A stretch of 55,314 bases of DNA from assembly GCA_002839285.1 (NCBI GenBank), contig PGXT01000022.1, positions 1-55,314 on the forward strand. The letters run 5' to 3'. Below are positions 1-55,314 of this stretch, piece by piece. Position numbers and translations under genes: made by a program. Source of the DNA: Spirochaetae bacterium HGW-Spirochaetae-5. Its GTDB lineage: Bacteria > Spirochaetota > UBA4802 > UBA5550. Below the pieces are notes generated by a model, which saw nothing but the letters and a program-made list of their open reading frames with translations, did no database searches and was not told the DNA's origin. The stretch's first letter is position 1; the number at the start of each line of letters is the position of its first letter.

Positions 1-1409
1 CCAAGAATACCGCCGGCAGATCCTCCCACCTGAGCAAACTTGAATTTCTTCCCGTTCTTCATCCCCTTGCCGTACTCGTTGATGATCGTACGCATTGTAG
101 TCCCCATGGGGGTTTCAATTAGTCCGGTTTCATTCATCTTTCCCGATAGGCAATAGAGTTTGGTTCCGTAACAGTTTTCACTTCCTACAGATTTATACCA
201 GTCAGCTCCATTATTGATGATGAGCGGAACTGAGCAGAAAGTCTCAACGTTATTTACGTTTGAAGGGAGATTCTTGAAACCTGCTCCACCGGGGAACGGG
301 GGTTTAAATCTCGGATATCCTCTTTTCCCTTCCATTGAGTTGATCAGAGATGTCTCCTCACCGCAGACATAAGCTCCTCCCCCTTCTTTGATGAAAACAT
401 CAAAGCTGAAGTTTGAACCGAAGAGATTTTTGCCGAGAATACCTTTCTTTCTCGCCTGATCAATTGCAAGCTGCAGACGCTCGATAGAACGCTTGAACTC
501 ACCCCTGATGTAGATGTAACCGATAGACGCGTTGATAGCATAACCGCATATCATCATACCTTCGATTAGAGAGTGCGGATTCTCTTCCATGAGAATTCTG
601 TCTTTGAAAGTTCCAGGCTCACCTTCGTCGGCGTTGCATATTACATATTTCTGCATGTCCCCTTTAGTAACAAAAGACCATTTCATACCTGCAGGGAAAC
701 CGGCGCCGCCTCTCCCCCGTAGTCCTGAATCTTTCATTATAGAGATTACATCTGAAGGCTGCTGCTCTTTCAGGCTCTTCTGAATAGCTTTGTAGCCGCC
801 ATGTTCAACGTAGCTGTCAACGCTAAGCGGATCAATGACTCCCATCTTTTCGATGAGTCTTTTTGTCTGCTTGTCGTTTTTAATGATGCACTGTTTCCCT
901 TCAATTTCAGGGCCGCAGTTTTCTGTCAGAGATGGTTCTTTTTTCCTGTAATCATCAAAGATTTTTTTGAGTTTATCTTCTGTAAGTTTCCCATGAATGT
1001 CATAGTTAATCATCATGGCTGGAGCTTCGGAACAAACACCAAGGCACTCGCACTTCTCAAGATGGAATATTCCATCCTTTGTTGTTTCGCCCGGCTCAAT
1101 TCCCAGAATGTTCTTAACAGCATCGATAATTGTTATTGAACCCATAACGTGACATGGGCCCGATTTACAGACACGGATAAGATATTTTGCTCTCTCTTTT
1201 TTGTTGAACATTGTATAAAATCCTACAAAGCCTTCTACGGCACTCTGCGGGATATTCATTACTTCTGCGAGGGTTATAAGAGACTGCGTATCAACCTGGT
1301 TTTTGCCCGAGATTGTCTCCATCTCTCTCATTATAAGCATAAGATTCTCGCGGGAGTTTCCATGCTTTTCTACAATACTTGTTATATCTGATGTTTTTAT
1401 CATTTTCAT
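1..1409 (-). CDS. NuoE-NuoF fusion, NADH-oxidising subunit of formate dehydrogenase (partial)
   Basis: One open frame runs from ATG 1409 off the left edge (469 codons seen, no stop). Residues about 1-150 are NuoE-like: a thioredoxin-fold [2Fe-2S] domain with cysteines in CKSGPC and CECLGVC. The rest is NuoF-like: the FMN site GLRGRGGAGFPAG, then NADEGEPGTFKDR and the NAD-binding GGGAYVCGEETSLINSMEG. The C-terminal 4Fe-4S part lies outside the window. By homology it passes electrons between NAD(H) and the formate dehydrogenase catalytic subunit in the cytoplasm. It starts 7 nt after the fdhA stop behind a strong AGGGGGG ribosome site, so the two are co-transcribed. NuoE and NuoF are usually separate genes; HoxF-type hydrogenase subunits show a comparable fusion. 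Confidence 0.9.
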   Translation of the reverse strand, partial: MKMIKTSDITSIVEKHGNSRENLMLIMREMETISGKNQVDTQSLITLAEVMNIPQSAVEGFVGFYTMFNKKERAKYLIRVCKSGPCHVMGSITIIDAVKNILGIEPGETTKDGIFHLEKCECLGVCSEAPAMMINYDIHGKLTEDKLKKIFDDYRKKEPSLTENCGPEIEGKQCIIKNDKQTKRLIEKMGVIDPLSVDSYVEHGGYKAIQKSLKEQQPSDVISIMKDSGLRGRGGAGFPAGMKWSFVTKGDMQKYVICNADEGEPGTFKDRILMEENPHSLIEGMMICGYAINASIGYIYIRGEFKRSIERLQLAIDQARKKGILGKNLFGSNFSFDVFIKEGGGAYVCGEETSLINSMEGKRGYPRFKPPFPGGAGFKNLPSNVNNVETFCSVPLIINNGADWYKSVGSENCYGTKLYCLSGKMNETGLIETPMGTTMRTIINEYGKGMKNGKKFKFAQVGGSAGGIL

Positions 1410-1416
1410 GCCCCCC

Positions 1417-4030
1417 TTACATTGATATCTTTTCGATTTTGCATGCGCAGACTTTGAGTTCGGGGATCTTACATGTAGGATCCAGAGCATCAATAGTCAG
1501 CTTGTTTGCTGCAGCTTCGAAAAAGTGGAATGGCATAAAGATGACGTTAGCCATCGGTTTATCTGAAATTCTTGCTTCCATACGTACGCTTCCCCGTCTG
1601 GTTGAAACAGAGATAACTTCACGGTCTTTGATGTTGTAGTTTGAAGCATCGTTCGGATTGATTTCCAGGAATGCTCCGGGTACTATCTCATCAAGAACTT
1701 TTGAGTTACGTGTCATTGAACCTGTGTGGAAATGCTCGAGTAAACGTCCTGTTGTAAGGATCATCGGATACTCAGGATCAACTTCTTCCGCAGGAGGTGT
1801 GTATTCTACAACAGTGAAGAGACCAAGTCCGCGTGAGAATTTATCCTTATGAAGGAACTGTGTACCTTTGTGGTCTTCGTTAGGACATGGCCACTGAATA
1901 AGCTCTTTCTCAATACGGTCATATGTTATACCGGCATAAGAAGGGGTCACAAGTCTTATCTCTTCGAATATCTCTTTCGCGTTTTTATAATCCCAGTTTG
2001 CACCCATTCTGTTTGCAATCTGCATTATAATCCACCAGTCTTCACGGCAGTTTTCATGAGCTTTAACAACTCTGTGCATTGGCTGAACTCTTCTTTCGGT
2101 GTTTGAAGCTGTTCCCTCTTTTTCGAGGAAGGCATATCCCGGAAGAACAACATCACATTACCGGATTTTCACCGAAAATATAAAGTCCCTTTAGGTCACC
2201 GGCAATCGCAGCGTTAAGTGATTCAACAATGGTAAGTCCCGGTTTCAGAGACATGTCCACTTTCGCGTCCCACATCTTCATGAATTTTGCCTTGTTCTCT
2301 TCGCTTGCAACTGGCTGGTATGCAGGATAAACAGCGTTAAGAGCACCCATGTCGCATGCTCCCTGTACATTGTTCTGTCCGCGAAGAGGATTAACTCCGC
2401 CCCCTCTAACCCCGATGTTTCCAAGAAGCATCTGGAGATTGGAACATGATTTAACACCGTTAACACCGGACTTGAACTGTGTAATACCCATGCAGTAGTA
2501 GAGAGCCATCGGTTTAGCTGCAGCAATTATACGGGCTGCTTTTACTATCAACTGAGGATCTGCAATTCCGCATATTTCCGCAACATATTCAGGAGTGTAT
2601 TTTTCCATAGTCTTGGGGATGTCATCAAAGCCTTCACATCTCTCTTTGACATACTCTTTGTCGTAAAGTTCTTCTTTAAGAATAACATGCATTAATCCGT
2701 TTAGAATCGCGATGTTTGTTCCAGGTTTAATCTGGAGAAATACATCTGCATACTTGGCTAAATCTATTTTTCTCGGATCGACAACAACAAGTTTTTTGCC
2801 CTTGTTTATTACCTGATTTTTAATCATTGATCCTATTACAGGGTGATTGTCAGTAGTGTTTGATCCTATAACCATGAACGCATCTGTATCAGGAATTTCT
2901 CTGATAGAGTTGGTCATTGCTCCTGAACCTAGTGTAGCTGCCAGACCGGCAACTGTTGAGCTGTGTCAGAGCCGGGCGCAATGGTCGACGTTATTCGTAC
3001 CCACCACGGATCTCATGAATTTCTGGTGCAGATAGTTCTCTTCGTTTGTACATTTAGCGGAAGAGAATGCCATGATAGCATCAGGGCCTTTCGTGTTTCT
3101 TATTTCTGTGAATTTTTTTGCGACTAAATCAAGAGCTTCATCCCATGTTGCTTCTTCGAATTTTCCGTCTTTCTTGATGAGAGGAGATGTTATTCTCTTA
3201 TCACCCTGTACAAAGTCAAATCCGAATCTACCTTTAACACAGAGGTGTCCTTCATTGGGGCCGTCATTGTGTCCCATAGCTTTTACAAGCTGCCCCTCTT
3301 TGTTTGTATAAAAATCAATTTTACATCCCACACCGCAGTAGATACATATGCTGGATTCTTTTTTCAGATCCCAGGACTGTCCTCTTCCAAGCACCTGCTG
3401 GAATGATAATGCGCCTGTAGGGCAGAGCTGAACACAGGTACCGCATGCAACACATGTAGATTCCCCTATTTTCGCCTCCACATCTGAAGTAAGACGAGCA
3501 TGGCTTCCTCTCCCTGTGAAATCCCATACATTCATAACCTGGATTTCCGAGCAGGCTTTTACGCATCTTCCGCAGAGGATACATTTGTTCTCATCTCTTT
3601 TAAGTGCTTTGCTTGATACAAAATCTTTCTGTCTGACGTTTTTCGGGAAATCAGAGTTACGCAGCTCAACGTCATACTTATTGCAGTATCCCTGGAGTTC
3701 GCAGTCGCCGCTCCAGTCACAATTGAGGCAGTTGTGGTCTCCCTCAGATAGAAGCATTTCAAGAACTCCCTTACGGATTTCTGTCATCTCTTTGTCTTCG
3801 GAAACTACATCCATTCCATCAGTGGCGGGTTCGGTACATGAAGCTTTGATCATGGTCCCGTTGACCTTGACCATACAGAGTCTGCATGCTCCTGTTTTGC
3901 TAATTTTAGGGTGATAACAGAGGTGGGGGATATCAATCCCGTTTCTGGATGCTACTTCAAGAATAGTATCTCCTTTGACCCCTGAGATCTCCTTACCATT
4001 AACCTTAATCGTAATTTGATCACCATTCAT
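1417..4030 (-). pseudogene. fdhA: Formate dehydrogenase catalytic subunit, selenoprotein, frame-disrupted
   Basis: NAD-linked molybdenum or tungsten formate dehydrogenase, which interconverts formate and CO2. Start ATG 4030 is chosen for its GGAG site; an upstream ATG at 4051 is less likely. In order: plant-type [2Fe-2S] (CYHPKISKTGACRLC), a His-Cys cluster (HNCLNC), two 4Fe-4S motifs (CILCGRC, CVACGTC), the molybdopterin-domain cluster (CIYCGVGC), then DHCARL followed by TGA at 2968-2966 and HSSTVAGLA. That TGA is codon 355 and matches the catalytic selenocysteine. The frame continues to GENPVM and meets TGA at 2155-2153. Homology resumes one base off at 2154 with DVVLPGYAFLEKEG and runs to TAA at 1417. 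About 33 residues expected between GENPVM and DVVLP are absent, so about 100 nt are missing. As written the enzyme would be truncated. Without the lesion it would be near 890 residues, normal for the family. Confidence 0.9.
2936..2954 (-). promoter_or_regulatory. Putative SECIS hairpin for fdhA selenocysteine insertion
   Basis: Eleven bases after the in-frame TGA, the minus strand forms a 7-bp stem (AGTTGCC with GGCAGCT, one G-U pair) closed by the loop GGTCT. A GGUCU apical loop close to the UGA is the signature of the E. coli fdhF SECIS bound by SelB. The position within the coding region and the loop sequence both fit. The selA, selB, selC and selD genes are not in the window. Confidence 0.75.
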
Positions 4031-4051
4031 ACAAATATCTCCAACAGGCAT

Positions 4052-4495
4052 TTTTTATTATATTTTTTTTTAAACTCTAAATAAATTCGAGGAATAATAT
4101 GTACTTTGAATTTTTAATATATATTAAAAAGTAAATATACATTTATAACAATTATTCATATGAATTTAAGATAAAGTTCATATGAGTGATAAATTATTAT
4201 TAAAAGAATTTGTAAATAATAAAATAGGTGTAATGTTAAAAATAGCTCTTTATTATATCTTAAATGACATGTTAAAGCTGTTAAAATTTGGAAAATATAA
4301 TAAAGAAATAAATTCCGTATTATAAAAATGTCACTTATGAATGTTTGGTATTATCAGAATTATTATGTTTCGAATGACATGTTAAAGTGTACAAATCATC
4401 TCCGAATGTAAAATTTAAGTTGACCGTTAAAAACGGTAAGTTAAAAAAAGTTACACAAAAAAATATAAAAATAATTTAGTTGGAGGATTTGATTA
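4052..4495. promoter_or_regulatory. AT-rich divergent control region between fdhA and the MFS gene
   Basis: No gene is seen in this very AT-rich stretch. It holds a perfect 12-bp palindrome ATTCATATGAAT (4154-4165) with a second TTCATATGA at 4177-4185, exactly 22 bp on, which is about two helical turns. It also holds a perfect 15-bp direct repeat AATGACATGTTAAAG at 4263-4277 and 4373-4387. These are plausible regulator sites for both operons. No clear sigma-54 or sigma-70 promoter can be assigned by eye. Confidence 0.45.
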
Positions 4496-5827
4496 ATGAG
4501 TAACAATAACTTCGCAACAAAAAGGTGGTTTATTGCAGCCATGGGTACATGTCTTCAGATATGCCTTGGTACAGCGTATGCCTGGTCTTATTTTCAGAAA
4601 CCGCTTGCAACTGCTTTCGGCTGGTCTCAGAGTTTAACAGCATGGGCTTTCTCTCTTGCAATCTGTTTTCTTGGTCTTTCTGCCGCAGTTGGAGGAATTC
4701 TGCTTCCTAAGGTTGGTCCTAAAAAACTCGCTATGGGTGGCGGTTTTCTATTTGCTCTCGGATATCTGACTGGAGCAATTGCTCTTAAGTATCAGAGCGC
4801 TCCTCTTCTTTTCCTCACATATGGTGTAATAGGCGGATGCGGACTTGGTTTCGGTTATGTAACACCGGTTGCTACCGTATCTAAGTGGTTCCCTGATAAA
4901 AAAGGTCTGGCAACTGGACTTGTTGTTATGGGTTTTGGTCTTGGTGCCCTTTTTATGTCAAAAATTTTCGCACCAATGCTTCTTGATTCTTTTGGCTGGG
5001 CCGGTGCTACTGATGTTGTAGCGCAGCAGGCAATTTTAGTTAAGCTGTTTCTTGCTCTTGGTGTTATTTTTCTTGTACTTACTATTCCTGTTGGATCACA
5101 GATTGTTAATCCCCCTGCAGGTTTCGTTCCTACAGGTTATACTCCTCCTGTAGTTTCTGCTTCTGCTTCAGCTGCAATGGATTCTTTAACAGCTAAAGAG
5201 GGTATTCTTTCAGGAAGATTTTTTGTTATGTGGGTAGTTTTCTTCTGTAATATAACTGCTGGTATAGCTATCATCGGTTTCCAGTCACCTCTATTTCAGG
5301 ATCTTTGGGCTAAATGGGCCGCTCTTGATCTTACTGTTACAGAGAACAAGCTGATGCTTGCTGCTTACGGCGGAACTCTTATTGGTGTAACATCAATCTT
5401 CAATGGTCTTGGCCGTTTTTTCTGGGCTGCAATATCTGACAAAATCGGAAGAATCATGACATTCAGAATAATGCTCGGTTCGCAGATTGCCGCTTTTATA
5501 GCTCTTGCTTATGTTGGAAATCCATGGGTTTTCGCCCTTATTCTCTGCTATGTTCTTCTATGCTACGGCGGCGGTTTCGGAACAATGCCTTCATTTGTAC
5601 TTGATGTATTCGGACCTAAAATCCTTGCGGTTGTTTATGGAACAATTCTTACAGCATGGTCTGCAGCTGGTATCGTAGGACCTCAGATGGTTGCTATGCT
5701 TAAGGATATTTATAAAGATACCCCCGCATCTGCAGCATACTGGACTTTTATTCTCGGCGCAGGAATTCTGACTCTTGGTTTTCTTGTTACTCTTGTTGGA
5801 AGCAACAAGCCTTTCGAAAAAAAATAA
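4496..5827 (+). CDS. MFS transporter, oxalate/formate antiporter (OFA) family
   Basis: A 443-residue protein with about 12 membrane helices. The start RWFIAAMGTCLQICLGTAYAW is typical of the OFA family (OxlT-like), which exchanges or takes up small carboxylates such as oxalate, formate or other monocarboxylates. Further family-like stretches are GLGFGYVTPVATVSKWFPDKKGLATG and the second-half GLGRFFWAAISDKIGR loop. It starts 9 nt after a TTGGAGG ribosome site. Divergence from the formate dehydrogenase operon suggests formate as a substrate, but no oxalyl-CoA decarboxylase or formyl-CoA transferase is present to support an oxalate pathway, so the substrate remains open. Confidence 0.85.
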   Translation: MSNNNFATKRWFIAAMGTCLQICLGTAYAWSYFQKPLATAFGWSQSLTAWAFSLAICFLGLSAAVGGILLPKVGPKKLAMGGGFLFALGYLTGAIALKYQSAPLLFLTYGVIGGCGLGFGYVTPVATVSKWFPDKKGLATGLVVMGFGLGALFMSKIFAPMLLDSFGWAGATDVVAQQAILVKLFLALGVIFLVLTIPVGSQIVNPPAGFVPTGYTPPVVSASASAAMDSLTAKEGILSGRFFVMWVVFFCNITAGIAIIGFQSPLFQDLWAKWAALDLTVTENKLMLAAYGGTLIGVTSIFNGLGRFFWAAISDKIGRIMTFRIMLGSQIAAFIALAYVGNPWVFALILCYVLLCYGGGFGTMPSFVLDVFGPKILAVVYGTILTAWSAAGIVGPQMVAMLKDIYKDTPASAAYWTFILGAGILTLGFLVTLVGSNKPFEKK

Positions 5828-5863
5828 TAAGTTAAGAAACGGACTGAATTTTTAATTTATAAT

Positions 5864-5895
5864 GATCCCCGTCGCTATGCGGCGGGGATTTTTTA
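5864..5895 (+). terminator. Rho-independent terminator after the MFS gene
   Basis: A GC-rich hairpin (ATCCCCGTCGC, loop TATG, then the pairing CGGCGGGGAT) is followed by a run of T. It lies about 35 nt after the MFS stop. Confidence 0.8.
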
Positions 5896-5928
5896 TGGAC
5901 TTTTGAATTATATTAACTGAAAAAAGGC

Positions 5929-6054
5929 AGCAAATTATTCCTGGGGGCACAGCGCTTCGCGCTGCGCCTGGAATGGGGGATTACGGGGGAGTTTCCCCCG
6001 TAATCCCCCATTTTCAGCGTATGCAAGGCATACGCACCCCTGAAAATAATCCAC
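5929..6054. repeat. Three-hairpin MITE-like element, copy A
   Basis: Full copy. It contains the hairpin CAGCGCTTCGCGCTG, a long central hairpin (GGGGGATTACGGGGG paired with its complement across a short loop), and a third hairpin GCGTATGC/GCATACGC. Outside these lie AT-rich inverted ends of the type GGCAGCAAATTATTCC and its complement. Related copies are at 13643, 18473, 29945, 33728, 41428 and 52036, all intergenic. No open frame is present. Confidence 0.8.
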
Positions 6055-6090
6055 TACCAAAAAAAAGATGAACAAAACTATACATCTTTG

Positions 6091-6119
6091 TTGACATGGA
6101 GTTTGTCAGGAAATAAAAT
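6091..6119 (+). promoter_or_regulatory. Sigma-70-type promoter for the response regulator
   Basis: TTGACA at 6091-6096, a 17-bp spacer, then TAAAAT at 6114-6119, 44 nt before the ATG at 6164. Confidence 0.6.
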
Positions 6120-6163
6120 GGGAAATGGAAATATAAAAAATCTTTTATTTTAAGGAGACTGAA

Positions 6164-6535
6164 ATGTCCGATAAAAAGATACTCGTGATAGATGATGATC
6201 CGGATATTCTGGAGTCTATCAGCGCCGTGTTAAGTTCTGAAGGATTTAATGTTTTAACTGCCATTGACGGTCATGATGGAGTCGCAAAATTTAAAAGTGA
6301 AAAACCTGATCTGGTCCTTTGCGATATGATGATGGAAAAAGTCGATGCTGGAAGCAAAGTTGCTGAAATGATTAGAAAAGAAGACAGCGTTACTCCGGTT
6401 TATCTTTTAAGCAGTATAGGGAATGCCACTGCAAGCAATATCAGTGTAACAGATCTCGGTTTTACAGGAGTTCTTCAGAAACCGGTTGATCCCGATACTC
6501 TTATTTCCCAGATAAAAAAATCACTTAAAGTTTGA
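6164..6535 (+). CDS. Single-domain response regulator (CheY-like receiver)
   Basis: A 123-residue stand-alone receiver. The acidic cluster DDD is at residues 10-12, the phospho-acceptor Asp lies in LVLCDMMM (about residue 52), the Ser/Thr position is in LLSS and the conserved Lys in LQKPV. There is no output domain, so it probably acts through protein-protein contact or as a phosphorelay step. It has its own promoter (6091-6119) and terminator, so it is monocistronic. Its partner kinase cannot be told from context. The start is well set by the AAGGAGAC ribosome site. Confidence 0.9.
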   Translation: MSDKKILVIDDDPDILESISAVLSSEGFNVLTAIDGHDGVAKFKSEKPDLVLCDMMMEKVDAGSKVAEMIRKEDSVTPVYLLSSIGNATASNISVTDLGFTGVLQKPVDPDTLISQIKKSLKV

Positions 6536-6580
6536 TTTTAGATTATTACTGATTGCATAAGCAATTAAAATAATGTGTAA

Positions 6581-6612
6581 TAAGGCTGTCTCCTTTATGG
6601 TGCAGCCTTTAT
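6581..6612 (+). terminator. Probable terminator after the response regulator
   Basis: AAGGCTG (6582-6588) and CAGCCTT (6603-6609) form a 7-bp stem followed by a short AT-rich tail. Confidence 0.5.
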
Positions 6613-6677
6613 TATTTTACATCATGTCAGACAATATTATGTTTTTTTATATTTAACAGGTTGAATACTTAAAGTGA

Positions 6678-6832
6678 AATCTCCCGGCTACTTCGGCAGG
6701 CTCAGCACATCGCTTTCGGCCACCCTCTTTGATAAAGAGGGTTTTGATTCGGTCTGTTTTATAACCCCATTTATTAAAGGGGGAAGTTGAGCATGGCGAA
6801 ATGGGGGGGTGGTCAAGTAAACTGAAAATTCC
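6678..6832. repeat. Inverted-repeat element with CCCTCTTTGATAAAGAGGG core, copy 1
   Basis: Non-coding stretch with the palindromic core CCCTCTTTGATAAAGAGGG, a second segment around TTTATTAAAGGGGG, and an end AATCTCCCGGCTA. The same parts recur in opposite orientation at 48664-48780. It looks like a dispersed structured repeat of unknown function. Confidence 0.6.
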
Positions 6833-6913
6833 ATGGAAATAAATACTTAGAATATTGTCTTGACAATAGTTATATATATGTGATTTTTTTAAAAAATTAA
6901 CAGAGACGGGATT

Positions 6914-7345
6914 ATGATAAAAACAAAAGTCAGCGCAATTATTCTCACGGCATCACTTCTTGCAGTGGTACTCTTTTCTGCCGGGTGTTCTTCATTTGTC
7001 CCCGAAGAGGATTCCGAGAGAATTACATTAAAATATCAGGCAGGTGAGTATGTCCTTCTGGATGATATAAACCGCAACAACGTGATATTCAGTAAAGGGA
7101 GCATCGTAAAACTTTTAGTAGTAACGGGAGATGACTGGGTTAAGATTTATGCCTATAATTCCACAGAAGAACTTCTTTCATCAGTGAGGTTTCTTCTCTT
7201 ATATCTATTTGAAGATGATTTTCCCGACGAAAAATTCAGTCAGGAATTTCTCGACGCGGAACTTCTGAAAATAGTAAGGCCAAAAGGTTTACCTGAGCAG
7301 AGTCCGGAAAAATCAAAAAGCAGTACAAAAAAAGTAAAAAAGTAA
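6914..7345 (+). CDS. Putative lipoprotein of unknown function
   Basis: A 143-residue protein with a type II signal peptide: charged start, hydrophobic core ILTASLLAVVLF, lipobox FSAGC with the acylated Cys at about residue 25. The mature part is a small beta-rich stretch (about 35-85, possibly SH3-like from its pattern) and a Lys/Ser-rich tail ending in KKVKK. It is probably anchored in a membrane and faces the periplasm or surface. It lies 24 nt before dapA and may share its transcript, but nothing ties it to lysine synthesis. The family was not recognised. Confidence 0.75.
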   Translation: MIKTKVSAIILTASLLAVVLFSAGCSSFVPEEDSERITLKYQAGEYVLLDDINRNNVIFSKGSIVKLLVVTGDDWVKIYAYNSTEELLSSVRFLLLYLFEDDFPDEKFSQEFLDAELLKIVRPKGLPEQSPEKSKSSTKKVKK

Positions 7346-7369
7346 AATAATAAAAAGGATAATTATAGT

Positions 7370-8251
7370 ATGATTGAAGGTGCATTTACAGCTATTATAA
7401 CCCCGTTTGAAAATGATAAGATTGATTACAATTCACTTGAGCTTCTTATAGAGAGGCAGATAAGTGCGGGTATCGATGGAATCATCCCGATGGGGACAAC
7501 AGGTGAATCTCCCACAATCTCTTTTGAAGAGCACGAGGAGTTCATAAGAAGAGTGGTCAAAATTGTAAACGGCCGGATAAAGGTCATAGCGGGAACTGGT
7601 GCAAACTCCACAAGTGAAGCTATCTGGCTTACTAAGGGTGCCGAGGATGCAGGTGTGGATGCCACATTGTCTGTAAATCCCTATTACAATAAACCTACAC
7701 AGAAAGGTCTTGTTGCCCACTATGAAGCGATTGCAAATGCTACAAAACTCCCTATAATTCTTTATAATATTCCCGGAAGATCCGGTATAAATTTTCTCCC
7801 GGAAAGTGTTGCCGAACTTCTGAATAGAACTGATCACATAGCAGCAATGAAGGAAGCCTCGGGCGATATAGCGCAGATGATGCGTCTCATTGAGCTCTGC
7901 GGAGATAAAATCTCTGTTCTCTCCGGAGACGATAATCTTCTCCTGCCGATACTGGGTATAGGCGGAAAAGGTATTATCTCGGTACTTTCTAATCTCCTCC
8001 CAGCTGATATTAAAAAAGTGGTAACCCTTCACAAGGAGAATAAGACAGAGGAGGCGCGGGCTCATTTTTATAAACTGCTCCCTCTCTGCAGGGCGATGTT
8101 CCTTGAAACCAATCCTATTCCGATTAAAGCGGCAATGGAGATGATAGGGGCATGCACGGGGGAGCTGAGACTCCCGCTTACACCGTTAAGTGATGAGTAT
8201 AAAACAGTGCTGAGAAAAACCCTTACAGATTACGGAGTAAAGCTTAAATGA
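7370..8251 (+). CDS. dapA: 4-hydroxy-tetrahydrodipicolinate synthase
   Basis: Condenses pyruvate with aspartate semialdehyde, the first step towards diaminopimelate and lysine. The 293-residue length is normal. Seen: GTTGESPT (about residues 43-50), NPYYNKPTQKGL, the active-site Tyr in YNIPGRSG and the Schiff-base Lys in AAMKEASGD (about residue 161). It overlaps dapB by 4 bases (ATGA at 8248), so the two are translationally coupled. An AAGGA site lies 10 nt upstream of the ATG. Confidence 0.97.
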   Translation: MIEGAFTAIITPFENDKIDYNSLELLIERQISAGIDGIIPMGTTGESPTISFEEHEEFIRRVVKIVNGRIKVIAGTGANSTSEAIWLTKGAEDAGVDATLSVNPYYNKPTQKGLVAHYEAIANATKLPIILYNIPGRSGINFLPESVAELLNRTDHIAAMKEASGDIAQMMRLIELCGDKISVLSGDDNLLLPILGIGGKGIISVLSNLLPADIKKVVTLHKENKTEEARAHFYKLLPLCRAMFLETNPIPIKAAMEMIGACTGELRLPLTPLSDEYKTVLRKTLTDYGVKLK

Positions 8252-9045
8252 ATATTGGAATCTGCGGAATAGGGGGGAGGATGGGGAACGCCATCCTGAG
8301 GATATCTACAGAGCGCGGCCACAAACTTGGTGCCGCCTTTGATGCTGACGGATCCCCTCTTTTAAATAAAAATGCGAAAGAGCTGGTTAATAATCCATTG
8401 GCAGAGTGCACCATCTCTGCCATTAATGCCGATGATCTGCAGAAGGTCGACGGTATAATTGATTTTTCCGCTCCTGCCGCATCGATTAAACTTATAAGAA
8501 TACTTTCGGAATTAAAAAAACCGGTTGTAATCGGAACTACAGGGTTCTCCGATGCCGATGTTGCGGAGATAAGAGCCTGTTCAGAGAAGATACCTGTTAT
8601 CCTCTCTCCTAACATGTCCCTTGGCGTGAATCTTCTTTTTAAACTGACAGAAATAGCGTCAATGGCGCTAACTACAGATTACGATGTTGAGATATTCGAA
8701 GCTCACCACCGCTTTAAAAAAGATGCTCCATCGGGTACCGCGAAGAGACTTCTTGAAATCGTAAAAGAGAACATGAAAGGGCTTTCCGGCGCCGCTGATG
8801 TAAACGGCCGTGAAGGTATAACCGGAGAGCGGACCGCCAACGAGATAGGGATGCACGCAATGCGGGGCGGCAATATCATAGGTGAGCACACTGTTTTCTA
8901 TACAGGCCTTAATGACCGGATTGAGCTTACACACCGGGCTGCGAGCAGAGATGTCTTTGCCGAGGGGGCAGTTTCGGCAATGGAGTTTCTTAATAAAAAA
9001 AATCCGGGATATTACACCATGTACGATGTGCTGGGATTTAAATGA
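8248..9045 (+). CDS. dapB: 4-hydroxy-tetrahydrodipicolinate reductase
   Basis: NAD(P)H-dependent reductase, the second diaminopimelate step. Length 265, normal. The N-terminal Rossmann motif GICGIGGRMGNA (3-14), the hinge FSAPAA, VIGTTGF and the catalytic signature EAHHRFKKDAPSGTA (about 151-165) are all present. It is coupled to dapA upstream and to the next gene downstream, each by an ATGA overlap, so the three form a compact operon. Confidence 0.97.
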   Translation: MNIGICGIGGRMGNAILRISTERGHKLGAAFDADGSPLLNKNAKELVNNPLAECTISAINADDLQKVDGIIDFSAPAASIKLIRILSELKKPVVIGTTGFSDADVAEIRACSEKIPVILSPNMSLGVNLLFKLTEIASMALTTDYDVEIFEAHHRFKKDAPSGTAKRLLEIVKENMKGLSGAADVNGREGITGERTANEIGMHAMRGGNIIGEHTVFYTGLNDRIELTHRAASRDVFAEGAVSAMEFLNKKNPGYYTMYDVLGFK

Positions 9046-9980
9046 GCGAAGAAGATATAAAAAAAGAGGATGCTGAAACAAGGGAGTTTACAGAGAACCC
9101 CTTCGATCATCAGAACGCCCGTCCTGAAGACGTTGTGCGCCTCTTTTATATTCATGATGTTCCGATTATACCGGTAATCTCAAAAAGAGGTGTACTGATC
9201 GGGATCTTAAAAAAACAGAATATTATATCGGAACTGAGCGACATTGAACGTGTTGAAAAACTTAAGATTGATGAATTTATAACGCGCAATGCCGCGAGAA
9301 TGTCCTTCGATGATCTTATACCATACGGAAAGATCAGAGAGTTTGTTGTAATAAATATATTCGGTGAGCTGCAGGGGACCTGGAGCCGTATTCAGCTGTT
9401 CACAGCCTGTGATAATTCTAAAGGTGTAAACCATGAGGTAGAGGTAAAGAAGCAGCAGGAGGATCAGGTCCTTGACTGGATGATCTATCTTATACTGGAG
9501 CATATCCCTCGAGCCTTATACGCCATTAATGAGAAGGGGCGGACCGTATTCTACAACAGCCATTTCGAGGATCTCTATGTCGAAAAGTTCGGTGAAGATG
9601 TAAATGTTGAAATGCTGGAAAAGCTTTTCAGTGATCCTGTTAAAAATGATCTGATTTCAAATGGCGGAGCGGGCGATCTCTCTTTTCATAACAGTGACCT
9701 TGATATTTTTTATGAAAAAGTACCCATGATGAGCGGTGACAAAAAATCGGGGTTTTTAATTTTTTGTGATAAAAAAAGTTCCGGTCCGGAAGAATTCAGC
9801 ATCCCCGGTGTGGATTTAAAAGATAAATCTCTTCAGGATATAGTGGAGGCTGTAGAAAGGCACATAATTGTCGATGCAATACATAAGGGGAAAAATCTTG
9901 ACGAGTCGGCGGAGAGATTGAAGCTGAACAGGCAGGGACTTAATTCAAAAATAAAAAAATTCAGCATTGAAGTAAAATAA
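9042..9980 (+). CDS. CBS-PAS protein with Fis-type HTH, no AAA+ domain
   Basis: A 312-residue protein coupled to dapB by a 4-base overlap. Residues about 25-125 resemble a CBS pair (VPIIPVISKRGVLIGILKKQNII, then FVVINIFGELQGTWSRIQLF). Residues about 145-250 look PAS-like (DWMIYLILEHIPRALYAINE, then FYNSHFEDLY). The C-terminus LDESAERLKLNRQGLNSKIKKF is a Fis-type helix-turn-helix like that ending NtrC-family activators. The sigma-54-contacting AAA+ module is absent, so it may bind DNA without activating sigma-54, or act through a partner. Its coupling to dapAB suggests a metabolite-sensing regulator, which is an inference. Confidence 0.7.
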   Translation: MSEEDIKKEDAETREFTENPFDHQNARPEDVVRLFYIHDVPIIPVISKRGVLIGILKKQNIISELSDIERVEKLKIDEFITRNAARMSFDDLIPYGKIREFVVINIFGELQGTWSRIQLFTACDNSKGVNHEVEVKKQQEDQVLDWMIYLILEHIPRALYAINEKGRTVFYNSHFEDLYVEKFGEDVNVEMLEKLFSDPVKNDLISNGGAGDLSFHNSDLDIFYEKVPMMSGDKKSGFLIFCDKKSSGPEEFSIPGVDLKDKSLQDIVEAVERHIIVDAIHKGKNLDESAERLKLNRQGLNSKIKKFSIEVK

Positions 9981-10332
9981 AATCATTTTCTTTGTTTTAG
10001 ATAGTCGATTATAATTTTTTAGTGTAGAAAAAATATTTATCCCCGCCGCCTTCGGCGGCGGGGATAGTAAAGTCTTTGTTTCTTTAGAAAATTTTAAGAG
10101 ATAAATACATATAAAATTTTAATAAAACTGTATTTTTTTTAATATTTCTCTTGACTCAAAATTATCGGATATATAGTTTAACAATAACTCATAAGTGTCT
10201 TTGTTGTTTTGCCCCGAACACCTCTTTTGCTGTTTTATAATCATAAATATCTAATGAATAGAATTTAAGCAAAGGCATTTTTGGATTACCTCTTAGAAGA
10301 ATAATAATTTAAATATACACAAAGGACAAACC
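9981..10332. repeat. Intergenic gap with a CCCCGCCGCC hairpin repeat, copy 1
   Basis: No gene is seen. About 10000-10100 carries TTTTTTAGTGTAGAAAAA, then ATCCCCGCCGCC/GGCGGCGGGGAT (about 10040-10066) and TAAAGTCTTTGTTTCTTTAGAAAA. The same arrangement recurs at 17425-17535 and 48315-48420, so this is a dispersed element and not just a terminator. The remainder is AT-rich and should hold the rho promoter (TTGACT at 10151 is a weak candidate). Confidence 0.6.
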
Positions 10333-11630
10333 ATGCCAAAAGCCAGTGAAACGAATGTCAGCGAGAATGTTGAATCTGAAGAGATTCCTGTTGTTGACTT
10401 AAAACCTGTCGCGGTCAAAGGTAGTGATGCCTATAAGCTTGATCTGGGCGAGCTGAAAGCCAAAACTATCACAGAATTGTATAGTCTTGCTAAAGAGATG
10501 AAGCTCGAGGGTACTTCAGGTCTTAAAAAACAGGACCTTATCTTTGAGATTTTAAAAGGGCAGACCGAACAGAAAGGTCTGATCTTTGCAAGCGGTGTTC
10601 TTGAGATACTTAGTGACGGTTACGGTTTTCTCCGCTCACCGAATTACAACTATCTCCCGGGACCGGATGATATTTATGTTTCACCATCTCAGATAAGGCT
10701 TTTCGGCTTAAAAACCGGTGATACTGTAGCGGGTCAGATCAGACCTCCGAAAGATAATGAAAGATTTTTTGCGCTTCTTAGAATCGAAGCTATAAATATC
10801 CTCAGGAGAGACTGAATCTTGAGACTGAAGGGACCGAGATTGAGATGAGAATTATGAATCTCATGACCCCTATCGGTAAAGGTCAGAGAGCTCTTATTGT
10901 TGCTCCTCCAAGAACCGGTAAGACTGTTCTCCTTCAGAAAATTGCCAATTCAATTACAAAAAATCACCCTGAAATATATCTTATAGTTCTTCTTATCGAT
11001 GAGCGACCGGAAGAGGTTACAGACATGGCCAGGTCGGTTAAGGGTGAGGTTGTATCCTCTACTTTCGATGAACAGGCTACACGTCATGTTCAGGTTGCTG
11101 AAATGGTTATAAACAAGGCCAGAAGGCTTGTAGAGAGGAAGATGGATGTTGTTATCCTCCTTGACTCTATAACAAGGCTTGCAAGAGCTTATAATCAGGT
11201 TGTCCCTACAAGCGGAAAAATTCTCTCAGGTGGTGTCGATTCAAATGCTCTTCATAAACCTAAACGATTTTTCGGCGCCGCCCGTAACATTGAGCAGGGT
11301 GGAAGTCTTACTATTCTTGCAACTGCTCTTGTAGATACAGGGAGCAGAATGGACGAGGTTATTTTCGAGGAGTTTAAAGGTACAGGCAACAGTGAACTTC
11401 ATCTGGACAGAAAGCTTTCAGATCGCAGAATATACCCGGCAATTGATATAAATAAATCGGGTACAAGAAAAGAAGAATTACTGCTTGACGAAGAAGAGAT
11501 AAATAAATTATGGGTATTAAGGAAGGCTCTCGCTTCCATGAGTGCCACTGAAGCTATGGAACTTCTTGTAGAGAAGATGAAAGCTACAAAGAATAATAAA
11601 GCGTTTTTCAGAGCTATGAACACTGCCTGA
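10333..11630 (+). pseudogene. rho: Transcription termination factor Rho, frame-disrupted
   Basis: RNA-dependent hexameric ATPase that ends transcription. The first frame (10333-10815) gives the N-terminal domain and the cold-shock RNA-binding fold ([20 protein letters not shown]) through [20 protein letters not shown]. It then goes out of frame and stops. In the next frame the protein resumes as [12 protein letters not shown] and runs through [21 protein letters not shown] (Walker A), [15 protein letters not shown] (Walker B) and [14 protein letters not shown] to 11630. About 18-20 residues expected between EAIN and YPQERL (the RNRPLFENLTP region) are absent, so some 55-60 nt are missing near 10798-10803. 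Rho is usually important for growth and both halves are otherwise well conserved, so an assembly or subpopulation error is at least as likely as real loss. Confidence 0.9.
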
Positions 11631-11677
11631 TAAATGTCTGATTGAAGAAACAATATAAGTTACAGGAGATAAAAGCC

Positions 11678-11878
11678 ATGAAACCTGGAATACATCCGGA
11701 TTATGCTGAAACAAAGATTCACTGCGCCTGCGGGAACGAGATTGTAACAAGATCTACAGTTAAAGATCTTCATGTTGAAATCTGTTCAAATTGCCACCCT
11801 TTCTATACCAAGAAGGAGAAACTTCTTGATACAGCCGGAAGAGTTGATAAATTTAAGAAGAAATACAATATTAAATAG
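11678..11878 (+). CDS. rpmE: 50S ribosomal protein L31 (zinc-binding type)
   Basis: A 66-residue L31 starting at MKPGIHPDY, with ATG 11678 behind an ACAGGAG ribosome site; an in-frame upstream start at 11642 is rejected. Zinc ligands are seen as CxC in HCACGN and CxxC in CSNCHPFYT, so this is the zinc-containing (C+) form. The rho-rpmE order is common. Its last 76 bases overlap the convergent EamA gene. Confidence 0.95.
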
Positions 11879-12771
11879 AATTTCGTTTGGCGTAACCAGC
11901 TCCTCACCTCTCTCTTCAGATACCTGAAAAAACCGTTCACACCAGCCAGAGATATTATAATCATCAGACTCCCTATTATAATCCGTAAGGTGATGGGATC
12001 GGAGAAAAAGGTAACTCCAAGAATTATCGCAAATACTATCCTTGATGACGAAACTAGTGAACCTGGTGCGGCATCGATATATTTATATCCCACAGTTATC
12101 AGCAGCTGTCCGGTGAATGATAGAACTGCCATAATTAAAATGTATAAAATATAAATTCCTGTTGGAATAACAAAAGAGGATGCTGTAAAAATTCCGCTTA
12201 TCACTGTTCCTGTCTCCATGAGGTAGAAAAGGACAACATGAATGCTGTTGCTTTTTCTCGCCTCTCTGAGGAATGAGATGCCGAAGCCGGCGGTTATTCC
12301 AGACATGAGCGCGAATATATCCCCTTTGTTTATATCTGAAAATCCGGAACCGGAGTGTCCCGGGATCACTATAAGATAAATCCCTGCCATAATTATCGTA
12401 AGATACAGGATTACTGAATGTGTGTTTTTTTCTTTGTTTATCAGAGGGGAGAGGAGCATTACAAAAACCGGATAAGTCATATTAAGCAGATTGGCTTTGC
12501 TTACATTTGAGTATTGCACCCCCATGAAGAAGAAGATGACCGACAGAGCGTTGAAAAAGCCCCGCATATAGACAAAGACCGGTTTTTCCGGTTTTATCGT
12601 TCTGCGGGTGATTATTGTATAAGATCCTATTATTATAAATCCTGTTAAAAACCGGAGAAAAGCAAGCTCAACTCCGGTTATATCTGTGTCTGCGGTAATA
12701 ATTTTTACAATTACTGTCCCTATGGCGAAGAAAAGTTCCGCAATTAAAAGGAAAAGGACTCCGTTACTCAT
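11803..12771 (-). CDS. EamA/DMT-family transporter
   Basis: A 322-residue membrane protein with about 10 helices arranged as two EamA repeats ([19 protein letters not shown] in the first; [20 protein letters not shown] and [20 protein letters not shown] in the second). These carriers export or import small metabolites; the substrate is unknown. It overlaps lgt by 4 bases (ATGA, 12768-12771). Normal family homology ends near FFRYLKRE. About 40 further residues run antisense into rpmE until a stop, so the natural stop or intergenic terminator may have been lost. Confidence 0.8.
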
Positions 12772-13535
12772 GCCGCATTATGTTTAATTCCGGAAATCTT
12801 TTTATTTATGAAGATCAGTCCACCAATCCCGACGGTTATAAAGCATAGCGCTACAATCTGAGCCTGTGTAAGCCCCAGAGATGTAACAGGGTTAAGTCTT
12901 ATAAATTCAACAGAAAATCTCGCGAAACCGTTCATTATCAGGTATATGAAAAACAGCGTTCCTGTTTTCAGCTCGTTCTTCCGTAATCTCATCAGTATAA
13001 GAAAGAAAATCAGTGAAGCAAAAGATTCAAACAGCGGTGTGGGGAATACGTTTACTGTAATAGGGACAATCCCGTTGGGATATGCCATTCCCAGTATGGA
13101 GTCTGTGGGTAAACCGTAGCAGCCGTCACCTGACGCGTGACATCCAAGGCGGCCTATGGCGTATCCGAGAGCCATTGCAGGGGATGTTGTATCGAAAATA
13201 TTAAGTATCCCTTCATTATTTTTTCTTATTACAAACATTGCAGAGATAAATGAGAGTACAAATCCTCCGTAAACAGAGAGCCCGGCACCGGAAAAAATCA
13301 TATCCGATGGGGAGGATAGAAACTCGCCGAAATTTTCAAATACATGAAAAAGTTTGGCGCCAATAATTGCAGATGGTATAATTACAATCAGAAGTTTGTA
13401 AGCCAGTTCCGGATCGATTTTTTTCAGGATAAATTCTCTTTCAAGTAGAAGAAAACCGATATAGAAAGCGAGTCCCAGCAGAAGACCGTAAGAACCAATT
13501 GTAATTAGTTTATAGTTAAAAAGTATCGGGTACAT
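12768..13535 (-). CDS. lgt: Prolipoprotein diacylglyceryl transferase
   Basis: Transfers diacylglycerol to the lipobox Cys of prolipoproteins in the inner membrane. It has 255 residues and about 7 helices. Seen: GAKLFHVFENF, GLSVYGGFV, the signature stretch YAIGRLGCHASGDGCYG, FPTPLFES, and FARFSVEFIR near the end. The GRLGCHASGDGCYG form differs from the E. coli GRIGNFINGELWG type but matches the variant found in many other phyla. The start is set by GGAG upstream. Its predicted substrates here include the lipoprotein at 6914. Confidence 0.88.
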   Translation of the reverse strand: MYPILFNYKLITIGSYGLLLGLAFYIGFLLLEREFILKKIDPELAYKLLIVIIPSAIIGAKLFHVFENFGEFLSSPSDMIFSGAGLSVYGGFVLSFISAMFVIRKNNEGILNIFDTTSPAMALGYAIGRLGCHASGDGCYGLPTDSILGMAYPNGIVPITVNVFPTPLFESFASLIFFLILMRLRKNELKTGTLFFIYLIMNGFARFSVEFIRLNPVTSLGLTQAQIVALCFITVGIGGLIFINKKISGIKHNAA

Positions 13536-13642
13536 ATTTTTCTCCGTAAATTAAACTGCATTGACAAATTTTTTTAATCATATCTCATAATCGCTTAAAA
13601 CCAGTTAAAGTTCTGATATTCCTGTCTGGACAGGATAACAGA

Positions 13643-13794
13643 TTTTTTTCAGAATTGCGCATGCTTCGCATGCGCGGGAGATGGGGGGGTACGGGGGCAG
13701 CGCCCCCGTAATCCCCCATCTCCCGGTACAGCGCGAAGCGCTGTACCCCGGAAATAAATTGCTGTCCCATGACAGTGGGACAGCAATTTATTTC
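13643..13794. repeat. Three-hairpin MITE-like element, copy B, with 19-bp end palindrome
   Basis: Inverse orientation relative to copy A: hairpin GCGCATGCTTCGCATGCGC first, the central GGTACGGGGGC/GCCCCCGTAATCCCCC hairpin, then ACAGCGCGAAGCGCTGT. Immediately after is a perfect 19-bp inverted repeat, GAAATAAATTGCTGTCCCA (13751-13769) with its complement at 13776-13794 around TGACAG. That resembles two element ends lying tail to tail. Confidence 0.75.
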
Positions 13795-13849
13795 ATTAAA
13801 ACTGATCTCTGATTAAAAAAGATTTAAAACATCTTTGTCAAGATATAAT

Positions 13850-13935
13850 TTGCAGCAGGTCAAAAAGCTGCGGTATTTTATCTCCGCCGCGGCAAAGGCG
13901 CGGCGGAGCAGGTATACAACCGGTTTTTGATCAGT
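13850..13935. repeat. CTCCGCCGCG hairpin element, copy 1
   Basis: Contains GGTATTTTATCTCCGCCGCG, a short loop and CGCGGCGGAGCAGG, then ACAACCGGTTTTTGAT. A related copy with a decayed stem is at 38100-38180. Non-coding. Confidence 0.55.
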
Positions 13936-14004
13936 TGCAATAATTTTTTATTAACACTTTGCGGAATGTTTATTCAGACTATAGATGATTTACAGGATTA
14001 GAAT

Positions 14005-14385
14005 ATGAATGATGAAGAAAAGGTGGCTCTTTCCCGGAAAGGGAATGAATTCTTTAATAACGGCAATATGACCGAGGCTATAAAGTATTTCGTCAAAGCC
14101 GGTTATAGAGATGGAATAATGCGGGTTGCTGATTATTATTTTTACGATAAAAAACAGCCTTTAATTGCTCTTAAGTTCTACAAAATGATAAACAGAAAAG
14201 ACCGTATTGATGAAATTAACGCAAGGATGATGTTCGCATTTAATAAAATGCTCAGTTCATCAAAAGATGATTCCGGATCAGAGGCCGCAGCCGTTGAGTC
14301 CAAAGAGGAGATTGAAGTTAAGATTCATCCGAAACTCAGACTGCTTGCGGAAGAGATAATACGGGACAACAAAGAGGGGAAGTGA
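14005..14385 (+). CDS. Small TPR-like protein
   Basis: A 126-residue helical protein. Residues about 10-75 (KGNEFFNNGNMTEAIKYFVKAGYRDGIMRVADYYFYDKKQPLIALKFYKMI) make about two TPR-like helix pairs; the tail is acidic and ends in a conserved-looking HPKLRLLAEEIIRDN helix. From memory it resembles short proteins found in spirochaetes, but I cannot name a family. It is cytoplasmic with no signal sequence. It ends 5 nt before the first M16 peptidase and is probably co-transcribed with it. Confidence 0.75.
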   Translation: MNDEEKVALSRKGNEFFNNGNMTEAIKYFVKAGYRDGIMRVADYYFYDKKQPLIALKFYKMINRKDRIDEINARMMFAFNKMLSSSKDDSGSEAAAVESKEEIEVKIHPKLRLLAEEIIRDNKEGK

Positions 14386-14390
14386 CATAG

Positions 14391-15890
14391 ATGAAAAGAT
14401 TCTATATATATATTACATTAATATTCTTAATGCTCAGTGTTAATAATTATTCATCAGAGATAGATACAACGGAGTATTTCAAAAATAAAGTCGTGGAGAA
14501 ACGGCTCAGCAATGGAATTGTACTCCTTATGATGGATCGGGGATTTTCCCCCACACTTGCATTTCATATCGCATTCAGAGTCGGGTCTGTCGATGAAAGC
14601 TATAATACCTCGGGAGCGGCGCATATACTCGAACATATGCTGTTTAAAGGGACTGATAAACTGGGAACAAGGGATTACGGGAAAGAGAAACCGATTCAGA
14701 ACCGTATCGAAGCAGTGGGTGAAACTTTAGACAGGCTGAGGCTGCAGAACCCCGCCAGCGGCGAGATAAAAAAACTTGAAGCTGAGCTTAAACGCCTTCA
14801 GAATGAACAGGCTGCGTTTGTATTGAGTTCTCCCTATGATATGCTTTATACTTCAAACGGCGGTGTAGGTTTTAACGCGTCCACCTCACGGGACATGACC
14901 GGTTATTATATTCAGCTCCCATCGGACAGAATTGAATTGTGGGCAGACATCGAATCCTCAAGACTGAAAAATCCCGTGTTCAGGGAGTATTACAGCGAAA
15001 GGGACAATGTTACCGAGGAGAGACTCATGAGGTACGACTCCAGTGGTGACGGACTTCTTCAGGAGGCTTTTTTTGCCGCGGCATACTCCGCTCACCCTTA
15101 CAGACACCCCACAATCGGATGGGAATCGAATATAAAATATATGTCTGTCAATGATGTTAAGAAATTTTATAAAGAATATTATATCCCTTCAAGAATGACA
15201 ATTACCATTGTGGGAAAGCAGGATACTGAAGAGACATACCGCATAATAAAAAAATATTTCGAGAATATAAAAACGGGACCTGAACCGGGTGAAATAAAAG
15301 TAATTGAACCAGCTCAACTCGGAGAGAAGAGAGTTAATATCTATTTTAAATCCCGCCCTTCACTGATGATCGGCTGGAAGAAGCCCACGGCTCCGTCAAA
15401 GCACGATTACGCTTTTGATATTATAGCTTCATCACTGGGGAACGGAAAATCTTCAAGACTATACAGATCCCTTGTACTTGATAAAAAACTTGCTTCAACT
15501 GTGTACGCTTGGAACAGCTCGCCGGGGTCACGATATGACAATATGTTTATAATATATGCCGCACCGGCAGATGGTGTAACGGCAGAGACTCTGGAGAAGG
15601 CAGTCTACGCCGAACTTGCCCGATTCAGAGATGAAGTGGACGCTGCGGAACTCACCAGGGTTAAAAATCTATCCGAATCATCGTTTATTTTTATGCTTGA
15701 TAACAATGACGGTATTGCCGGCCAGCTCAGTTATTTCCAGACAGTTTTTAAAGACTGGAGATATATTGCCGATTATCTTGATAATTTAAAAAAAGTATCA
15801 GTGGATGATGTTAAAGCCTCCTTTGATTTTTATATCAGGGATAATTTTAAAACAGCGGCAGTACTGCATGATAACAGGAGCAGCAAATGA
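14391..15890 (+). CDS. M16 zinc metallopeptidase, catalytic partner
   Basis: A 499-residue protein with an N-terminal signal sequence (FYIYITLIFLMLSVNNYSSE), so probably exported. The inverted zinc motif HxxEH is in HILEHMLFKGT and the third ligand Glu probably lies in DNVTEERLMRYDS, so it should be an active endopeptidase of the M16B (processing peptidase-like) group. There is a Glu/Lys-rich helical insertion at about 100-150 between the zinc motif and the next core strand. It overlaps the next gene by 4 bases; the two probably form a heterodimer. Confidence 0.9.
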   Translation: MKRFYIYITLIFLMLSVNNYSSEIDTTEYFKNKVVEKRLSNGIVLLMMDRGFSPTLAFHIAFRVGSVDESYNTSGAAHILEHMLFKGTDKLGTRDYGKEKPIQNRIEAVGETLDRLRLQNPASGEIKKLEAELKRLQNEQAAFVLSSPYDMLYTSNGGVGFNASTSRDMTGYYIQLPSDRIELWADIESSRLKNPVFREYYSERDNVTEERLMRYDSSGDGLLQEAFFAAAYSAHPYRHPTIGWESNIKYMSVNDVKKFYKEYYIPSRMTITIVGKQDTEETYRIIKKYFENIKTGPEPGEIKVIEPAQLGEKRVNIYFKSRPSLMIGWKKPTAPSKHDYAFDIIASSLGNGKSSRLYRSLVLDKKLASTVYAWNSSPGSRYDNMFIIYAAPADGVTAETLEKAVYAELARFRDEVDAAELTRVKNLSESSFIFMLDNNDGIAGQLSYFQTVFKDWRYIADYLDNLKKVSVDDVKASFDFYIRDNFKTAAVLHDNRSSK

Positions 15891-17290
15891 AAAAAATATA
15901 TACCGGACTTGCAGTTTTCTCTCTTATTGCTATGCTTTCTTTTGATAAAACCGCGGCTGAGCCTGTTAAATCAATAGAGTCAGCTTTTATATCCTCTCTC
16001 CCTGAAGTGAAAAAACACAAAATGAAAAATGATATTAATCTTCTCTATCTGGAGGATGATCTCCCTGTAACAGTTATTTATGCATCAATATCATTCGGTA
16101 AAATGTATGAAACGGCAGTTAACGCCGGAATAGCCGATGTGCTGAGCAGAACTATTTCAATTGCCGGGACCGTATCCTATCCCGGCAACAGTATGTATCA
16201 GAAACTTGAATCGATCGGGGGTGAGATTAATATCTCAGCGGGATGGGAAACAATTGGTATCGAGATAAAAGTATTATCTAAATATAGCGATCTCGCATTT
16301 AATATTCTTGGCGATATCCTCAAAAATCCTGTTTTTGATGAGGCCGGAGCTGCATCTGCAAAAAAACTTGTTCTTGAAAAAATGAAAAGAGATAAGGATA
16401 AGCCTGATGAAACGGGAGTGCTTAAACTCCGCGAAATCATTTTTGGAGGTTCGGGATATGGAGCGGTGCCCACTGAGAATAGCATCGGCGCCATAGATCC
16501 GCTCAGTTTAAAAACTGTATGGAACAGATATGCATCCGGGGGGAATATTACTGTTGCAGTCTCCTCTTCGGAGAGTGAAAATGAAGTAAGAACTCTGGCC
16601 GATAAGGAGTTTTCAGCGGTTGCAAAAGGTGGCAGGGAGTTCTACACAATTGACAGGGATAAAATTATATCAAATCTGAAATCAGTTTCTGGGAATATTT
16701 ATCTGATACCGGCTGAACTGGAGCAGGCTACTATTTATACGGGTACTCTGGCTCCGGAAATAAAGTATAACGGAAATTATGCTCTTTATATGATGAATTA
16801 TATTCTGGGCGGCGGGTCATTCAGCTCAAGGCTTATGAATGAAATAAGGGTTAAACGGGGGCTTGCATATTCGGTATACTCCCTTGTGAGAAACAGAAGG
16901 AATACCGGTGTTTTTATATCTTTCGTGCAGACCCGTAACGAATCTGCAGCAGAAGTTCTTTCGCTCATTCATGATAATATAAAACTGATCTCTGAAGAAC
17001 CTGTTGCAGAGGAGGAACTGCAGTGGGCAAAAGAATCTGTGAAAAACAGCTATGTTTTCAGATTCAGCACAATAAATGATCTCCTCGGGAACTTTCTTGA
17101 AGTGGAGTATAATGATCTCGATGCCGGTTATTTTAAAAACTATCTGGATAATATTAATAGAGTAACTGCTGATGATATTGTCAACGAAGGGGCGAAAATG
17201 TTCAGTCAGGGGCTGGTTACAGTAGTTGTAGGTAACCGGAAGCTTGAAAAGGACCTTTCCCGATTCGGAAAAGTAATCATTTGTGAATAG
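15887..17290 (+). CDS. M16 peptidase family protein, non-catalytic partner
   Basis: A 467-residue exported M16 homologue (signal segment IYTGLAVFSLIAMLSF). Where the partner has HxxEH, this one reads ADVLSRT, so zinc binding is lost. The second half keeps the R/Y-type substrate-binding stretch GGGSFSSRLMNEIRVKRGLAYSV typical of the non-catalytic chain. It is coupled to the catalytic gene by an ATGA overlap, matching known M16B alpha/beta pairs. The substrate is unknown. Confidence 0.88.
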   Translation: MKKIYTGLAVFSLIAMLSFDKTAAEPVKSIESAFISSLPEVKKHKMKNDINLLYLEDDLPVTVIYASISFGKMYETAVNAGIADVLSRTISIAGTVSYPGNSMYQKLESIGGEINISAGWETIGIEIKVLSKYSDLAFNILGDILKNPVFDEAGAASAKKLVLEKMKRDKDKPDETGVLKLREIIFGGSGYGAVPTENSIGAIDPLSLKTVWNRYASGGNITVAVSSSESENEVRTLADKEFSAVAKGGREFYTIDRDKIISNLKSVSGNIYLIPAELEQATIYTGTLAPEIKYNGNYALYMMNYILGGGSFSSRLMNEIRVKRGLAYSVYSLVRNRRNTGVFISFVQTRNESAAEVLSLIHDNIKLISEEPVAEEELQWAKESVKNSYVFRFSTINDLLGNFLEVEYNDLDAGYFKNYLDNINRVTADDIVNEGAKMFSQGLVTVVVGNRKLEKDLSRFGKVIICE

Positions 17291-17731
17291 TTCCCCATAT
17301 TAAGGGGGGGGAGGATCATAGCCCCTTAATGGCTCCTTCATAAGCCCCGCAGCGGTGTGCTTAGCTTGTCGAAGTAGGCTCCCTGCGGTTCCGGAAACGG
17401 AGTTTTTGGGACCGCACTACAGTAATTATTTCTGAATATAATTTTTAGTGTAAAAAATCAAAAATTATATATCCCCGCCTCATTCGGCGGCGGGGATAAT
17501 AGAGTTTTCTATCTTTAGAAAAGATAAAAAATAGATACTGTTTTGCGCTAAAATGTGCACCAAACGGTTAACACCGGTTTTTTTATATTACTCTTTAAAT
17601 GTATTATTACCGAAACTGTATTATAAATCAAGGAATGATTTATAACTCTATTTGTACATAATTGCAGAAATTTTAAGTTTTTACACAAAATCTGTATTAA
17701 ATGGAGTAAATCGAAGTTCAAGGAAGAACGC
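17291..17731. repeat. Intergenic gap with repeat fragments
   Basis: About 17305-17400 is a decayed repeat containing GCTTAGCTTGTCGAAGTAGG, related to the GCTTCGACTCCGCTCAGCC family at 25256 and 51163. About 17425-17535 is the second copy of the CCCCGCC/GGCGGCGGGGAT element, with the same flanks as at 10000 and 48315. The remainder is AT-rich leader DNA with no gene seen. Confidence 0.55.
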
Positions 17732-17815
17732 ATGACAAAAAAAATTGTTGATTTAATGTCTTATAAGATTGAAAAAGAATTAAAAGAGAACGGTTTTGGT
17801 TCCGGGGAGATTTGA
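17732..17815 (+). CDS. Putative 27-residue leader or small protein before greA
   Basis: ATG 17732 has a good AAGGAAG ribosome site 6 nt upstream and encodes MTKKIVDLMSYKIEKELKEN plus seven residues. Its TGA (17813-17815) directly abuts the greA ATG, which fits translational coupling. It looks like a genuine amphipathic mini-protein, but no family can be named with confidence. Confidence 0.5.
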   Translation: MTKKIVDLMSYKIEKELKENGFGSGEI

Positions 17816-18310
17816 ATGAGTACTGAACTCGAATTGAATAAGCAGAAAGTCAGAGATGAACTTGAAAAATTAAAACATGAGTATAAGATAGAGCTTCCTC
17901 AGATTATATCAACCGCACGTGAATATGGTGACCTTAAGGAGAATGCCGAGTATCATGCAGCAAGGGAGAGGCAGTCCTTCGTAAAAGCACGGATAGGGCA
18001 GCTTATAGATCAGCTTAATCAGCTGAATGATCTGAATATTACCGATATTCCCGAGGATAAAGTCGGTTATGGTTCAACTGTTACGGTTATTGATACCGAT
18101 TCTGATGATGAAGTTACTTTTACCTTTGTCTCTTCAAACGAGGTGAATCCTTCAGAGGGGAAAATTTCTGTCTCTTCACCTATTGGTGCCGCCATGCAGA
18201 ATAAATCGGCCGGGGATCAGGTTGTTATTGTTATTCCTGCAGGGAAGAGAAACTATCTGATAAAGAAAATTGTAACTATACACGGCAATGAGCTTGTTCA
18301 TAATGGATAA
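17816..18310 (+). CDS. greA: Transcription elongation factor GreA
   Basis: Rescues backtracked RNA polymerase by stimulating transcript cleavage. A 164-residue protein with an N-terminal coiled coil whose acidic tip is AREYGDLKENAEYHAAKE-like (here AREYGDLKENAEYHAARE, about residues 35-52), then the FKBP-like C-domain (VGYGSTVTVIDTDSDDEVTF, ISVSSPIGAAMQNKSAGD). Normal length, all key acidic residues present. It converges with the tRNA gene that follows. Confidence 0.95.
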   Translation: MSTELELNKQKVRDELEKLKHEYKIELPQIISTAREYGDLKENAEYHAARERQSFVKARIGQLIDQLNQLNDLNITDIPEDKVGYGSTVTVIDTDSDDEVTFTFVSSNEVNPSEGKISVSSPIGAAMQNKSAGDQVVIVIPAGKRNYLIKKIVTIHGNELVHNG

Positions 18311-18324
18311 GGCGGAGATTTAAT

Positions 18325-18398
<74 letters not shown>

Positions 18399-18726
18399 AT
18401 TTAAATCTATATTTTTTTATTGTTTTAAAATGTCAATGAAATATTATTTAATTATTAAAGTTGAGTAGAAGTAGCGAATTTTTTTCAGGCACAGCGCGAA
18501 GCGCTGTGCCTGAAAAAATAAATTGCTGTCTTTGATATTAAGAGTTGCTTTTATTGCGGTAAAAACTTATTGTATTATAGTAGCCGTCCTTTGCAGGCTG
18601 GTCTTGTTAACCGGTGATTTTACCGGTTGTTATCAATTAATCTGAGTAAAGTTTTTATCTTGTAGAATGACCGGTGATTTTGTTTTAATCGTACTGCCGG
18701 TTGAAAATAAATAATAAGGTTATATT
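18399..18726. repeat. Intergenic gap with MITE-like copy C
   Basis: 18473-18533 is a solo-hairpin form of the three-hairpin element: TCAGGCACAGCGC and its complement around GAA, with ends AGTAGCGAATT and AAATAAATTGCTGTC. Further on, AACCGGTGATTTTACCGGTT (18609-18628) forms a hairpin, and CCGGTGATTTT is repeated near 18670. No gene is seen. Confidence 0.6.
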
Positions 18727-20079
18727 ATGCTTTTCACGTATGTGCTGGTTTTTCTGTTTTTTATCATATTTGCCGTTATAATGCTGTATATTCTCAGCGT
18801 ATATGTTCTGCCGAAAAAGATCGAAGAGATTCAGAAGATGATCGATGCGGGGCAGACTAAGCTTGCTATAAAGAAGTTAACAGAAATTCTTGAAAAAGAT
18901 GACCGTAATCCCTATGCTCATTACCTCCTTGCTGAAGCTTACAGAGCAGAAGGGAATAATCAGTATGCTGTACTGGAATACCGGCAGGTTTTAAAATTCG
19001 GAAGATTTGATGATAGAATAAGAGAAGTTACAATAAGGTCAACTCTGGCAAAAATATATAAAGATAAAAAATCCTTTGAAGATGCAAGAAAAGAGCTGCT
19101 GATTCTTACAAAACTCGATCCTGCGAATTTTGAAAACTTTTTTGAGCTTGGAATGATTTCTTATGATCTGGGACAGCTTGATAAGGCTACAAATTATTTT
19201 AAAAAGAGCGCTTCGCTGAATGCAAAGCATGATAAATCATTTTTTTATCTGGGGCATATTTATTATAAAAACGGGGTTTATGCCGATGCAAAGCAGTATT
19301 TTCTTAATACTATAAAACTCGATCCTTTGAATTATCAGGCTCACTATTATCTCGGGCTGGTTCTCAGGCAGCAGGGTGATTACGAATGGGCTCTGAAGGA
19401 ATTTGAAGTATCAATGAAGAGCGATGATCTTAAGGTCAAGAGTCTTCTTGCCCGCGGTACATGTTTTATGGAGAAGTCACAGTTCCCGAAAGCTGTAATG
19501 GAGTTTGAGAGAGGGGTTAAATTTGCCAAGAAGGGGAGCGATACAGAGCTTAATCTGAGATACTTCCTTGGCGAGTGCCAGGAGAAGATGAGAGATGTAC
19601 ACTCGGCAATTATCAACTGGGAAAAAATTGCAGAGGTGAATCCCAAATTCCGTGATATTCAGGCCAAACTTGCCTCTTATGCCGAATTCAGACAGGATGA
19701 CCGGATAAAGGACTTTATGATTGCGGGACTTGCCCAGTTTGAACATATGACAAGAAAGATTGTTGCCGGGATGAATTATAATATAACCGATATTGAAATA
19801 ATCAGCGATACAGAGATAGAGATAATGGCCATTGAAACTGAAGGGAAATGGCGTAACACCAGACAGTCAAATAGGATTATAAGAATAAACAGAACAACTG
19901 AAACTCTCCCTGAATCGTATTTAAGACAGATACATGAAACCATGAGGCCGAGAAACGCCACAAGAATTTTGATTATAACTACAGGTGAAGTCTCCCCTAA
20001 GGCGCTTGAATTTGCGAATACAAGACCTATTGAGATAAAGGGGAAAACTGAACTTGTGGAGCTTCTGAAAAAAATATAA
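18727..20079 (+). CDS. Membrane-anchored TPR protein with degenerate Mrr-like domain (paralogue 1)
   Basis: A 450-residue protein. One N-terminal helix (YVLVFLFFIIFAVIMLYILSVYVL) anchors it with the bulk cytoplasmic. About seven TPR units span residues 35-330. The last 125 residues follow the Mrr/restriction-endonuclease-like fold pattern (FEHMTRKIVAGMNYNITDIEII, then RILIITTGEVSPKALEFAN). The usual catalytic Asp and QxK are replaced (EIEIMAIE; RIIRINR), so nuclease activity is unlikely and a binding role is more plausible. The gene at 25430 has the same layout. It ends 5 nt before the next gene. Confidence 0.8.
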   Translation: MLFTYVLVFLFFIIFAVIMLYILSVYVLPKKIEEIQKMIDAGQTKLAIKKLTEILEKDDRNPYAHYLLAEAYRAEGNNQYAVLEYRQVLKFGRFDDRIREVTIRSTLAKIYKDKKSFEDARKELLILTKLDPANFENFFELGMISYDLGQLDKATNYFKKSASLNAKHDKSFFYLGHIYYKNGVYADAKQYFLNTIKLDPLNYQAHYYLGLVLRQQGDYEWALKEFEVSMKSDDLKVKSLLARGTCFMEKSQFPKAVMEFERGVKFAKKGSDTELNLRYFLGECQEKMRDVHSAIINWEKIAEVNPKFRDIQAKLASYAEFRQDDRIKDFMIAGLAQFEHMTRKIVAGMNYNITDIEIISDTEIEIMAIETEGKWRNTRQSNRIIRINRTTETLPESYLRQIHETMRPRNATRILIITTGEVSPKALEFANTRPIEIKGKTELVELLKKI

Positions 20080-20084
20080 ATGAC

Positions 20085-21899
20085 ATGAATCATATTAAAA
20101 GTCTGCTGAGATCAATTCCATTTCTTCTTCATTTGAATAATGAGGAGGCCGGGTTTTTTTTCAAGTCGGGAAGGCTGGTATCCGTAAAGAAGGGTCAGCT
20201 GGTCGATATAAAGAAAACCAACTCTCTAAATATCGTAATCGATGGTATTTTTGAAATTGAATCGATTGCAAACAGAGATATTGTCTACCTATCCCCTGGA
20301 TCCTTTTTCGGATTTTTACCCTTTATTGAAAATAGAAAAAAGGGGAATGTAAAAGCCCTTGTGGACTCCCGTATATTTGTAATCGGCGAGGATGACCTGT
20401 ATAAACTCTTTCTCATGTCCCACAAGGCCCTGAGGGGTTATATTAAGATGATAGAGAGTCTTAATTTTGACATTTCAGACACCGGAAAAAAATATTTTGA
20501 TATTAAAGGTAAAGTGGTAACTGTTTTCGGAAGAAAAGCTGGTTCCGGTAAAACACTTCTTTCCTCTCTTCTCGGGTTGTCGCTCTCTTCTGAGAAAACT
20601 ATTATTCTTGATTTATCATACAGCGGCAGATCTCTCTTTGATCTGTTCAAACAGAAACTGACTGTACCCCTTTCGGAAAAAGATAATGAAAGGGGAGCGG
20701 CGGAATCGCTTCTGAATGACCGTATTGTAAAAGTGACTGAGAACCTTCATCTGCTTAATATCTCATTTTCGGCCAGAGTCAAGGTAGATCCCGCAATTCT
20801 CGGGCCGATACTCTTTATACTCTCCAGGGAATATAAATATATAATAGCCGACCTTTCAGATAGTGATGAAGATCTTAGAAATAAAGTTTTTGAACAGACC
20901 GATTTTGTATTTGCACTGACGAATTCAAAAAAAGAGATGGATGATGTGCAGCCGGTTTTTGACAGGCAGCTTAAAGAGGGGCAGCGTGTTTTCTATGTAA
21001 GGAATAATTTTTTCTCGAAAGAGAGCGGGCAGTTTTACGGCGGTTACATTTTTAACAGATGTGAAGGATTCAGTGACGGCGGCGATATCTCTATACTCGA
21101 AAATTATATTTCAGAGGGGAATCTCGATAATTACCGTAATGCTGTAACTTCGAAAAACAGAGCCATTGTAATACAGTCAGCACAGCATGAATCTGTATTG
21201 CTCGGTTCACTTATGCTTGAATTGAATAGAGGGGGGAAAAAGTTTGATTATATATACTCCTCATCCTACAGCTATTTTTTATCCTGTATGCTTCTTCTTT
21301 CTGATGATTATAATACATTAAATGAAAATATGAGGAAATTCTTCTCATCCGGGCAGTTCAATAAAATATTTGAAATCACTTTCCCTGATAAATATATATT
21401 TAAATCGGGCAGAATACTTAAGTATGCAATGGAGCTTGCCGGCTCCAAACGGGCGGAGATGTTTCAATCTTTACCTCTTTCCTATATCAATTCCGGGGGG
21501 ACACAGCGGATATTCAGCACCGGATCACTTCAGCACCTCATGGCGGCCAGTCTTGTTTCGGAACCTCTATGTGAACCGGTAGAATTTGCCGGTGAAAAAT
21601 GCTCATCGGGATTTCCCGGAAATTATGTTCTCCCTTCGCACCTGTTGCGAACGGAAGCTGCTGAAATATTTAATATTACAATCAGTAATAAAGAACATCT
21701 CTCTTTTACTGATGATAAATACAGCAGTTTTTTTATTAACTATCTTGAAGCATCTGATGAGCAGAAGATGCCGCAGCCGGAATATATGGACCAGTCTAAA
21801 AAATTAGTACTTGAAGTATCTGAAAACGAGTTTAAGTTTGACAAAATTTCTGAAAACACAATGAAGTTATCTCAAATGCTGATAGCTAGAATCATTTAA
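20085..21899 (+). CDS. cNMP-binding / MinD-like ATPase / degenerate patatin fusion protein
   Basis: A 604-residue protein. Residues about 10-125 resemble a cyclic-nucleotide-binding domain (VDIKKTNSLNIVIDGIFEIE, then VYLSPGSFFGFLPFIE). Residues about 141-335 are a SIMIBI/MinD-like domain with an intact P-loop GRKAGSGKT (149-157), TIILDLS and YKYIIADLS. Residues about 350-545 align with patatin/NTE phospholipases (KKFDYIYSSSYSYFLSCMLLL for the GTSxGA region; FSTGSLQHLMAASLVSEPL; FPGNYVLPSHLLRTEAAEIFNITISN). The catalytic GxSxG Ser and the DGG Asp are not conserved, so lipase activity is probably lost. The order matches neuropathy-target-esterase-type proteins, whose middle domain is normally P-loop-poor. 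It may sense a nucleotide and bind lipid or partner proteins. Confidence 0.7.
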   Translation: MNHIKSLLRSIPFLLHLNNEEAGFFFKSGRLVSVKKGQLVDIKKTNSLNIVIDGIFEIESIANRDIVYLSPGSFFGFLPFIENRKKGNVKALVDSRIFVIGEDDLYKLFLMSHKALRGYIKMIESLNFDISDTGKKYFDIKGKVVTVFGRKAGSGKTLLSSLLGLSLSSEKTIILDLSYSGRSLFDLFKQKLTVPLSEKDNERGAAESLLNDRIVKVTENLHLLNISFSARVKVDPAILGPILFILSREYKYIIADLSDSDEDLRNKVFEQTDFVFALTNSKKEMDDVQPVFDRQLKEGQRVFYVRNNFFSKESGQFYGGYIFNRCEGFSDGGDISILENYISEGNLDNYRNAVTSKNRAIVIQSAQHESVLLGSLMLELNRGGKKFDYIYSSSYSYFLSCMLLLSDDYNTLNENMRKFFSSGQFNKIFEITFPDKYIFKSGRILKYAMELAGSKRAEMFQSLPLSYINSGGTQRIFSTGSLQHLMAASLVSEPLCEPVEFAGEKCSSGFPGNYVLPSHLLRTEAAEIFNITISNKEHLSFTDDKYSSFFINYLEASDEQKMPQPEYMDQSKKLVLEVSENEFKFDKISENTMKLSQMLIARII

Positions 21900-21912
21900 A
21901 GAGAGGGTTGGT

Positions 21913-22395
21913 TTGAGATCTGCAAAAACAAATGCTTTTCAGGCGGCGGTTTTAATCTCCGGAGTCATGTATATTATTATCGGCGCTGCCTTTATATTCT
22001 CACCCCTTACAATTTTCCAATTTTTTGCTGAGAATGTTTCTGAAAACTGGATTGACCTTGTCCGGGATCATGAACTGGTTGCACCTATGTATTTTACCGT
22101 AAGGGCCTTCGGTGTTCTTCTACTGACATCAGGTTTTCTCATGATTATGCCGCTTTTTGATCCATTGAAGTATCGCGGGATTGCATATCTTAATGGTGTT
22201 CTATTCCCTTTTATCTCCGCAGTGATACTGTTGAAAAACGGGCTTTTTATCGGAGTAAAAAGGGATGATTCTATCCATGGCAATTATATGCATTTGCCCA
22301 TTGTCATATTCGGGATAATTCTGAGTGTTGTATTTTTAATAGTACTTCTGACTCTTCTCTTAACCAGGAAAGACGCAAAAGAGGGCAGGGAATAA
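21913..22395 (+). CDS. Four-helix membrane protein, unknown
   Basis: A 160-residue protein beginning at TTG 21913 behind GAGAGGG. Four hydrophobic helices (about 12-35, 58-80, 93-112, 128-150) with short loops; the tail TRKDAKEGRE is cytoplasmic. No catalytic motif is seen and no family is recognised. It lies 13 nt after the cNMP/MinD/patatin gene and is probably co-transcribed with it, so it could be a membrane partner. Confidence 0.7.
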   Translation: MRSAKTNAFQAAVLISGVMYIIIGAAFIFSPLTIFQFFAENVSENWIDLVRDHELVAPMYFTVRAFGVLLLTSGFLMIMPLFDPLKYRGIAYLNGVLFPFISAVILLKNGLFIGVKRDDSIHGNYMHLPIVIFGIILSVVFLIVLLTLLLTRKDAKEGRE

Positions 22396-22530
22396 TTTTT
22401 TTAATTGAAAAATATTAACCTGATATGTATACTGTATAGTAATTAGTATAAATTGTTGTGAAAAAATTTGCCGATGGTTTTATGGTTAGTTATTTTATAA
22501 TATCAACAAATAATTGAATTGGAGTAGAAA

Positions 22531-22875
22531 ATGGATCTGAATTTAAAAAAGACAGGGAATGATATTACAATATATTTAGAGGGAAGACTTGATGTTCATC
22601 TTTCCGCTGATATAGAAAAAGAGATTAATAAGCTCATTACCGCCGAACCGTCCTGTAATTTTGTCCTTAATCTGAAAGATGTAGAGTATATGAGCAGTTC
22701 AGGTCTTCGAATTTTTGTTTCAACCATGAGAATTCTTAAAGAGAGTAAAAGAAAACTTGTACTCTGCAATATGAACAATGCAGTTAAAAAAATATTTGAA
22801 GTCGTAGAATTAACAGATATGTTTGATATTTTTAACTCTGAAGCCGAGGCTCTTGATTTTCTGAAAAAAGCCTGA
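22531..22875 (+). CDS. STAS-domain anti-sigma factor antagonist
   Basis: A 114-residue SpoIIAA/RsbV-like protein. The phospho-acceptor region is VEYMSSSGLRIFVSTMR (about residues 50-66), with the regulated Ser in SSSG. Such proteins release a sigma factor or another target by binding a kinase-type anti-sigma factor, which is not found in this window. It has an ATTGGAG ribosome site and precedes the 740-residue gene by 10 nt. Confidence 0.92.
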   Translation: MDLNLKKTGNDITIYLEGRLDVHLSADIEKEINKLITAEPSCNFVLNLKDVEYMSSSGLRIFVSTMRILKESKRKLVLCNMNNAVKKIFEVVELTDMFDIFNSEAEALDFLKKA

Positions 22876-22885
22876 TCAGCGGTTT

Positions 22886-25108
22886 ATGTTGAAGATTAGA
22901 GAGAGTAAAAAAAAACAGGGAAGTTTTTTCAGTAATCTTTTAACTGATTATAAAAGTCTGATCGATCCTGATAAGGAGAATATTCTGTTAGATGCTGTTT
23001 CTCTTGGTATGGGGAACAGGATTGCTTATCAGAAGTTTTCCGGTTTTACCTGGCCTTTGTGGTTGTCGGAAGCAGAGGATTTTTATTCTCTCAATTACCG
23101 TTCTACACCCGATCCTCTGCTCCTGAATTCCAGTTTCCGGGAGTGGCAATCTTTTACAAATTTTTTTTCCAGCGAAGAACTTCAAATTGATAGAATCGGA
23201 ATGATCTCAGGTCCGGGGAATTCCTCATGGTCTCTGGAATTCTGGTATTTCAGTAATGGCATTCTTTATCATCCTCAGAAACATTTAGAACATATTAAAC
23301 CTGAAAGAGATTATAAAACAGGCGGGATTCGTATTACGGGAAATCTGGGCAATTCTCATTTTAAAGAGAGTATAGCCGGGGCAAAATCTGACATAAATGA
23401 AGCTCTGGTTTCTTATGAAATTAATTCGGGTAATGCAGATGATCTGCTCTTTGCGGTGGTGCGTCCCTATAATTCTATTGCAATAGGCGGTGTAAGCAGT
23501 ATCAATTTTGATCCGTCGGGATTGTTTTTGAAGATTGACGGTAAACAGGTTGTTGCTTTTGAGAAAAAGCCCGATTTTATCGAGACCGGATCGGGTATTA
23601 CAGGTGATGCGGACTGTTACTCCAGAGGTTTTAACGGTTCTGTCAGCTGTAATTACGGCATGGCGTCTATGGCCATGGGGTTTACTCTCAAGAAAGGGGC
23701 AAATGTTCTCAACTTAAGGATTGCCCTGGACAGCAGCAGGTCATTGTCACCATATAAGTTTGATTATAGCAAGTCCTTCCGAGAATTTCAGAATTTTTCT
23801 ATAATGAGAATGGGTGAAGGTTTGAAAATGGAAGTTCCTGATGAAAATTTTATAAAAAATTTCCATCAGTGCAAGATAACTCTTTTTAATAATAATTCAG
23901 GTGATTTTAATACTGAAAAAATCGAAGGGTTTAGAAATCTCTATTTTTTCTGTTACTCAATGAACAGAGCGGGCCTTGAAGTGGAAGCAGAAAAGCTTTT
24001 TAACCGGATGCTCGATAAATTTAATTATAACATCAAGAGTCCTGAATATATACCGGTAATCAGCGCATCCTGGCTGCTTAATTCGTTTTATGAGTGTTAT
24101 ATTCATAAAAGAGACCCGGAATTTCTCCAGGGTTATTTCCCGGTTATAAGAAAGATCGGGGATTATATATATAAGTTCTCAACAAGCATGCATTCTGTCG
24201 CGCAGCTTCCTGGTAATACCCATAGTAATCTTTATATACGGGAAGCCTCTGAGTCCGATTTTATGATAATTCTCTCTGCCATGATAAATGTTTCTTATCT
24301 TTCAAGGTGCATGGGGATTTTTGGAGATGAAGTAAAGTATAAGAATGAAGCCGACAGGATTCAGTCTATAATAAAAAATGTGATAGAAAAACGGAGAGCA
24401 ATCTCTCTGGAAAATTTTTCATCTTTCAGTTCTTTAGTTTCTCTACCTGATGCAGTTGTTTCGGGATATAAAGAGGATGATTACAATGACTTTTTCTCAA
24501 GTTTTACAGATGAGAGGAATTTCCCGATATTAGAACGTCTTTCGGGAATTGATCTTTTTTCAAGCGCGCTGGTTTTAATTCATTTAATCTCTCTTAAAGA
24601 TCATAGATTTAATCATTTCAGTAAAAAGTTTTTTTCATTGATTGATGATTATTTTATACTCCCGGAGTTTATAGACCCTGTTCTTAAAAGAGGGGTGAGA
24701 GGGGATGGTAATATGAAAATTATTGCCGCTCTTATTCTTATTATTCAGCGGAACAGAGTTTTTCTTGATCGTCCCGACCGGCTTGAGCTTTTTACAGTAC
24801 CCGAAGCTCACTGGTTTAAACCGGGTAACAGAATTAAAGTCGATGACGCTCTGACAAGATACGGTAAAATCTCATTTTTATCGGAAGCTTCCGATGATGA
24901 GATAAAAATAACTTTCATAGGACTCCCTAAATTTATACCATCAGACATTATGATAAATTTACCCTTTGAAACTTCAATAATAGAATCGGATGATTTTATA
25001 CTTAAAAGAAAATCCGGAAATAGCTATATTATCAACGGCTGGCCTGCAGTAATTAGATTCCCATTGAATAAAAAGAATAACCCGGCCGGGACCTCAATTC
25101 AGCACTGA
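22886..25108 (+). CDS. Large protein, possible six-hairpin-glycosidase-like fold
   Basis: A 740-residue cytoplasmic protein with no signal peptide. The N-terminal third is beta-rich (about 75-310). Residues about 330-640 are helical with repeated helix-hairpin spacing (FRNLYFFCYSMNRAGLEVEAEKLF; SASWLLNSFYECYIHKRDPEFL; SESDFMIILSAMINVSYLSRCMG), which recalls (alpha/alpha)6-barrel glycoside hydrolases or phosphorylases. A small beta domain ends it. No confident catalytic acid pair was picked out, so function is open. It follows the STAS gene directly. Start ATG 22886 has only a weak ribosome site. Confidence 0.5.
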   Translation: MLKIRESKKKQGSFFSNLLTDYKSLIDPDKENILLDAVSLGMGNRIAYQKFSGFTWPLWLSEAEDFYSLNYRSTPDPLLLNSSFREWQSFTNFFSSEELQIDRIGMISGPGNSSWSLEFWYFSNGILYHPQKHLEHIKPERDYKTGGIRITGNLGNSHFKESIAGAKSDINEALVSYEINSGNADDLLFAVVRPYNSIAIGGVSSINFDPSGLFLKIDGKQVVAFEKKPDFIETGSGITGDADCYSRGFNGSVSCNYGMASMAMGFTLKKGANVLNLRIALDSSRSLSPYKFDYSKSFREFQNFSIMRMGEGLKMEVPDENFIKNFHQCKITLFNNNSGDFNTEKIEGFRNLYFFCYSMNRAGLEVEAEKLFNRMLDKFNYNIKSPEYIPVISASWLLNSFYECYIHKRDPEFLQGYFPVIRKIGDYIYKFSTSMHSVAQLPGNTHSNLYIREASESDFMIILSAMINVSYLSRCMGIFGDEVKYKNEADRIQSIIKNVIEKRRAISLENFSSFSSLVSLPDAVVSGYKEDDYNDFFSSFTDERNFPILERLSGIDLFSSALVLIHLISLKDHRFNHFSKKFFSLIDDYFILPEFIDPVLKRGVRGDGNMKIIAALILIIQRNRVFLDRPDRLELFTVPEAHWFKPGNRIKVDDALTRYGKISFLSEASDDEIKITFIGLPKFIPSDIMINLPFETSIIESDDFILKRKSGNSYIINGWPAVIRFPLNKKNNPAGTSIQH

Positions 25109-25134
25109 AAGAATAATTGATTTAATTGCCCTTT

Positions 25135-25185
25135 ATGCCGATTATAATTAATGGTAGATGCTATAAACATTAATCGGCATTTTTG
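25135..25185 (+). terminator. Terminator after the 740-residue gene
   Basis: ATGCCGATTA (25135-25144) pairs with TAATCGGCAT (25171-25180), followed by a T-run. Confidence 0.65.
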
Positions 25186-25255
25186 TAATTCCGTCGAGAC
25201 TTGGGCCTTCGGGATTAGTTTTATGGTAAGTACATGTATTATTTAAATTCAGGCT

Positions 25256-25375
25256 TCGACTCCGCTCAGCCAGCGTAATAACGGCTTAGCCAGCGGATCA
25301 ATCGCTCCCTGAGAGTATAAACCGCTCAAGTAGCGAATAAACCGTTCCTTTAGCGGATAAACCGCTCCCTGAGCG
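25256..25375. repeat. Tandem array of six 20-bp units
   Basis: Six back-to-back 20-nt units with consensus close to GATAAACCGCTCCCTGAGCG. The best-preserved unit is 25356-25375. The first unit merges into GCTTCGACTCCGCTCAGCC and the last runs into TAGCCGAAGGG, so the array is flanked by the two halves of a CTTCGACTCCGCTCAG-type inverted repeat. Related single copies are at about 17305-17400 and 51163-51245. There are no spacers, so this is not CRISPR. Confidence 0.75.
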
Positions 25376-25429
25376 TAGCCGAAGGGTGAAATTTCTTAGT
25401 TAAAAAAAGTGATTATAAATGAGAGGAAT

Positions 25430-27001
25430 ATGCTTGTTCCATTTCTTATAACAGCGATTATTATTCTGGGAGCGATAGTTTTTTATCTCTACTATCTTGC
25501 ACCTAAGCTTAATCCGAAGAATAAAGCTGAAATTCTTCTGAACGAGAATCGTATAGATGAAGCAATTGTTGAGTTTAAAAAAGTTCTTGAGCAGCGTCCC
25601 CTTGATTCAACTATTCACTGGAGGCTGTCAGGACTCTATTTGGGTCAGGATAAAATTGATCTGACAATAAATCATCTTGAAAATATTATAGAAATAAACC
25701 GGTATAATGCTGATGTTGAAAAGGGGGATGTTTATAAACTTCTTGCAGATCTTTATCTTCAAAGAGGGGATAAGCTAAAGGCTTTTGAAAAATTTTATGA
25801 ACTTCTGAAAGAGTATCCGAGTGATTCTGAAGCTTTGTATCATGTGGGTTTCATGTCGTTAGGACAGGAGATATTTGAAACAGCATATAGACATCTTGAA
25901 ACTCTCTCCCGGTTAAAAAAGAAGAATTTTGAAATACTATTCGGAGCAGGAATTGCAGCCCTGCAGAGTCAGAGAACTACGGAGTCAATTGCACTTTTTG
26001 GAGAAGCTCTTTCACTTCAGCCCGATTCAGATATAACAAATATTGCCATGGCCTTTGCTTTATACCGTAAAAAGGACTTCAAGACTGCTGTCAATTATGC
26101 AAAACATATTGTTGATAATTCAAAAGATGAGGATGCTCTTCTGGTCGGGAAACGGCTGCTGGCTTTTTTATATATTGAAACAAAAAAGAATGCCATGGCA
26201 ATAAAACTATTTGATGAACTGAAAGAGTACTGTGTGCAGAATGACTACGATGAGGAATTAAAAGTTATGCTGTACGATTTCGGATTTGCTAATCTAGTTG
26301 ATGACAGGAAAGAAGAGGCATATGCCGTCTGGAATCAGCTTTATCAGAAAGAGAGAAATTTCAGGAATGTGCTGGATCTTGTTACAAGGCTCAGGAAAGA
26401 GATGGAAATAAAACCCGGAGCAAAGCCCGATGACTCCAAGCCTGTGATAACCGAAGCCGGCACATGGAGAGATAAGGCATTTCCCGACAGGTTTTTATGG
26501 AATATATGCGGCTTGAAGAGCGAGCAGAATATGGATCTGCAGAGTATTATTGCGGCAGGGAGAACTTCAGGATCGAGGGAGAGAAAAATTTCCGATGATT
26601 CCGAAAGTCCAAAAGAGTCTGCTTCAGCGATACAGGAGATGTATAAACTTGATGCTGAAAGCTTCAGAAGCGTATCATACCGGGTATGTGAAAAATTAGG
26701 ACTTGTTATTGATGAAATTATGACAACATATCGCGAGTCAGACGGCGTTGATTTTATGGCTACCCAGAAAGAGGGGAAGGCTAAGACGCTTATATGGGTC
26801 AGAAGATGGAAAGATGCCAATATCGGTGAGATACCGCTTAGAAATTTTGCTCAGGCGATAAATGATACCAAGTCTAAGCAGGGGTATTTTATTACAACAT
26901 CTCCTTTGTCACCAGCCGGCGAGAGTGCGCTGAAGGGGCTTAGCAAGGTAACAGTTGTTTTCCCTGAGGAACTTGCCGGATTATTAAAAGGACTGGTTTA
27001 G
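25430..27001 (+). CDS. Membrane-anchored TPR protein with degenerate Mrr-like domain (paralogue 2)
   Basis: Start ATG 25430 (GAGAGGA upstream) is preferred over an in-frame GTG at 25409. About 523 residues. An N-terminal helix (VPFLITAIIILGAIVFYLYYL) is followed by about six to seven TPR units, a low-complexity linker near 380-400 (SGSRERKISDDSESPKESA), and an Mrr-like end (FRSVSYRVCEKLGLVIDE, DGVDFMATQKEG, TLIWVRRW, GYFITTSPLSPAGESAL). The catalytic Asp position is kept in GVDF, but QxK has become WVRR, so activity is doubtful. Same architecture as 18727-20079; the two probably arose by duplication. Confidence 0.8.
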   Translation: MLVPFLITAIIILGAIVFYLYYLAPKLNPKNKAEILLNENRIDEAIVEFKKVLEQRPLDSTIHWRLSGLYLGQDKIDLTINHLENIIEINRYNADVEKGDVYKLLADLYLQRGDKLKAFEKFYELLKEYPSDSEALYHVGFMSLGQEIFETAYRHLETLSRLKKKNFEILFGAGIAALQSQRTTESIALFGEALSLQPDSDITNIAMAFALYRKKDFKTAVNYAKHIVDNSKDEDALLVGKRLLAFLYIETKKNAMAIKLFDELKEYCVQNDYDEELKVMLYDFGFANLVDDRKEEAYAVWNQLYQKERNFRNVLDLVTRLRKEMEIKPGAKPDDSKPVITEAGTWRDKAFPDRFLWNICGLKSEQNMDLQSIIAAGRTSGSRERKISDDSESPKESASAIQEMYKLDAESFRSVSYRVCEKLGLVIDEIMTTYRESDGVDFMATQKEGKAKTLIWVRRWKDANIGEIPLRNFAQAINDTKSKQGYFITTSPLSPAGESALKGLSKVTVVFPEELAGLLKGLV

Positions 27002-27012
27002 AATTAAAAAAT

Positions 27013-27927
27013 ATGAACACTCCGCAAACTGCTGTTGTTAAAATTACCGCTATATCTTCAAATAATTATTTCAAGGTGAGCCGGAAGAACTATCCGGATA
27101 ATCTCATTTACTCTCTGAAGCACTCCGGGATGCTTGAAATCCCTTTTCTTATAAAAACAGACTCAGGTTATGACATTTTTACATGTCATAACCGTATACA
27201 GATACTGCGTGATTCCGGTATGGAGGAACTGACATGTTTTATACTCGGCAAGGCTGACGTTGAGTTATTCATGAAGCATGTTTCATTAAAAGCATACAGA
27301 AACGAGCTTGGTCCTTACGGTAAACTGAAAGTACTGTCGGTACTTAATACCTACTTTAAAACAGATCAGCAGACAGTTAAAAATTACTGCATTAAAGTTC
27401 TTAAACTCCCTCTTGATGTAATTGAAAACGGGGTCTATCTCAGTAAGATCCTCAGTTTCCCGGCATCACTGATTGATTATCTTGATGAAAAAGATATAAG
27501 TTTTAAAACAATAAAAGACCTGTCCCGGATGCCTGATGATTGGCTGAGTCTGATCAACAACTGGCTGAATAGTCTTCCGGTAAGGGTTAATATTTTTAGA
27601 ATGCTGTGCGATTATCTTTTTGATATCTACAGGCGGGGGGATAACATCCCCATTCTCGAAATTTCTTCATATAGCGATGACAAAGCTTTGTACGATGCGG
27701 TTTTCCGTATCAGGCACCCTGAGTTTTCCATGTTGAAGAGCAGATCGGAGAGTATAATAAATGATTTATCCAGAGGGGGGATATCTGTCGATTTCCCTGA
27801 GTATTTTGAAAGAAAAAATTTTACTATAAAGCTTGATATAGATAAACGGAGCGATTGCGAACTGCAGCTGAAAAAAATCATAGATATAGATGCTGAAAAA
27901 ATAAAAGACCTTATATCTCTGTTGTAG
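27013..27927 (+). CDS. ParB/sulfiredoxin-like N-domain protein
   Basis: A 304-residue protein. Residues about 20-85 (LIYSLKHSGMLEIPFLIKTDSGYDIFTCHNRIQILRDSGMEELTCFIL) follow the ParB N-terminal pattern, with the GERR box replaced by CHNR. A helical middle region (about 95-190) could hold a KorB/ParB-like HTH; the C-terminus is not recognised. It lacks the canonical chromosome-partition ParB features and there is no parA or parS nearby, so it is not the replicon ParB. It starts 11 nt after the TPR/Mrr-like paralogue and is probably co-transcribed with it. Confidence 0.65.
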   Translation: MNTPQTAVVKITAISSNNYFKVSRKNYPDNLIYSLKHSGMLEIPFLIKTDSGYDIFTCHNRIQILRDSGMEELTCFILGKADVELFMKHVSLKAYRNELGPYGKLKVLSVLNTYFKTDQQTVKNYCIKVLKLPLDVIENGVYLSKILSFPASLIDYLDEKDISFKTIKDLSRMPDDWLSLINNWLNSLPVRVNIFRMLCDYLFDIYRRGDNIPILEISSYSDDKALYDAVFRIRHPEFSMLKSRSESIINDLSRGGISVDFPEYFERKNFTIKLDIDKRSDCELQLKKIIDIDAEKIKDLISLL

Positions 27928-27929
27928 AA

Positions 27930-28277
27930 TTAGTGAAGCGTATCCCCCTCGTCATCCTTCAAATCCTTCTGATTAAGAATATCTGTAAAATTTGATAGAG
28001 AGAGAATTATACTGTTAAAGATAAAACCGGTCATAATAAACTTTGTAAATTTTTCATTGGTGCTGTACAGGGTAAATAACTGGTGTGTAACGTAAATGCA
28101 GTTATCCATAATCTCCTGCAGAAGAAGATCCTTCTCCGATTTTTTTTCATCCGGGACAGATTTTTTTATTATCGAAGCCTGTTTGGATTCATATATAATA
28201 GCTTCCAGAAGATTCTGAAAAAACTTATCAAAATCTTCTGTATACTTTACTTCGAATCCGTTTAATAGTTTAATCAT
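27930..28277 (-). CDS. Small helical protein coupled to the S1-domain gene
   Basis: A 115-residue protein whose ATG overlaps the S1-protein stop (ATGA, 28274-28277), so translation is coupled. Mostly alpha-helical, with a hydrophobic stretch FIMTGFIFNSIILSLSNF (about 80-97) and an acidic C-terminus. No family recognised. It converges with the ParB-like gene with only 2 nt between the stops. Confidence 0.7.
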   Translation of the reverse strand: MIKLLNGFEVKYTEDFDKFFQNLLEAIIYESKQASIIKKSVPDEKKSEKDLLLQEIMDNCIYVTHQLFTLYSTNEKFTKFIMTGFIFNSIILSLSNFTDILNQKDLKDDEGDTLH

Positions 28278-29719
28278 TTATCATTAACTTGTTTTTTAAT
28301 ATTGTCAAATTTATCTTTAAGAAGGTTCCCGAGACTTGATGAAGATGCTTCATTGCTGTTTTTCAGGAATGAGTTGTAGTCACTGAGTTCCTCTTTCTTC
28401 TGAGCTCCTGTCTCACTAAGTATAAGTTTCTTTGATGATGCCTGTATATCTTTTACGGTTACAGTCAATTCTTTGCCGGTTGTATAATTCTTCTGCATAT
28501 CATTGGAAGCGGAGAGTTCATTTTTTGGGATGAAACCGAGCATTCCGTTTTCAAGTCTCAGATTTACTCCGCTGTTGTTTACGCTTTCAATTATACCTTT
28601 GCGGGTTTCATTTATCATGCTGTCTGATGATGCCTGCCATGGATCTGATTCTCCAGTCATAAGCTGCATGGATATTTTTCTGCTGTCACGGTCTATTGAA
28701 ATGATCATGGAGCTTACAATGTCTCCGCGTTTCAGTACATCTTCGGCTTTGTTTATTCTTTTTGTGTGGCTCATTTTTGAAACATGTATAAAACCTTCAA
28801 TGCCGGGTTCAATTTCAACGAAAGCTCCCTGCGGAATCAGATTAACGACTTTACAGCTGAGTACCTGGTTTTCACTGTAATTTTTGATATTTGTCCATGG
28901 CTCGTCGATGAGCTGTTTTAAGCTTAATGTAATTTTATTTTTATTCCAGTCGATGCCGATGATTTTTGCTTTAACTTCATCACCCTCTTTAAAAACAGAG
29001 AGGTCGGCAGATCTGCTCCATGAGATTTCAGATTTAGGTATCATCCCTTCGATACCGTCAAGGCTTACGAACATCCCAAAATCATGTTTGGATGCGATTG
29101 TTCCGGAAACTGTATCACCCTCTTTAAGGCTTATTTTAAGGCCGGCTTCTTTCTCTTTTTTTGCTTCATCGAGCAGAACTCTTCTTGAGAGAATTATATT
29201 TTTACCGTTTTCTTTGAATTCAATTATTTTGAAGACAAAACTCTTATTCAGATACTTAGACTTATCATCAGAAGCTTTTGTGTCAATCTGAGAGTAGGGA
29301 CAGAAGCATCTATGACCTGAAATGGTTACATTGTATCCACCCTTAACTTCCGCAGAGACAAGACCTTCAATTGGCATATTGTTCTGAAATGCAGTAAGGA
29401 GAAGTTCCGGAGTTACTTCACCTGAACCGATTTTTAATCCGGCTTTAATTTCTCCTCTTTTGACGGAGACTATATAAACAGTAACTTTGTCACCCTTTTT
29501 GTAGAGGAGATTTCCATTTTTATCTTTAAGTTCACTTGTATCTATAAGTGCTTCACTTTTACCGGAAATGTCGAGAAAGGTATCCTCGGCGCCAATGTGA
29601 ACTATTGTAGCTTCTATTTTATCCCCTGCCGAAAAGTCGTCTCTTACCTTTAATGAATTCTCGAAAAGTATTGAAAAGTCCTCGTCTTCCGCGTCATCTA
29701 CAGCAAATTTATCACTCAT
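28274..29719 (-). CDS. rpsA: S1 RNA-binding domain protein (ribosomal protein S1-like)
   Basis: A 481-residue protein with five S1 domains at about 30-100, 112-190, 197-268, 280-355 and 368-436. The best conserved are the third (GTIASKHDFGMFVSLDGIEGMIPKSEISW) and fourth (VVNLIPQGAFVEIEPGIEGFIHVSKMS). It binds mRNA and probably helps start translation as the ribosomal S1 protein. It is shorter than the six-domain E. coli protein but similar to S1 forms in other phyla. The tail (about 440-481) is Lys/Ser-rich. Confidence 0.85.
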   Translation of the reverse strand: MSDKFAVDDAEDEDFSILFENSLKVRDDFSAGDKIEATIVHIGAEDTFLDISGKSEALIDTSELKDKNGNLLYKKGDKVTVYIVSVKRGEIKAGLKIGSGEVTPELLLTAFQNNMPIEGLVSAEVKGGYNVTISGHRCFCPYSQIDTKASDDKSKYLNKSFVFKIIEFKENGKNIILSRRVLLDEAKKEKEAGLKISLKEGDTVSGTIASKHDFGMFVSLDGIEGMIPKSEISWSRSADLSVFKEGDEVKAKIIGIDWNKNKITLSLKQLIDEPWTNIKNYSENQVLSCKVVNLIPQGAFVEIEPGIEGFIHVSKMSHTKRINKAEDVLKRGDIVSSMIISIDRDSRKISMQLMTGESDPWQASSDSMINETRKGIIESVNNSGVNLRLENGMLGFIPKNELSASNDMQKNYTTGKELTVTVKDIQASSKKLILSETGAQKKEELSDYNSFLKNSNEASSSSLGNLLKDKFDNIKKQVNDK

Positions 29720-30082
29720 TTTTTAAATTCCTGGAAATTATTTTAATTTTAATAACCCAGCTTAAATTTAGATTAATCTGATAATCAATGAAAATATATC
29801 TTTTACACCGCAAAGCGCAGAGTGAGAGATATATTTTTATCTTTTATTGAATAATGCGATTCAGCCGGTAATTATATTAATTCAATAATTATATATCATT
29901 TATCATTGTAAACCTTTTTTTAGGGGGATGGGGATTATGCAATAAAAATCGTTGCGGTCTATTTCAAGGCGTATGCAGAGCATACGCATCCCGGAAAATA
30001 ATCTGTTATCGTAAAAATCGTTGATGATTTCGAATGATTGGGTTTGTGATTTTAAAAGTAAGCAGCAAACACAATTCCGGGA
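29720..30082. repeat. Intergenic gap with MITE-like copy D
   Basis: No gene is seen. 29945-30012 holds a reduced copy of the three-hairpin element with only the GCGTATGC/GCATACGC hairpin and ends GCAATAAAAATCGTTGC and GGAAAATAATCTGTTATC. The rest is AT-rich. Confidence 0.55.
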
Positions 30083-30502
30083 TCAGAGCTTCATCTGCAT
30101 GCTTGTTACATCATGTTCATTAAATCCCAGTTTCCTGTAGAAATCAAGAACTCCGGAATTACTCCTTCTGACCTGAAGATTTATTTTAGGGCAATTGAGG
30201 TCTTTAAGTCTCTGTATTGAAAATTCAATTAGCATCCTGCCGCATCCGGTCCCTCTATAATCAGGGTGAACTCCGAGATAGTTCAGCCATCCTCTATGAC
30301 CATCATAACCGGTCATGACCGAACCGATTATTATATTATCTGATTCTGCAACAAAAAACAGTTCCGGCTGAAACGACATCTTTAATTCAATATCTTTTAC
30401 AGGATCATTTGACGGTACGATTAGTCCGCAGAGATTCCACAAAATTATTAATTCTTCCTTATCGGTCTCAGTAAAATTTCTTATTAAAATTTTATTTTTC
30501 AT
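30083..30502 (-). CDS. GNAT acetyltransferase, YpeA type
   Basis: A 139-residue N-acetyltransferase. The acetyl-CoA pyrophosphate loop reads VHPDYRGTGCGRML (about 78-91), preceded by GSVMTGYDGHRGWLNYLG and followed by NLQVRRSNSGVLDFYRKLGF. The NDPVKDIELKM segment matches E. coli YpeA. Its substrate is unknown. It has its own transcript and no functional link to its neighbours. Confidence 0.85.
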   Translation of the reverse strand: MKNKILIRNFTETDKEELIILWNLCGLIVPSNDPVKDIELKMSFQPELFFVAESDNIIIGSVMTGYDGHRGWLNYLGVHPDYRGTGCGRMLIEFSIQRLKDLNCPKINLQVRRSNSGVLDFYRKLGFNEHDVTSMQMKL

Positions 30503-30609
30503 GTATATTGTATACAGTAATATTTACATTCCTGTCAATTTTTTTTAAGGGTTTAGTGTATGGGGAATATTTACTCTGTGTTAATTTTACAAATTGAGGT
30601 TTTTTTATA

Positions 30610-30987
30610 ATGAGTAAAGTAGAATTCATTGAAGCTGATGATTATTACGATATGGCATGTCAATGGAGGAGAGAAGGGGAGCTTGAGAAAGCAATTGAAT
30701 GTTTTAAACATGTTATCGAATTAAATAAATTCTTTATCTATGCTTATGTGGATATGGCAGATGTTTATGCTGTCAAAAGAGATTATCATGCAGCTGTATC
30801 AGTTCTTAAAAGGGCGGTTAAGCTTGATCCGCAATTCGATCTTCTTTATTATAATACTGCAAAATATTTATATAAATGCGGAGATTTTCCCGGTGCGGTT
30901 AAATATATTGAAGATGCAGTTGAATTAAATAGTACTGAATTATATAACAGGGTCAGGTCTGTTATATTAAAGAAAATGAAAATATAA
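30610..30987 (+). CDS. TPR protein
   Basis: A 125-residue soluble protein made of about three TPR units (YDMACQWRREGELEKAIECFKHVIELN; AYVDMADVYAVKRDYHAAVSVLKRAVKLD; YYNTAKYLYKCGDFPGAVKYIEDAVELN). It is a protein-interaction module with no enzyme motif. Monocistronic, ended by the terminator just downstream. Confidence 0.88.
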   Translation: MSKVEFIEADDYYDMACQWRREGELEKAIECFKHVIELNKFFIYAYVDMADVYAVKRDYHAAVSVLKRAVKLDPQFDLLYYNTAKYLYKCGDFPGAVKYIEDAVELNSTELYNRVRSVILKKMKI

Positions 30988-31014
30988 AAAACCCCCGCCG
31001 GGATGGCGGGGGTT
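30988..31014. terminator. Bidirectional terminator between the TPR gene and gctB
   Basis: AAACCCCCGCC and GGCGGGGGTTT flank a GGGAT loop; an A-run precedes the stem and T residues follow it, so it can serve both converging transcripts. Confidence 0.85.
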
Positions 31015-31037
31015 TGTGTGACTTGTGTTTTCTATAT

Positions 31038-31823
31038 TTACGACGGCAAACTTATAAACAGTCCGCTTGGATCAACCTCGTTACGCAGTATCTGAAGAAT
31101 CTCTTTTGATGGAGTTTCTGTTACAGGTATTGCTCCCGCTGGTCTGACAAGCTCAAATCCTGATGCAAGCTGTGCAAGTTCAGGTGAAACACCGGGATGC
31201 AGAGTTTTGATTCTCATTCTGTGAGTCTCCGGTTCGAAATCGTAAACTCCCGCTGAAGTAATTACTGCAACCGGCCCGTTGTTTAGTAATCCTGCGTTTT
31301 TTCTGCTCTCCCCCCCTTCAAGCCAGCCGGGAGAAGTTATGAAATCCACTTTTTTTGCAAACTTATTCTGATCCTGAAGACCTACATAAATGAGCTTGTC
31401 CACAAGAGATGATACATCGTTGTTTCCGCCCGATCCGGTAAGTCTTACTTTGGGATTTGTGAATTCTGAACCGATCATGTGTGTATTGGCATTCCCGTAC
31501 ATATCTATCTGGGCGAATCCAAGAAATCCCTTGTCAACCATCCCTGCTGCTGCCTGACCGAAAGAGTAGGACATCTCCATGATGATTGGAGATTTCCGCC
31601 ATGTCATAGGTCCCCCTACGGACCATGGCATCTCAAGCTGCTCCGGATCCTGTCCGCCCGACTCATAAACAAAAGTAATGTGCGGCGCGTGAGTCTTTTT
31701 AGCCAGAATGGCTGCAACCATGGGCAGACCCGTTCCTATATATATAACCTCGTTGTCCTCGATCTGTCTTGAAAGAACATAAGCAATCATTTCGAGAGGG
31801 TTCATTGGTTTATCGTTTGACAT
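31038..31823 (-). CDS. gctB: Family I CoA-transferase, beta subunit (glutaconate CoA-transferase-like)
   Basis: A 261-residue subunit that carries the catalytic Glu in ITFVYESGGQDP (about residue 54), which forms the glutamyl-CoA thioester. GSGGNNDVSSL and the C-terminal LRNEVDPSGLF also fit the family. With GctA it moves CoA between carboxylic acids. No glutaconyl-CoA or hydroxyglutaryl-CoA genes are nearby, so the true acyl substrate is uncertain. AAGGAG precedes the ATG. Confidence 0.85.
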   Translation of the reverse strand: MSNDKPMNPLEMIAYVLSRQIEDNEVIYIGTGLPMVAAILAKKTHAPHITFVYESGGQDPEQLEMPWSVGGPMTWRKSPIIMEMSYSFGQAAAGMVDKGFLGFAQIDMYGNANTHMIGSEFTNPKVRLTGSGGNNDVSSLVDKLIYVGLQDQNKFAKKVDFITSPGWLEGGESRKNAGLLNNGPVAVITSAGVYDFEPETHRMRIKTLHPGVSPELAQLASGFELVRPAGAIPVTETPSKEILQILRNEVDPSGLFISLPS

Positions 31824-31866
31824 TTTTTTCTCCTTGTTAATTAAAGAATTTTAAGAAATGACCGGA

Positions 31867-32961
31867 TTAGTCAATATCCTTGACGTCCATACCGTTTTCC
31901 CATATCTTGTAAACAAAGCTTACGCCGTCAGTTTCATTGTTCCCTTCGGCCGCCTTTGCTCTTCTTCTGCTTTTCGTAACCCAGTCGAGTCCGCCGACTT
32001 TTTCGATCAGTTCGTTAACATTCTTAGTCCCCATGATGAATTCGTCGAAGAATTCCTTGCAGCGCTCTTCGCTTTCATTGGCCCATGAGAAGAATTTTTC
32101 CCAGAAATACCGCATCCAGTAGTATTCGTTAGGCATGTATCCGGGTGCTGCACCGAATGGTAGCTCAACTACGGCATCAATATTATTGAAAGGTATCTGT
32201 GCACCCTTCGCATGATAACGGATGTCATAATTAGATACAATCTCTTCGCATGTTATGATAACTTTTCTTGACGCTGCGGCAGTTGCAATATCGTTAACTG
32301 CAGGTCCGTAGAATCTCGCGTTGCCGTACATATCCGCGGCATTGACATGAATAATGACTACATCCGGGAAAATTGCGGGGACAAATACGCATGGATCGCT
32401 GTCTTTTGACATGGGGTTCTGCATAACTTTCAAGTAAGGATTATGATTGATAATGTCAGAGCCGAGTCCCTGTTTTGAAAAACATCCCGGCATACCGAGC
32501 TGGGCTGCTTTAAATCCCTGTGCCATAAGTCCGTGGCTCCAGTCCGAGATGATTTTAACTTTGCCTTCTTTTAAATTACGGGAGAACATCTTGTCTATCC
32601 CCCTCATTTCGGCACCGGTGTATGAAGCGTGCGTATGTGATACCGTACCATACATTACACCATAAGTCTGGTTTGTGTTAGGGGAGCCTATCGCCTGAAG
32701 GTTTTTCTTTCCCTGGCGGATAATCTCCCACCATCCCTGAATTGCGCTTCTCACGTAGCTGAAACTGCTGTCGCACCAGATGTCTCCATCCTGTACATAC
32801 TCAGCGACGGCTTCGTGAAGAGACATTCTTTTGTCTCTCTGGGAATGGTCTTTTTTCAGGTGAGCTTCCCTTGCGGATCTGTAGTCCACAAGTCTGTCGA
32901 GGAGTGAAGTATCCTCAATTTTTAAGTTCTTTAGGGCTTCCTGATTGTAATCGAAATTCAC
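31867..32961 (-). CDS. gctA: Family I CoA-transferase, alpha subunit (glutaconate CoA-transferase-like)
   Basis: A 364-residue subunit starting at GTG 32961 behind GGGAGG. Conserved parts include KRMSLHEAVAEYVQDGDIW, IIHVNAADMYGNARFYGP and PYGAAPGY-like LPFGAAPGYMPNEYYW. It forms the heterodimer with GctB 43 nt downstream. The N-terminal 50 residues are longer than in the Acidaminococcus enzyme. Expression is probably controlled by the divergent TetR-family gene, whose operator-like palindromes lie in the gap. Confidence 0.85.
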   Translation of the reverse strand: MNFDYNQEALKNLKIEDTSLLDRLVDYRSAREAHLKKDHSQRDKRMSLHEAVAEYVQDGDIWCDSSFSYVRSAIQGWWEIIRQGKKNLQAIGSPNTNQTYGVMYGTVSHTHASYTGAEMRGIDKMFSRNLKEGKVKIISDWSHGLMAQGFKAAQLGMPGCFSKQGLGSDIINHNPYLKVMQNPMSKDSDPCVFVPAIFPDVVIIHVNAADMYGNARFYGPAVNDIATAAASRKVIITCEEIVSNYDIRYHAKGAQIPFNNIDAVVELPFGAAPGYMPNEYYWMRYFWEKFFSWANESEERCKEFFDEFIMGTKNVNELIEKVGGLDWVTKSRRRAKAAEGNNETDGVSFVYKIWENGMDVKDID

Positions 32962-33022
32962 AGCTGCCTCCCTTTGGTTTGAATACTTTTTGTTTTTATA
33001 AGATCCCTGGTAGAATCTGAAT

Positions 33023-33036
33023 ACAGACCGGTCTGT
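33023..33036. promoter_or_regulatory. TetR-type operator palindrome 1
   Basis: A perfect 14-bp palindrome ACAGACCGGTCTGT lies between gctA and tetR, on the gctA side. AGAC/GTCT half-sites match operator 2. Confidence 0.65.
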
Positions 33037-33054
33037 CTATTTTTTATTTTTATG

Positions 33055-33082
33055 TTGACATAGACATACTTGTCTGTATTGT
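33055..33082 (+). promoter_or_regulatory. tetR promoter with operator 2 in its spacer
   Basis: TTGACA (33055-33060), a 16-bp spacer and TATTGT (33077-33082). The spacer contains AGACA-TACT-TGTCT (33062-33075), an inverted repeat sharing the AGAC/GTCT half-sites of operator 1. A protein bound there would block RNA polymerase, which predicts autorepression. Confidence 0.6.
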
Positions 33083-33150
33083 TAGTTGACTAATACCGTC
33101 CGTCAGGTCTTTTGTCAATAAAAAAAATACAAAACGGCGAGGAATGTACA

Positions 33151-33723
33151 GTGAATGAGAGTGGAACTGTAAGAGATCGTATTCTTCTGACATCGATGAA
33201 ATTATTTTATGTTCAGGGGATAAAGAGCACGGGTATAAACCAGATTATTGATGAATCAAGGGTTGCAAAGGCGAGTTTTTATAATCATTTTCATTCTAAG
33301 CGTGATTTAATAAAAGAGTGTGTTATTGAGTATGATAAAATAATAAAGAATCAGATGGTAAGCGTAGTAATGGAAAGTGTCTCTTTTCAGGATTTTGTCC
33401 GCAAGTGGGTTATTGTTATAAAGGGGGATCTGCAGATAGTCTATAGAGGCTGTCCCATTGCCGAATCGTGTTTTCAGCTCGATAGTGATGATTCTGATTT
33501 AATGAAACTCATGCAGGAGATTATTTACGGCTGGGAGAATCTTGTTGCACAGTTTTTGAATAAAATGGTGAAAAATGATCTATTGCCGGTAACTATGGAT
33601 ATTGCAAAGGTTTCAAAGAGGATGGTTCACCTTTATGAAGGGGCAGCCACAATGCGCCGGATAACTAATGATGACTCGTATATTGATGATCTTGAATATC
33701 TTATGGCAAGAATGCTTGAATAA
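33151..33723 (+). CDS. TetR-family regulator
   Basis: Start GTG 33151 is preferred, with GCGAGGA upstream; an in-frame TTG at 33112 would add 13 unlikely residues. About 190 residues. The N-terminal HTH is RDRILLTSMKLFYVQGIKSTGINQIIDESRVAKASFYNHFHSKRDLI; the C-terminal part is the ligand-binding and dimer domain (GCPIAESCFQLDSDDSDL). It is divergent from gctAB with two operator-like sites between, so it probably controls the CoA-transferase operon and itself in response to an acyl metabolite (inferred). Confidence 0.9.
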   Translation: MNESGTVRDRILLTSMKLFYVQGIKSTGINQIIDESRVAKASFYNHFHSKRDLIKECVIEYDKIIKNQMVSVVMESVSFQDFVRKWVIVIKGDLQIVYRGCPIAESCFQLDSDDSDLMKLMQEIIYGWENLVAQFLNKMVKNDLLPVTMDIAKVSKRMVHLYEGAATMRRITNDDSYIDDLEYLMARMLE

Positions 33724-33727
33724 AGGA

Positions 33728-33858
33728 TTTTCAGGTTATTTTCCGGGGCACAGCGCTACGCGCTGCGCCTGAAATGGGGGATTACGGGTGCGACGCCCCC
33801 GTAATCCCCCATTCCTGCGTATGCGAAGCATAGGCACCCTCGAAAATAATTTGTTACC
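33728..33858. repeat. Three-hairpin MITE-like element, copy E
   Basis: Full copy in the same orientation as copy A: CAGCGCTACGCGCTG, the central GGGGGATTACGGG(T)GC/GCCCCCGTAATCCCCC hairpin, and the GCGTATGCGAAGCATAGGC hairpin, with ends TTATTTTCCGGGG and CGAAAATAATTTGTTACC. It begins 5 nt after the tetR stop. Single substitutions against copy A in the stems suggest slow decay. Confidence 0.75.
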
Positions 33859-33890
33859 TCGGGTTATGCGTTTATATGCCGATAAAAGTA

Positions 33891-33919
33891 TTGACATGGA
33901 ATATGTTATTTAATATTAT
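33891..33919 (+). promoter_or_regulatory. Sigma-70-type promoter for the HEAT-repeat gene
   Basis: TTGACA (33891-33896), 17-bp spacer, TATTAT (33914-33919). Confidence 0.6.
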
Positions 33920-33957
33920 TATGTAAGTATGAGTATTATATAAGGATGGGGAAATTT

Positions 33958-34404
33958 ATGAAAAAAAGATTTTTTGTTATGTTTATTATTCTATCGATAT
34001 CATCAATAGTTTTCGCAGCGGATGCAGCCAAATATATAGCAGATCTTGATCCGGCTAAGGATGAGAAGACTATTACTGCAGCTGCTGACTGGGTTGGAAA
34101 AGAGAAGGAGAAGGATGCATCACAGAAGCTTATAGCACTTCTTACAGACGGGAGAGATAAAGTAAGACTTTCCGCTGTTATGGCACTCGGTTATATCGCT
34201 GATGCGGATAACATTGATTCACTTCACAACGTTATTCTTACCGATAAAAATGCATCTGTGCGATATGCGGCTGTCCTTTCAGTTATGAGGATAAATAAGC
34301 CTGACAAATCAGCTCCTGTTTTTCTTAAGGCAAAAGAGACTGAAACTGATCCATTTATAAAAGATCTATTCGCAAAGATGGAAGAAAAGGTAAAAGGTAA
34401 ATAG
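33958..34404 (+). CDS. Exported HEAT-repeat protein
   Basis: Start ATG 33958 is preferred to ATG 33946, which lies too close to AAGG. About 148 residues with a signal peptide (KKRFFVMFIILSISSIVFA, cleavage after the Ala). The mature protein carries two to three HEAT/armadillo-type helical repeats (DKVRLSAVMALGYIADADNIDSL; ASVRYAAVLSVMRINKPDK). It is probably a periplasmic binding or scaffold protein. The exonuclease gene follows after 4 nt. Confidence 0.82.
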   Translation: MKKRFFVMFIILSISSIVFAADAAKYIADLDPAKDEKTITAAADWVGKEKEKDASQKLIALLTDGRDKVRLSAVMALGYIADADNIDSLHNVILTDKNASVRYAAVLSVMRINKPDKSAPVFLKAKETETDPFIKDLFAKMEEKVKGK

Positions 34405-34408
34405 TTAA

Positions 34409-35221
34409 TTGAGTATTAAAAATGAAGATGTCAAATACCTTGTATTTGATGTAGAGTCTATACCTGACGCAAAATTGATAAAAAAAGTAAAATATCCCGA
34501 TGAGAACCTTGATGATGAGAGTGCCGTAAGGAGATACCAGGAGGAGATCCTGGCGGGTTCCGGCGGCACTTCTGATTTTATCCCGGTAACATTTCAGAAT
34601 CCTATTTCTGTCTGTATCGCTAAAGTAGCTGAAGATTTCTCGCTTATAGATATTGTCAACCTGGACAGGCCTGCATACCGGACTTCGGAGATTGTCAGGC
34701 TCTTCTGGCATGGTGTTGAAAATCTTTATAATCACTCCGCACTTGTTACTTTTAACGGGCGCGGCTTTGATATCCCTCTTCTGGAACTAATGGCCTTCAG
34801 ATATGGATATTCCGTAAAGAGGCATTTTAAAGATAAATGGGCCGGAAGAAACCGTTACAGTACAAAGCATATTGATCTTCAGGATTTTATGTCTAACTAT
34901 AACGCCATAAGAATGAACGGCGGATTGAATCTGCTTGCTAAAGTTCTGGGAAAACCGGGTAAGATGTCAACCAAGGGTGATCAGGTTTATGAAATGTATC
35001 TGCAGGGAAAAGTTGAAGAGATTAATAATTACTGTATACATGATGTACTCGACACGTATTTTGTTTTTATAAGAACAAGGGTTCTTCAGGGCGATATAAC
35101 TATCGATAAGGAACAGGATCTTGTTCAGAAGGCGAAGTTTTTTGTGTATAACAATATTGAAAGAATTCCCGGACTTAAGGAATATTACGATAACTGGGGC
35201 GACTGGGAACCGTGGCCTTGA
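34409..35221 (+). CDS. 3'-5' exonuclease, PolB-exonuclease-like
   Basis: A 270-residue DEDD-type nuclease of the predicted PolB-like 3'-5' exonuclease group. Exo I is VFDVESIPD (about 12-20), Exo II is TFNGRGFDIPLLE (about 113-125) and Exo III is YCIHDVLDTYF (about 210-220); all acidic residues are present. Start TTG 34409 depends on coupling to the HEAT gene, as the ribosome site is poor. It lacks a polymerase domain. A role in DNA repair is likely but not shown. Confidence 0.85.
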   Translation: MSIKNEDVKYLVFDVESIPDAKLIKKVKYPDENLDDESAVRRYQEEILAGSGGTSDFIPVTFQNPISVCIAKVAEDFSLIDIVNLDRPAYRTSEIVRLFWHGVENLYNHSALVTFNGRGFDIPLLELMAFRYGYSVKRHFKDKWAGRNRYSTKHIDLQDFMSNYNAIRMNGGLNLLAKVLGKPGKMSTKGDQVYEMYLQGKVEEINNYCIHDVLDTYFVFIRTRVLQGDITIDKEQDLVQKAKFFVYNNIERIPGLKEYYDNWGDWEPWP

Positions 35222-35237
35222 AGCGGACTTTAAATTA

Positions 35238-35270
35238 AAAAACCGGAATCTGTTAGATTCCGGTTTTTTA
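35238..35270. terminator. Terminator after the exonuclease gene
   Basis: AAAAACCGGAATC and GATTCCGGTTTTTT flank a TGTTA loop. The symmetric A and T runs also suit the convergent small gene. Confidence 0.85.
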
Positions 35271-35274
35271 TTAC

Positions 35275-35460
35275 TTATTGCTTCTCTTTTTTTGCGGTTA
35301 TAATTTCTCTAATATAGTTTGCAGCAAAAATCAGGCATGTGGTTACAGTAATTATAAGCCCGATTTCTCTATTCATTTTAATTTTTTCGAAGCTGTTTCC
35401 AAAATGCATTAATACTGTGATAGAAGCTAAAGTTGAAAGTACTACATTTAAAGGACTCAT
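35275..35460 (-). CDS. Small two-helix membrane protein
   Basis: A 61-residue protein with a good TTGGAG ribosome site 7 nt upstream. Two hydrophobic segments (about 4-20 and 33-50) and a basic tail TAKKEKQ. No family recognised; coding is supported by the ribosome site and the shared terminator. Confidence 0.55.
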   Translation of the reverse strand: MSPLNVVLSTLASITVLMHFGNSFEKIKMNREIGLIITVTTCLIFAANYIREIITAKKEKQ

Positions 35461-35632
35461 ATTTATTCTCCAATTATTATATTCATTCAGGTAAAGTTTT
35501 CATAAAGTAATTTTACCGGGAGTTATATACCTCAATTTAGTTCCTTTTTTTTGAAGGTTAATAAATTGTCTAGGTTGTCCCTTTTTAGTAAAATTATTTT
35601 ATTTTGAGTTTATAAACGGGATATTGGAGAGT

Positions 35633-35971
35633 TTATGAACAGGTACTTTTGCTCCATCTGGGGTATTTATTGATTCTGTTCAAGCAGATTATGAATTGTT
35701 CTTTAAGTGTTAAACCAGTGGTATATTTTATTTCAGGATTTAAATGGGTGTTGTTATTATAAAATGACAGGATAATTTTAGTTATTAGCTGAATATTATC
35801 CTGTCTGGAAAGGTTTAAAAGGGTTTCTTCTGAGTGCTGTTTAATGATTTCATATTTATAATTAAACTGTGATATTCCATGTGATACTGATCCGCAAATA
35901 AGTACTGCTATAAATAGAATCAGCAGCTTCTTAAGGGGAGTGGAAATATTCTGTATGATATCAGGTTTCAT
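35633..35971 (-). CDS. Hypothetical protein with N-terminal membrane segment
   Basis: A 112-residue open frame. LLILFIAVLICGSVSHG (about 16-32) is a membrane helix or signal peptide; the rest looks helical (YKYEIIKQHSEETLLNLSR). There is no obvious ribosome site and no family match, so this could be a remnant. Confidence 0.4.
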   Translation of the reverse strand: MKPDIIQNISTPLKKLLILFIAVLICGSVSHGISQFNYKYEIIKQHSEETLLNLSRQDNIQLITKIILSFYNNNTHLNPEIKYTTGLTLKEQFIICLNRINKYPRWSKSTCS

Positions 35972-36037
35972 TGTTGTTTATAAGATATTTTTAAAATTTG
36001 CGGTCAGTGTTTAAAATATCTGACCGCGGGAATTATT

Positions 36038-37897
36038 TTATTCACATTCGTCAGGGAGTCTTCTTACTGCACCTTTATCTGCTGAAGATGCGAGAAGTGA
36101 ATAGATCTGAAGAGCTTTTGAAATCTTTCTGTCTCTTCCGCGAGGTTTAAATGCATCTTTCCCTTTTGCAGTCTCCTCTTCTCTTCTTTTCTGAATCTCC
36201 TTGTCGTCAACCAGCATGTTGATTTTTCTTCCGGGGATATCAATTTCTATAATGTCGCCGTTGTTTATAAGTGCAATCTCACCGCCGGATGCCGCCTCTG
36301 GTGAAATATGGCAGATCGAAAGTCCCGCTGTCCCTCCGGAGAATCTTCCGTCGGTTATTAACGCGCACTTTGTTCCAAGGTGCATTGATTTTATATATGA
36401 AGTAGGATAGAGCATCTCCTGCATTCCGGGTCCGCCCTTCGGCCCTTCGTAGCGTATGACAACTACGTCTCCCTCTTTGATCTCCCCTCCGAGTATTGCA
36501 TCACATGCCGCATCCTGTGAAAAGTAAACTTTAGCAGGACCTTTAAATGTAAATAGAGACGGGTCAACACCGGCTGTTTTTACAATACAGCCTTTCTTTG
36601 CAATATTTCCGGAGAGTACAGCAAGACCCCCTTCTATATTATAGCAGTGTCTGTAGTCTCTGATACATCCTGTTGCCCGGTTTTTATCCAGTTCATCGTA
36701 TGCTTTATCCTGTGATCCGAACTTGAGGTTTCTTCCGATTCTTCCCGGAGCACTTTTATATAATGATATGGCATCAGGTGAAGCGGTATCTCTTATAATA
36801 TCGTACTTGTCGAGAGTATCTTTAAGAGACGGGGCATCAACCCTTGGAACAGTTGTATTTATAAGTCCAGCGCGGTCCAGTTCCCCCATTATTGCCAGAA
36901 TACCGCCGGCTCTGTTTACATCTTCCATGTGATAGTTTGAACTTGGCGCTACTTTGCAAAGGTTAGGAACTTTACGTGAGAGAGTGTCTATATCATGCAT
37001 TGTGAAATCGACTTCAGCTGCGTCAGCCACTGCAAGAAGGTGGAGGATTGTATTGGTAGACCCGCCCATTGCAATATCAAGAGACATTGCGTTCATGAAT
37101 GATTCCTTGCAGGCAATTGATCTCGGCAGTACTGATTTATTCCCTTTTTCATAATACTCTTTTGTAATTTCAATGATACGCATTGACGCACGTTCTGCCA
37201 TTTTTCTCCGGTTTGCGTGTGTTGCTACAACCGATCCGTTCCCCGGAAGAGCCAGGCCAAGGGCTTCTGTAAGGCAGTTCATTGAATTAGCCGTAAACAT
37301 GCCTGAACATGATCCGCATGTAGGGCAGGCGCATTTTTCGAGCTCAGCAATAAATTCATCGGAAACAGAAGGATCAGCACTCATGACCATTGCATCGATG
37401 AGGTCATATTTTTTCCCGTCCTTTGCTGTGCTCTCCATAACCCCGGCTTCCATGGGCCCGCCGGAAACAAATACTGTGGGGATGTTTAATCGCATCGCTC
37501 CCATGAGCATTCCCGGTATAATTTTGTCGCAATTGGGGATACATATAATAGCATCTACCTTATGAGCATTGCACATATATTCAACGCTGTCTGCTATTAT
37601 CTCTCTCGAGGGGAGGGAGTAGAGCATCCCGTCGTGCCCCATTGCAATTCCGTCATCTATTGCAATGGTGTTGAATTCTGGAGCGAAATAACCCTGATCT
37701 TCGATTAGTTTTTTTACGAAACGCCCCATCTCGTTCAGGTGTACATGACCGGGGACGAGTTCTGTAAATGAGTTTACTATTGCTATAATCGGTTTCCCGA
37801 AATTCTCCTCTTTCATGCCGTTGGCACGCCATAAGCTTCTTGCTCCGGCCATTCTTCTTCCGGTTGTCGTTGTTTCACTTCTCAAAGGTATCTTCAT
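36038..37897 (-). CDS. ilvD: Dihydroxy-acid dehydratase
   Basis: Converts 2,3-dihydroxy-isovalerate or -methylvalerate to the 2-oxo acids in branched-chain amino acid synthesis. 619 residues, full length. Iron-sulphur cluster ligands are in PNCDKIIPG and [38 protein letters not shown] near the end holds the catalytic Ser/substrate region. It stands alone, without other ilv genes beside it. Confidence 0.96.
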
Positions 37898-38246
37898 ATA
37901 ATCCTCTATAAATTTTATATTTAAATAACCGCAAGTTTTTATGCGGCGGGTCTATGATCTGTTTAGTTGCACAAAACCAGTAAAAAATATTTCTGCATCT
38001 TTTTTCTGCAGATTTACTGTGCCGGCAGGTTTTAATCTGATTAAAATGAGTTTTAATTGATTCTGCTGTCAAGATTTTTTGATAAAAAAATTGAGGCTTT
38101 GGAGTAACTGCTAAAAAACAGGTGGTATTTATCTCCGCCGCGCTATGGTTGTGCGGAGAGCAGTTTCACAACCGGTTTATGAATAGATACGTTTTGGATA
38201 AGGCGGCATGAGTGCTTGTTCTATCTTTGCTGGAAAGGCCTCATTT
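37898..38246. repeat. Intergenic gap with CTCCGCCGCG element, copy 2
   Basis: About 38100-38180 has GGTATTTATCTCCGCCGCGC, GTGCGGAGAGCAG and ACAACCGGTTTA, a worn copy of the element at 13850-13935. The part next to ilvD (37900-38060) has a short TTTCTGCATC/TTTCTGCAGA repeat but no recognisable leader peptide or riboswitch. Confidence 0.5.
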
Positions 38247-41200
38247 TCATTTTTCACTCAAAACTTTCATTATATCTTCAATGGAGTATGGTTTTGTTAA
38301 AACACCGGAAAATCCGTACTCTTTATAATTTGCCATGACAGGATTATCTGAGTAACCGCTGCTCACTATTGCCTTAACATCAGGATTCATCTCTTTGAGC
38401 ACGGCAATGGTTTCTTTCCCGCCCATACCGCCGTAAACGGTTAAATCGAGGATTACATAATCATATGGTTTGTTCTGTGCCAGTCTTTCTGAATAAAGAT
38501 TAATTGCCTCTTCTCCGTTTTTTGCCGGATCTACGGTAAAGCCCTGATGCTTCAGCATTTTTACAAGGACTTCAAGTATGTATATTTCATCGTCCATGAT
38601 AAGCACACTCCCTGTGCTTATTATGGACGATGATTCAGGAGTTGTTTCATCTTTCTGAATCTGAGTATTTACAGATTTCAAATAAATATTAAATGTGGTT
38701 CCTTTGTTCTCTTCTGACGTCACTTCAATATAGCCTCTATGTTTTTTTATTATTGAGTAAGTGCTTGTTAGCCCCAGGCCTGTTCCATTTGATTTGGTAG
38801 AATAAAACGGGTCGAATATCTTGTTAACATTTTTTCTGGATATTCCGCACCCGGTATCTGAAATTTTAAGCATTACATAGCTTCCGGTTTTAAATGGTAT
38901 CTCCGGAGGTAATTCCTCAATGTTGCGGGCCTCAATTTTTATTGTACCTGAAGCATCCATCGCTTGTATAGAATTTATCAGCAGATTATTTATAGCCTGA
39001 CTAATCTGATTTGAATCAATCAAAACCGGTTTAAGGTTATCTTCAATATCAAGCTCGCATTTTATATCGGGATTTTTGATTATAAATTTGGCCGATTCAT
39101 TGATTATATCTGACAGCGAAGAAGTTGAAAGAATCGGTTCGCCACCTTTGGCAAAAGTTAAAAGCTGTTTAGTCAGGGCTGCGGCTCTATCGACAGCTTT
39201 TTCTATGTTTAATAACGTTTCGGTAAATCCTTCGGGAATGACAACCTGATTTTTCATTATTGATATATTCCCGGATATACCTGTGAGCAGATTGTTGAAA
39301 TCATGAGCAATGCCCCCTGCAAGTATGCCAATCGATTCCAGTTTGCTCATTTTTATCAGTTCATTGTCAATTTTACTTTTAATAGTAATATCGCGCAAAG
39401 CAAGTACTATCCCGTGAGGCTTGTTGTCCAGATTGATTATGGCGCTGTTTATTTCTACAATTCTTTCGTTTCCGGCTTTATCTATCATTTTGAAAGGAAC
39501 ACCGATATTGTTAAACCGGTACTTATCTGTTACTTTACCCAGAGTTTCGAAGAAAAGATCATTCGATGAATCACCGGAGAGTTTCAGTATCTCTTTTATA
39601 TGTTTCCCCATGGCTTCTTTACTGGTGATTCCAGTCATTTCTTCGGCAACTTTATTCATGAGGAATACTTTCCCCTCGATGTCATATGTCACAACGCCAT
39701 CACCAATTGAGAGGAGTGTCGCCGAAAGAAATTCTTTCTCTTTTTCAATTTCTGCATTTGCAGTTATAAGTTTGCTCTGAGCTGCTACAAGTTCTTTATT
39801 CAGAGATTCAAGGCTGTTGAATTGAGCCTGTATTTTATCATATTGACTTTGAATGGTATTGGATGCATTTTTTAAAGATGAAACATCGGTGATAATCATA
39901 AAAATACCTCTATTGGTACCCACCGCAAGGTATGATATTGATATCAGAACATCGATTTTTGTATTGTCATTTCCGTTAAGAATCGCCTCAAATTGCGTAT
40001 TCGGTATTTCTCCCGATGATATTTTTCTTATCAGATTATTGACATTGTCAGATGAGGCGGCATGGGGGATGAAAAAATCATAAACATTTTTTTTATAAAA
40101 ATCGGAGGCACTGTAGCCGGACATCTTCAGCATGTTGTTGTTTGCAAAAACCGGAATGTCATTAATGCAGTACATAATACCATCATGTGCTGTTTCGAAA
40201 AATAATCTGTATCTCTCCTCGGATTCTTTTAGAGATAAGAGGACTTTTTCATTCTCTTTTTTTAATGATCCTATTTTGTCGGCAAGTCCAATTGATAAAA
40301 ATACGTTTGCAAAAGCTATGCCAATTAGATAGATCCAGTCGGTCATGAACGAATTTGGAAGAATGCCGTAGCTCCTGAGTCCGATGAGCATAACACCGAA
40401 TATAAAACAGGTCCATGATCCGAGATAGTATAAAGTGATTCTTAATTCTTTACGGAGCATGGGGATTATAGTTGCAATAAGAACAACAGGTGTTGACATC
40501 ATTATGATAACCGAAAGTTGTGTAGAAATGCTGTAACTGGTGAATAAAGAAATAACAATTAATGGGAAAGAAAGATATACAATAGCATTAAGTATTCTAT
40601 GAATAAACCTGGTGTTAATACCGGTGTTAAGGTATATCTGGGAAAATCTGATAAGAAAAATTGATGAGAGTATTACAGTAAGCGGGTGGCTGTGGTTTGC
40701 CCACCATGTTGCATCGGGCCAGAAATATTGCTTTGCGATTCCGTTATGAATGAAAGTCAGAGTCACTACTGAAAAAATAAAAAGAGTAAGATAGAGGTAT
40801 GATTTATCTTTTGATACGGCATATATAAAAAAATTGTAAAATAACAAAGCAATCATTACTCCATAGAAAAGCCATAATAAAGAACCTTCAGTTGTCAAGT
40901 TGTTAAGAAATGAATCATAATCCCACGCTCTGAGTTTAATTACTAATGATCCTTCTGATTTTACTTTCAAATATATGTTTGAGATTCCGGGAGGACTCAA
41001 GCAGCGGATATTTTGATTCAAATATCCAGTTAAATGGTTCCGGATTATTGTTCTTTACAATTATTTTAAACCAGAAAGTTGAGTTGGAATACCCGATTGT
41101 TGTTTTATTATTTTTTAATGTATTAAAGCGGCTGTGATCAAGATTCAGAACTTCATCAAATTTAATATTACCGGAAGGGTCCTCGAAATAAAAAAGATAC

Positions 41201-41346
41201 TGATCCAGTTCAGTGTTGTCCATTTTACTGTTTAATGTAAATGAATCGGAATATGCAGGGGCATAATATGCAAGAAGCAGCAGCAGCAGTATTATTGCTT
41301 TGAATACATATCGATTTATTTTGAAATAATTTCTATTGACAATCAT
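38247..41346 (-). pseudogene. 7TMR-DISM hybrid histidine kinase, frame-disrupted
   Basis: From ATG 41346: signal segment AIILLLLLLAYYAPAYS, then a 7TMR-DISM extracellular domain (NSTFWFKIIVKNNNPEPFNWIFESKYPLL). At about 40990-41010 the frame breaks. The next frame resumes as SPPGISNIYLKVKSEGSLVIKLR, the end of the same domain, so some 40-45 residues are missing. Downstream in one frame are seven membrane helices, two PAS domains (FFETAHDGIMYCIND; LLSIGDGVVTYDIEGKVF), the His box GGIAHDFNNLLTGI, the ATPase motifs NLLINSIQAM, DTGCGI and GTGLGLTS, and a C-terminal receiver (LIMDDE, YVILDLTV, LTKPYS). It would sense an outside ligand and phosphorylate its own receiver. The intact cytoplasmic half argues against old decay. 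Confidence 0.85.
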
Positions 41347-41427
41347 ATGGCTTCTTATTATTGATTTTAAAATGTATGATCACAGGCTATCCGTTATAGT
41401 CAAGATTTATAAAGAATAAAGATTGAT

Positions 41428-41497
41428 AATTGGCAACAATTTATTTCTGACGGCGCAACGCAAAGCATACGCACCTTCAGGAATAATTCGCTGCCTT
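41428..41497. repeat. MITE-like copy F (decayed)
   Basis: Ends GGCAACAATTTATTTCTGA and CAGGAATAATTCGCTGCC form the inverted termini of the three-hairpin family; the inside is reduced to GGCGCAACGCAAAGCATACGC. Confidence 0.55.
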
Positions 41498-41584
41498 GAT
41501 AGTTTATGAGGTCAGAATAAAGTTTTTTATTCTAATCTCCTCTGTGGATAATTTACTGAAAATAATCGAAGGACTCAAATACTT

Positions 41585-42370
41585 TTGGAAAAAAAAGTGA
41601 GAAAAAAACCGGCTGTTAAAGCGGCACCGAAAAAAAGTGTGAAGTCAAAACCTCCGCAGAATAGTGGTGGAGGTAATGGTCCGTTCTATGTTCTTGTAAT
41701 AATTATCCTTATCACTGTTATAGTGCTGCTCCTGAATAAATTTTATGATAAAGGGAAATTCACACTCCCTTCTTTTAAAAATCTTATTGAAAAAAGTGAG
41801 TCTCCAAAAGGGAAAATAGAAATATCAAAAGATAATCTTATTGATAAAAAGATCACCCCTGATAGTGATAAAACTAAAATTGCCGATGAAAAAACTCCAC
41901 CTTCAGATGTTAAAAAAAATGATCCTGAAGAGAAAAGACCCGATGAGAATAAAGCCGATGTAGAGAAAGAGGTTACGCTGTATTTTCTGAAGCTTGATGA
42001 AAAGAGTGAAAAGATATATCTCAGTACTGTAAAAAGAAAAGTACAGGATAAACAGATACTATTACAGACTCTTGAACAGCTTATAAAAGGACCCACTGCG
42101 TATGAGCAGGGGAGAGGTTATATAACTGCAGTCCCCTCTCATCTGAAAATCAGAAGTATTAATATAACAGGCAAAACAGCCGAGATAGATTTCAGCAGTG
42201 TTATTGAAGAGGGTGCTACGGGAGAAATTCTTATCAAAAGAATTAAACAGCTCGTCTTTACTTCAACGCAGTTTGATAATGTTGACAGCATTGTAATAAT
42301 GATCAATGGTCAGAGGCGGAAAACTATCGGCGGTGATGGACTTTTCATCGGCGGGCCGCTCAGGAGATAA
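41585..42370 (+). CDS. GerMN-domain membrane protein
   Basis: A 261-residue protein from TTG 41585. A basic N-terminus (KKPAVKAAPKKSVKSKPP), one membrane helix (FYVLVIIILITVIVLLL, about 34-51), a charged Lys/Asp/Glu-rich linker (about 60-130), then the GerMN fold (VTLYFLKLDEKSEKIYLSTV, TLEQLIKGPTAYEQGRGY, AVPSHLKIRSINI, AEIDFS, QLVFTSTQFDNVDSIVIMINGQ). The domain should face the periplasm; GerMN modules are seen in germination and envelope proteins. It ends 4 nt before the CYTH gene and is probably co-transcribed with it. Confidence 0.85.
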   Translation: MEKKVRKKPAVKAAPKKSVKSKPPQNSGGGNGPFYVLVIIILITVIVLLLNKFYDKGKFTLPSFKNLIEKSESPKGKIEISKDNLIDKKITPDSDKTKIADEKTPPSDVKKNDPEEKRPDENKADVEKEVTLYFLKLDEKSEKIYLSTVKRKVQDKQILLQTLEQLIKGPTAYEQGRGYITAVPSHLKIRSINITGKTAEIDFSSVIEEGATGEILIKRIKQLVFTSTQFDNVDSIVIMINGQRRKTIGGDGLFIGGPLRR

Positions 42371-42374
42371 TTGT

Positions 42375-42899
42375 ATGGGTGAAGTATTGGAGATCGAAAT
42401 AAAGTGCTATTGTGATGATGACGGTAAAGTAAAAAACCTTCTGAAAGAAATTGGCGCTCAATTTATTGAAAACCGTAATGAGACAGATATATATTTTAAC
42501 CATCCGTTCAGAAACTTTGGAGATACCGATGAGGCTCTGAGACTTCGCAAAGTTAATAGTAAATGCAGAATAACTTATAAGGGTCCTAAAGTAAGTAAAA
42601 CCACAAAAGCCCGCATTGAGCATGAAACAGAGGCGGGGGATTTTGAATCTATGAAAAATATTCTGCTGAGCCTCGGGTTCAGTGAAAGCGGATCGATAGA
42701 AAAAGTGAGAGATGTATTCTCGTACAATGGAACAGAAATTTCAATTGATTATGTTACAGGATTGGGGACTTTTGTTGAAATTGAAAAAATCGGCGAACTT
42801 AAAGATGAAATAGAGAAAGAACTCTTCGATACAGCCGCAAAATTAGGTCTTACAAAATTTGAACGACGATCCTACCTTGAAATGAAATATTTTTCGTAA
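42375..42899 (+). CDS. cyaB: CYTH-domain protein, class IV adenylate cyclase (CyaB) type
   Basis: Start ATG 42375 is chosen so that MGEVLEIEIKCYC puts the ExExK signature at the N-terminus as in the family; an in-frame upstream ATG at 42306 would overlap the GerMN gene. 174 residues. RITYKGPK, KARIEHE and SIDYVTGLGTFVEIE are the remaining tunnel strands with metal- and phosphate-binding residues. It could make cAMP or hydrolyse triphosphates; the similarity is to CyaB. A cNMP-binding-like domain exists at 20085, but no link is shown. Confidence 0.85.
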   Translation: MGEVLEIEIKCYCDDDGKVKNLLKEIGAQFIENRNETDIYFNHPFRNFGDTDEALRLRKVNSKCRITYKGPKVSKTTKARIEHETEAGDFESMKNILLSLGFSESGSIEKVRDVFSYNGTEISIDYVTGLGTFVEIEKIGELKDEIEKELFDTAAKLGLTKFERRSYLEMKYFS

Positions 42900-42984
42900 G
42901 CTGCAAAAACGTTATCGTAAAATATGATTTTATACAGCAGTAATTTTTAAATTATAAAAATATAATTATAAAGAGGATTTTTTG

Positions 42985-43938
42985 ATGGATGAAAACAATA
43001 AGATAGTTCTATCTAAAGTGAGAAATTTCGGAGATAATATTGGTGATACATTCAACTTGATAAGACATGGTTTTAAACCGATTGGTCAGGCCTGCCTATA
43101 TGTAACTGGTCCTTTGGTATTGATAGTTTCAATTATTATGGGATTTATTAATGCTGAGACAATGGGTTTTATGTTTGATACCATGAAGAATCCAGCTGAT
43201 ATTCAAAAAAGTAATGATGCAATGTTAAACATGTTCAGTTCAAATGGTGTTTTGTTCGGTGCTGGATATATAGTGATTATTTTATTCTCTTTTATTATTA
43301 TTGCATTGATGCAGGCTTATGCCTATGAGTATATGATTCTTTATCAAAATAAGGATTATGAAACAATCACTTATAAGGATATTATTGCAGGCGGAAAAAA
43401 GAATGGATTGAAGATTGCTTTTACTAATCTTGGTATAATCTTTATTTTTATCGCGGGAGTTTTTTTTCTTGTTCTGCTTTCTGTAATTGCTGCGGCAATA
43501 TCTGAAATATTAGCAGTTTTTATTCCCATTATTGTTATGATTTCGATGTTTTCCGGTTTTTATTTTATGATAATGTTTATTCTTACACCGGCAATTAGAG
43601 TTTTCGAGTCAAAGGGTTTCTGGAAATCGCTGGTTAGAAGTGTTAAACTTATGTACGGGAATTTCTGGAATACTTTCGGATTGTTATTTATTTTAATGAT
43701 TGCTGTTTCGATATTAGGGATTGTTTTTATGATTCCATATATAGCAGTGGTGGGATTTATGGCTTTTAATGTAATATCGGGTCCGGCGGCAAATCCTGTA
43801 TATATGAAACCTCTGATTATAATAACATCTTCATTTTTAGGTTTCTCTACTTTTTTATATATTATCCTTTTTTTCAGTATCGGGTTTAAATATTTTACAC
43901 TGATTGAAAAAAAAGAGGGATTACAGGTGAGTCAATAA
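42985..43938 (+). CDS. Polytopic membrane protein, unknown
   Basis: ATG 42985 is preferred to the preceding TTG, with AAAGAGGA upstream. About 317 residues with six likely helices (about 38-60, 90-115, 145-172, 180-205, 230-260, 288-312) and a conserved-looking FESKGFWKSLVRSVKLMYGNFWNTFGLLF between helices, the kind of amphipathic segment seen in membrane proteins of the DUF-type glycerophosphodiester/YciC-like group. No catalytic residues stand out. Confidence 0.65.
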   Translation: MDENNKIVLSKVRNFGDNIGDTFNLIRHGFKPIGQACLYVTGPLVLIVSIIMGFINAETMGFMFDTMKNPADIQKSNDAMLNMFSSNGVLFGAGYIVIILFSFIIIALMQAYAYEYMILYQNKDYETITYKDIIAGGKKNGLKIAFTNLGIIFIFIAGVFFLVLLSVIAAAISEILAVFIPIIVMISMFSGFYFMIMFILTPAIRVFESKGFWKSLVRSVKLMYGNFWNTFGLLFILMIAVSILGIVFMIPYIAVVGFMAFNVISGPAANPVYMKPLIIITSSFLGFSTFLYIILFFSIGFKYFTLIEKKEGLQVSQ

Positions 43939-43950
43939 TATATATTCAAA

Positions 43951-43972
43951 AAGCCTCACGCTGGTGAGGCTT
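43951..43972. terminator. Terminator between converging genes
   Basis: AAGCCTCAC and GTGAGGCTT around GCTG, between the membrane-protein gene and the minus-strand gene at 43979. Confidence 0.75.
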
Positions 43973-43978
43973 AGTAAT

Positions 43979-44722
43979 TTATCTTCTGATTATCTCAAGA
44001 TACTCCTTGTGCAGCGCTGTCCAGATTTCACCTCTGTCTGTCATCATGTTTAGAATCTGCATCGAGAAGTCTTTGGTTTTGAGTGTTAGTGTTTTGCAGC
44101 TCAATAGTTTGTCGAACGCGTATACAACAATGATTTCTATATGATAGGGTTCTTTTTCTTTTCTTTTATTGATATTGTTGATTACTGATGAACAGTTTCT
44201 GACAAATAATTCTTCGGTATGGAAAGATTTAAAGTGTTCTTCGACAAGTTTGTGCCACTGGTTTATATCAAAATCGGTAAGCAGGATGTTCTTCCCGGTA
44301 AGTATAGTTTTCAGTGAAATTTTCTTTACTGCGGGGATGGGGACAGGTTTATCCTTTGGAGCTTTCAGCGTTTTCGATTCATGTATTGGTTCATGATTGT
44401 CGTTATGAAATAATCCTTTCAGATATTTATATTCCGCGGATTCACGCAGTACTTCACTGTAAACCTCTGTGCCTGATGCGCCTCTCTCTTCCATTATTCT
44501 TAAAAAAATTTCGACGAAGTGGGTGAAATTTTTTTCCGATTCTATACTCTCTGCGTCATGCTTTTGTTTAAGCCATTTATAAGCTTCATAAAGTCTGGGT
44601 ATCGGGGCTGAAGGCGCATTCTGTCTGAATTTTTTTACGGCGTGTTTAAAATCACGGTCGCTCCAGTCATCTTTTGTTTTACCTATAATTTCAAGAGGGT
44701 ATATAAGATCAGTTTTTTTCAT
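43979..44722 (-). CDS. Conserved-looking hypothetical protein
   Basis: A 247-residue soluble protein with no signal or membrane segment. The N-terminus (DDWSDRDFKHAVKKFRQNAPSAPIPRLYEAYKWLKQKHD) is helical, a Lys/Pro linker lies at about 120-135 (KAPKDKPVPIPAVKK), and the C-terminus is a second domain (YHIEIIVVYAFDKLLSCKTLTLKTKDF). No family recognised. It is monocistronic between two terminators. Confidence 0.6.
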   Translation of the reverse strand: MKKTDLIYPLEIIGKTKDDWSDRDFKHAVKKFRQNAPSAPIPRLYEAYKWLKQKHDAESIESEKNFTHFVEIFLRIMEERGASGTEVYSEVLRESAEYKYLKGLFHNDNHEPIHESKTLKAPKDKPVPIPAVKKISLKTILTGKNILLTDFDINQWHKLVEEHFKSFHTEELFVRNCSSVINNINKRKEKEPYHIEIIVVYAFDKLLSCKTLTLKTKDFSMQILNMMTDRGEIWTALHKEYLEIIRR

Positions 44723-44770
44723 AATAATTATATATGAAAAGACTATAAAGAAAATTCAACAACTAAACAA

Positions 44771-44797
44771 AAAACCGGGCATTTCTGTCCGGTTTTT
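44771..44797. terminator. Terminator between pheT and the hypothetical gene
   Basis: AAAACCGGGC and GTCCGGTTTT with a T-run on the plus strand and an A-run on the other; it lies beyond the pheT stop (minus) and upstream of the minus-strand gene at 43979. Confidence 0.7.
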
Positions 44798-44835
44798 TTA
44801 TATCAACTTTATTTAAGGCTATATGTGAATAAACA

Positions 44836-47232
44836 TCATCTCAGGGTGTATCCATCCTTATTGAGCGCGGTGATCACTTTTTTCTGAAGCTCGTCAATCT
44901 CTGCCGGTTCAAGAGTCTTCTCTTTTGATGCGAAAATCATTTTTATTGAAACAGACTTCTTATCATCAGGCAGCTGTGATCCTTCATAAACAGAAATTAC
45001 TTTTGCATCGTTAATTCTGTTTTTGTCACACTTATTAATTATATTCAGTATTGTTTCGCTGTATGTTTTTTTATCAGCAACTACTGAAATTTCAAATGGT
45101 ACTTCAGGATATTTCTGAAGCTCTTTGAATTTTACGGGATTCTTTTCTGCATTGAAAAGAATATTCAGATCCAGGTCGAATATCGCCGCATTTCCGGTAA
45201 ATTCGAATGCAAGTGCCGCCTCGGGGTGAACCTCAAATATAAGCCCGGCATCCTTACCCTCAACTTCAATTTTCATTGATCTGCCGGGGTGAGCATATGG
45301 CGGCAGATTGTCCGTTGCCGGTATCAGCTTGAAATTTTTAATTCTGAGCTTTTCAATTAATCCTGCTGCTATAGCTTTCGCTTCAAAGAAGATCGGGGTC
45401 TCAACTTTTTTCATGAATACAGTACCGGTCACTCTGAAGTTTTCAGCTGCAAGATCGGCTGATTTACGGTCATCTTTGAGGTATACACGTCCAAGTTCAA
45501 AGAGATCGAAACTGTCAAAGAACCTCTGATTATACTTGATGAAATGCATTATATTCGGAACAATGCTGCGCCGGAGTCTGTCCAGCTCTATTGAAAGAGG
45601 ATTGCGGAGTCTAAGCTCCTTGTCTTCATTGATTTTAAGCGCATTAAGAGTATCTTCGCCGGTGAATGAGTATCCCGAAACCTCCGTCATGCTGAACGAA
45701 TGGGCGAGTATATCCTTTACCTCTCTTTCGAAATATCTGAACAGATTTTTTACAGGCGGTTCACATACAACCATGGGAGGTGCGGGATTAATATTTCTGT
45801 ATCCGAAAACTCTTCCTACTTCTTCAACGACATCATCCTTCATGGAAATATCTTTTGTCGAGCGGAAATGAGGCGCTGTTACTTTAAGGTTCCCGTTACT
45901 GTTTACAACATCGAACTGAAGTGCCGTGAGAGTTTTAATGATAGAGTTGTCATCAAGGTTCTGTCCGATTTTTTTTCTTATATACTCGGCGGTGATGTCA
46001 ATTACCGCTCTCTGTACCGGAGCGGGGTAGTCGTCAACAACTCCGGTTACAGCCTCAGCACACGGTATTATCTGTTTTATAAGCTCGTAGCATCTTGCTA
46101 TGGCATCAATTGTAATTTCAGGTGATAGAGTCTTTTCAAAACGCATTGCCGCTTCAGTTCTTGAGTCGAATCTCTGCGCTGTTTTACGGATATTAACAGG
46201 GTTGAATGTAGCAGCTTCCAGAACAATTTCTGTTGTGCTGTCCTCCACTTCACTGTTTCCGCCCCCCATAACACCTGCAAGAGCAATCGGGCCTGATGCG
46301 TCTGCTATTACAATATCCTCAGTTGTCAGATCGTGTGATCTTCCATCGAGGGTTACAATCTTTTCATCTTTTGCAGCAAGACGTATTGTAATTTCGTCAC
46401 CCTTTAATTTTTTGCGGTCGAAGGCATGCATCGGTTCGCCGATCTCTGCCATAACAAAATTTGTGATATCGACAATGTTATTTATCGGTCTCATTCCCAG
46501 AGCAGTTACTGCTGCTTTCAGCCAGTCCGGAGACTGTTCAATTTTTATATTCTTTACAACCATTGCGCTGTATCGTGGAGATGCATCGCTGTTTTTTATC
46601 GAAACTTTCAGGTTATCTTTACTTGCTATATTTGAGAGAATAGATTTATCAGCTGGTTCCTTAAACTCTTTCCCCATCAAAGCGGCGATTTCACGGGCAA
46701 ATCCCTGGTGTCCCCAGAGGTCGGGTCTGTGAGTTATCGATTTGTTATCTATGTTTAGTCTTACGTCAACCCAGTCGATGAACACTTCGCTCAGAGGTTT
46801 ACCCAGTTCTGTGTTTTCAGGGAAGATATGTATGCCGCTGTGATCATCTGAAAGACCGAGTTCTCTAAGTGAACAGAGCATACCGCTCGATTCAACTCCG
46901 CGGATTTTAGTTTTCTTTATAATAAACTCATCGCTGAATTTTGTTCCCACAGTCGCAAACGCGACAATATCTCCGGCTTTATGGTTCGGCGCTCCGCACA
47001 CAACCTGTATCTTTTCAGTGCCGGTATCTGCAATACAGAGGGTCAGTTTATCAGCATCGGGGTGAGGCTCCACGCTGATAAGTTTTGCAGTAACTATTGT
47101 TTTGAAAAAACTGTTAAGATATTCTATCCCTTCAATCTCCGCAGTGGACATTGTAAGTCTTTCAGCTATCGCTTCCGGTGTTACATCGGATATATCTACC
47201 ATGCGTCCTATTGTTTTCAGTGAAATCCACAT
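44836..47232 (-). CDS. pheT: Phenylalanine-tRNA ligase beta subunit
   Basis: 798 residues, complete. In order: the tRNA-binding EMAP/OB-like domain (about 45-150, KTKIRGVESSGMLCSLRELG), the B3/B4 editing domain (NIVDITNFVMAEIGEPMHAFD, about 250-270), B5 (about 400-475), the catalytic-like core, and the C-terminal anticodon-binding domain (FKELQKYPEVPFEISVV, from about 705). It forms the alpha2-beta2 enzyme with PheS 18 nt upstream. A GAGGT site precedes the ATG. Confidence 0.97.
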   Translation of the reverse strand: MWISLKTIGRMVDISDVTPEAIAERLTMSTAEIEGIEYLNSFFKTIVTAKLISVEPHPDADKLTLCIADTGTEKIQVVCGAPNHKAGDIVAFATVGTKFSDEFIIKKTKIRGVESSGMLCSLRELGLSDDHSGIHIFPENTELGKPLSEVFIDWVDVRLNIDNKSITHRPDLWGHQGFAREIAALMGKEFKEPADKSILSNIASKDNLKVSIKNSDASPRYSAMVVKNIKIEQSPDWLKAAVTALGMRPINNIVDITNFVMAEIGEPMHAFDRKKLKGDEITIRLAAKDEKIVTLDGRSHDLTTEDIVIADASGPIALAGVMGGGNSEVEDSTTEIVLEAATFNPVNIRKTAQRFDSRTEAAMRFEKTLSPEITIDAIARCYELIKQIIPCAEAVTGVVDDYPAPVQRAVIDITAEYIRKKIGQNLDDNSIIKTLTALQFDVVNSNGNLKVTAPHFRSTKDISMKDDVVEEVGRVFGYRNINPAPPMVVCEPPVKNLFRYFEREVKDILAHSFSMTEVSGYSFTGEDTLNALKINEDKELRLRNPLSIELDRLRRSIVPNIMHFIKYNQRFFDSFDLFELGRVYLKDDRKSADLAAENFRVTGTVFMKKVETPIFFEAKAIAAGLIEKLRIKNFKLIPATDNLPPYAHPGRSMKIEVEGKDAGLIFEVHPEAALAFEFTGNAAIFDLDLNILFNAEKNPVKFKELQKYPEVPFEISVVADKKTYSETILNIINKCDKNRINDAKVISVYEGSQLPDDKKSVSIKMIFASKEKTLEPAEIDELQKKVITALNKDGYTLR

Positions 47233-47250
47233 TTAATCTACCTCATTGCC

Positions 47251-48282
47251 TTAGAATTGATGAATGAATCTGATGTCGCCGCTCATGAAGTGGCGTATGT
47301 CGTTGATGCCTGCCTGCATCATTATAAGCCTGTTGAGGCCCATGCCGAATGCGAAGCCTGACCACTCATCGGGGTCGATCCCCCCTGCGCGGAGAACGTT
47401 CGGATGTATAAGTCCGCAGCCGAGGAATTCAATCCAACCTGACTGTTTGCATACGCGGCATCCGTCACCGCCGCAGATCATGCAGCTGAAGTCCAGTTCA
47501 AAGCCCGGTTCAACGAAGGGGAAGTATCCGGGGCGGAGTCTTACTTTTACATCCTTTTTGAAAATTCCCTTGAGAACCTCTTCCATTACATAAATCAGGT
47601 GTGATATGGAGATATCCTTTCCTACCATCATCCCTTCAACCTGGTAGAATGTATGTTCGTGCGAAGCATCTGTTGCCTCGTATCTGAAAACTCTTCCCGG
47701 TGCCATAATACGGAAGGGGGGTTTGATCTTTTCAATCCCGCGGATCTGTATTGCAGATGTATGAGTCCGGAGAAGGTTGTTGTCTTCGGTCCAGAATGTG
47801 TCCTGCATGTCGCGGGCAGGGTGGAACTTGGGTATATTTAAAGCTTCGAAATTGTAGTATTCAGTTTCAGCTTCAGGTCCGTCAAGTATCTGGAATCCCA
47901 TTGAAGTGAGGATGTCCTCAATCTCGTACTGTGTCTGCGATATTGGGTGGAGGTAACCGGATTTTCTCTCTCTTGTGGAAACTGGAGGATTAAGTGTTAC
48001 GTCTATCCACTCCTTCGAAGCTATTTCGCTGAAACCGGATTTTGTAAGTTCTTCCTTTTTGGCATCCAGAGCATCTTCGATGATCTTTTTGATTTCATTG
48101 GATTTTTTCCCGACTACATTTTTCAGCTCAGGTGTGAGTTGTCCAAGAGATCTGAGGATATCGGTAAGCATCCCTTTCCGCCCTAGAACTTTAACACGGA
48201 TCTCTTCAATTTCATCAAGGAGTTTCGATGAGTTTATAAGCTCAATCGCTTCCTGTTTTATTTTATTAAGTTTCTCTTCCAT
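47251..48282 (-). CDS. pheS: Phenylalanine-tRNA ligase alpha subunit
   Basis: 343 residues. The N-terminal coiled coil (about 1-85) binds tRNA. The class II core carries motif 2 APGRVFRYEATDASHEHTFYQVEG (about 193-215), CMICGGDGCRVCKQSGWIEFLGCG, and motif 3 GFAFGMGLNRLIMMQ (about 310-324). The four cysteines in CMICGGDGCRVC suggest a zinc site, which occurs in many bacterial PheS proteins. Confidence 0.97.
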   Translation of the reverse strand: MEEKLNKIKQEAIELINSSKLLDEIEEIRVKVLGRKGMLTDILRSLGQLTPELKNVVGKKSNEIKKIIEDALDAKKEELTKSGFSEIASKEWIDVTLNPPVSTRERKSGYLHPISQTQYEIEDILTSMGFQILDGPEAETEYYNFEALNIPKFHPARDMQDTFWTEDNNLLRTHTSAIQIRGIEKIKPPFRIMAPGRVFRYEATDASHEHTFYQVEGMMVGKDISISHLIYVMEEVLKGIFKKDVKVRLRPGYFPFVEPGFELDFSCMICGGDGCRVCKQSGWIEFLGCGLIHPNVLRAGGIDPDEWSGFAFGMGLNRLIMMQAGINDIRHFMSGDIRFIHQF

Positions 48283-48314
48283 AAATTAAATCCTGATATT
48301 ATTATAATATTTAT

Positions 48315-48420
48315 CAATGTCTATTTCTGAATATATATTTTAGTTTAAAATGAAAGGTTATATATCCCCGCCGCCAAAGGCGGCGGGGATAATAGAGTAT
48401 TTTTTAACAAAAATAAGTTC
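48315..48420. repeat. CCCCGCCGCC hairpin element, copy 3
   Basis: TATTTCTGAATATATATTTTAGT leads into TATATCCCCGCCGCC, AAA and GGCGGCGGGGATAATAGAGT. The same flanks and stem occur at 10000-10100 and 17425-17535. Confidence 0.7.
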
Positions 48421-48496
48421 AGGAATAAATATTGAATATTTATCATTATGCATTGCGTTTGTTAACTTTTCAATAGGCTCGCAGCCCTGTTAAAAG

Positions 48497-48607
48497 TCAA
48501 GGAAAATGTTCGGAATAGGGGAAAAACGCTGTGATGCAGCAGTATTCGAAGAATGTCTGAACCTTTAATCCCACGAATCCTGGTGTTTCGACCGGATGAT
48601 TTTTCAT
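48497..48607 (-). other. Possible 36-codon micro-ORF or decayed repeat
   Basis: On the minus strand ATG 48607 to TGA 48497 encodes a 36-residue peptide beginning MKNHPVETPGFVGLKVQTFF and ending in ITAFFPYSEHFP. Sequence beyond the stop (LLTGLRA in frame) reads like a continuation, so this may be a degraded dispersed sequence and not a gene. It has no clear ribosome site. It is less AT-rich than its surroundings. Confidence 0.25.
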
Positions 48608-48663
48608 CAAATGATTAAAAATGTAAATTGTTGTGTTGTAAATAATTTATCAGCTATAAACTT

Positions 48664-48780
48664 GAAATCCCCCCGTTTCGCATCGCTCAACATCCCCCTT
48701 TGATAAAGGGGGTTACGAAATCAAGGAAGCTTAAACCCTCTTTATCAAAGAGGGTGGCCGATAGGCCGGGAGATTTTTTG
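48664..48780. repeat. Inverted-repeat element with CCCTCTTTATCAAAGAGGG core, copy 2
   Basis: The same parts as 6678-6832 but in the opposite orientation: CCCCCTTTGATAAAGGGGG, then ACCCTCTTTATCAAAGAGGG and GGCCGGGAGATTTTTT. Two strong palindromes follow each other, which would fold into paired hairpins in RNA. Non-coding. Confidence 0.65.
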
Positions 48781-48839
48781 ATATTGTATAGAGAACTGTT
48801 TAATGAGAAATAACACGGTCACAGCACTAATTCAGATTA

Positions 48840-49793
48840 TCACAAAATATGCTTCAACCTGTCCATTGCAGTTTTTGCTGCTCCCAAAGCAGGTATAATT
48901 GCCTGATCTTTAACAGCGAGAAATTTTACATTCTCTTTCATCCCTTTTAAAGCTCTTTCTGTGACTATTTTTTTAACTGCAGGGATAAGTATTTTATGGG
49001 CTTTTGATAATCCCCCGCCAAGTATTACAGCCTCGGGATTGAAGATGTTTATAATGTTTACAATCCCTGCTCCCAGATAGCCGGAAATATAATCAAAAGA
49101 TTTCAGCGCAAGCTCATCTTTTTTAACGGCCTCTTCATATATCATTTTTGAGTTAAGTTTTTCACATTTTATTCTGTTGTGCAGATTTGAATTTTTATAC
49201 TTCTTTAAATTTGCTTCTGCGAACTCAACAAGTGCGGTAGCTGAAGCGTATCGTTCAAAACAACCCCTGTTTCCGCATGTGCATTCTTTGCCGTTCGCTT
49301 CAATGCTCATATGGCCGATTTCCATGGAGCTTCCATTCTGTCCGGTAAATAGCCGCCCGTCAATTACAGCACCCCCGCCGATACCTGTACCAAGTGTAAC
49401 CATTACAAAAGTTTTTATCTTTGTATCGTGGCTCTCCCACCAGTATCCTGCGCAGGCAACAGTTGCGTCGTTTTCAAGGAAAGTTTTAATGCCGGAAAGT
49501 TTTTCGATGTTTGCAGCAAGAGGGTAATTTTTCCAGCAGAGTATATTAGGGCTTGTAACGACCATCCCTTTTTTTCTATCGATTGAACCGGCGGCCCCTA
49601 TCCCAATGGCCTTGATTCTGCTTTTATCAATTTTTGCTTCTGATGAGAGTTTTTCAACAAGAGCAATTATGCTCTTATCAATCTCCTTTGCTTTTTCAGA
49701 AGTAGGCGTATCTCCGGAACTTAATACTTTTCCGGTTTCATCAGTGAGGACGCATTTGATGTTTGTGCCCCCTATATCAATTCCAATGTACAT
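48840..49793 (-). CDS. ROK-family sugar kinase (glucokinase-like)
   Basis: 317 residues. The N-terminal ATP motif GIDIGGTNIKCVLTDETG (4-21), the catalytic Asp in FLENDATVA (about 107), the ROK zinc motif GKECTCGNRGCFERYAS (about 168-184) and the second ATP motif AVILGGGLS are all seen. It should phosphorylate glucose or a related hexose. The isomerase/mutase pair at 52323-55102 would act on the product, but those genes are on the other strand and not in one operon. Confidence 0.9.
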   Translation of the reverse strand: MYIGIDIGGTNIKCVLTDETGKVLSSGDTPTSEKAKEIDKSIIALVEKLSSEAKIDKSRIKAIGIGAAGSIDRKKGMVVTSPNILCWKNYPLAANIEKLSGIKTFLENDATVACAGYWWESHDTKIKTFVMVTLGTGIGGGAVIDGRLFTGQNGSSMEIGHMSIEANGKECTCGNRGCFERYASATALVEFAEANLKKYKNSNLHNRIKCEKLNSKMIYEEAVKKDELALKSFDYISGYLGAGIVNIINIFNPEAVILGGGLSKAHKILIPAVKKIVTERALKGMKENVKFLAVKDQAIIPALGAAKTAMDRLKHIL

Positions 49794-49917
49794 TGCCTGT
49801 CCCTCTCTGTTCTGTCGTAAAACATGTGATTCTTCTAAAGTATAGATATAATGGAAGATGTCAATATCAAAAAATGTTAAGGTAATTCATATGTGAAGTC
49901 GCAAATTATTTTCACAA

Positions 49918-50170
49918 CCGAAGGGGGGTGGGGAGCAATGTCATTAAGTTAAGAGATTTTGAAATCTCAGAACTTTACACATAGCCCCCTAAATCCCCCG
50001 GAGGGGGACTTAAAAGACATTTGTTTTAAAAAAATTACGTTAAAATGAATGAATTTTGAGATGTTGTTTTGAAGTCCCCTCCGGGGGATTTAGGGGGCCG
50101 GGCATTTGGTGCTGCAAAATGATGCATGGAGAATTTAAAATCGCTTAACTGACATTGGGGGCGGGGAGAT
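49918..50170. repeat. CCCCCTAAATCCCCCGGAGGGGG element, copy 1
   Basis: A long inverted-repeat unit: GCCCCCTAAATCCCCC and GGGGGATTTAGGGGGC arms flank an AT-rich middle with AAAATTACGTTAAAATGAATG. The middle is an almost exact reverse complement of that in the copy at 55115-55314. No gene is seen. Confidence 0.75.
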
Positions 50171-50254
50171 ACAATTCTTCTATTTTTTATCAAAAAGAGT
50201 CCTTTTATTATTATAATTGTAGACACAAAAATGGTATTTTTAAAAAATAATACT

Positions 50255-51097
50255 ATGAATATAATAGACCTGCATTGCCACACAACCGCATCTGACGGAA
50301 TAAAAACCCCTTCAGAGCTTATAGATTTTGCCATAGAAAATAATGTTTCGGTACTTGCTGTAACCGATCACGATACCGTTTCCGGTCTTGAAGAGGCTGT
50401 AAATTACTCCTCGGATAAAGACTTTGTTTTAATTCCGGGGATTGAGTTCAGTATTGACTATCAGGGGGGATCATTCCATCTCGTGGGATTATACATTAAC
50501 CATGAGTATACCCCTCTCATTGAAAAGACTCTTCATCTTCAGGATGTACGGGATAAACGTATCTACAGAATAATTGAAGATCTGGAGAAACATGGAATTG
50601 AATTACCTGTCGAGGATGTCCTTGCTGAAAGTGCAGGTGGAGCAATCGGCCGTCCTCATGTTGCCCGGGTGCTTGTGAAACATGGTTATGCAAATAATCT
50701 CAATGAGGTATTTAAAAAGTATCTTGTAAAGGGGAAGCCCGGATACGTAAAAAAAGAGAGAATTAAACTCGAAGAGGCTGTCAGTCTTATAAAGGGTGCC
50801 GGCGGTATTTCTATTATAGCTCACCCGGTATCGTTAAACTATAAAAGCATGTCTGAGTTTGAAAATATACTGAAAGGTTTTATCGATGCAGGTGTTGAGG
50901 GCCTTGAAGTCTACTCCTCTATGCATAAAAATTCGGAGATAACGGATTTTCTGGAACTTGCAGTGAAGTATAATCTTATAGTATCCGGCGGAAGTGATTA
51001 TCATGGAGATAAAGATGAGAGAATAGGATATTATCTCCCGTCAAAACCGATCCCCTATGAATTATATGACAGAATAAAATCCAGTAAAACAGAATGA
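50255..51097 (+). CDS. PHP-domain metal-dependent phosphoesterase
   Basis: Start ATG 50255, so the protein begins MNIIDLHCHTTASDG as is usual; an ATG at 50231 would add eight residues. 280 residues. Metal-binding motifs: DLHCHTTASDG (I), AVTDHDT (II), IPGIEFS, SIIAHPVS and VSGGSDYHGD (IV). The family includes nucleoside 3',5'-bisphosphate and RNase-like 5'-phosphoesterases (RNase AM/YciV type); the likely substrate is a nucleotide or short RNA. The poor ribosome site suggests moderate expression. Confidence 0.9.
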   Translation: MNIIDLHCHTTASDGIKTPSELIDFAIENNVSVLAVTDHDTVSGLEEAVNYSSDKDFVLIPGIEFSIDYQGGSFHLVGLYINHEYTPLIEKTLHLQDVRDKRIYRIIEDLEKHGIELPVEDVLAESAGGAIGRPHVARVLVKHGYANNLNEVFKKYLVKGKPGYVKKERIKLEEAVSLIKGAGGISIIAHPVSLNYKSMSEFENILKGFIDAGVEGLEVYSSMHKNSEITDFLELAVKYNLIVSGGSDYHGDKDERIGYYLPSKPIPYELYDRIKSSKTE

Positions 51098-51162
51098 TTA
51101 TTTTCCCCCCGATTATTCTATTTCGTGCAGCTATAGCCGTGAACGATTGAATTAGTACAATT

Positions 51163-51245
51163 AGTCCTTCGACTCCTCTCATTTCGATAAGCTCAATACA
51201 AGCAGGGATCGTAATTTAACGCTGGCTGAGCGGAGTCGAAGCCTG
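51163..51245. repeat. CTTCGACTCC/GGAGTCGAAG inverted repeat
   Basis: CCTTCGACTCC at the left and GGCTGAGCGGAGTCGAAGCC at the right enclose TCTCATTTCGATAAGCTCAA. It belongs to the same family as the flanks of the tandem array at 25256. The bases between 51098 and 51398 contain nothing else recognised. Confidence 0.6.
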
Positions 51246-51398
51246 AAGTCAGTACTGTTTCATTCGTAAAATACTTGAAGAAATATTTTTTCCATTATCA
51301 TTCAATTTTTTAAAAAACACTAAGCTAAAGATATATTCTCTGCCGATCATTAATTGATAATTAATATATTTCAAAGAAGTTACATGCAGGAGAGCAGA

Positions 51399-51911
51399 AT
51401 GAATAATCTTATTAATAGAGCTATAATACCGGTAATAAATGATAAAGGGGCATCCTCTTTGCGGATAACAAATCTGATTTATATAAAGGAATTTATTGAG
51501 AGAATTTCATCAAATTCATATATTAAAACTGAGGAACTTAACAGGCTCGAAGCGCAGTATGGAGTTACTCCCGATATTATATCCTGGGGTGATTATTTTC
51601 AGGCTGAGATTGCAACTTCAATGCAGATTAAAAGCGACGAAGAGTTTATGAAAGCTGTAGAGACTGTAAAATTTGATATGATATCCAGTTATCTTATATT
51701 TAAAGATAAGGGGAGTGAATTTTTTGAGTGGGTTGAAAACTCTTTTGGTAACCTTGCAGTGGATGATCTTTGTAACCTAAGCAGCGAGGATCAGGAGATA
51801 GTACATCTTAAAATACTTATGGATTATTATCAGGAGATCGGAATTACGGACAGGTTTACAGAATCTGAACTGAGCTGGCATTCATCATTTAAAGAAGCTA
51901 TGGCGATTTAA
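51399..51911 (+). CDS. Hypothetical protein
   Basis: Start ATG 51399 with GGAGAGCAG upstream is preferred over TTG 51354. 170 residues, soluble and mostly helical (ITNLIYIKEFIERISSNSYIKTEELNRLEAQYG; VDDLCNLSSEDQEIVHLKILMDYYQEIG). It is acidic overall with no known motif. It is followed by its own terminator, so it is probably monocistronic. Confidence 0.65.
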   Translation: MNNLINRAIIPVINDKGASSLRITNLIYIKEFIERISSNSYIKTEELNRLEAQYGVTPDIISWGDYFQAEIATSMQIKSDEEFMKAVETVKFDMISSYLIFKDKGSEFFEWVENSFGNLAVDDLCNLSSEDQEIVHLKILMDYYQEIGITDRFTESELSWHSSFKEAMAI

Positions 51912-51938
51912 GCTATAATACAATCTTTGTAAACTGGA

Positions 51939-51964
51939 AAGCTGCCCTTCGAGGCAGCTTTTTT
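51939..51964 (+). terminator. Terminator after the 170-residue gene
   Basis: AAGCTGCC and GGCAGCTT around CTTCGA, then TTTTT. Confidence 0.9.
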
Positions 51965-52035
51965 GTGCTGTAGTGGGCCGGAGAAACGTTGTAGTGGTTT
52001 AGTTTAAACTCTTCAGGTACTATATTGTATTAGTG

Positions 52036-52180
52036 GTTCAGACAACGAATTCAATATTAGGGTGCGTATGCTTCGCATACGCTGAAAATGGGGGATTACG
52101 GGGGCGCCACCCCCGTAATCCCCCATCCCAGGCGCAGCGCGCAGCGCTGTGCCCCTAGGAGTAAATTGTTGTCAGGTTGC
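52036..52180. repeat. Three-hairpin MITE-like element, copy G
   Basis: Full copy in the orientation of copy B: GCGTATGCTTCGCATACGC, the central GGGGGATTACGGGGGC/GCCCCCGTAATCCCCC-type hairpin around a short loop, then CAGCGCGCAGCGCTG. Ends GACAACGAATTCAATATT and GTAAATTGTTGTC are imperfect inverted termini. Confidence 0.8.
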
Positions 52181-52322
52181 AGACAGCAATAATAGAGAAA
52201 AATACTTGCAATAAAGCCTTATAGCTTTTTACTAAACTTTTTAAACGAAAAGATTAATTATGACGGATTCTATATTGAATCCTCTTTAAGTTTAACCGGA
52301 AAATATCCCCTGAAGGTGTAAA

Positions 52323-53354
52323 ATGAATAAAACATTGTATTCCTACGACACGAAAAATCTATATAAAGTAATAAAAGATTCATGGCAGCAGGCTGAAAAT
52401 GCCTGGAAACCGATCGATCTTTCCGGAATAGATACTGATAATATCGATAATATAATAGTAACCGGTCTCGGCGGATCTGCAATCAGCGGAGACGTCCTTA
52501 GAAATTTTCTCGGCAGCGAACTTAAAAAACCGCTTATTGTAAACCGCACTTATAATCTCCCTCTCTTTGCCGGGAGAAATACACTGGTGATAGTTTCGTC
52601 ATATTCCGGTAATACAGAAGAGACAATTTCGGCTTTTAAATTCGCTATAGAAAGGGGGTGTCCGGCTATTGTGCTCACCACGGGGGGTGAGATCGGCCGG
52701 CTGGCAAATGAAAACCGTATCCCCGTTGTGAATCTTCAGGCGGGCTTTCAGCCGCGGTATGCTCTATATAATTCATTTTTTACGCTCTTAAGAGTTATTC
52801 AGGAGCTCAAACTTGTCCATTCACAGGATTCAGATGCGGGAAAAATTATAAATCTGTTGAAAACTCTGGGGGAGGAGTGGGGATCTGAAGAAGGGTATGC
52901 ATTTAAAACTGCAGATTCTCTAAAGGGATATATTCCGGTTATTTATTCAGTAACTGACCTTAACGATTCTGCCGGTAAACGTTTCAAAGGGCAGCTTAAC
53001 GAGAACAGTAAAGTTCACGCATGGACGGCGGAGTATCCCGAGATGAATCATAATGAGATTGTCGGATGGGAGAGTGTAAAAGGATCGGGACTGAAATATA
53101 AGGCTCTGACCCTCCTTGATGATGAAATTTCATCGAGGATAAAGAAACGTATAGAAATTATAAATAAGTTGCTCATGGGTGAAAATATTGATATATTGAG
53201 TATTCAGGGTAAAAGCGGAACTTTCAAAGAGAGATTAATCGAAATTATCTATTTCTGTGACTGGGTTTCCTATTATCTGGCTCTCCTTAATGAAGAGGAT
53301 CCGGGAGAGATCGATTTTATTCATCACCTGAAAAATAAGATGGCGGAGGACTGA
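52323..53354 (+). CDS. Bifunctional phosphoglucose/phosphomannose isomerase
   Basis: A 343-residue SIS-domain isomerase that interconverts fructose-6-phosphate with glucose- or mannose-6-phosphate. Seen: VTGLGGSAISGDVLRN (about 45-60), the phosphate-binding VSSYSGNTEET (about 92-102), the catalytic region ENSKVHAWTAEYPEMNHNEIVGW (about 228-250) and WVSYYLALLNEEDPGEIDFIHHLK near the end. It ends 2 nt before the mutase gene. GAAGGTG precedes the start. Confidence 0.92.
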   Translation: MNKTLYSYDTKNLYKVIKDSWQQAENAWKPIDLSGIDTDNIDNIIVTGLGGSAISGDVLRNFLGSELKKPLIVNRTYNLPLFAGRNTLVIVSSYSGNTEETISAFKFAIERGCPAIVLTTGGEIGRLANENRIPVVNLQAGFQPRYALYNSFFTLLRVIQELKLVHSQDSDAGKIINLLKTLGEEWGSEEGYAFKTADSLKGYIPVIYSVTDLNDSAGKRFKGQLNENSKVHAWTAEYPEMNHNEIVGWESVKGSGLKYKALTLLDDEISSRIKKRIEIINKLLMGENIDILSIQGKSGTFKERLIEIIYFCDWVSYYLALLNEEDPGEIDFIHHLKNKMAED

Positions 53355-53356
53355 TT

Positions 53357-55102
53357 ATGGCGTTACCTGAATCTGTACTGAAAAGAGCGGCGGAGTGGAC
53401 AGAGGCTCCCTATGATGACGATTGCAGAAAAGAGATTAAAGAGCTTATTAAAAGCGGAAATGATAAAGAGCTCAATGAACGTTTTGCCGTTGAACTTGAT
53501 TTCGGTACAGGGGGGCTCCGGGGACTTATCAGAAACGGCACAAACGGGATGAATAAGTATGTTGTTGCAAGGGCAACACAGGGGCTTGCAAACTATGTTA
53601 TAAAATCGGGAGAGTCTAATCCCTCTGCTGCTATTGCTTACGATTCAAGGCTTTATTCCAGGGAGTTTGCCATGGAGAGCGCCGCAGTTCTTGCAGCCAA
53701 CGGCATAAAAACATATTTATTCAGAGAGATGAGACCTACACCGGAGCTGAGCTTTGCTGTGAGGGAACTGGGGTGTGTCACCGGTATTGTAATAACCGCC
53801 AGCCACAATCCGAAAGAGTATAACGGCTATAAAGTTTACTGGAAAGATGGAGGGCAGATTATCAGTCCTCATGATGAGAATATTATAAGTGAAGTAAGAA
53901 AAGTCGGATCACTCGGTGATGTAAAACGGGAGAGCTTTGAATCTCTCCTTGATAAAGGGATGATAATACTTATAGATAAAGAGATTGATGAGAAGTTTTT
54001 AAAAGAGGTGAAATCTCTATCCATATCCCCCGAAGAGATTACAAAAAGTAATGTAAAGATTGTCTACACACCGCTTCACGGTACCGGGGGGACGCTTATT
54101 CCTGATGTATTATCGCAAATGGGTTTTAAAGATATTATATATGTAAATGAGCAGATGAAAGCTGATTCGTCTTTTTCCACTGTGAGAAAACCTAATCCGG
54201 AGGAGCGCGATGCTCTTGATCTTGCGATTAAATACGCAGTGAAGAGTGAAGCGGATATTGTAATCGCAACTGACCCCGATGCGGACAGGATGGGGATTGC
54301 AGTTAAAAATGATAAGGGTGAGTTCGATGTTCTCTCCGGTAATCATATAGGCGCTATTCTTGAGTATTATATTCTTTCCAGTATGAAGGACAAGGGTGTA
54401 CTCCCGTCTAACGGAGCGGTTGTGAAGACTGTTGTGACAACGGATCTTCAGGATAAGATTGCGGAATCATTTGCATGTAAAGTTTTTAATGTTCTGACCG
54501 GTTTTAAGTATATCGGAGAAAAGATTAAACAATTCGAAGAAGCGGGGGATTATAAATATGTTTTCGGCGGTGAAGAGAGTTATGGATATCTTTCCGGTAC
54601 ATACGCAAGAGATAAAGATGCCATTGCCTCGACTTTACTGATCTCTGAATGCTGCGCTTATCTGAAAAACCGCGGGATGACTATTACCGATTATCTTGAT
54701 AGTATTTTTAATGAGTACGGATACTATAATGACAGAAATATCTCTATCGATGCCGAGGGGCTCAAGGGTGTTGAAGTTATCGGTGATGTGATGAAGAAAT
54801 TCAGAGAGAAGGCTCCTGAAGAGATCGGCGGTCTGAAGGTCATTAAGGTCCTTGATTATATAAATGATACTATTTATGATTCATGTGAAGGTGGGACTCT
54901 TCTCCCTGAATCAAATGTACTGCAGTACAAGCTTTCAGATGGCTCCACTGTCACCGTCCGTCCTTCAGGTACAGAACCGAAAATTAAATTTTATTTTTCA
55001 GCAAAATCAGGTTCTTCGAAAGAGACAGAACAGAAGATAGATAAAATGATTGCAGATTTAATTCCAGGGGTGAAAGGGTTTATCGAAGCGCGCATAAAGT
55101 AG
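53357..55102 (+). CDS. Phosphoglucomutase/phosphomannomutase
   Basis: A 581-residue alpha-D-phosphohexomutase. The FGTGGLRG start (residues about 50-57), the phospho-Ser loop ITASHNPKEYNGYKVYW (about 147-163), the metal loop ATDPDADRMG (about 310-319), the sugar loop GGEESYG (about 407-413) and the phosphate loop VRPSGTEPKIKFY (about 540-552) are all present. The long form matches the PgcA-type enzymes. It is in one operon with the isomerase, so together they move carbon between glycolysis and sugar-1-phosphates for polysaccharide or envelope synthesis. Confidence 0.95.
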   Translation: MALPESVLKRAAEWTEAPYDDDCRKEIKELIKSGNDKELNERFAVELDFGTGGLRGLIRNGTNGMNKYVVARATQGLANYVIKSGESNPSAAIAYDSRLYSREFAMESAAVLAANGIKTYLFREMRPTPELSFAVRELGCVTGIVITASHNPKEYNGYKVYWKDGGQIISPHDENIISEVRKVGSLGDVKRESFESLLDKGMIILIDKEIDEKFLKEVKSLSISPEEITKSNVKIVYTPLHGTGGTLIPDVLSQMGFKDIIYVNEQMKADSSFSTVRKPNPEERDALDLAIKYAVKSEADIVIATDPDADRMGIAVKNDKGEFDVLSGNHIGAILEYYILSSMKDKGVLPSNGAVVKTVVTTDLQDKIAESFACKVFNVLTGFKYIGEKIKQFEEAGDYKYVFGGEESYGYLSGTYARDKDAIASTLLISECCAYLKNRGMTITDYLDSIFNEYGYYNDRNISIDAEGLKGVEVIGDVMKKFREKAPEEIGGLKVIKVLDYINDTIYDSCEGGTLLPESNVLQYKLSDGSTVTVRPSGTEPKIKFYFSAKSGSSKETEQKIDKMIADLIPGVKGFIEARIK

Positions 55103-55114
55103 CTTATCGTTACC

Positions 55115-55314
55115 CATATCTTTTTGTGCAGCCCCCTAAATCCCCCGGAGGGGGACTTTCAAACAATATCGTAAAATTCATTCATTTTAACGTAATTTTT
55201 TTAAAACAAATGTCTTTTAAGTCCCCCTCCGGGGGATTTAGGGGGCTATGTGTAATGTTTTGGGATTTCCAAGTCCCTTAACTTAATGACCGGGGGTGCG
55301 GGGGCTTTGCGCGA
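55115..55314. repeat. CCCCCTAAATCCCCCGGAGGGGG element, copy 2 (runs to the edge)
   Basis: GCCCCCTAAATCCCCCGG at about 55131 and CGGGGGATTTAGGGGGC at about 55230 flank TTTTAACGTAATTTTTTTAA and AAATGTCTTTTAAG, the reverse complement of the copy at 49918. The element may continue beyond the window. Confidence 0.75.

Follow-up and report, generated by a model that had tools for sequence, protein, structure and literature searches.

The window, a 55,314-nucleotide stretch of DNA from Spirochaetae bacterium HGW-Spirochaetae-5, carries on its forward strand a gene for a three-domain protein resembling the neuropathy target esterases (NTEs), which we refer to as pseudo-NTE. The gene, its domains and its conserved neighbours are as follows.

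18727..20079, + strand: TPR repeats and an Mrr-like C-terminal domain, directly upstream gene (Pfam; adjacency across the phylum; 5-nt gap)
20085..21899, + strand: pseudo-NTE gene, 604 aa; cNMP-type domain, MinD-like P-loop domain and patatin fold without catalytic dyad (ORF, alignment, AlphaFold2 model, fold matches, Pfam on 29 members)
20085..20474, + strand: cNMP-binding-type domain, residues 1-130 (PF00027, E 3e-6, exactly at cut-off; 28/29 members)
20505..21155, + strand: MinD/ParA-like P-loop domain, about residues 141-357 (MinD fold match; ParA-like profile match)
20529..20555, + strand: Walker A GRKAGSGKT, residues 149-157 (G155 in 29/29, K156 in 23/29, S/T157 in 29/29)
21153..21896, + strand: patatin fold, predicted to be catalytically dead, residues 357-604 (PlpD fold match; profile match to active cNMP-patatin proteins)
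21255..21272, + strand: residues 391-396, the old nucleophile elbow, YSSSYS where active relatives have GxSxG (hhalign; column counts)
21606..21617, + strand: residues 508-511, SGFP where active relatives have DGG with its Asp (hhalign; S508 in 27/29, G509 in 28/29, Asp in 0/29)
21913..22395, + strand: multi-helix membrane protein of about 150 aa, conserved downstream, no known family (synteny)
22531..22875, + strand: STAS anti-sigma factor antagonist, conserved downstream (PF01740, E 3.5e-21; TIGR00377 above cut-off; synteny)
22886..25108, + strand: conserved protein of 740 aa, no confident family (synteny; Pfam)
25409..27001, + strand: second TPR and Mrr-like protein (Pfam; synteny)

The pseudo-NTE reading frame starts with ATG and continues for 604 codons, with zero internal stops in the ORF listing. 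The gene is genuine, since 38 of the 39 relatives searched carry it (29/29 among the good-quality genomes). Nearly all of these copies are single and full-length, with identities of 24-69%. Pseudo-NTE is single-copy and near-universal in one uncultured order of the Spirochaetota, to which the host genome belongs; the named relatives from the scan are environmental 'Spirochaetes bacterium' MAGs. A contig search with the single window protein as query returned zero matches, and a profile of a subset of the family led to eight environmental Spirochaetes contigs. The end-to-end alignment of 29 members contains 24 invariant columns. All column counts given here refer to these 29 aligned members, with the register set by hhalign alignment to active relatives.

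Pfam detects only the cNMP domain in the window protein alone, and the other two domains emerge only with the family members (cNMP in 28/29, Patatin in 17/29, ParA in 13/29). An AlphaFold2 model built from the family alignment is confident along the whole chain (pLDDT 88, pTM 0.90). Pfam across the members, the model and the fold matches all place a cNMP-binding-type domain N-terminal to the patatin fold, as in NTEs of the PNPLA6-7 type. This bears out the NTE-like domain order suggested in a preliminary description of the locus, which had been made by eye from the letters. The Ser-Asp dyad and the GGGxR/KG oxyanion loop of the NTEs are absent from the pseudo-NTEs. In the cNMP-type domain, the two usual residues of the phosphate cassette seem not to be kept across the family: the ribose Glu (position 77) is found in just 3/29 pseudo-NTEs and the phosphate Arg (position 85) in 2/29, although the alignment has a one-residue gap here and an Arg or Lys at 84 or 86 may stand in for the latter.

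The middle domain had been described as MinD-like in order and as having a full Walker A, and both observations hold. Residues 142-357 of the model superpose on MinD (3r9j) with a Z of 20.3, at 2.9 Å over 207 residues (VIA-align), and the middle-domain profile matches the solved ParA-like structure 3k9g with an E of 8.5e-8. With MinD, ParA and FleN, all SIMIBI ATPases, pseudo-NTE shares the fold (Z 18-20), the P-loop, the Walker B Asp and the first Asp of DxD. Both Asp residues (D256 and D176, respectively) are found in 29/29 members, as is N307, which follows strand 6. Unlike these ATPases, the pseudo-NTE family conserves neither the signature Lys of the deviant Walker A (KGGxGKT) nor the second Asp of DxD. 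The signature position, residue 151, is Lys in 3/29 members and ranks among the most variable (92nd percentile), and the second Asp is replaced by Ser in 28/29 (DxS). In MinD and ParA, these two residues serve hydrolysis and dimer sensing. Pseudo-NTE further differs from MinD in that its P-loop domain is fused between two others and that there is no MinD-type C-terminal membrane helix.

At the level of motifs, the MinD-like domain has retained what the binding of a nucleotide and Mg would call for, namely the P-loop, the first Asp of DxD, the Walker B Asp and the invariant N307, whereas the residues used in hydrolysis are not kept. The Walker A motif, complete in the window protein, is incomplete in part of its relatives. 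At position 156, the P-loop Lys itself, the 29 members have K (23), T (3), N (2) or G (1); the six without Lys are the product of several changes along the tree, and the divergent orthologues L075, L077 and L083 are wholly devoid of a P-loop. Nucleotide binding thus cannot be essential in every member of the family. The preliminary description had raised the possibility that the protein exchanged its lipase activity for that of an ATPase. An active MinD-like ATPase of this kind would account for the MinD fold, the complete Walker A of the window protein, the Lys kept by 23/29 relatives and the two invariant Asp residues. However, it is at odds with the unconserved signature Lys and the Ser in DxD, with the repeated loss of the P-loop Lys and with the most divergent orthologues having no P-loop, and we consider it unlikely. 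Given the variable signature position and the Ser in place of the second DxD Asp, binding of a nucleotide without fast hydrolysis is more likely than a shift of activity to the ATPase.

The C-terminal 250 residues have a patatin fold, on which the preliminary description would have fallen had it been missing. Residues 357-604 of the model match PlpD (5fya) with a Z of 18.9, at 4.3 Å over 236 residues (VIA-align), and the match to CapE-type bacterial patatins reaches a Z of 18.4. Pfam Patatin is matched by 17/29 relatives at E<1 (best 1.5e-8), and the pseudo-NTE profile aligns with active cNMP-patatin proteins with E-values down to 7e-19. In contrast to PlpD and the CapE-type patatins, pseudo-NTE has neither dyad nor oxyanion loop. 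The earlier statement that the patatin Ser and the DGG Asp are not conserved stands in full for the Asp, which is missing in 29/29 members (SGxP in its place). It stands only in part for the Ser: the nucleophile position is S in 21 members, A in 4, G in 3 and C in 1, and the window protein retains it as S394. The oxyanion glycines are missing in 29/29. No Ser-Asp catalytic dyad is therefore left in the family.

The former active-site loops are nevertheless among the most conserved parts of the patatin domain: by entropy, Y391, S393, S508, G509 and P511 each rank in the bottom 5%. This points to selection still acting on that face or pocket, albeit not for catalysis. Alternatively, the catalytic centre could have been relocated, for example with S393 as the new nucleophile, which would leave the patatin domain active as an esterase or acyltransferase. 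S393 adjoins the old nucleophile and is Ser in 27/29 members, and the conservation of the surrounding loops would fit as well, but there is no conserved, family-special Asp, Glu or His near the old Asp loop and the oxyanion glycines are universally gone. We regard a relocated centre as decidedly improbable.

NTE is known as a target of nerve poisons, NTE/PNPLA6 is a human disease gene, and the linker between the regulatory and catalytic halves of the protein is poorly understood. In Pfam, this linker is represented by NTE_Ploop (PF24179). Of 296 genomes of the phylum, 14 have a protein that scores above the cut-off of this model; one of the 14 (G027) falls within the same order, and its active NTE (L188) shares the genome with a pseudo form. 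NTE_Ploop was not found in the 20 nearest genomes, and none of the 29 pseudo-NTE members matches the model at E<1. Proteins of the NTE family with NTE_Ploop, cNMP and Patatin domains (L180-L189, same phylum) have the domain order of pseudo-NTE and a linker that is likewise of Rossmann/P-loop type. Their motifs are the reverse of those of pseudo-NTE: the bona fide NTEs of Spirochaetota lack a Walker A but carry the active patatin motifs GGGGARG, GxSxG and DGG.

When only the linkers were aligned with hhalign, pseudo-NTEs and true NTEs were weakly related (P 1.4e-4, probability 53%; column shuffles P 0.10-0.36). A second comparison concerned the spirochaete patatins with one cNMP domain (L071, L072, L076, L078-L082), which share size and domain order with pseudo-NTE and match its full-length profile with 99.6% probability over residues 2-541. 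Unlike pseudo-NTE, they keep GGGGAR, G-x-S-x-G and DGG, and their linker has no P-loop. The linker-only alignment with these proteins is weak (P 0.045). The modelled structure of an active relative with cNMP, linker and patatin parts, compared by strand order only, has its strands in the same succession as pseudo-NTE minus one strand-helix stretch; the fold search with this relative was filled with patatin and cNMP matches. The NTE linker and the MinD-like domain thus likely share descent, which falls short of proof. The suggestion in the preliminary description that the linker of the NTE family derives from a MinD-like ATPase is plausible, and the homology that it implies finds moderate support in the linker alignment and the strand order. 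The notion is not a new one, as the name NTE_Ploop implies that the idea of a P-loop in the linker was already current. No relevant work came up in literature searches on MinD-like or P-loop features of NTE, nor in those on pseudo-enzymes of the patatin type.

The surroundings of the gene are conserved across the order, where the sequence M16-M16-greA-TPR-pseudoNTE-membrane-STAS-740aa-TPR2 is repeated, although spurious opposite ORFs mask a few of its positions. In all genomes of the order that yielded both genes, the TPR-Mrr gene lies at most about 60 nt upstream of pseudo-NTE, and in most genomes the small membrane protein is encoded between pseudo-NTE and the STAS gene. The Mrr-like nuclease domains of 18727-20079 and 25409-27001 have a catalytic D-QxK pattern that looks degraded by eye, and the second TPR protein matches the Pfam model 'inactive restriction endonuclease' below cut-off. 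As the pattern looks degraded in both TPR proteins, several enzyme domains of the operon may have gone out of use. The 740-aa protein (22886-25108) matches glycosyl hydrolase family 95 alone, and below threshold (E 0.04). Further downstream, 27013-27927 codes for 304 aa without a Pfam match, and the relative of this protein in L094 resembles a ParB-type N-terminal domain by eye.

In other spirochaete families, the same locus is variable. The TPR-Mrr gene precedes strongly decayed orthologues of 419-580 aa in families f22, f38, f41 and f46. Five decayed pseudo-NTEs of 419-476 aa that adjoin TPR-Mrr (L160-L162, L173, L174) are recognised by profile and position only, and the one decayed version scanned with Pfam (L160) gave no match. 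In Treponema and its allies, TPR-Mrr is followed by a metallophosphoesterase (named by eye), and in further families by another gene, both unrelated to pseudo-NTE. In family f34 (L177-L179), the genes after TPR-Mrr code for a GAF-SpoIIE-HATPase protein and then for a STAS protein very similar to that of 22531-22875, an arrangement that links the neighbourhood to partner switching. We hypothesise that pseudo-NTE has a role in partner switching, mainly because it fills the slot that is held in f34 by this RsbU-like regulator. The genome of the window has a large partner-switch repertoire of its own, with 29 SpoIIE/GAF-type and 15 STAS matches, so that gene order is the sole basis for assigning this particular STAS protein as a partner.

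In other families, pseudo-NTE has diverged extremely and whole motifs are missing (L075, L077, L083 and the 419-476 aa versions), which could also mean that it is a decaying NTE relic without present function. A relic would, however, be broken or lost. In almost all genomes of the order, the gene is instead an open reading frame present once and in conserved gene order, and 24 alignment columns are invariant among 29 diverse proteins, which makes this explanation very doubtful. A CpaE/TadZ-like pilus or septum-site ATPase, hinted at by a weak TIGR03815 match (15.3 bits, E 0.008), deserves next to no credence given the curated cut-off of 154 bits, a conserved neighbourhood free of pilus genes and a C-terminal patatin fold that is foreign to that family.

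Taken together, pseudo-NTE is probably a switch or scaffold protein and not an enzyme. The explanation we favour, with some reservation, is that of an NTE-like pseudo-enzyme in which a non-hydrolysing or slowly hydrolysing, ATP-binding MinD domain acts as a switch, and the patatin and cNMP domains offer surfaces to the operon partners. In this three-domain chain, the patatin fold has been stripped of its Ser-Asp dyad and oxyanion loop. The MinD domain, going by its motifs, would bind ATP with slow or no hydrolysis, and its nucleotide would set the state of the switch. TPR-Mrr, the small membrane protein and the STAS antagonist may then dock onto the patatin shell and the cNMP-type domain. The site of action would probably be the membrane, within a partner-switch signalling module.

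More tentatively, pseudo-NTE could be an NTE-derived, ATP-set scaffold that has given up all catalysis, forms a spirochaete-specific complex with TPR-Mrr and STAS, and keeps the P-loop that active NTEs have lost. If this bolder version were true, a MinD-like ATPase would stand at the root of the regulatory linker of NTE. The locus exposes an uncharacterised, near-universal operon in one order of the Spirochaetota. With a bacterial NTE relative that has a P-loop in its linker and its lipase switched off, it becomes testable whether this linker began as a nucleotide switch.
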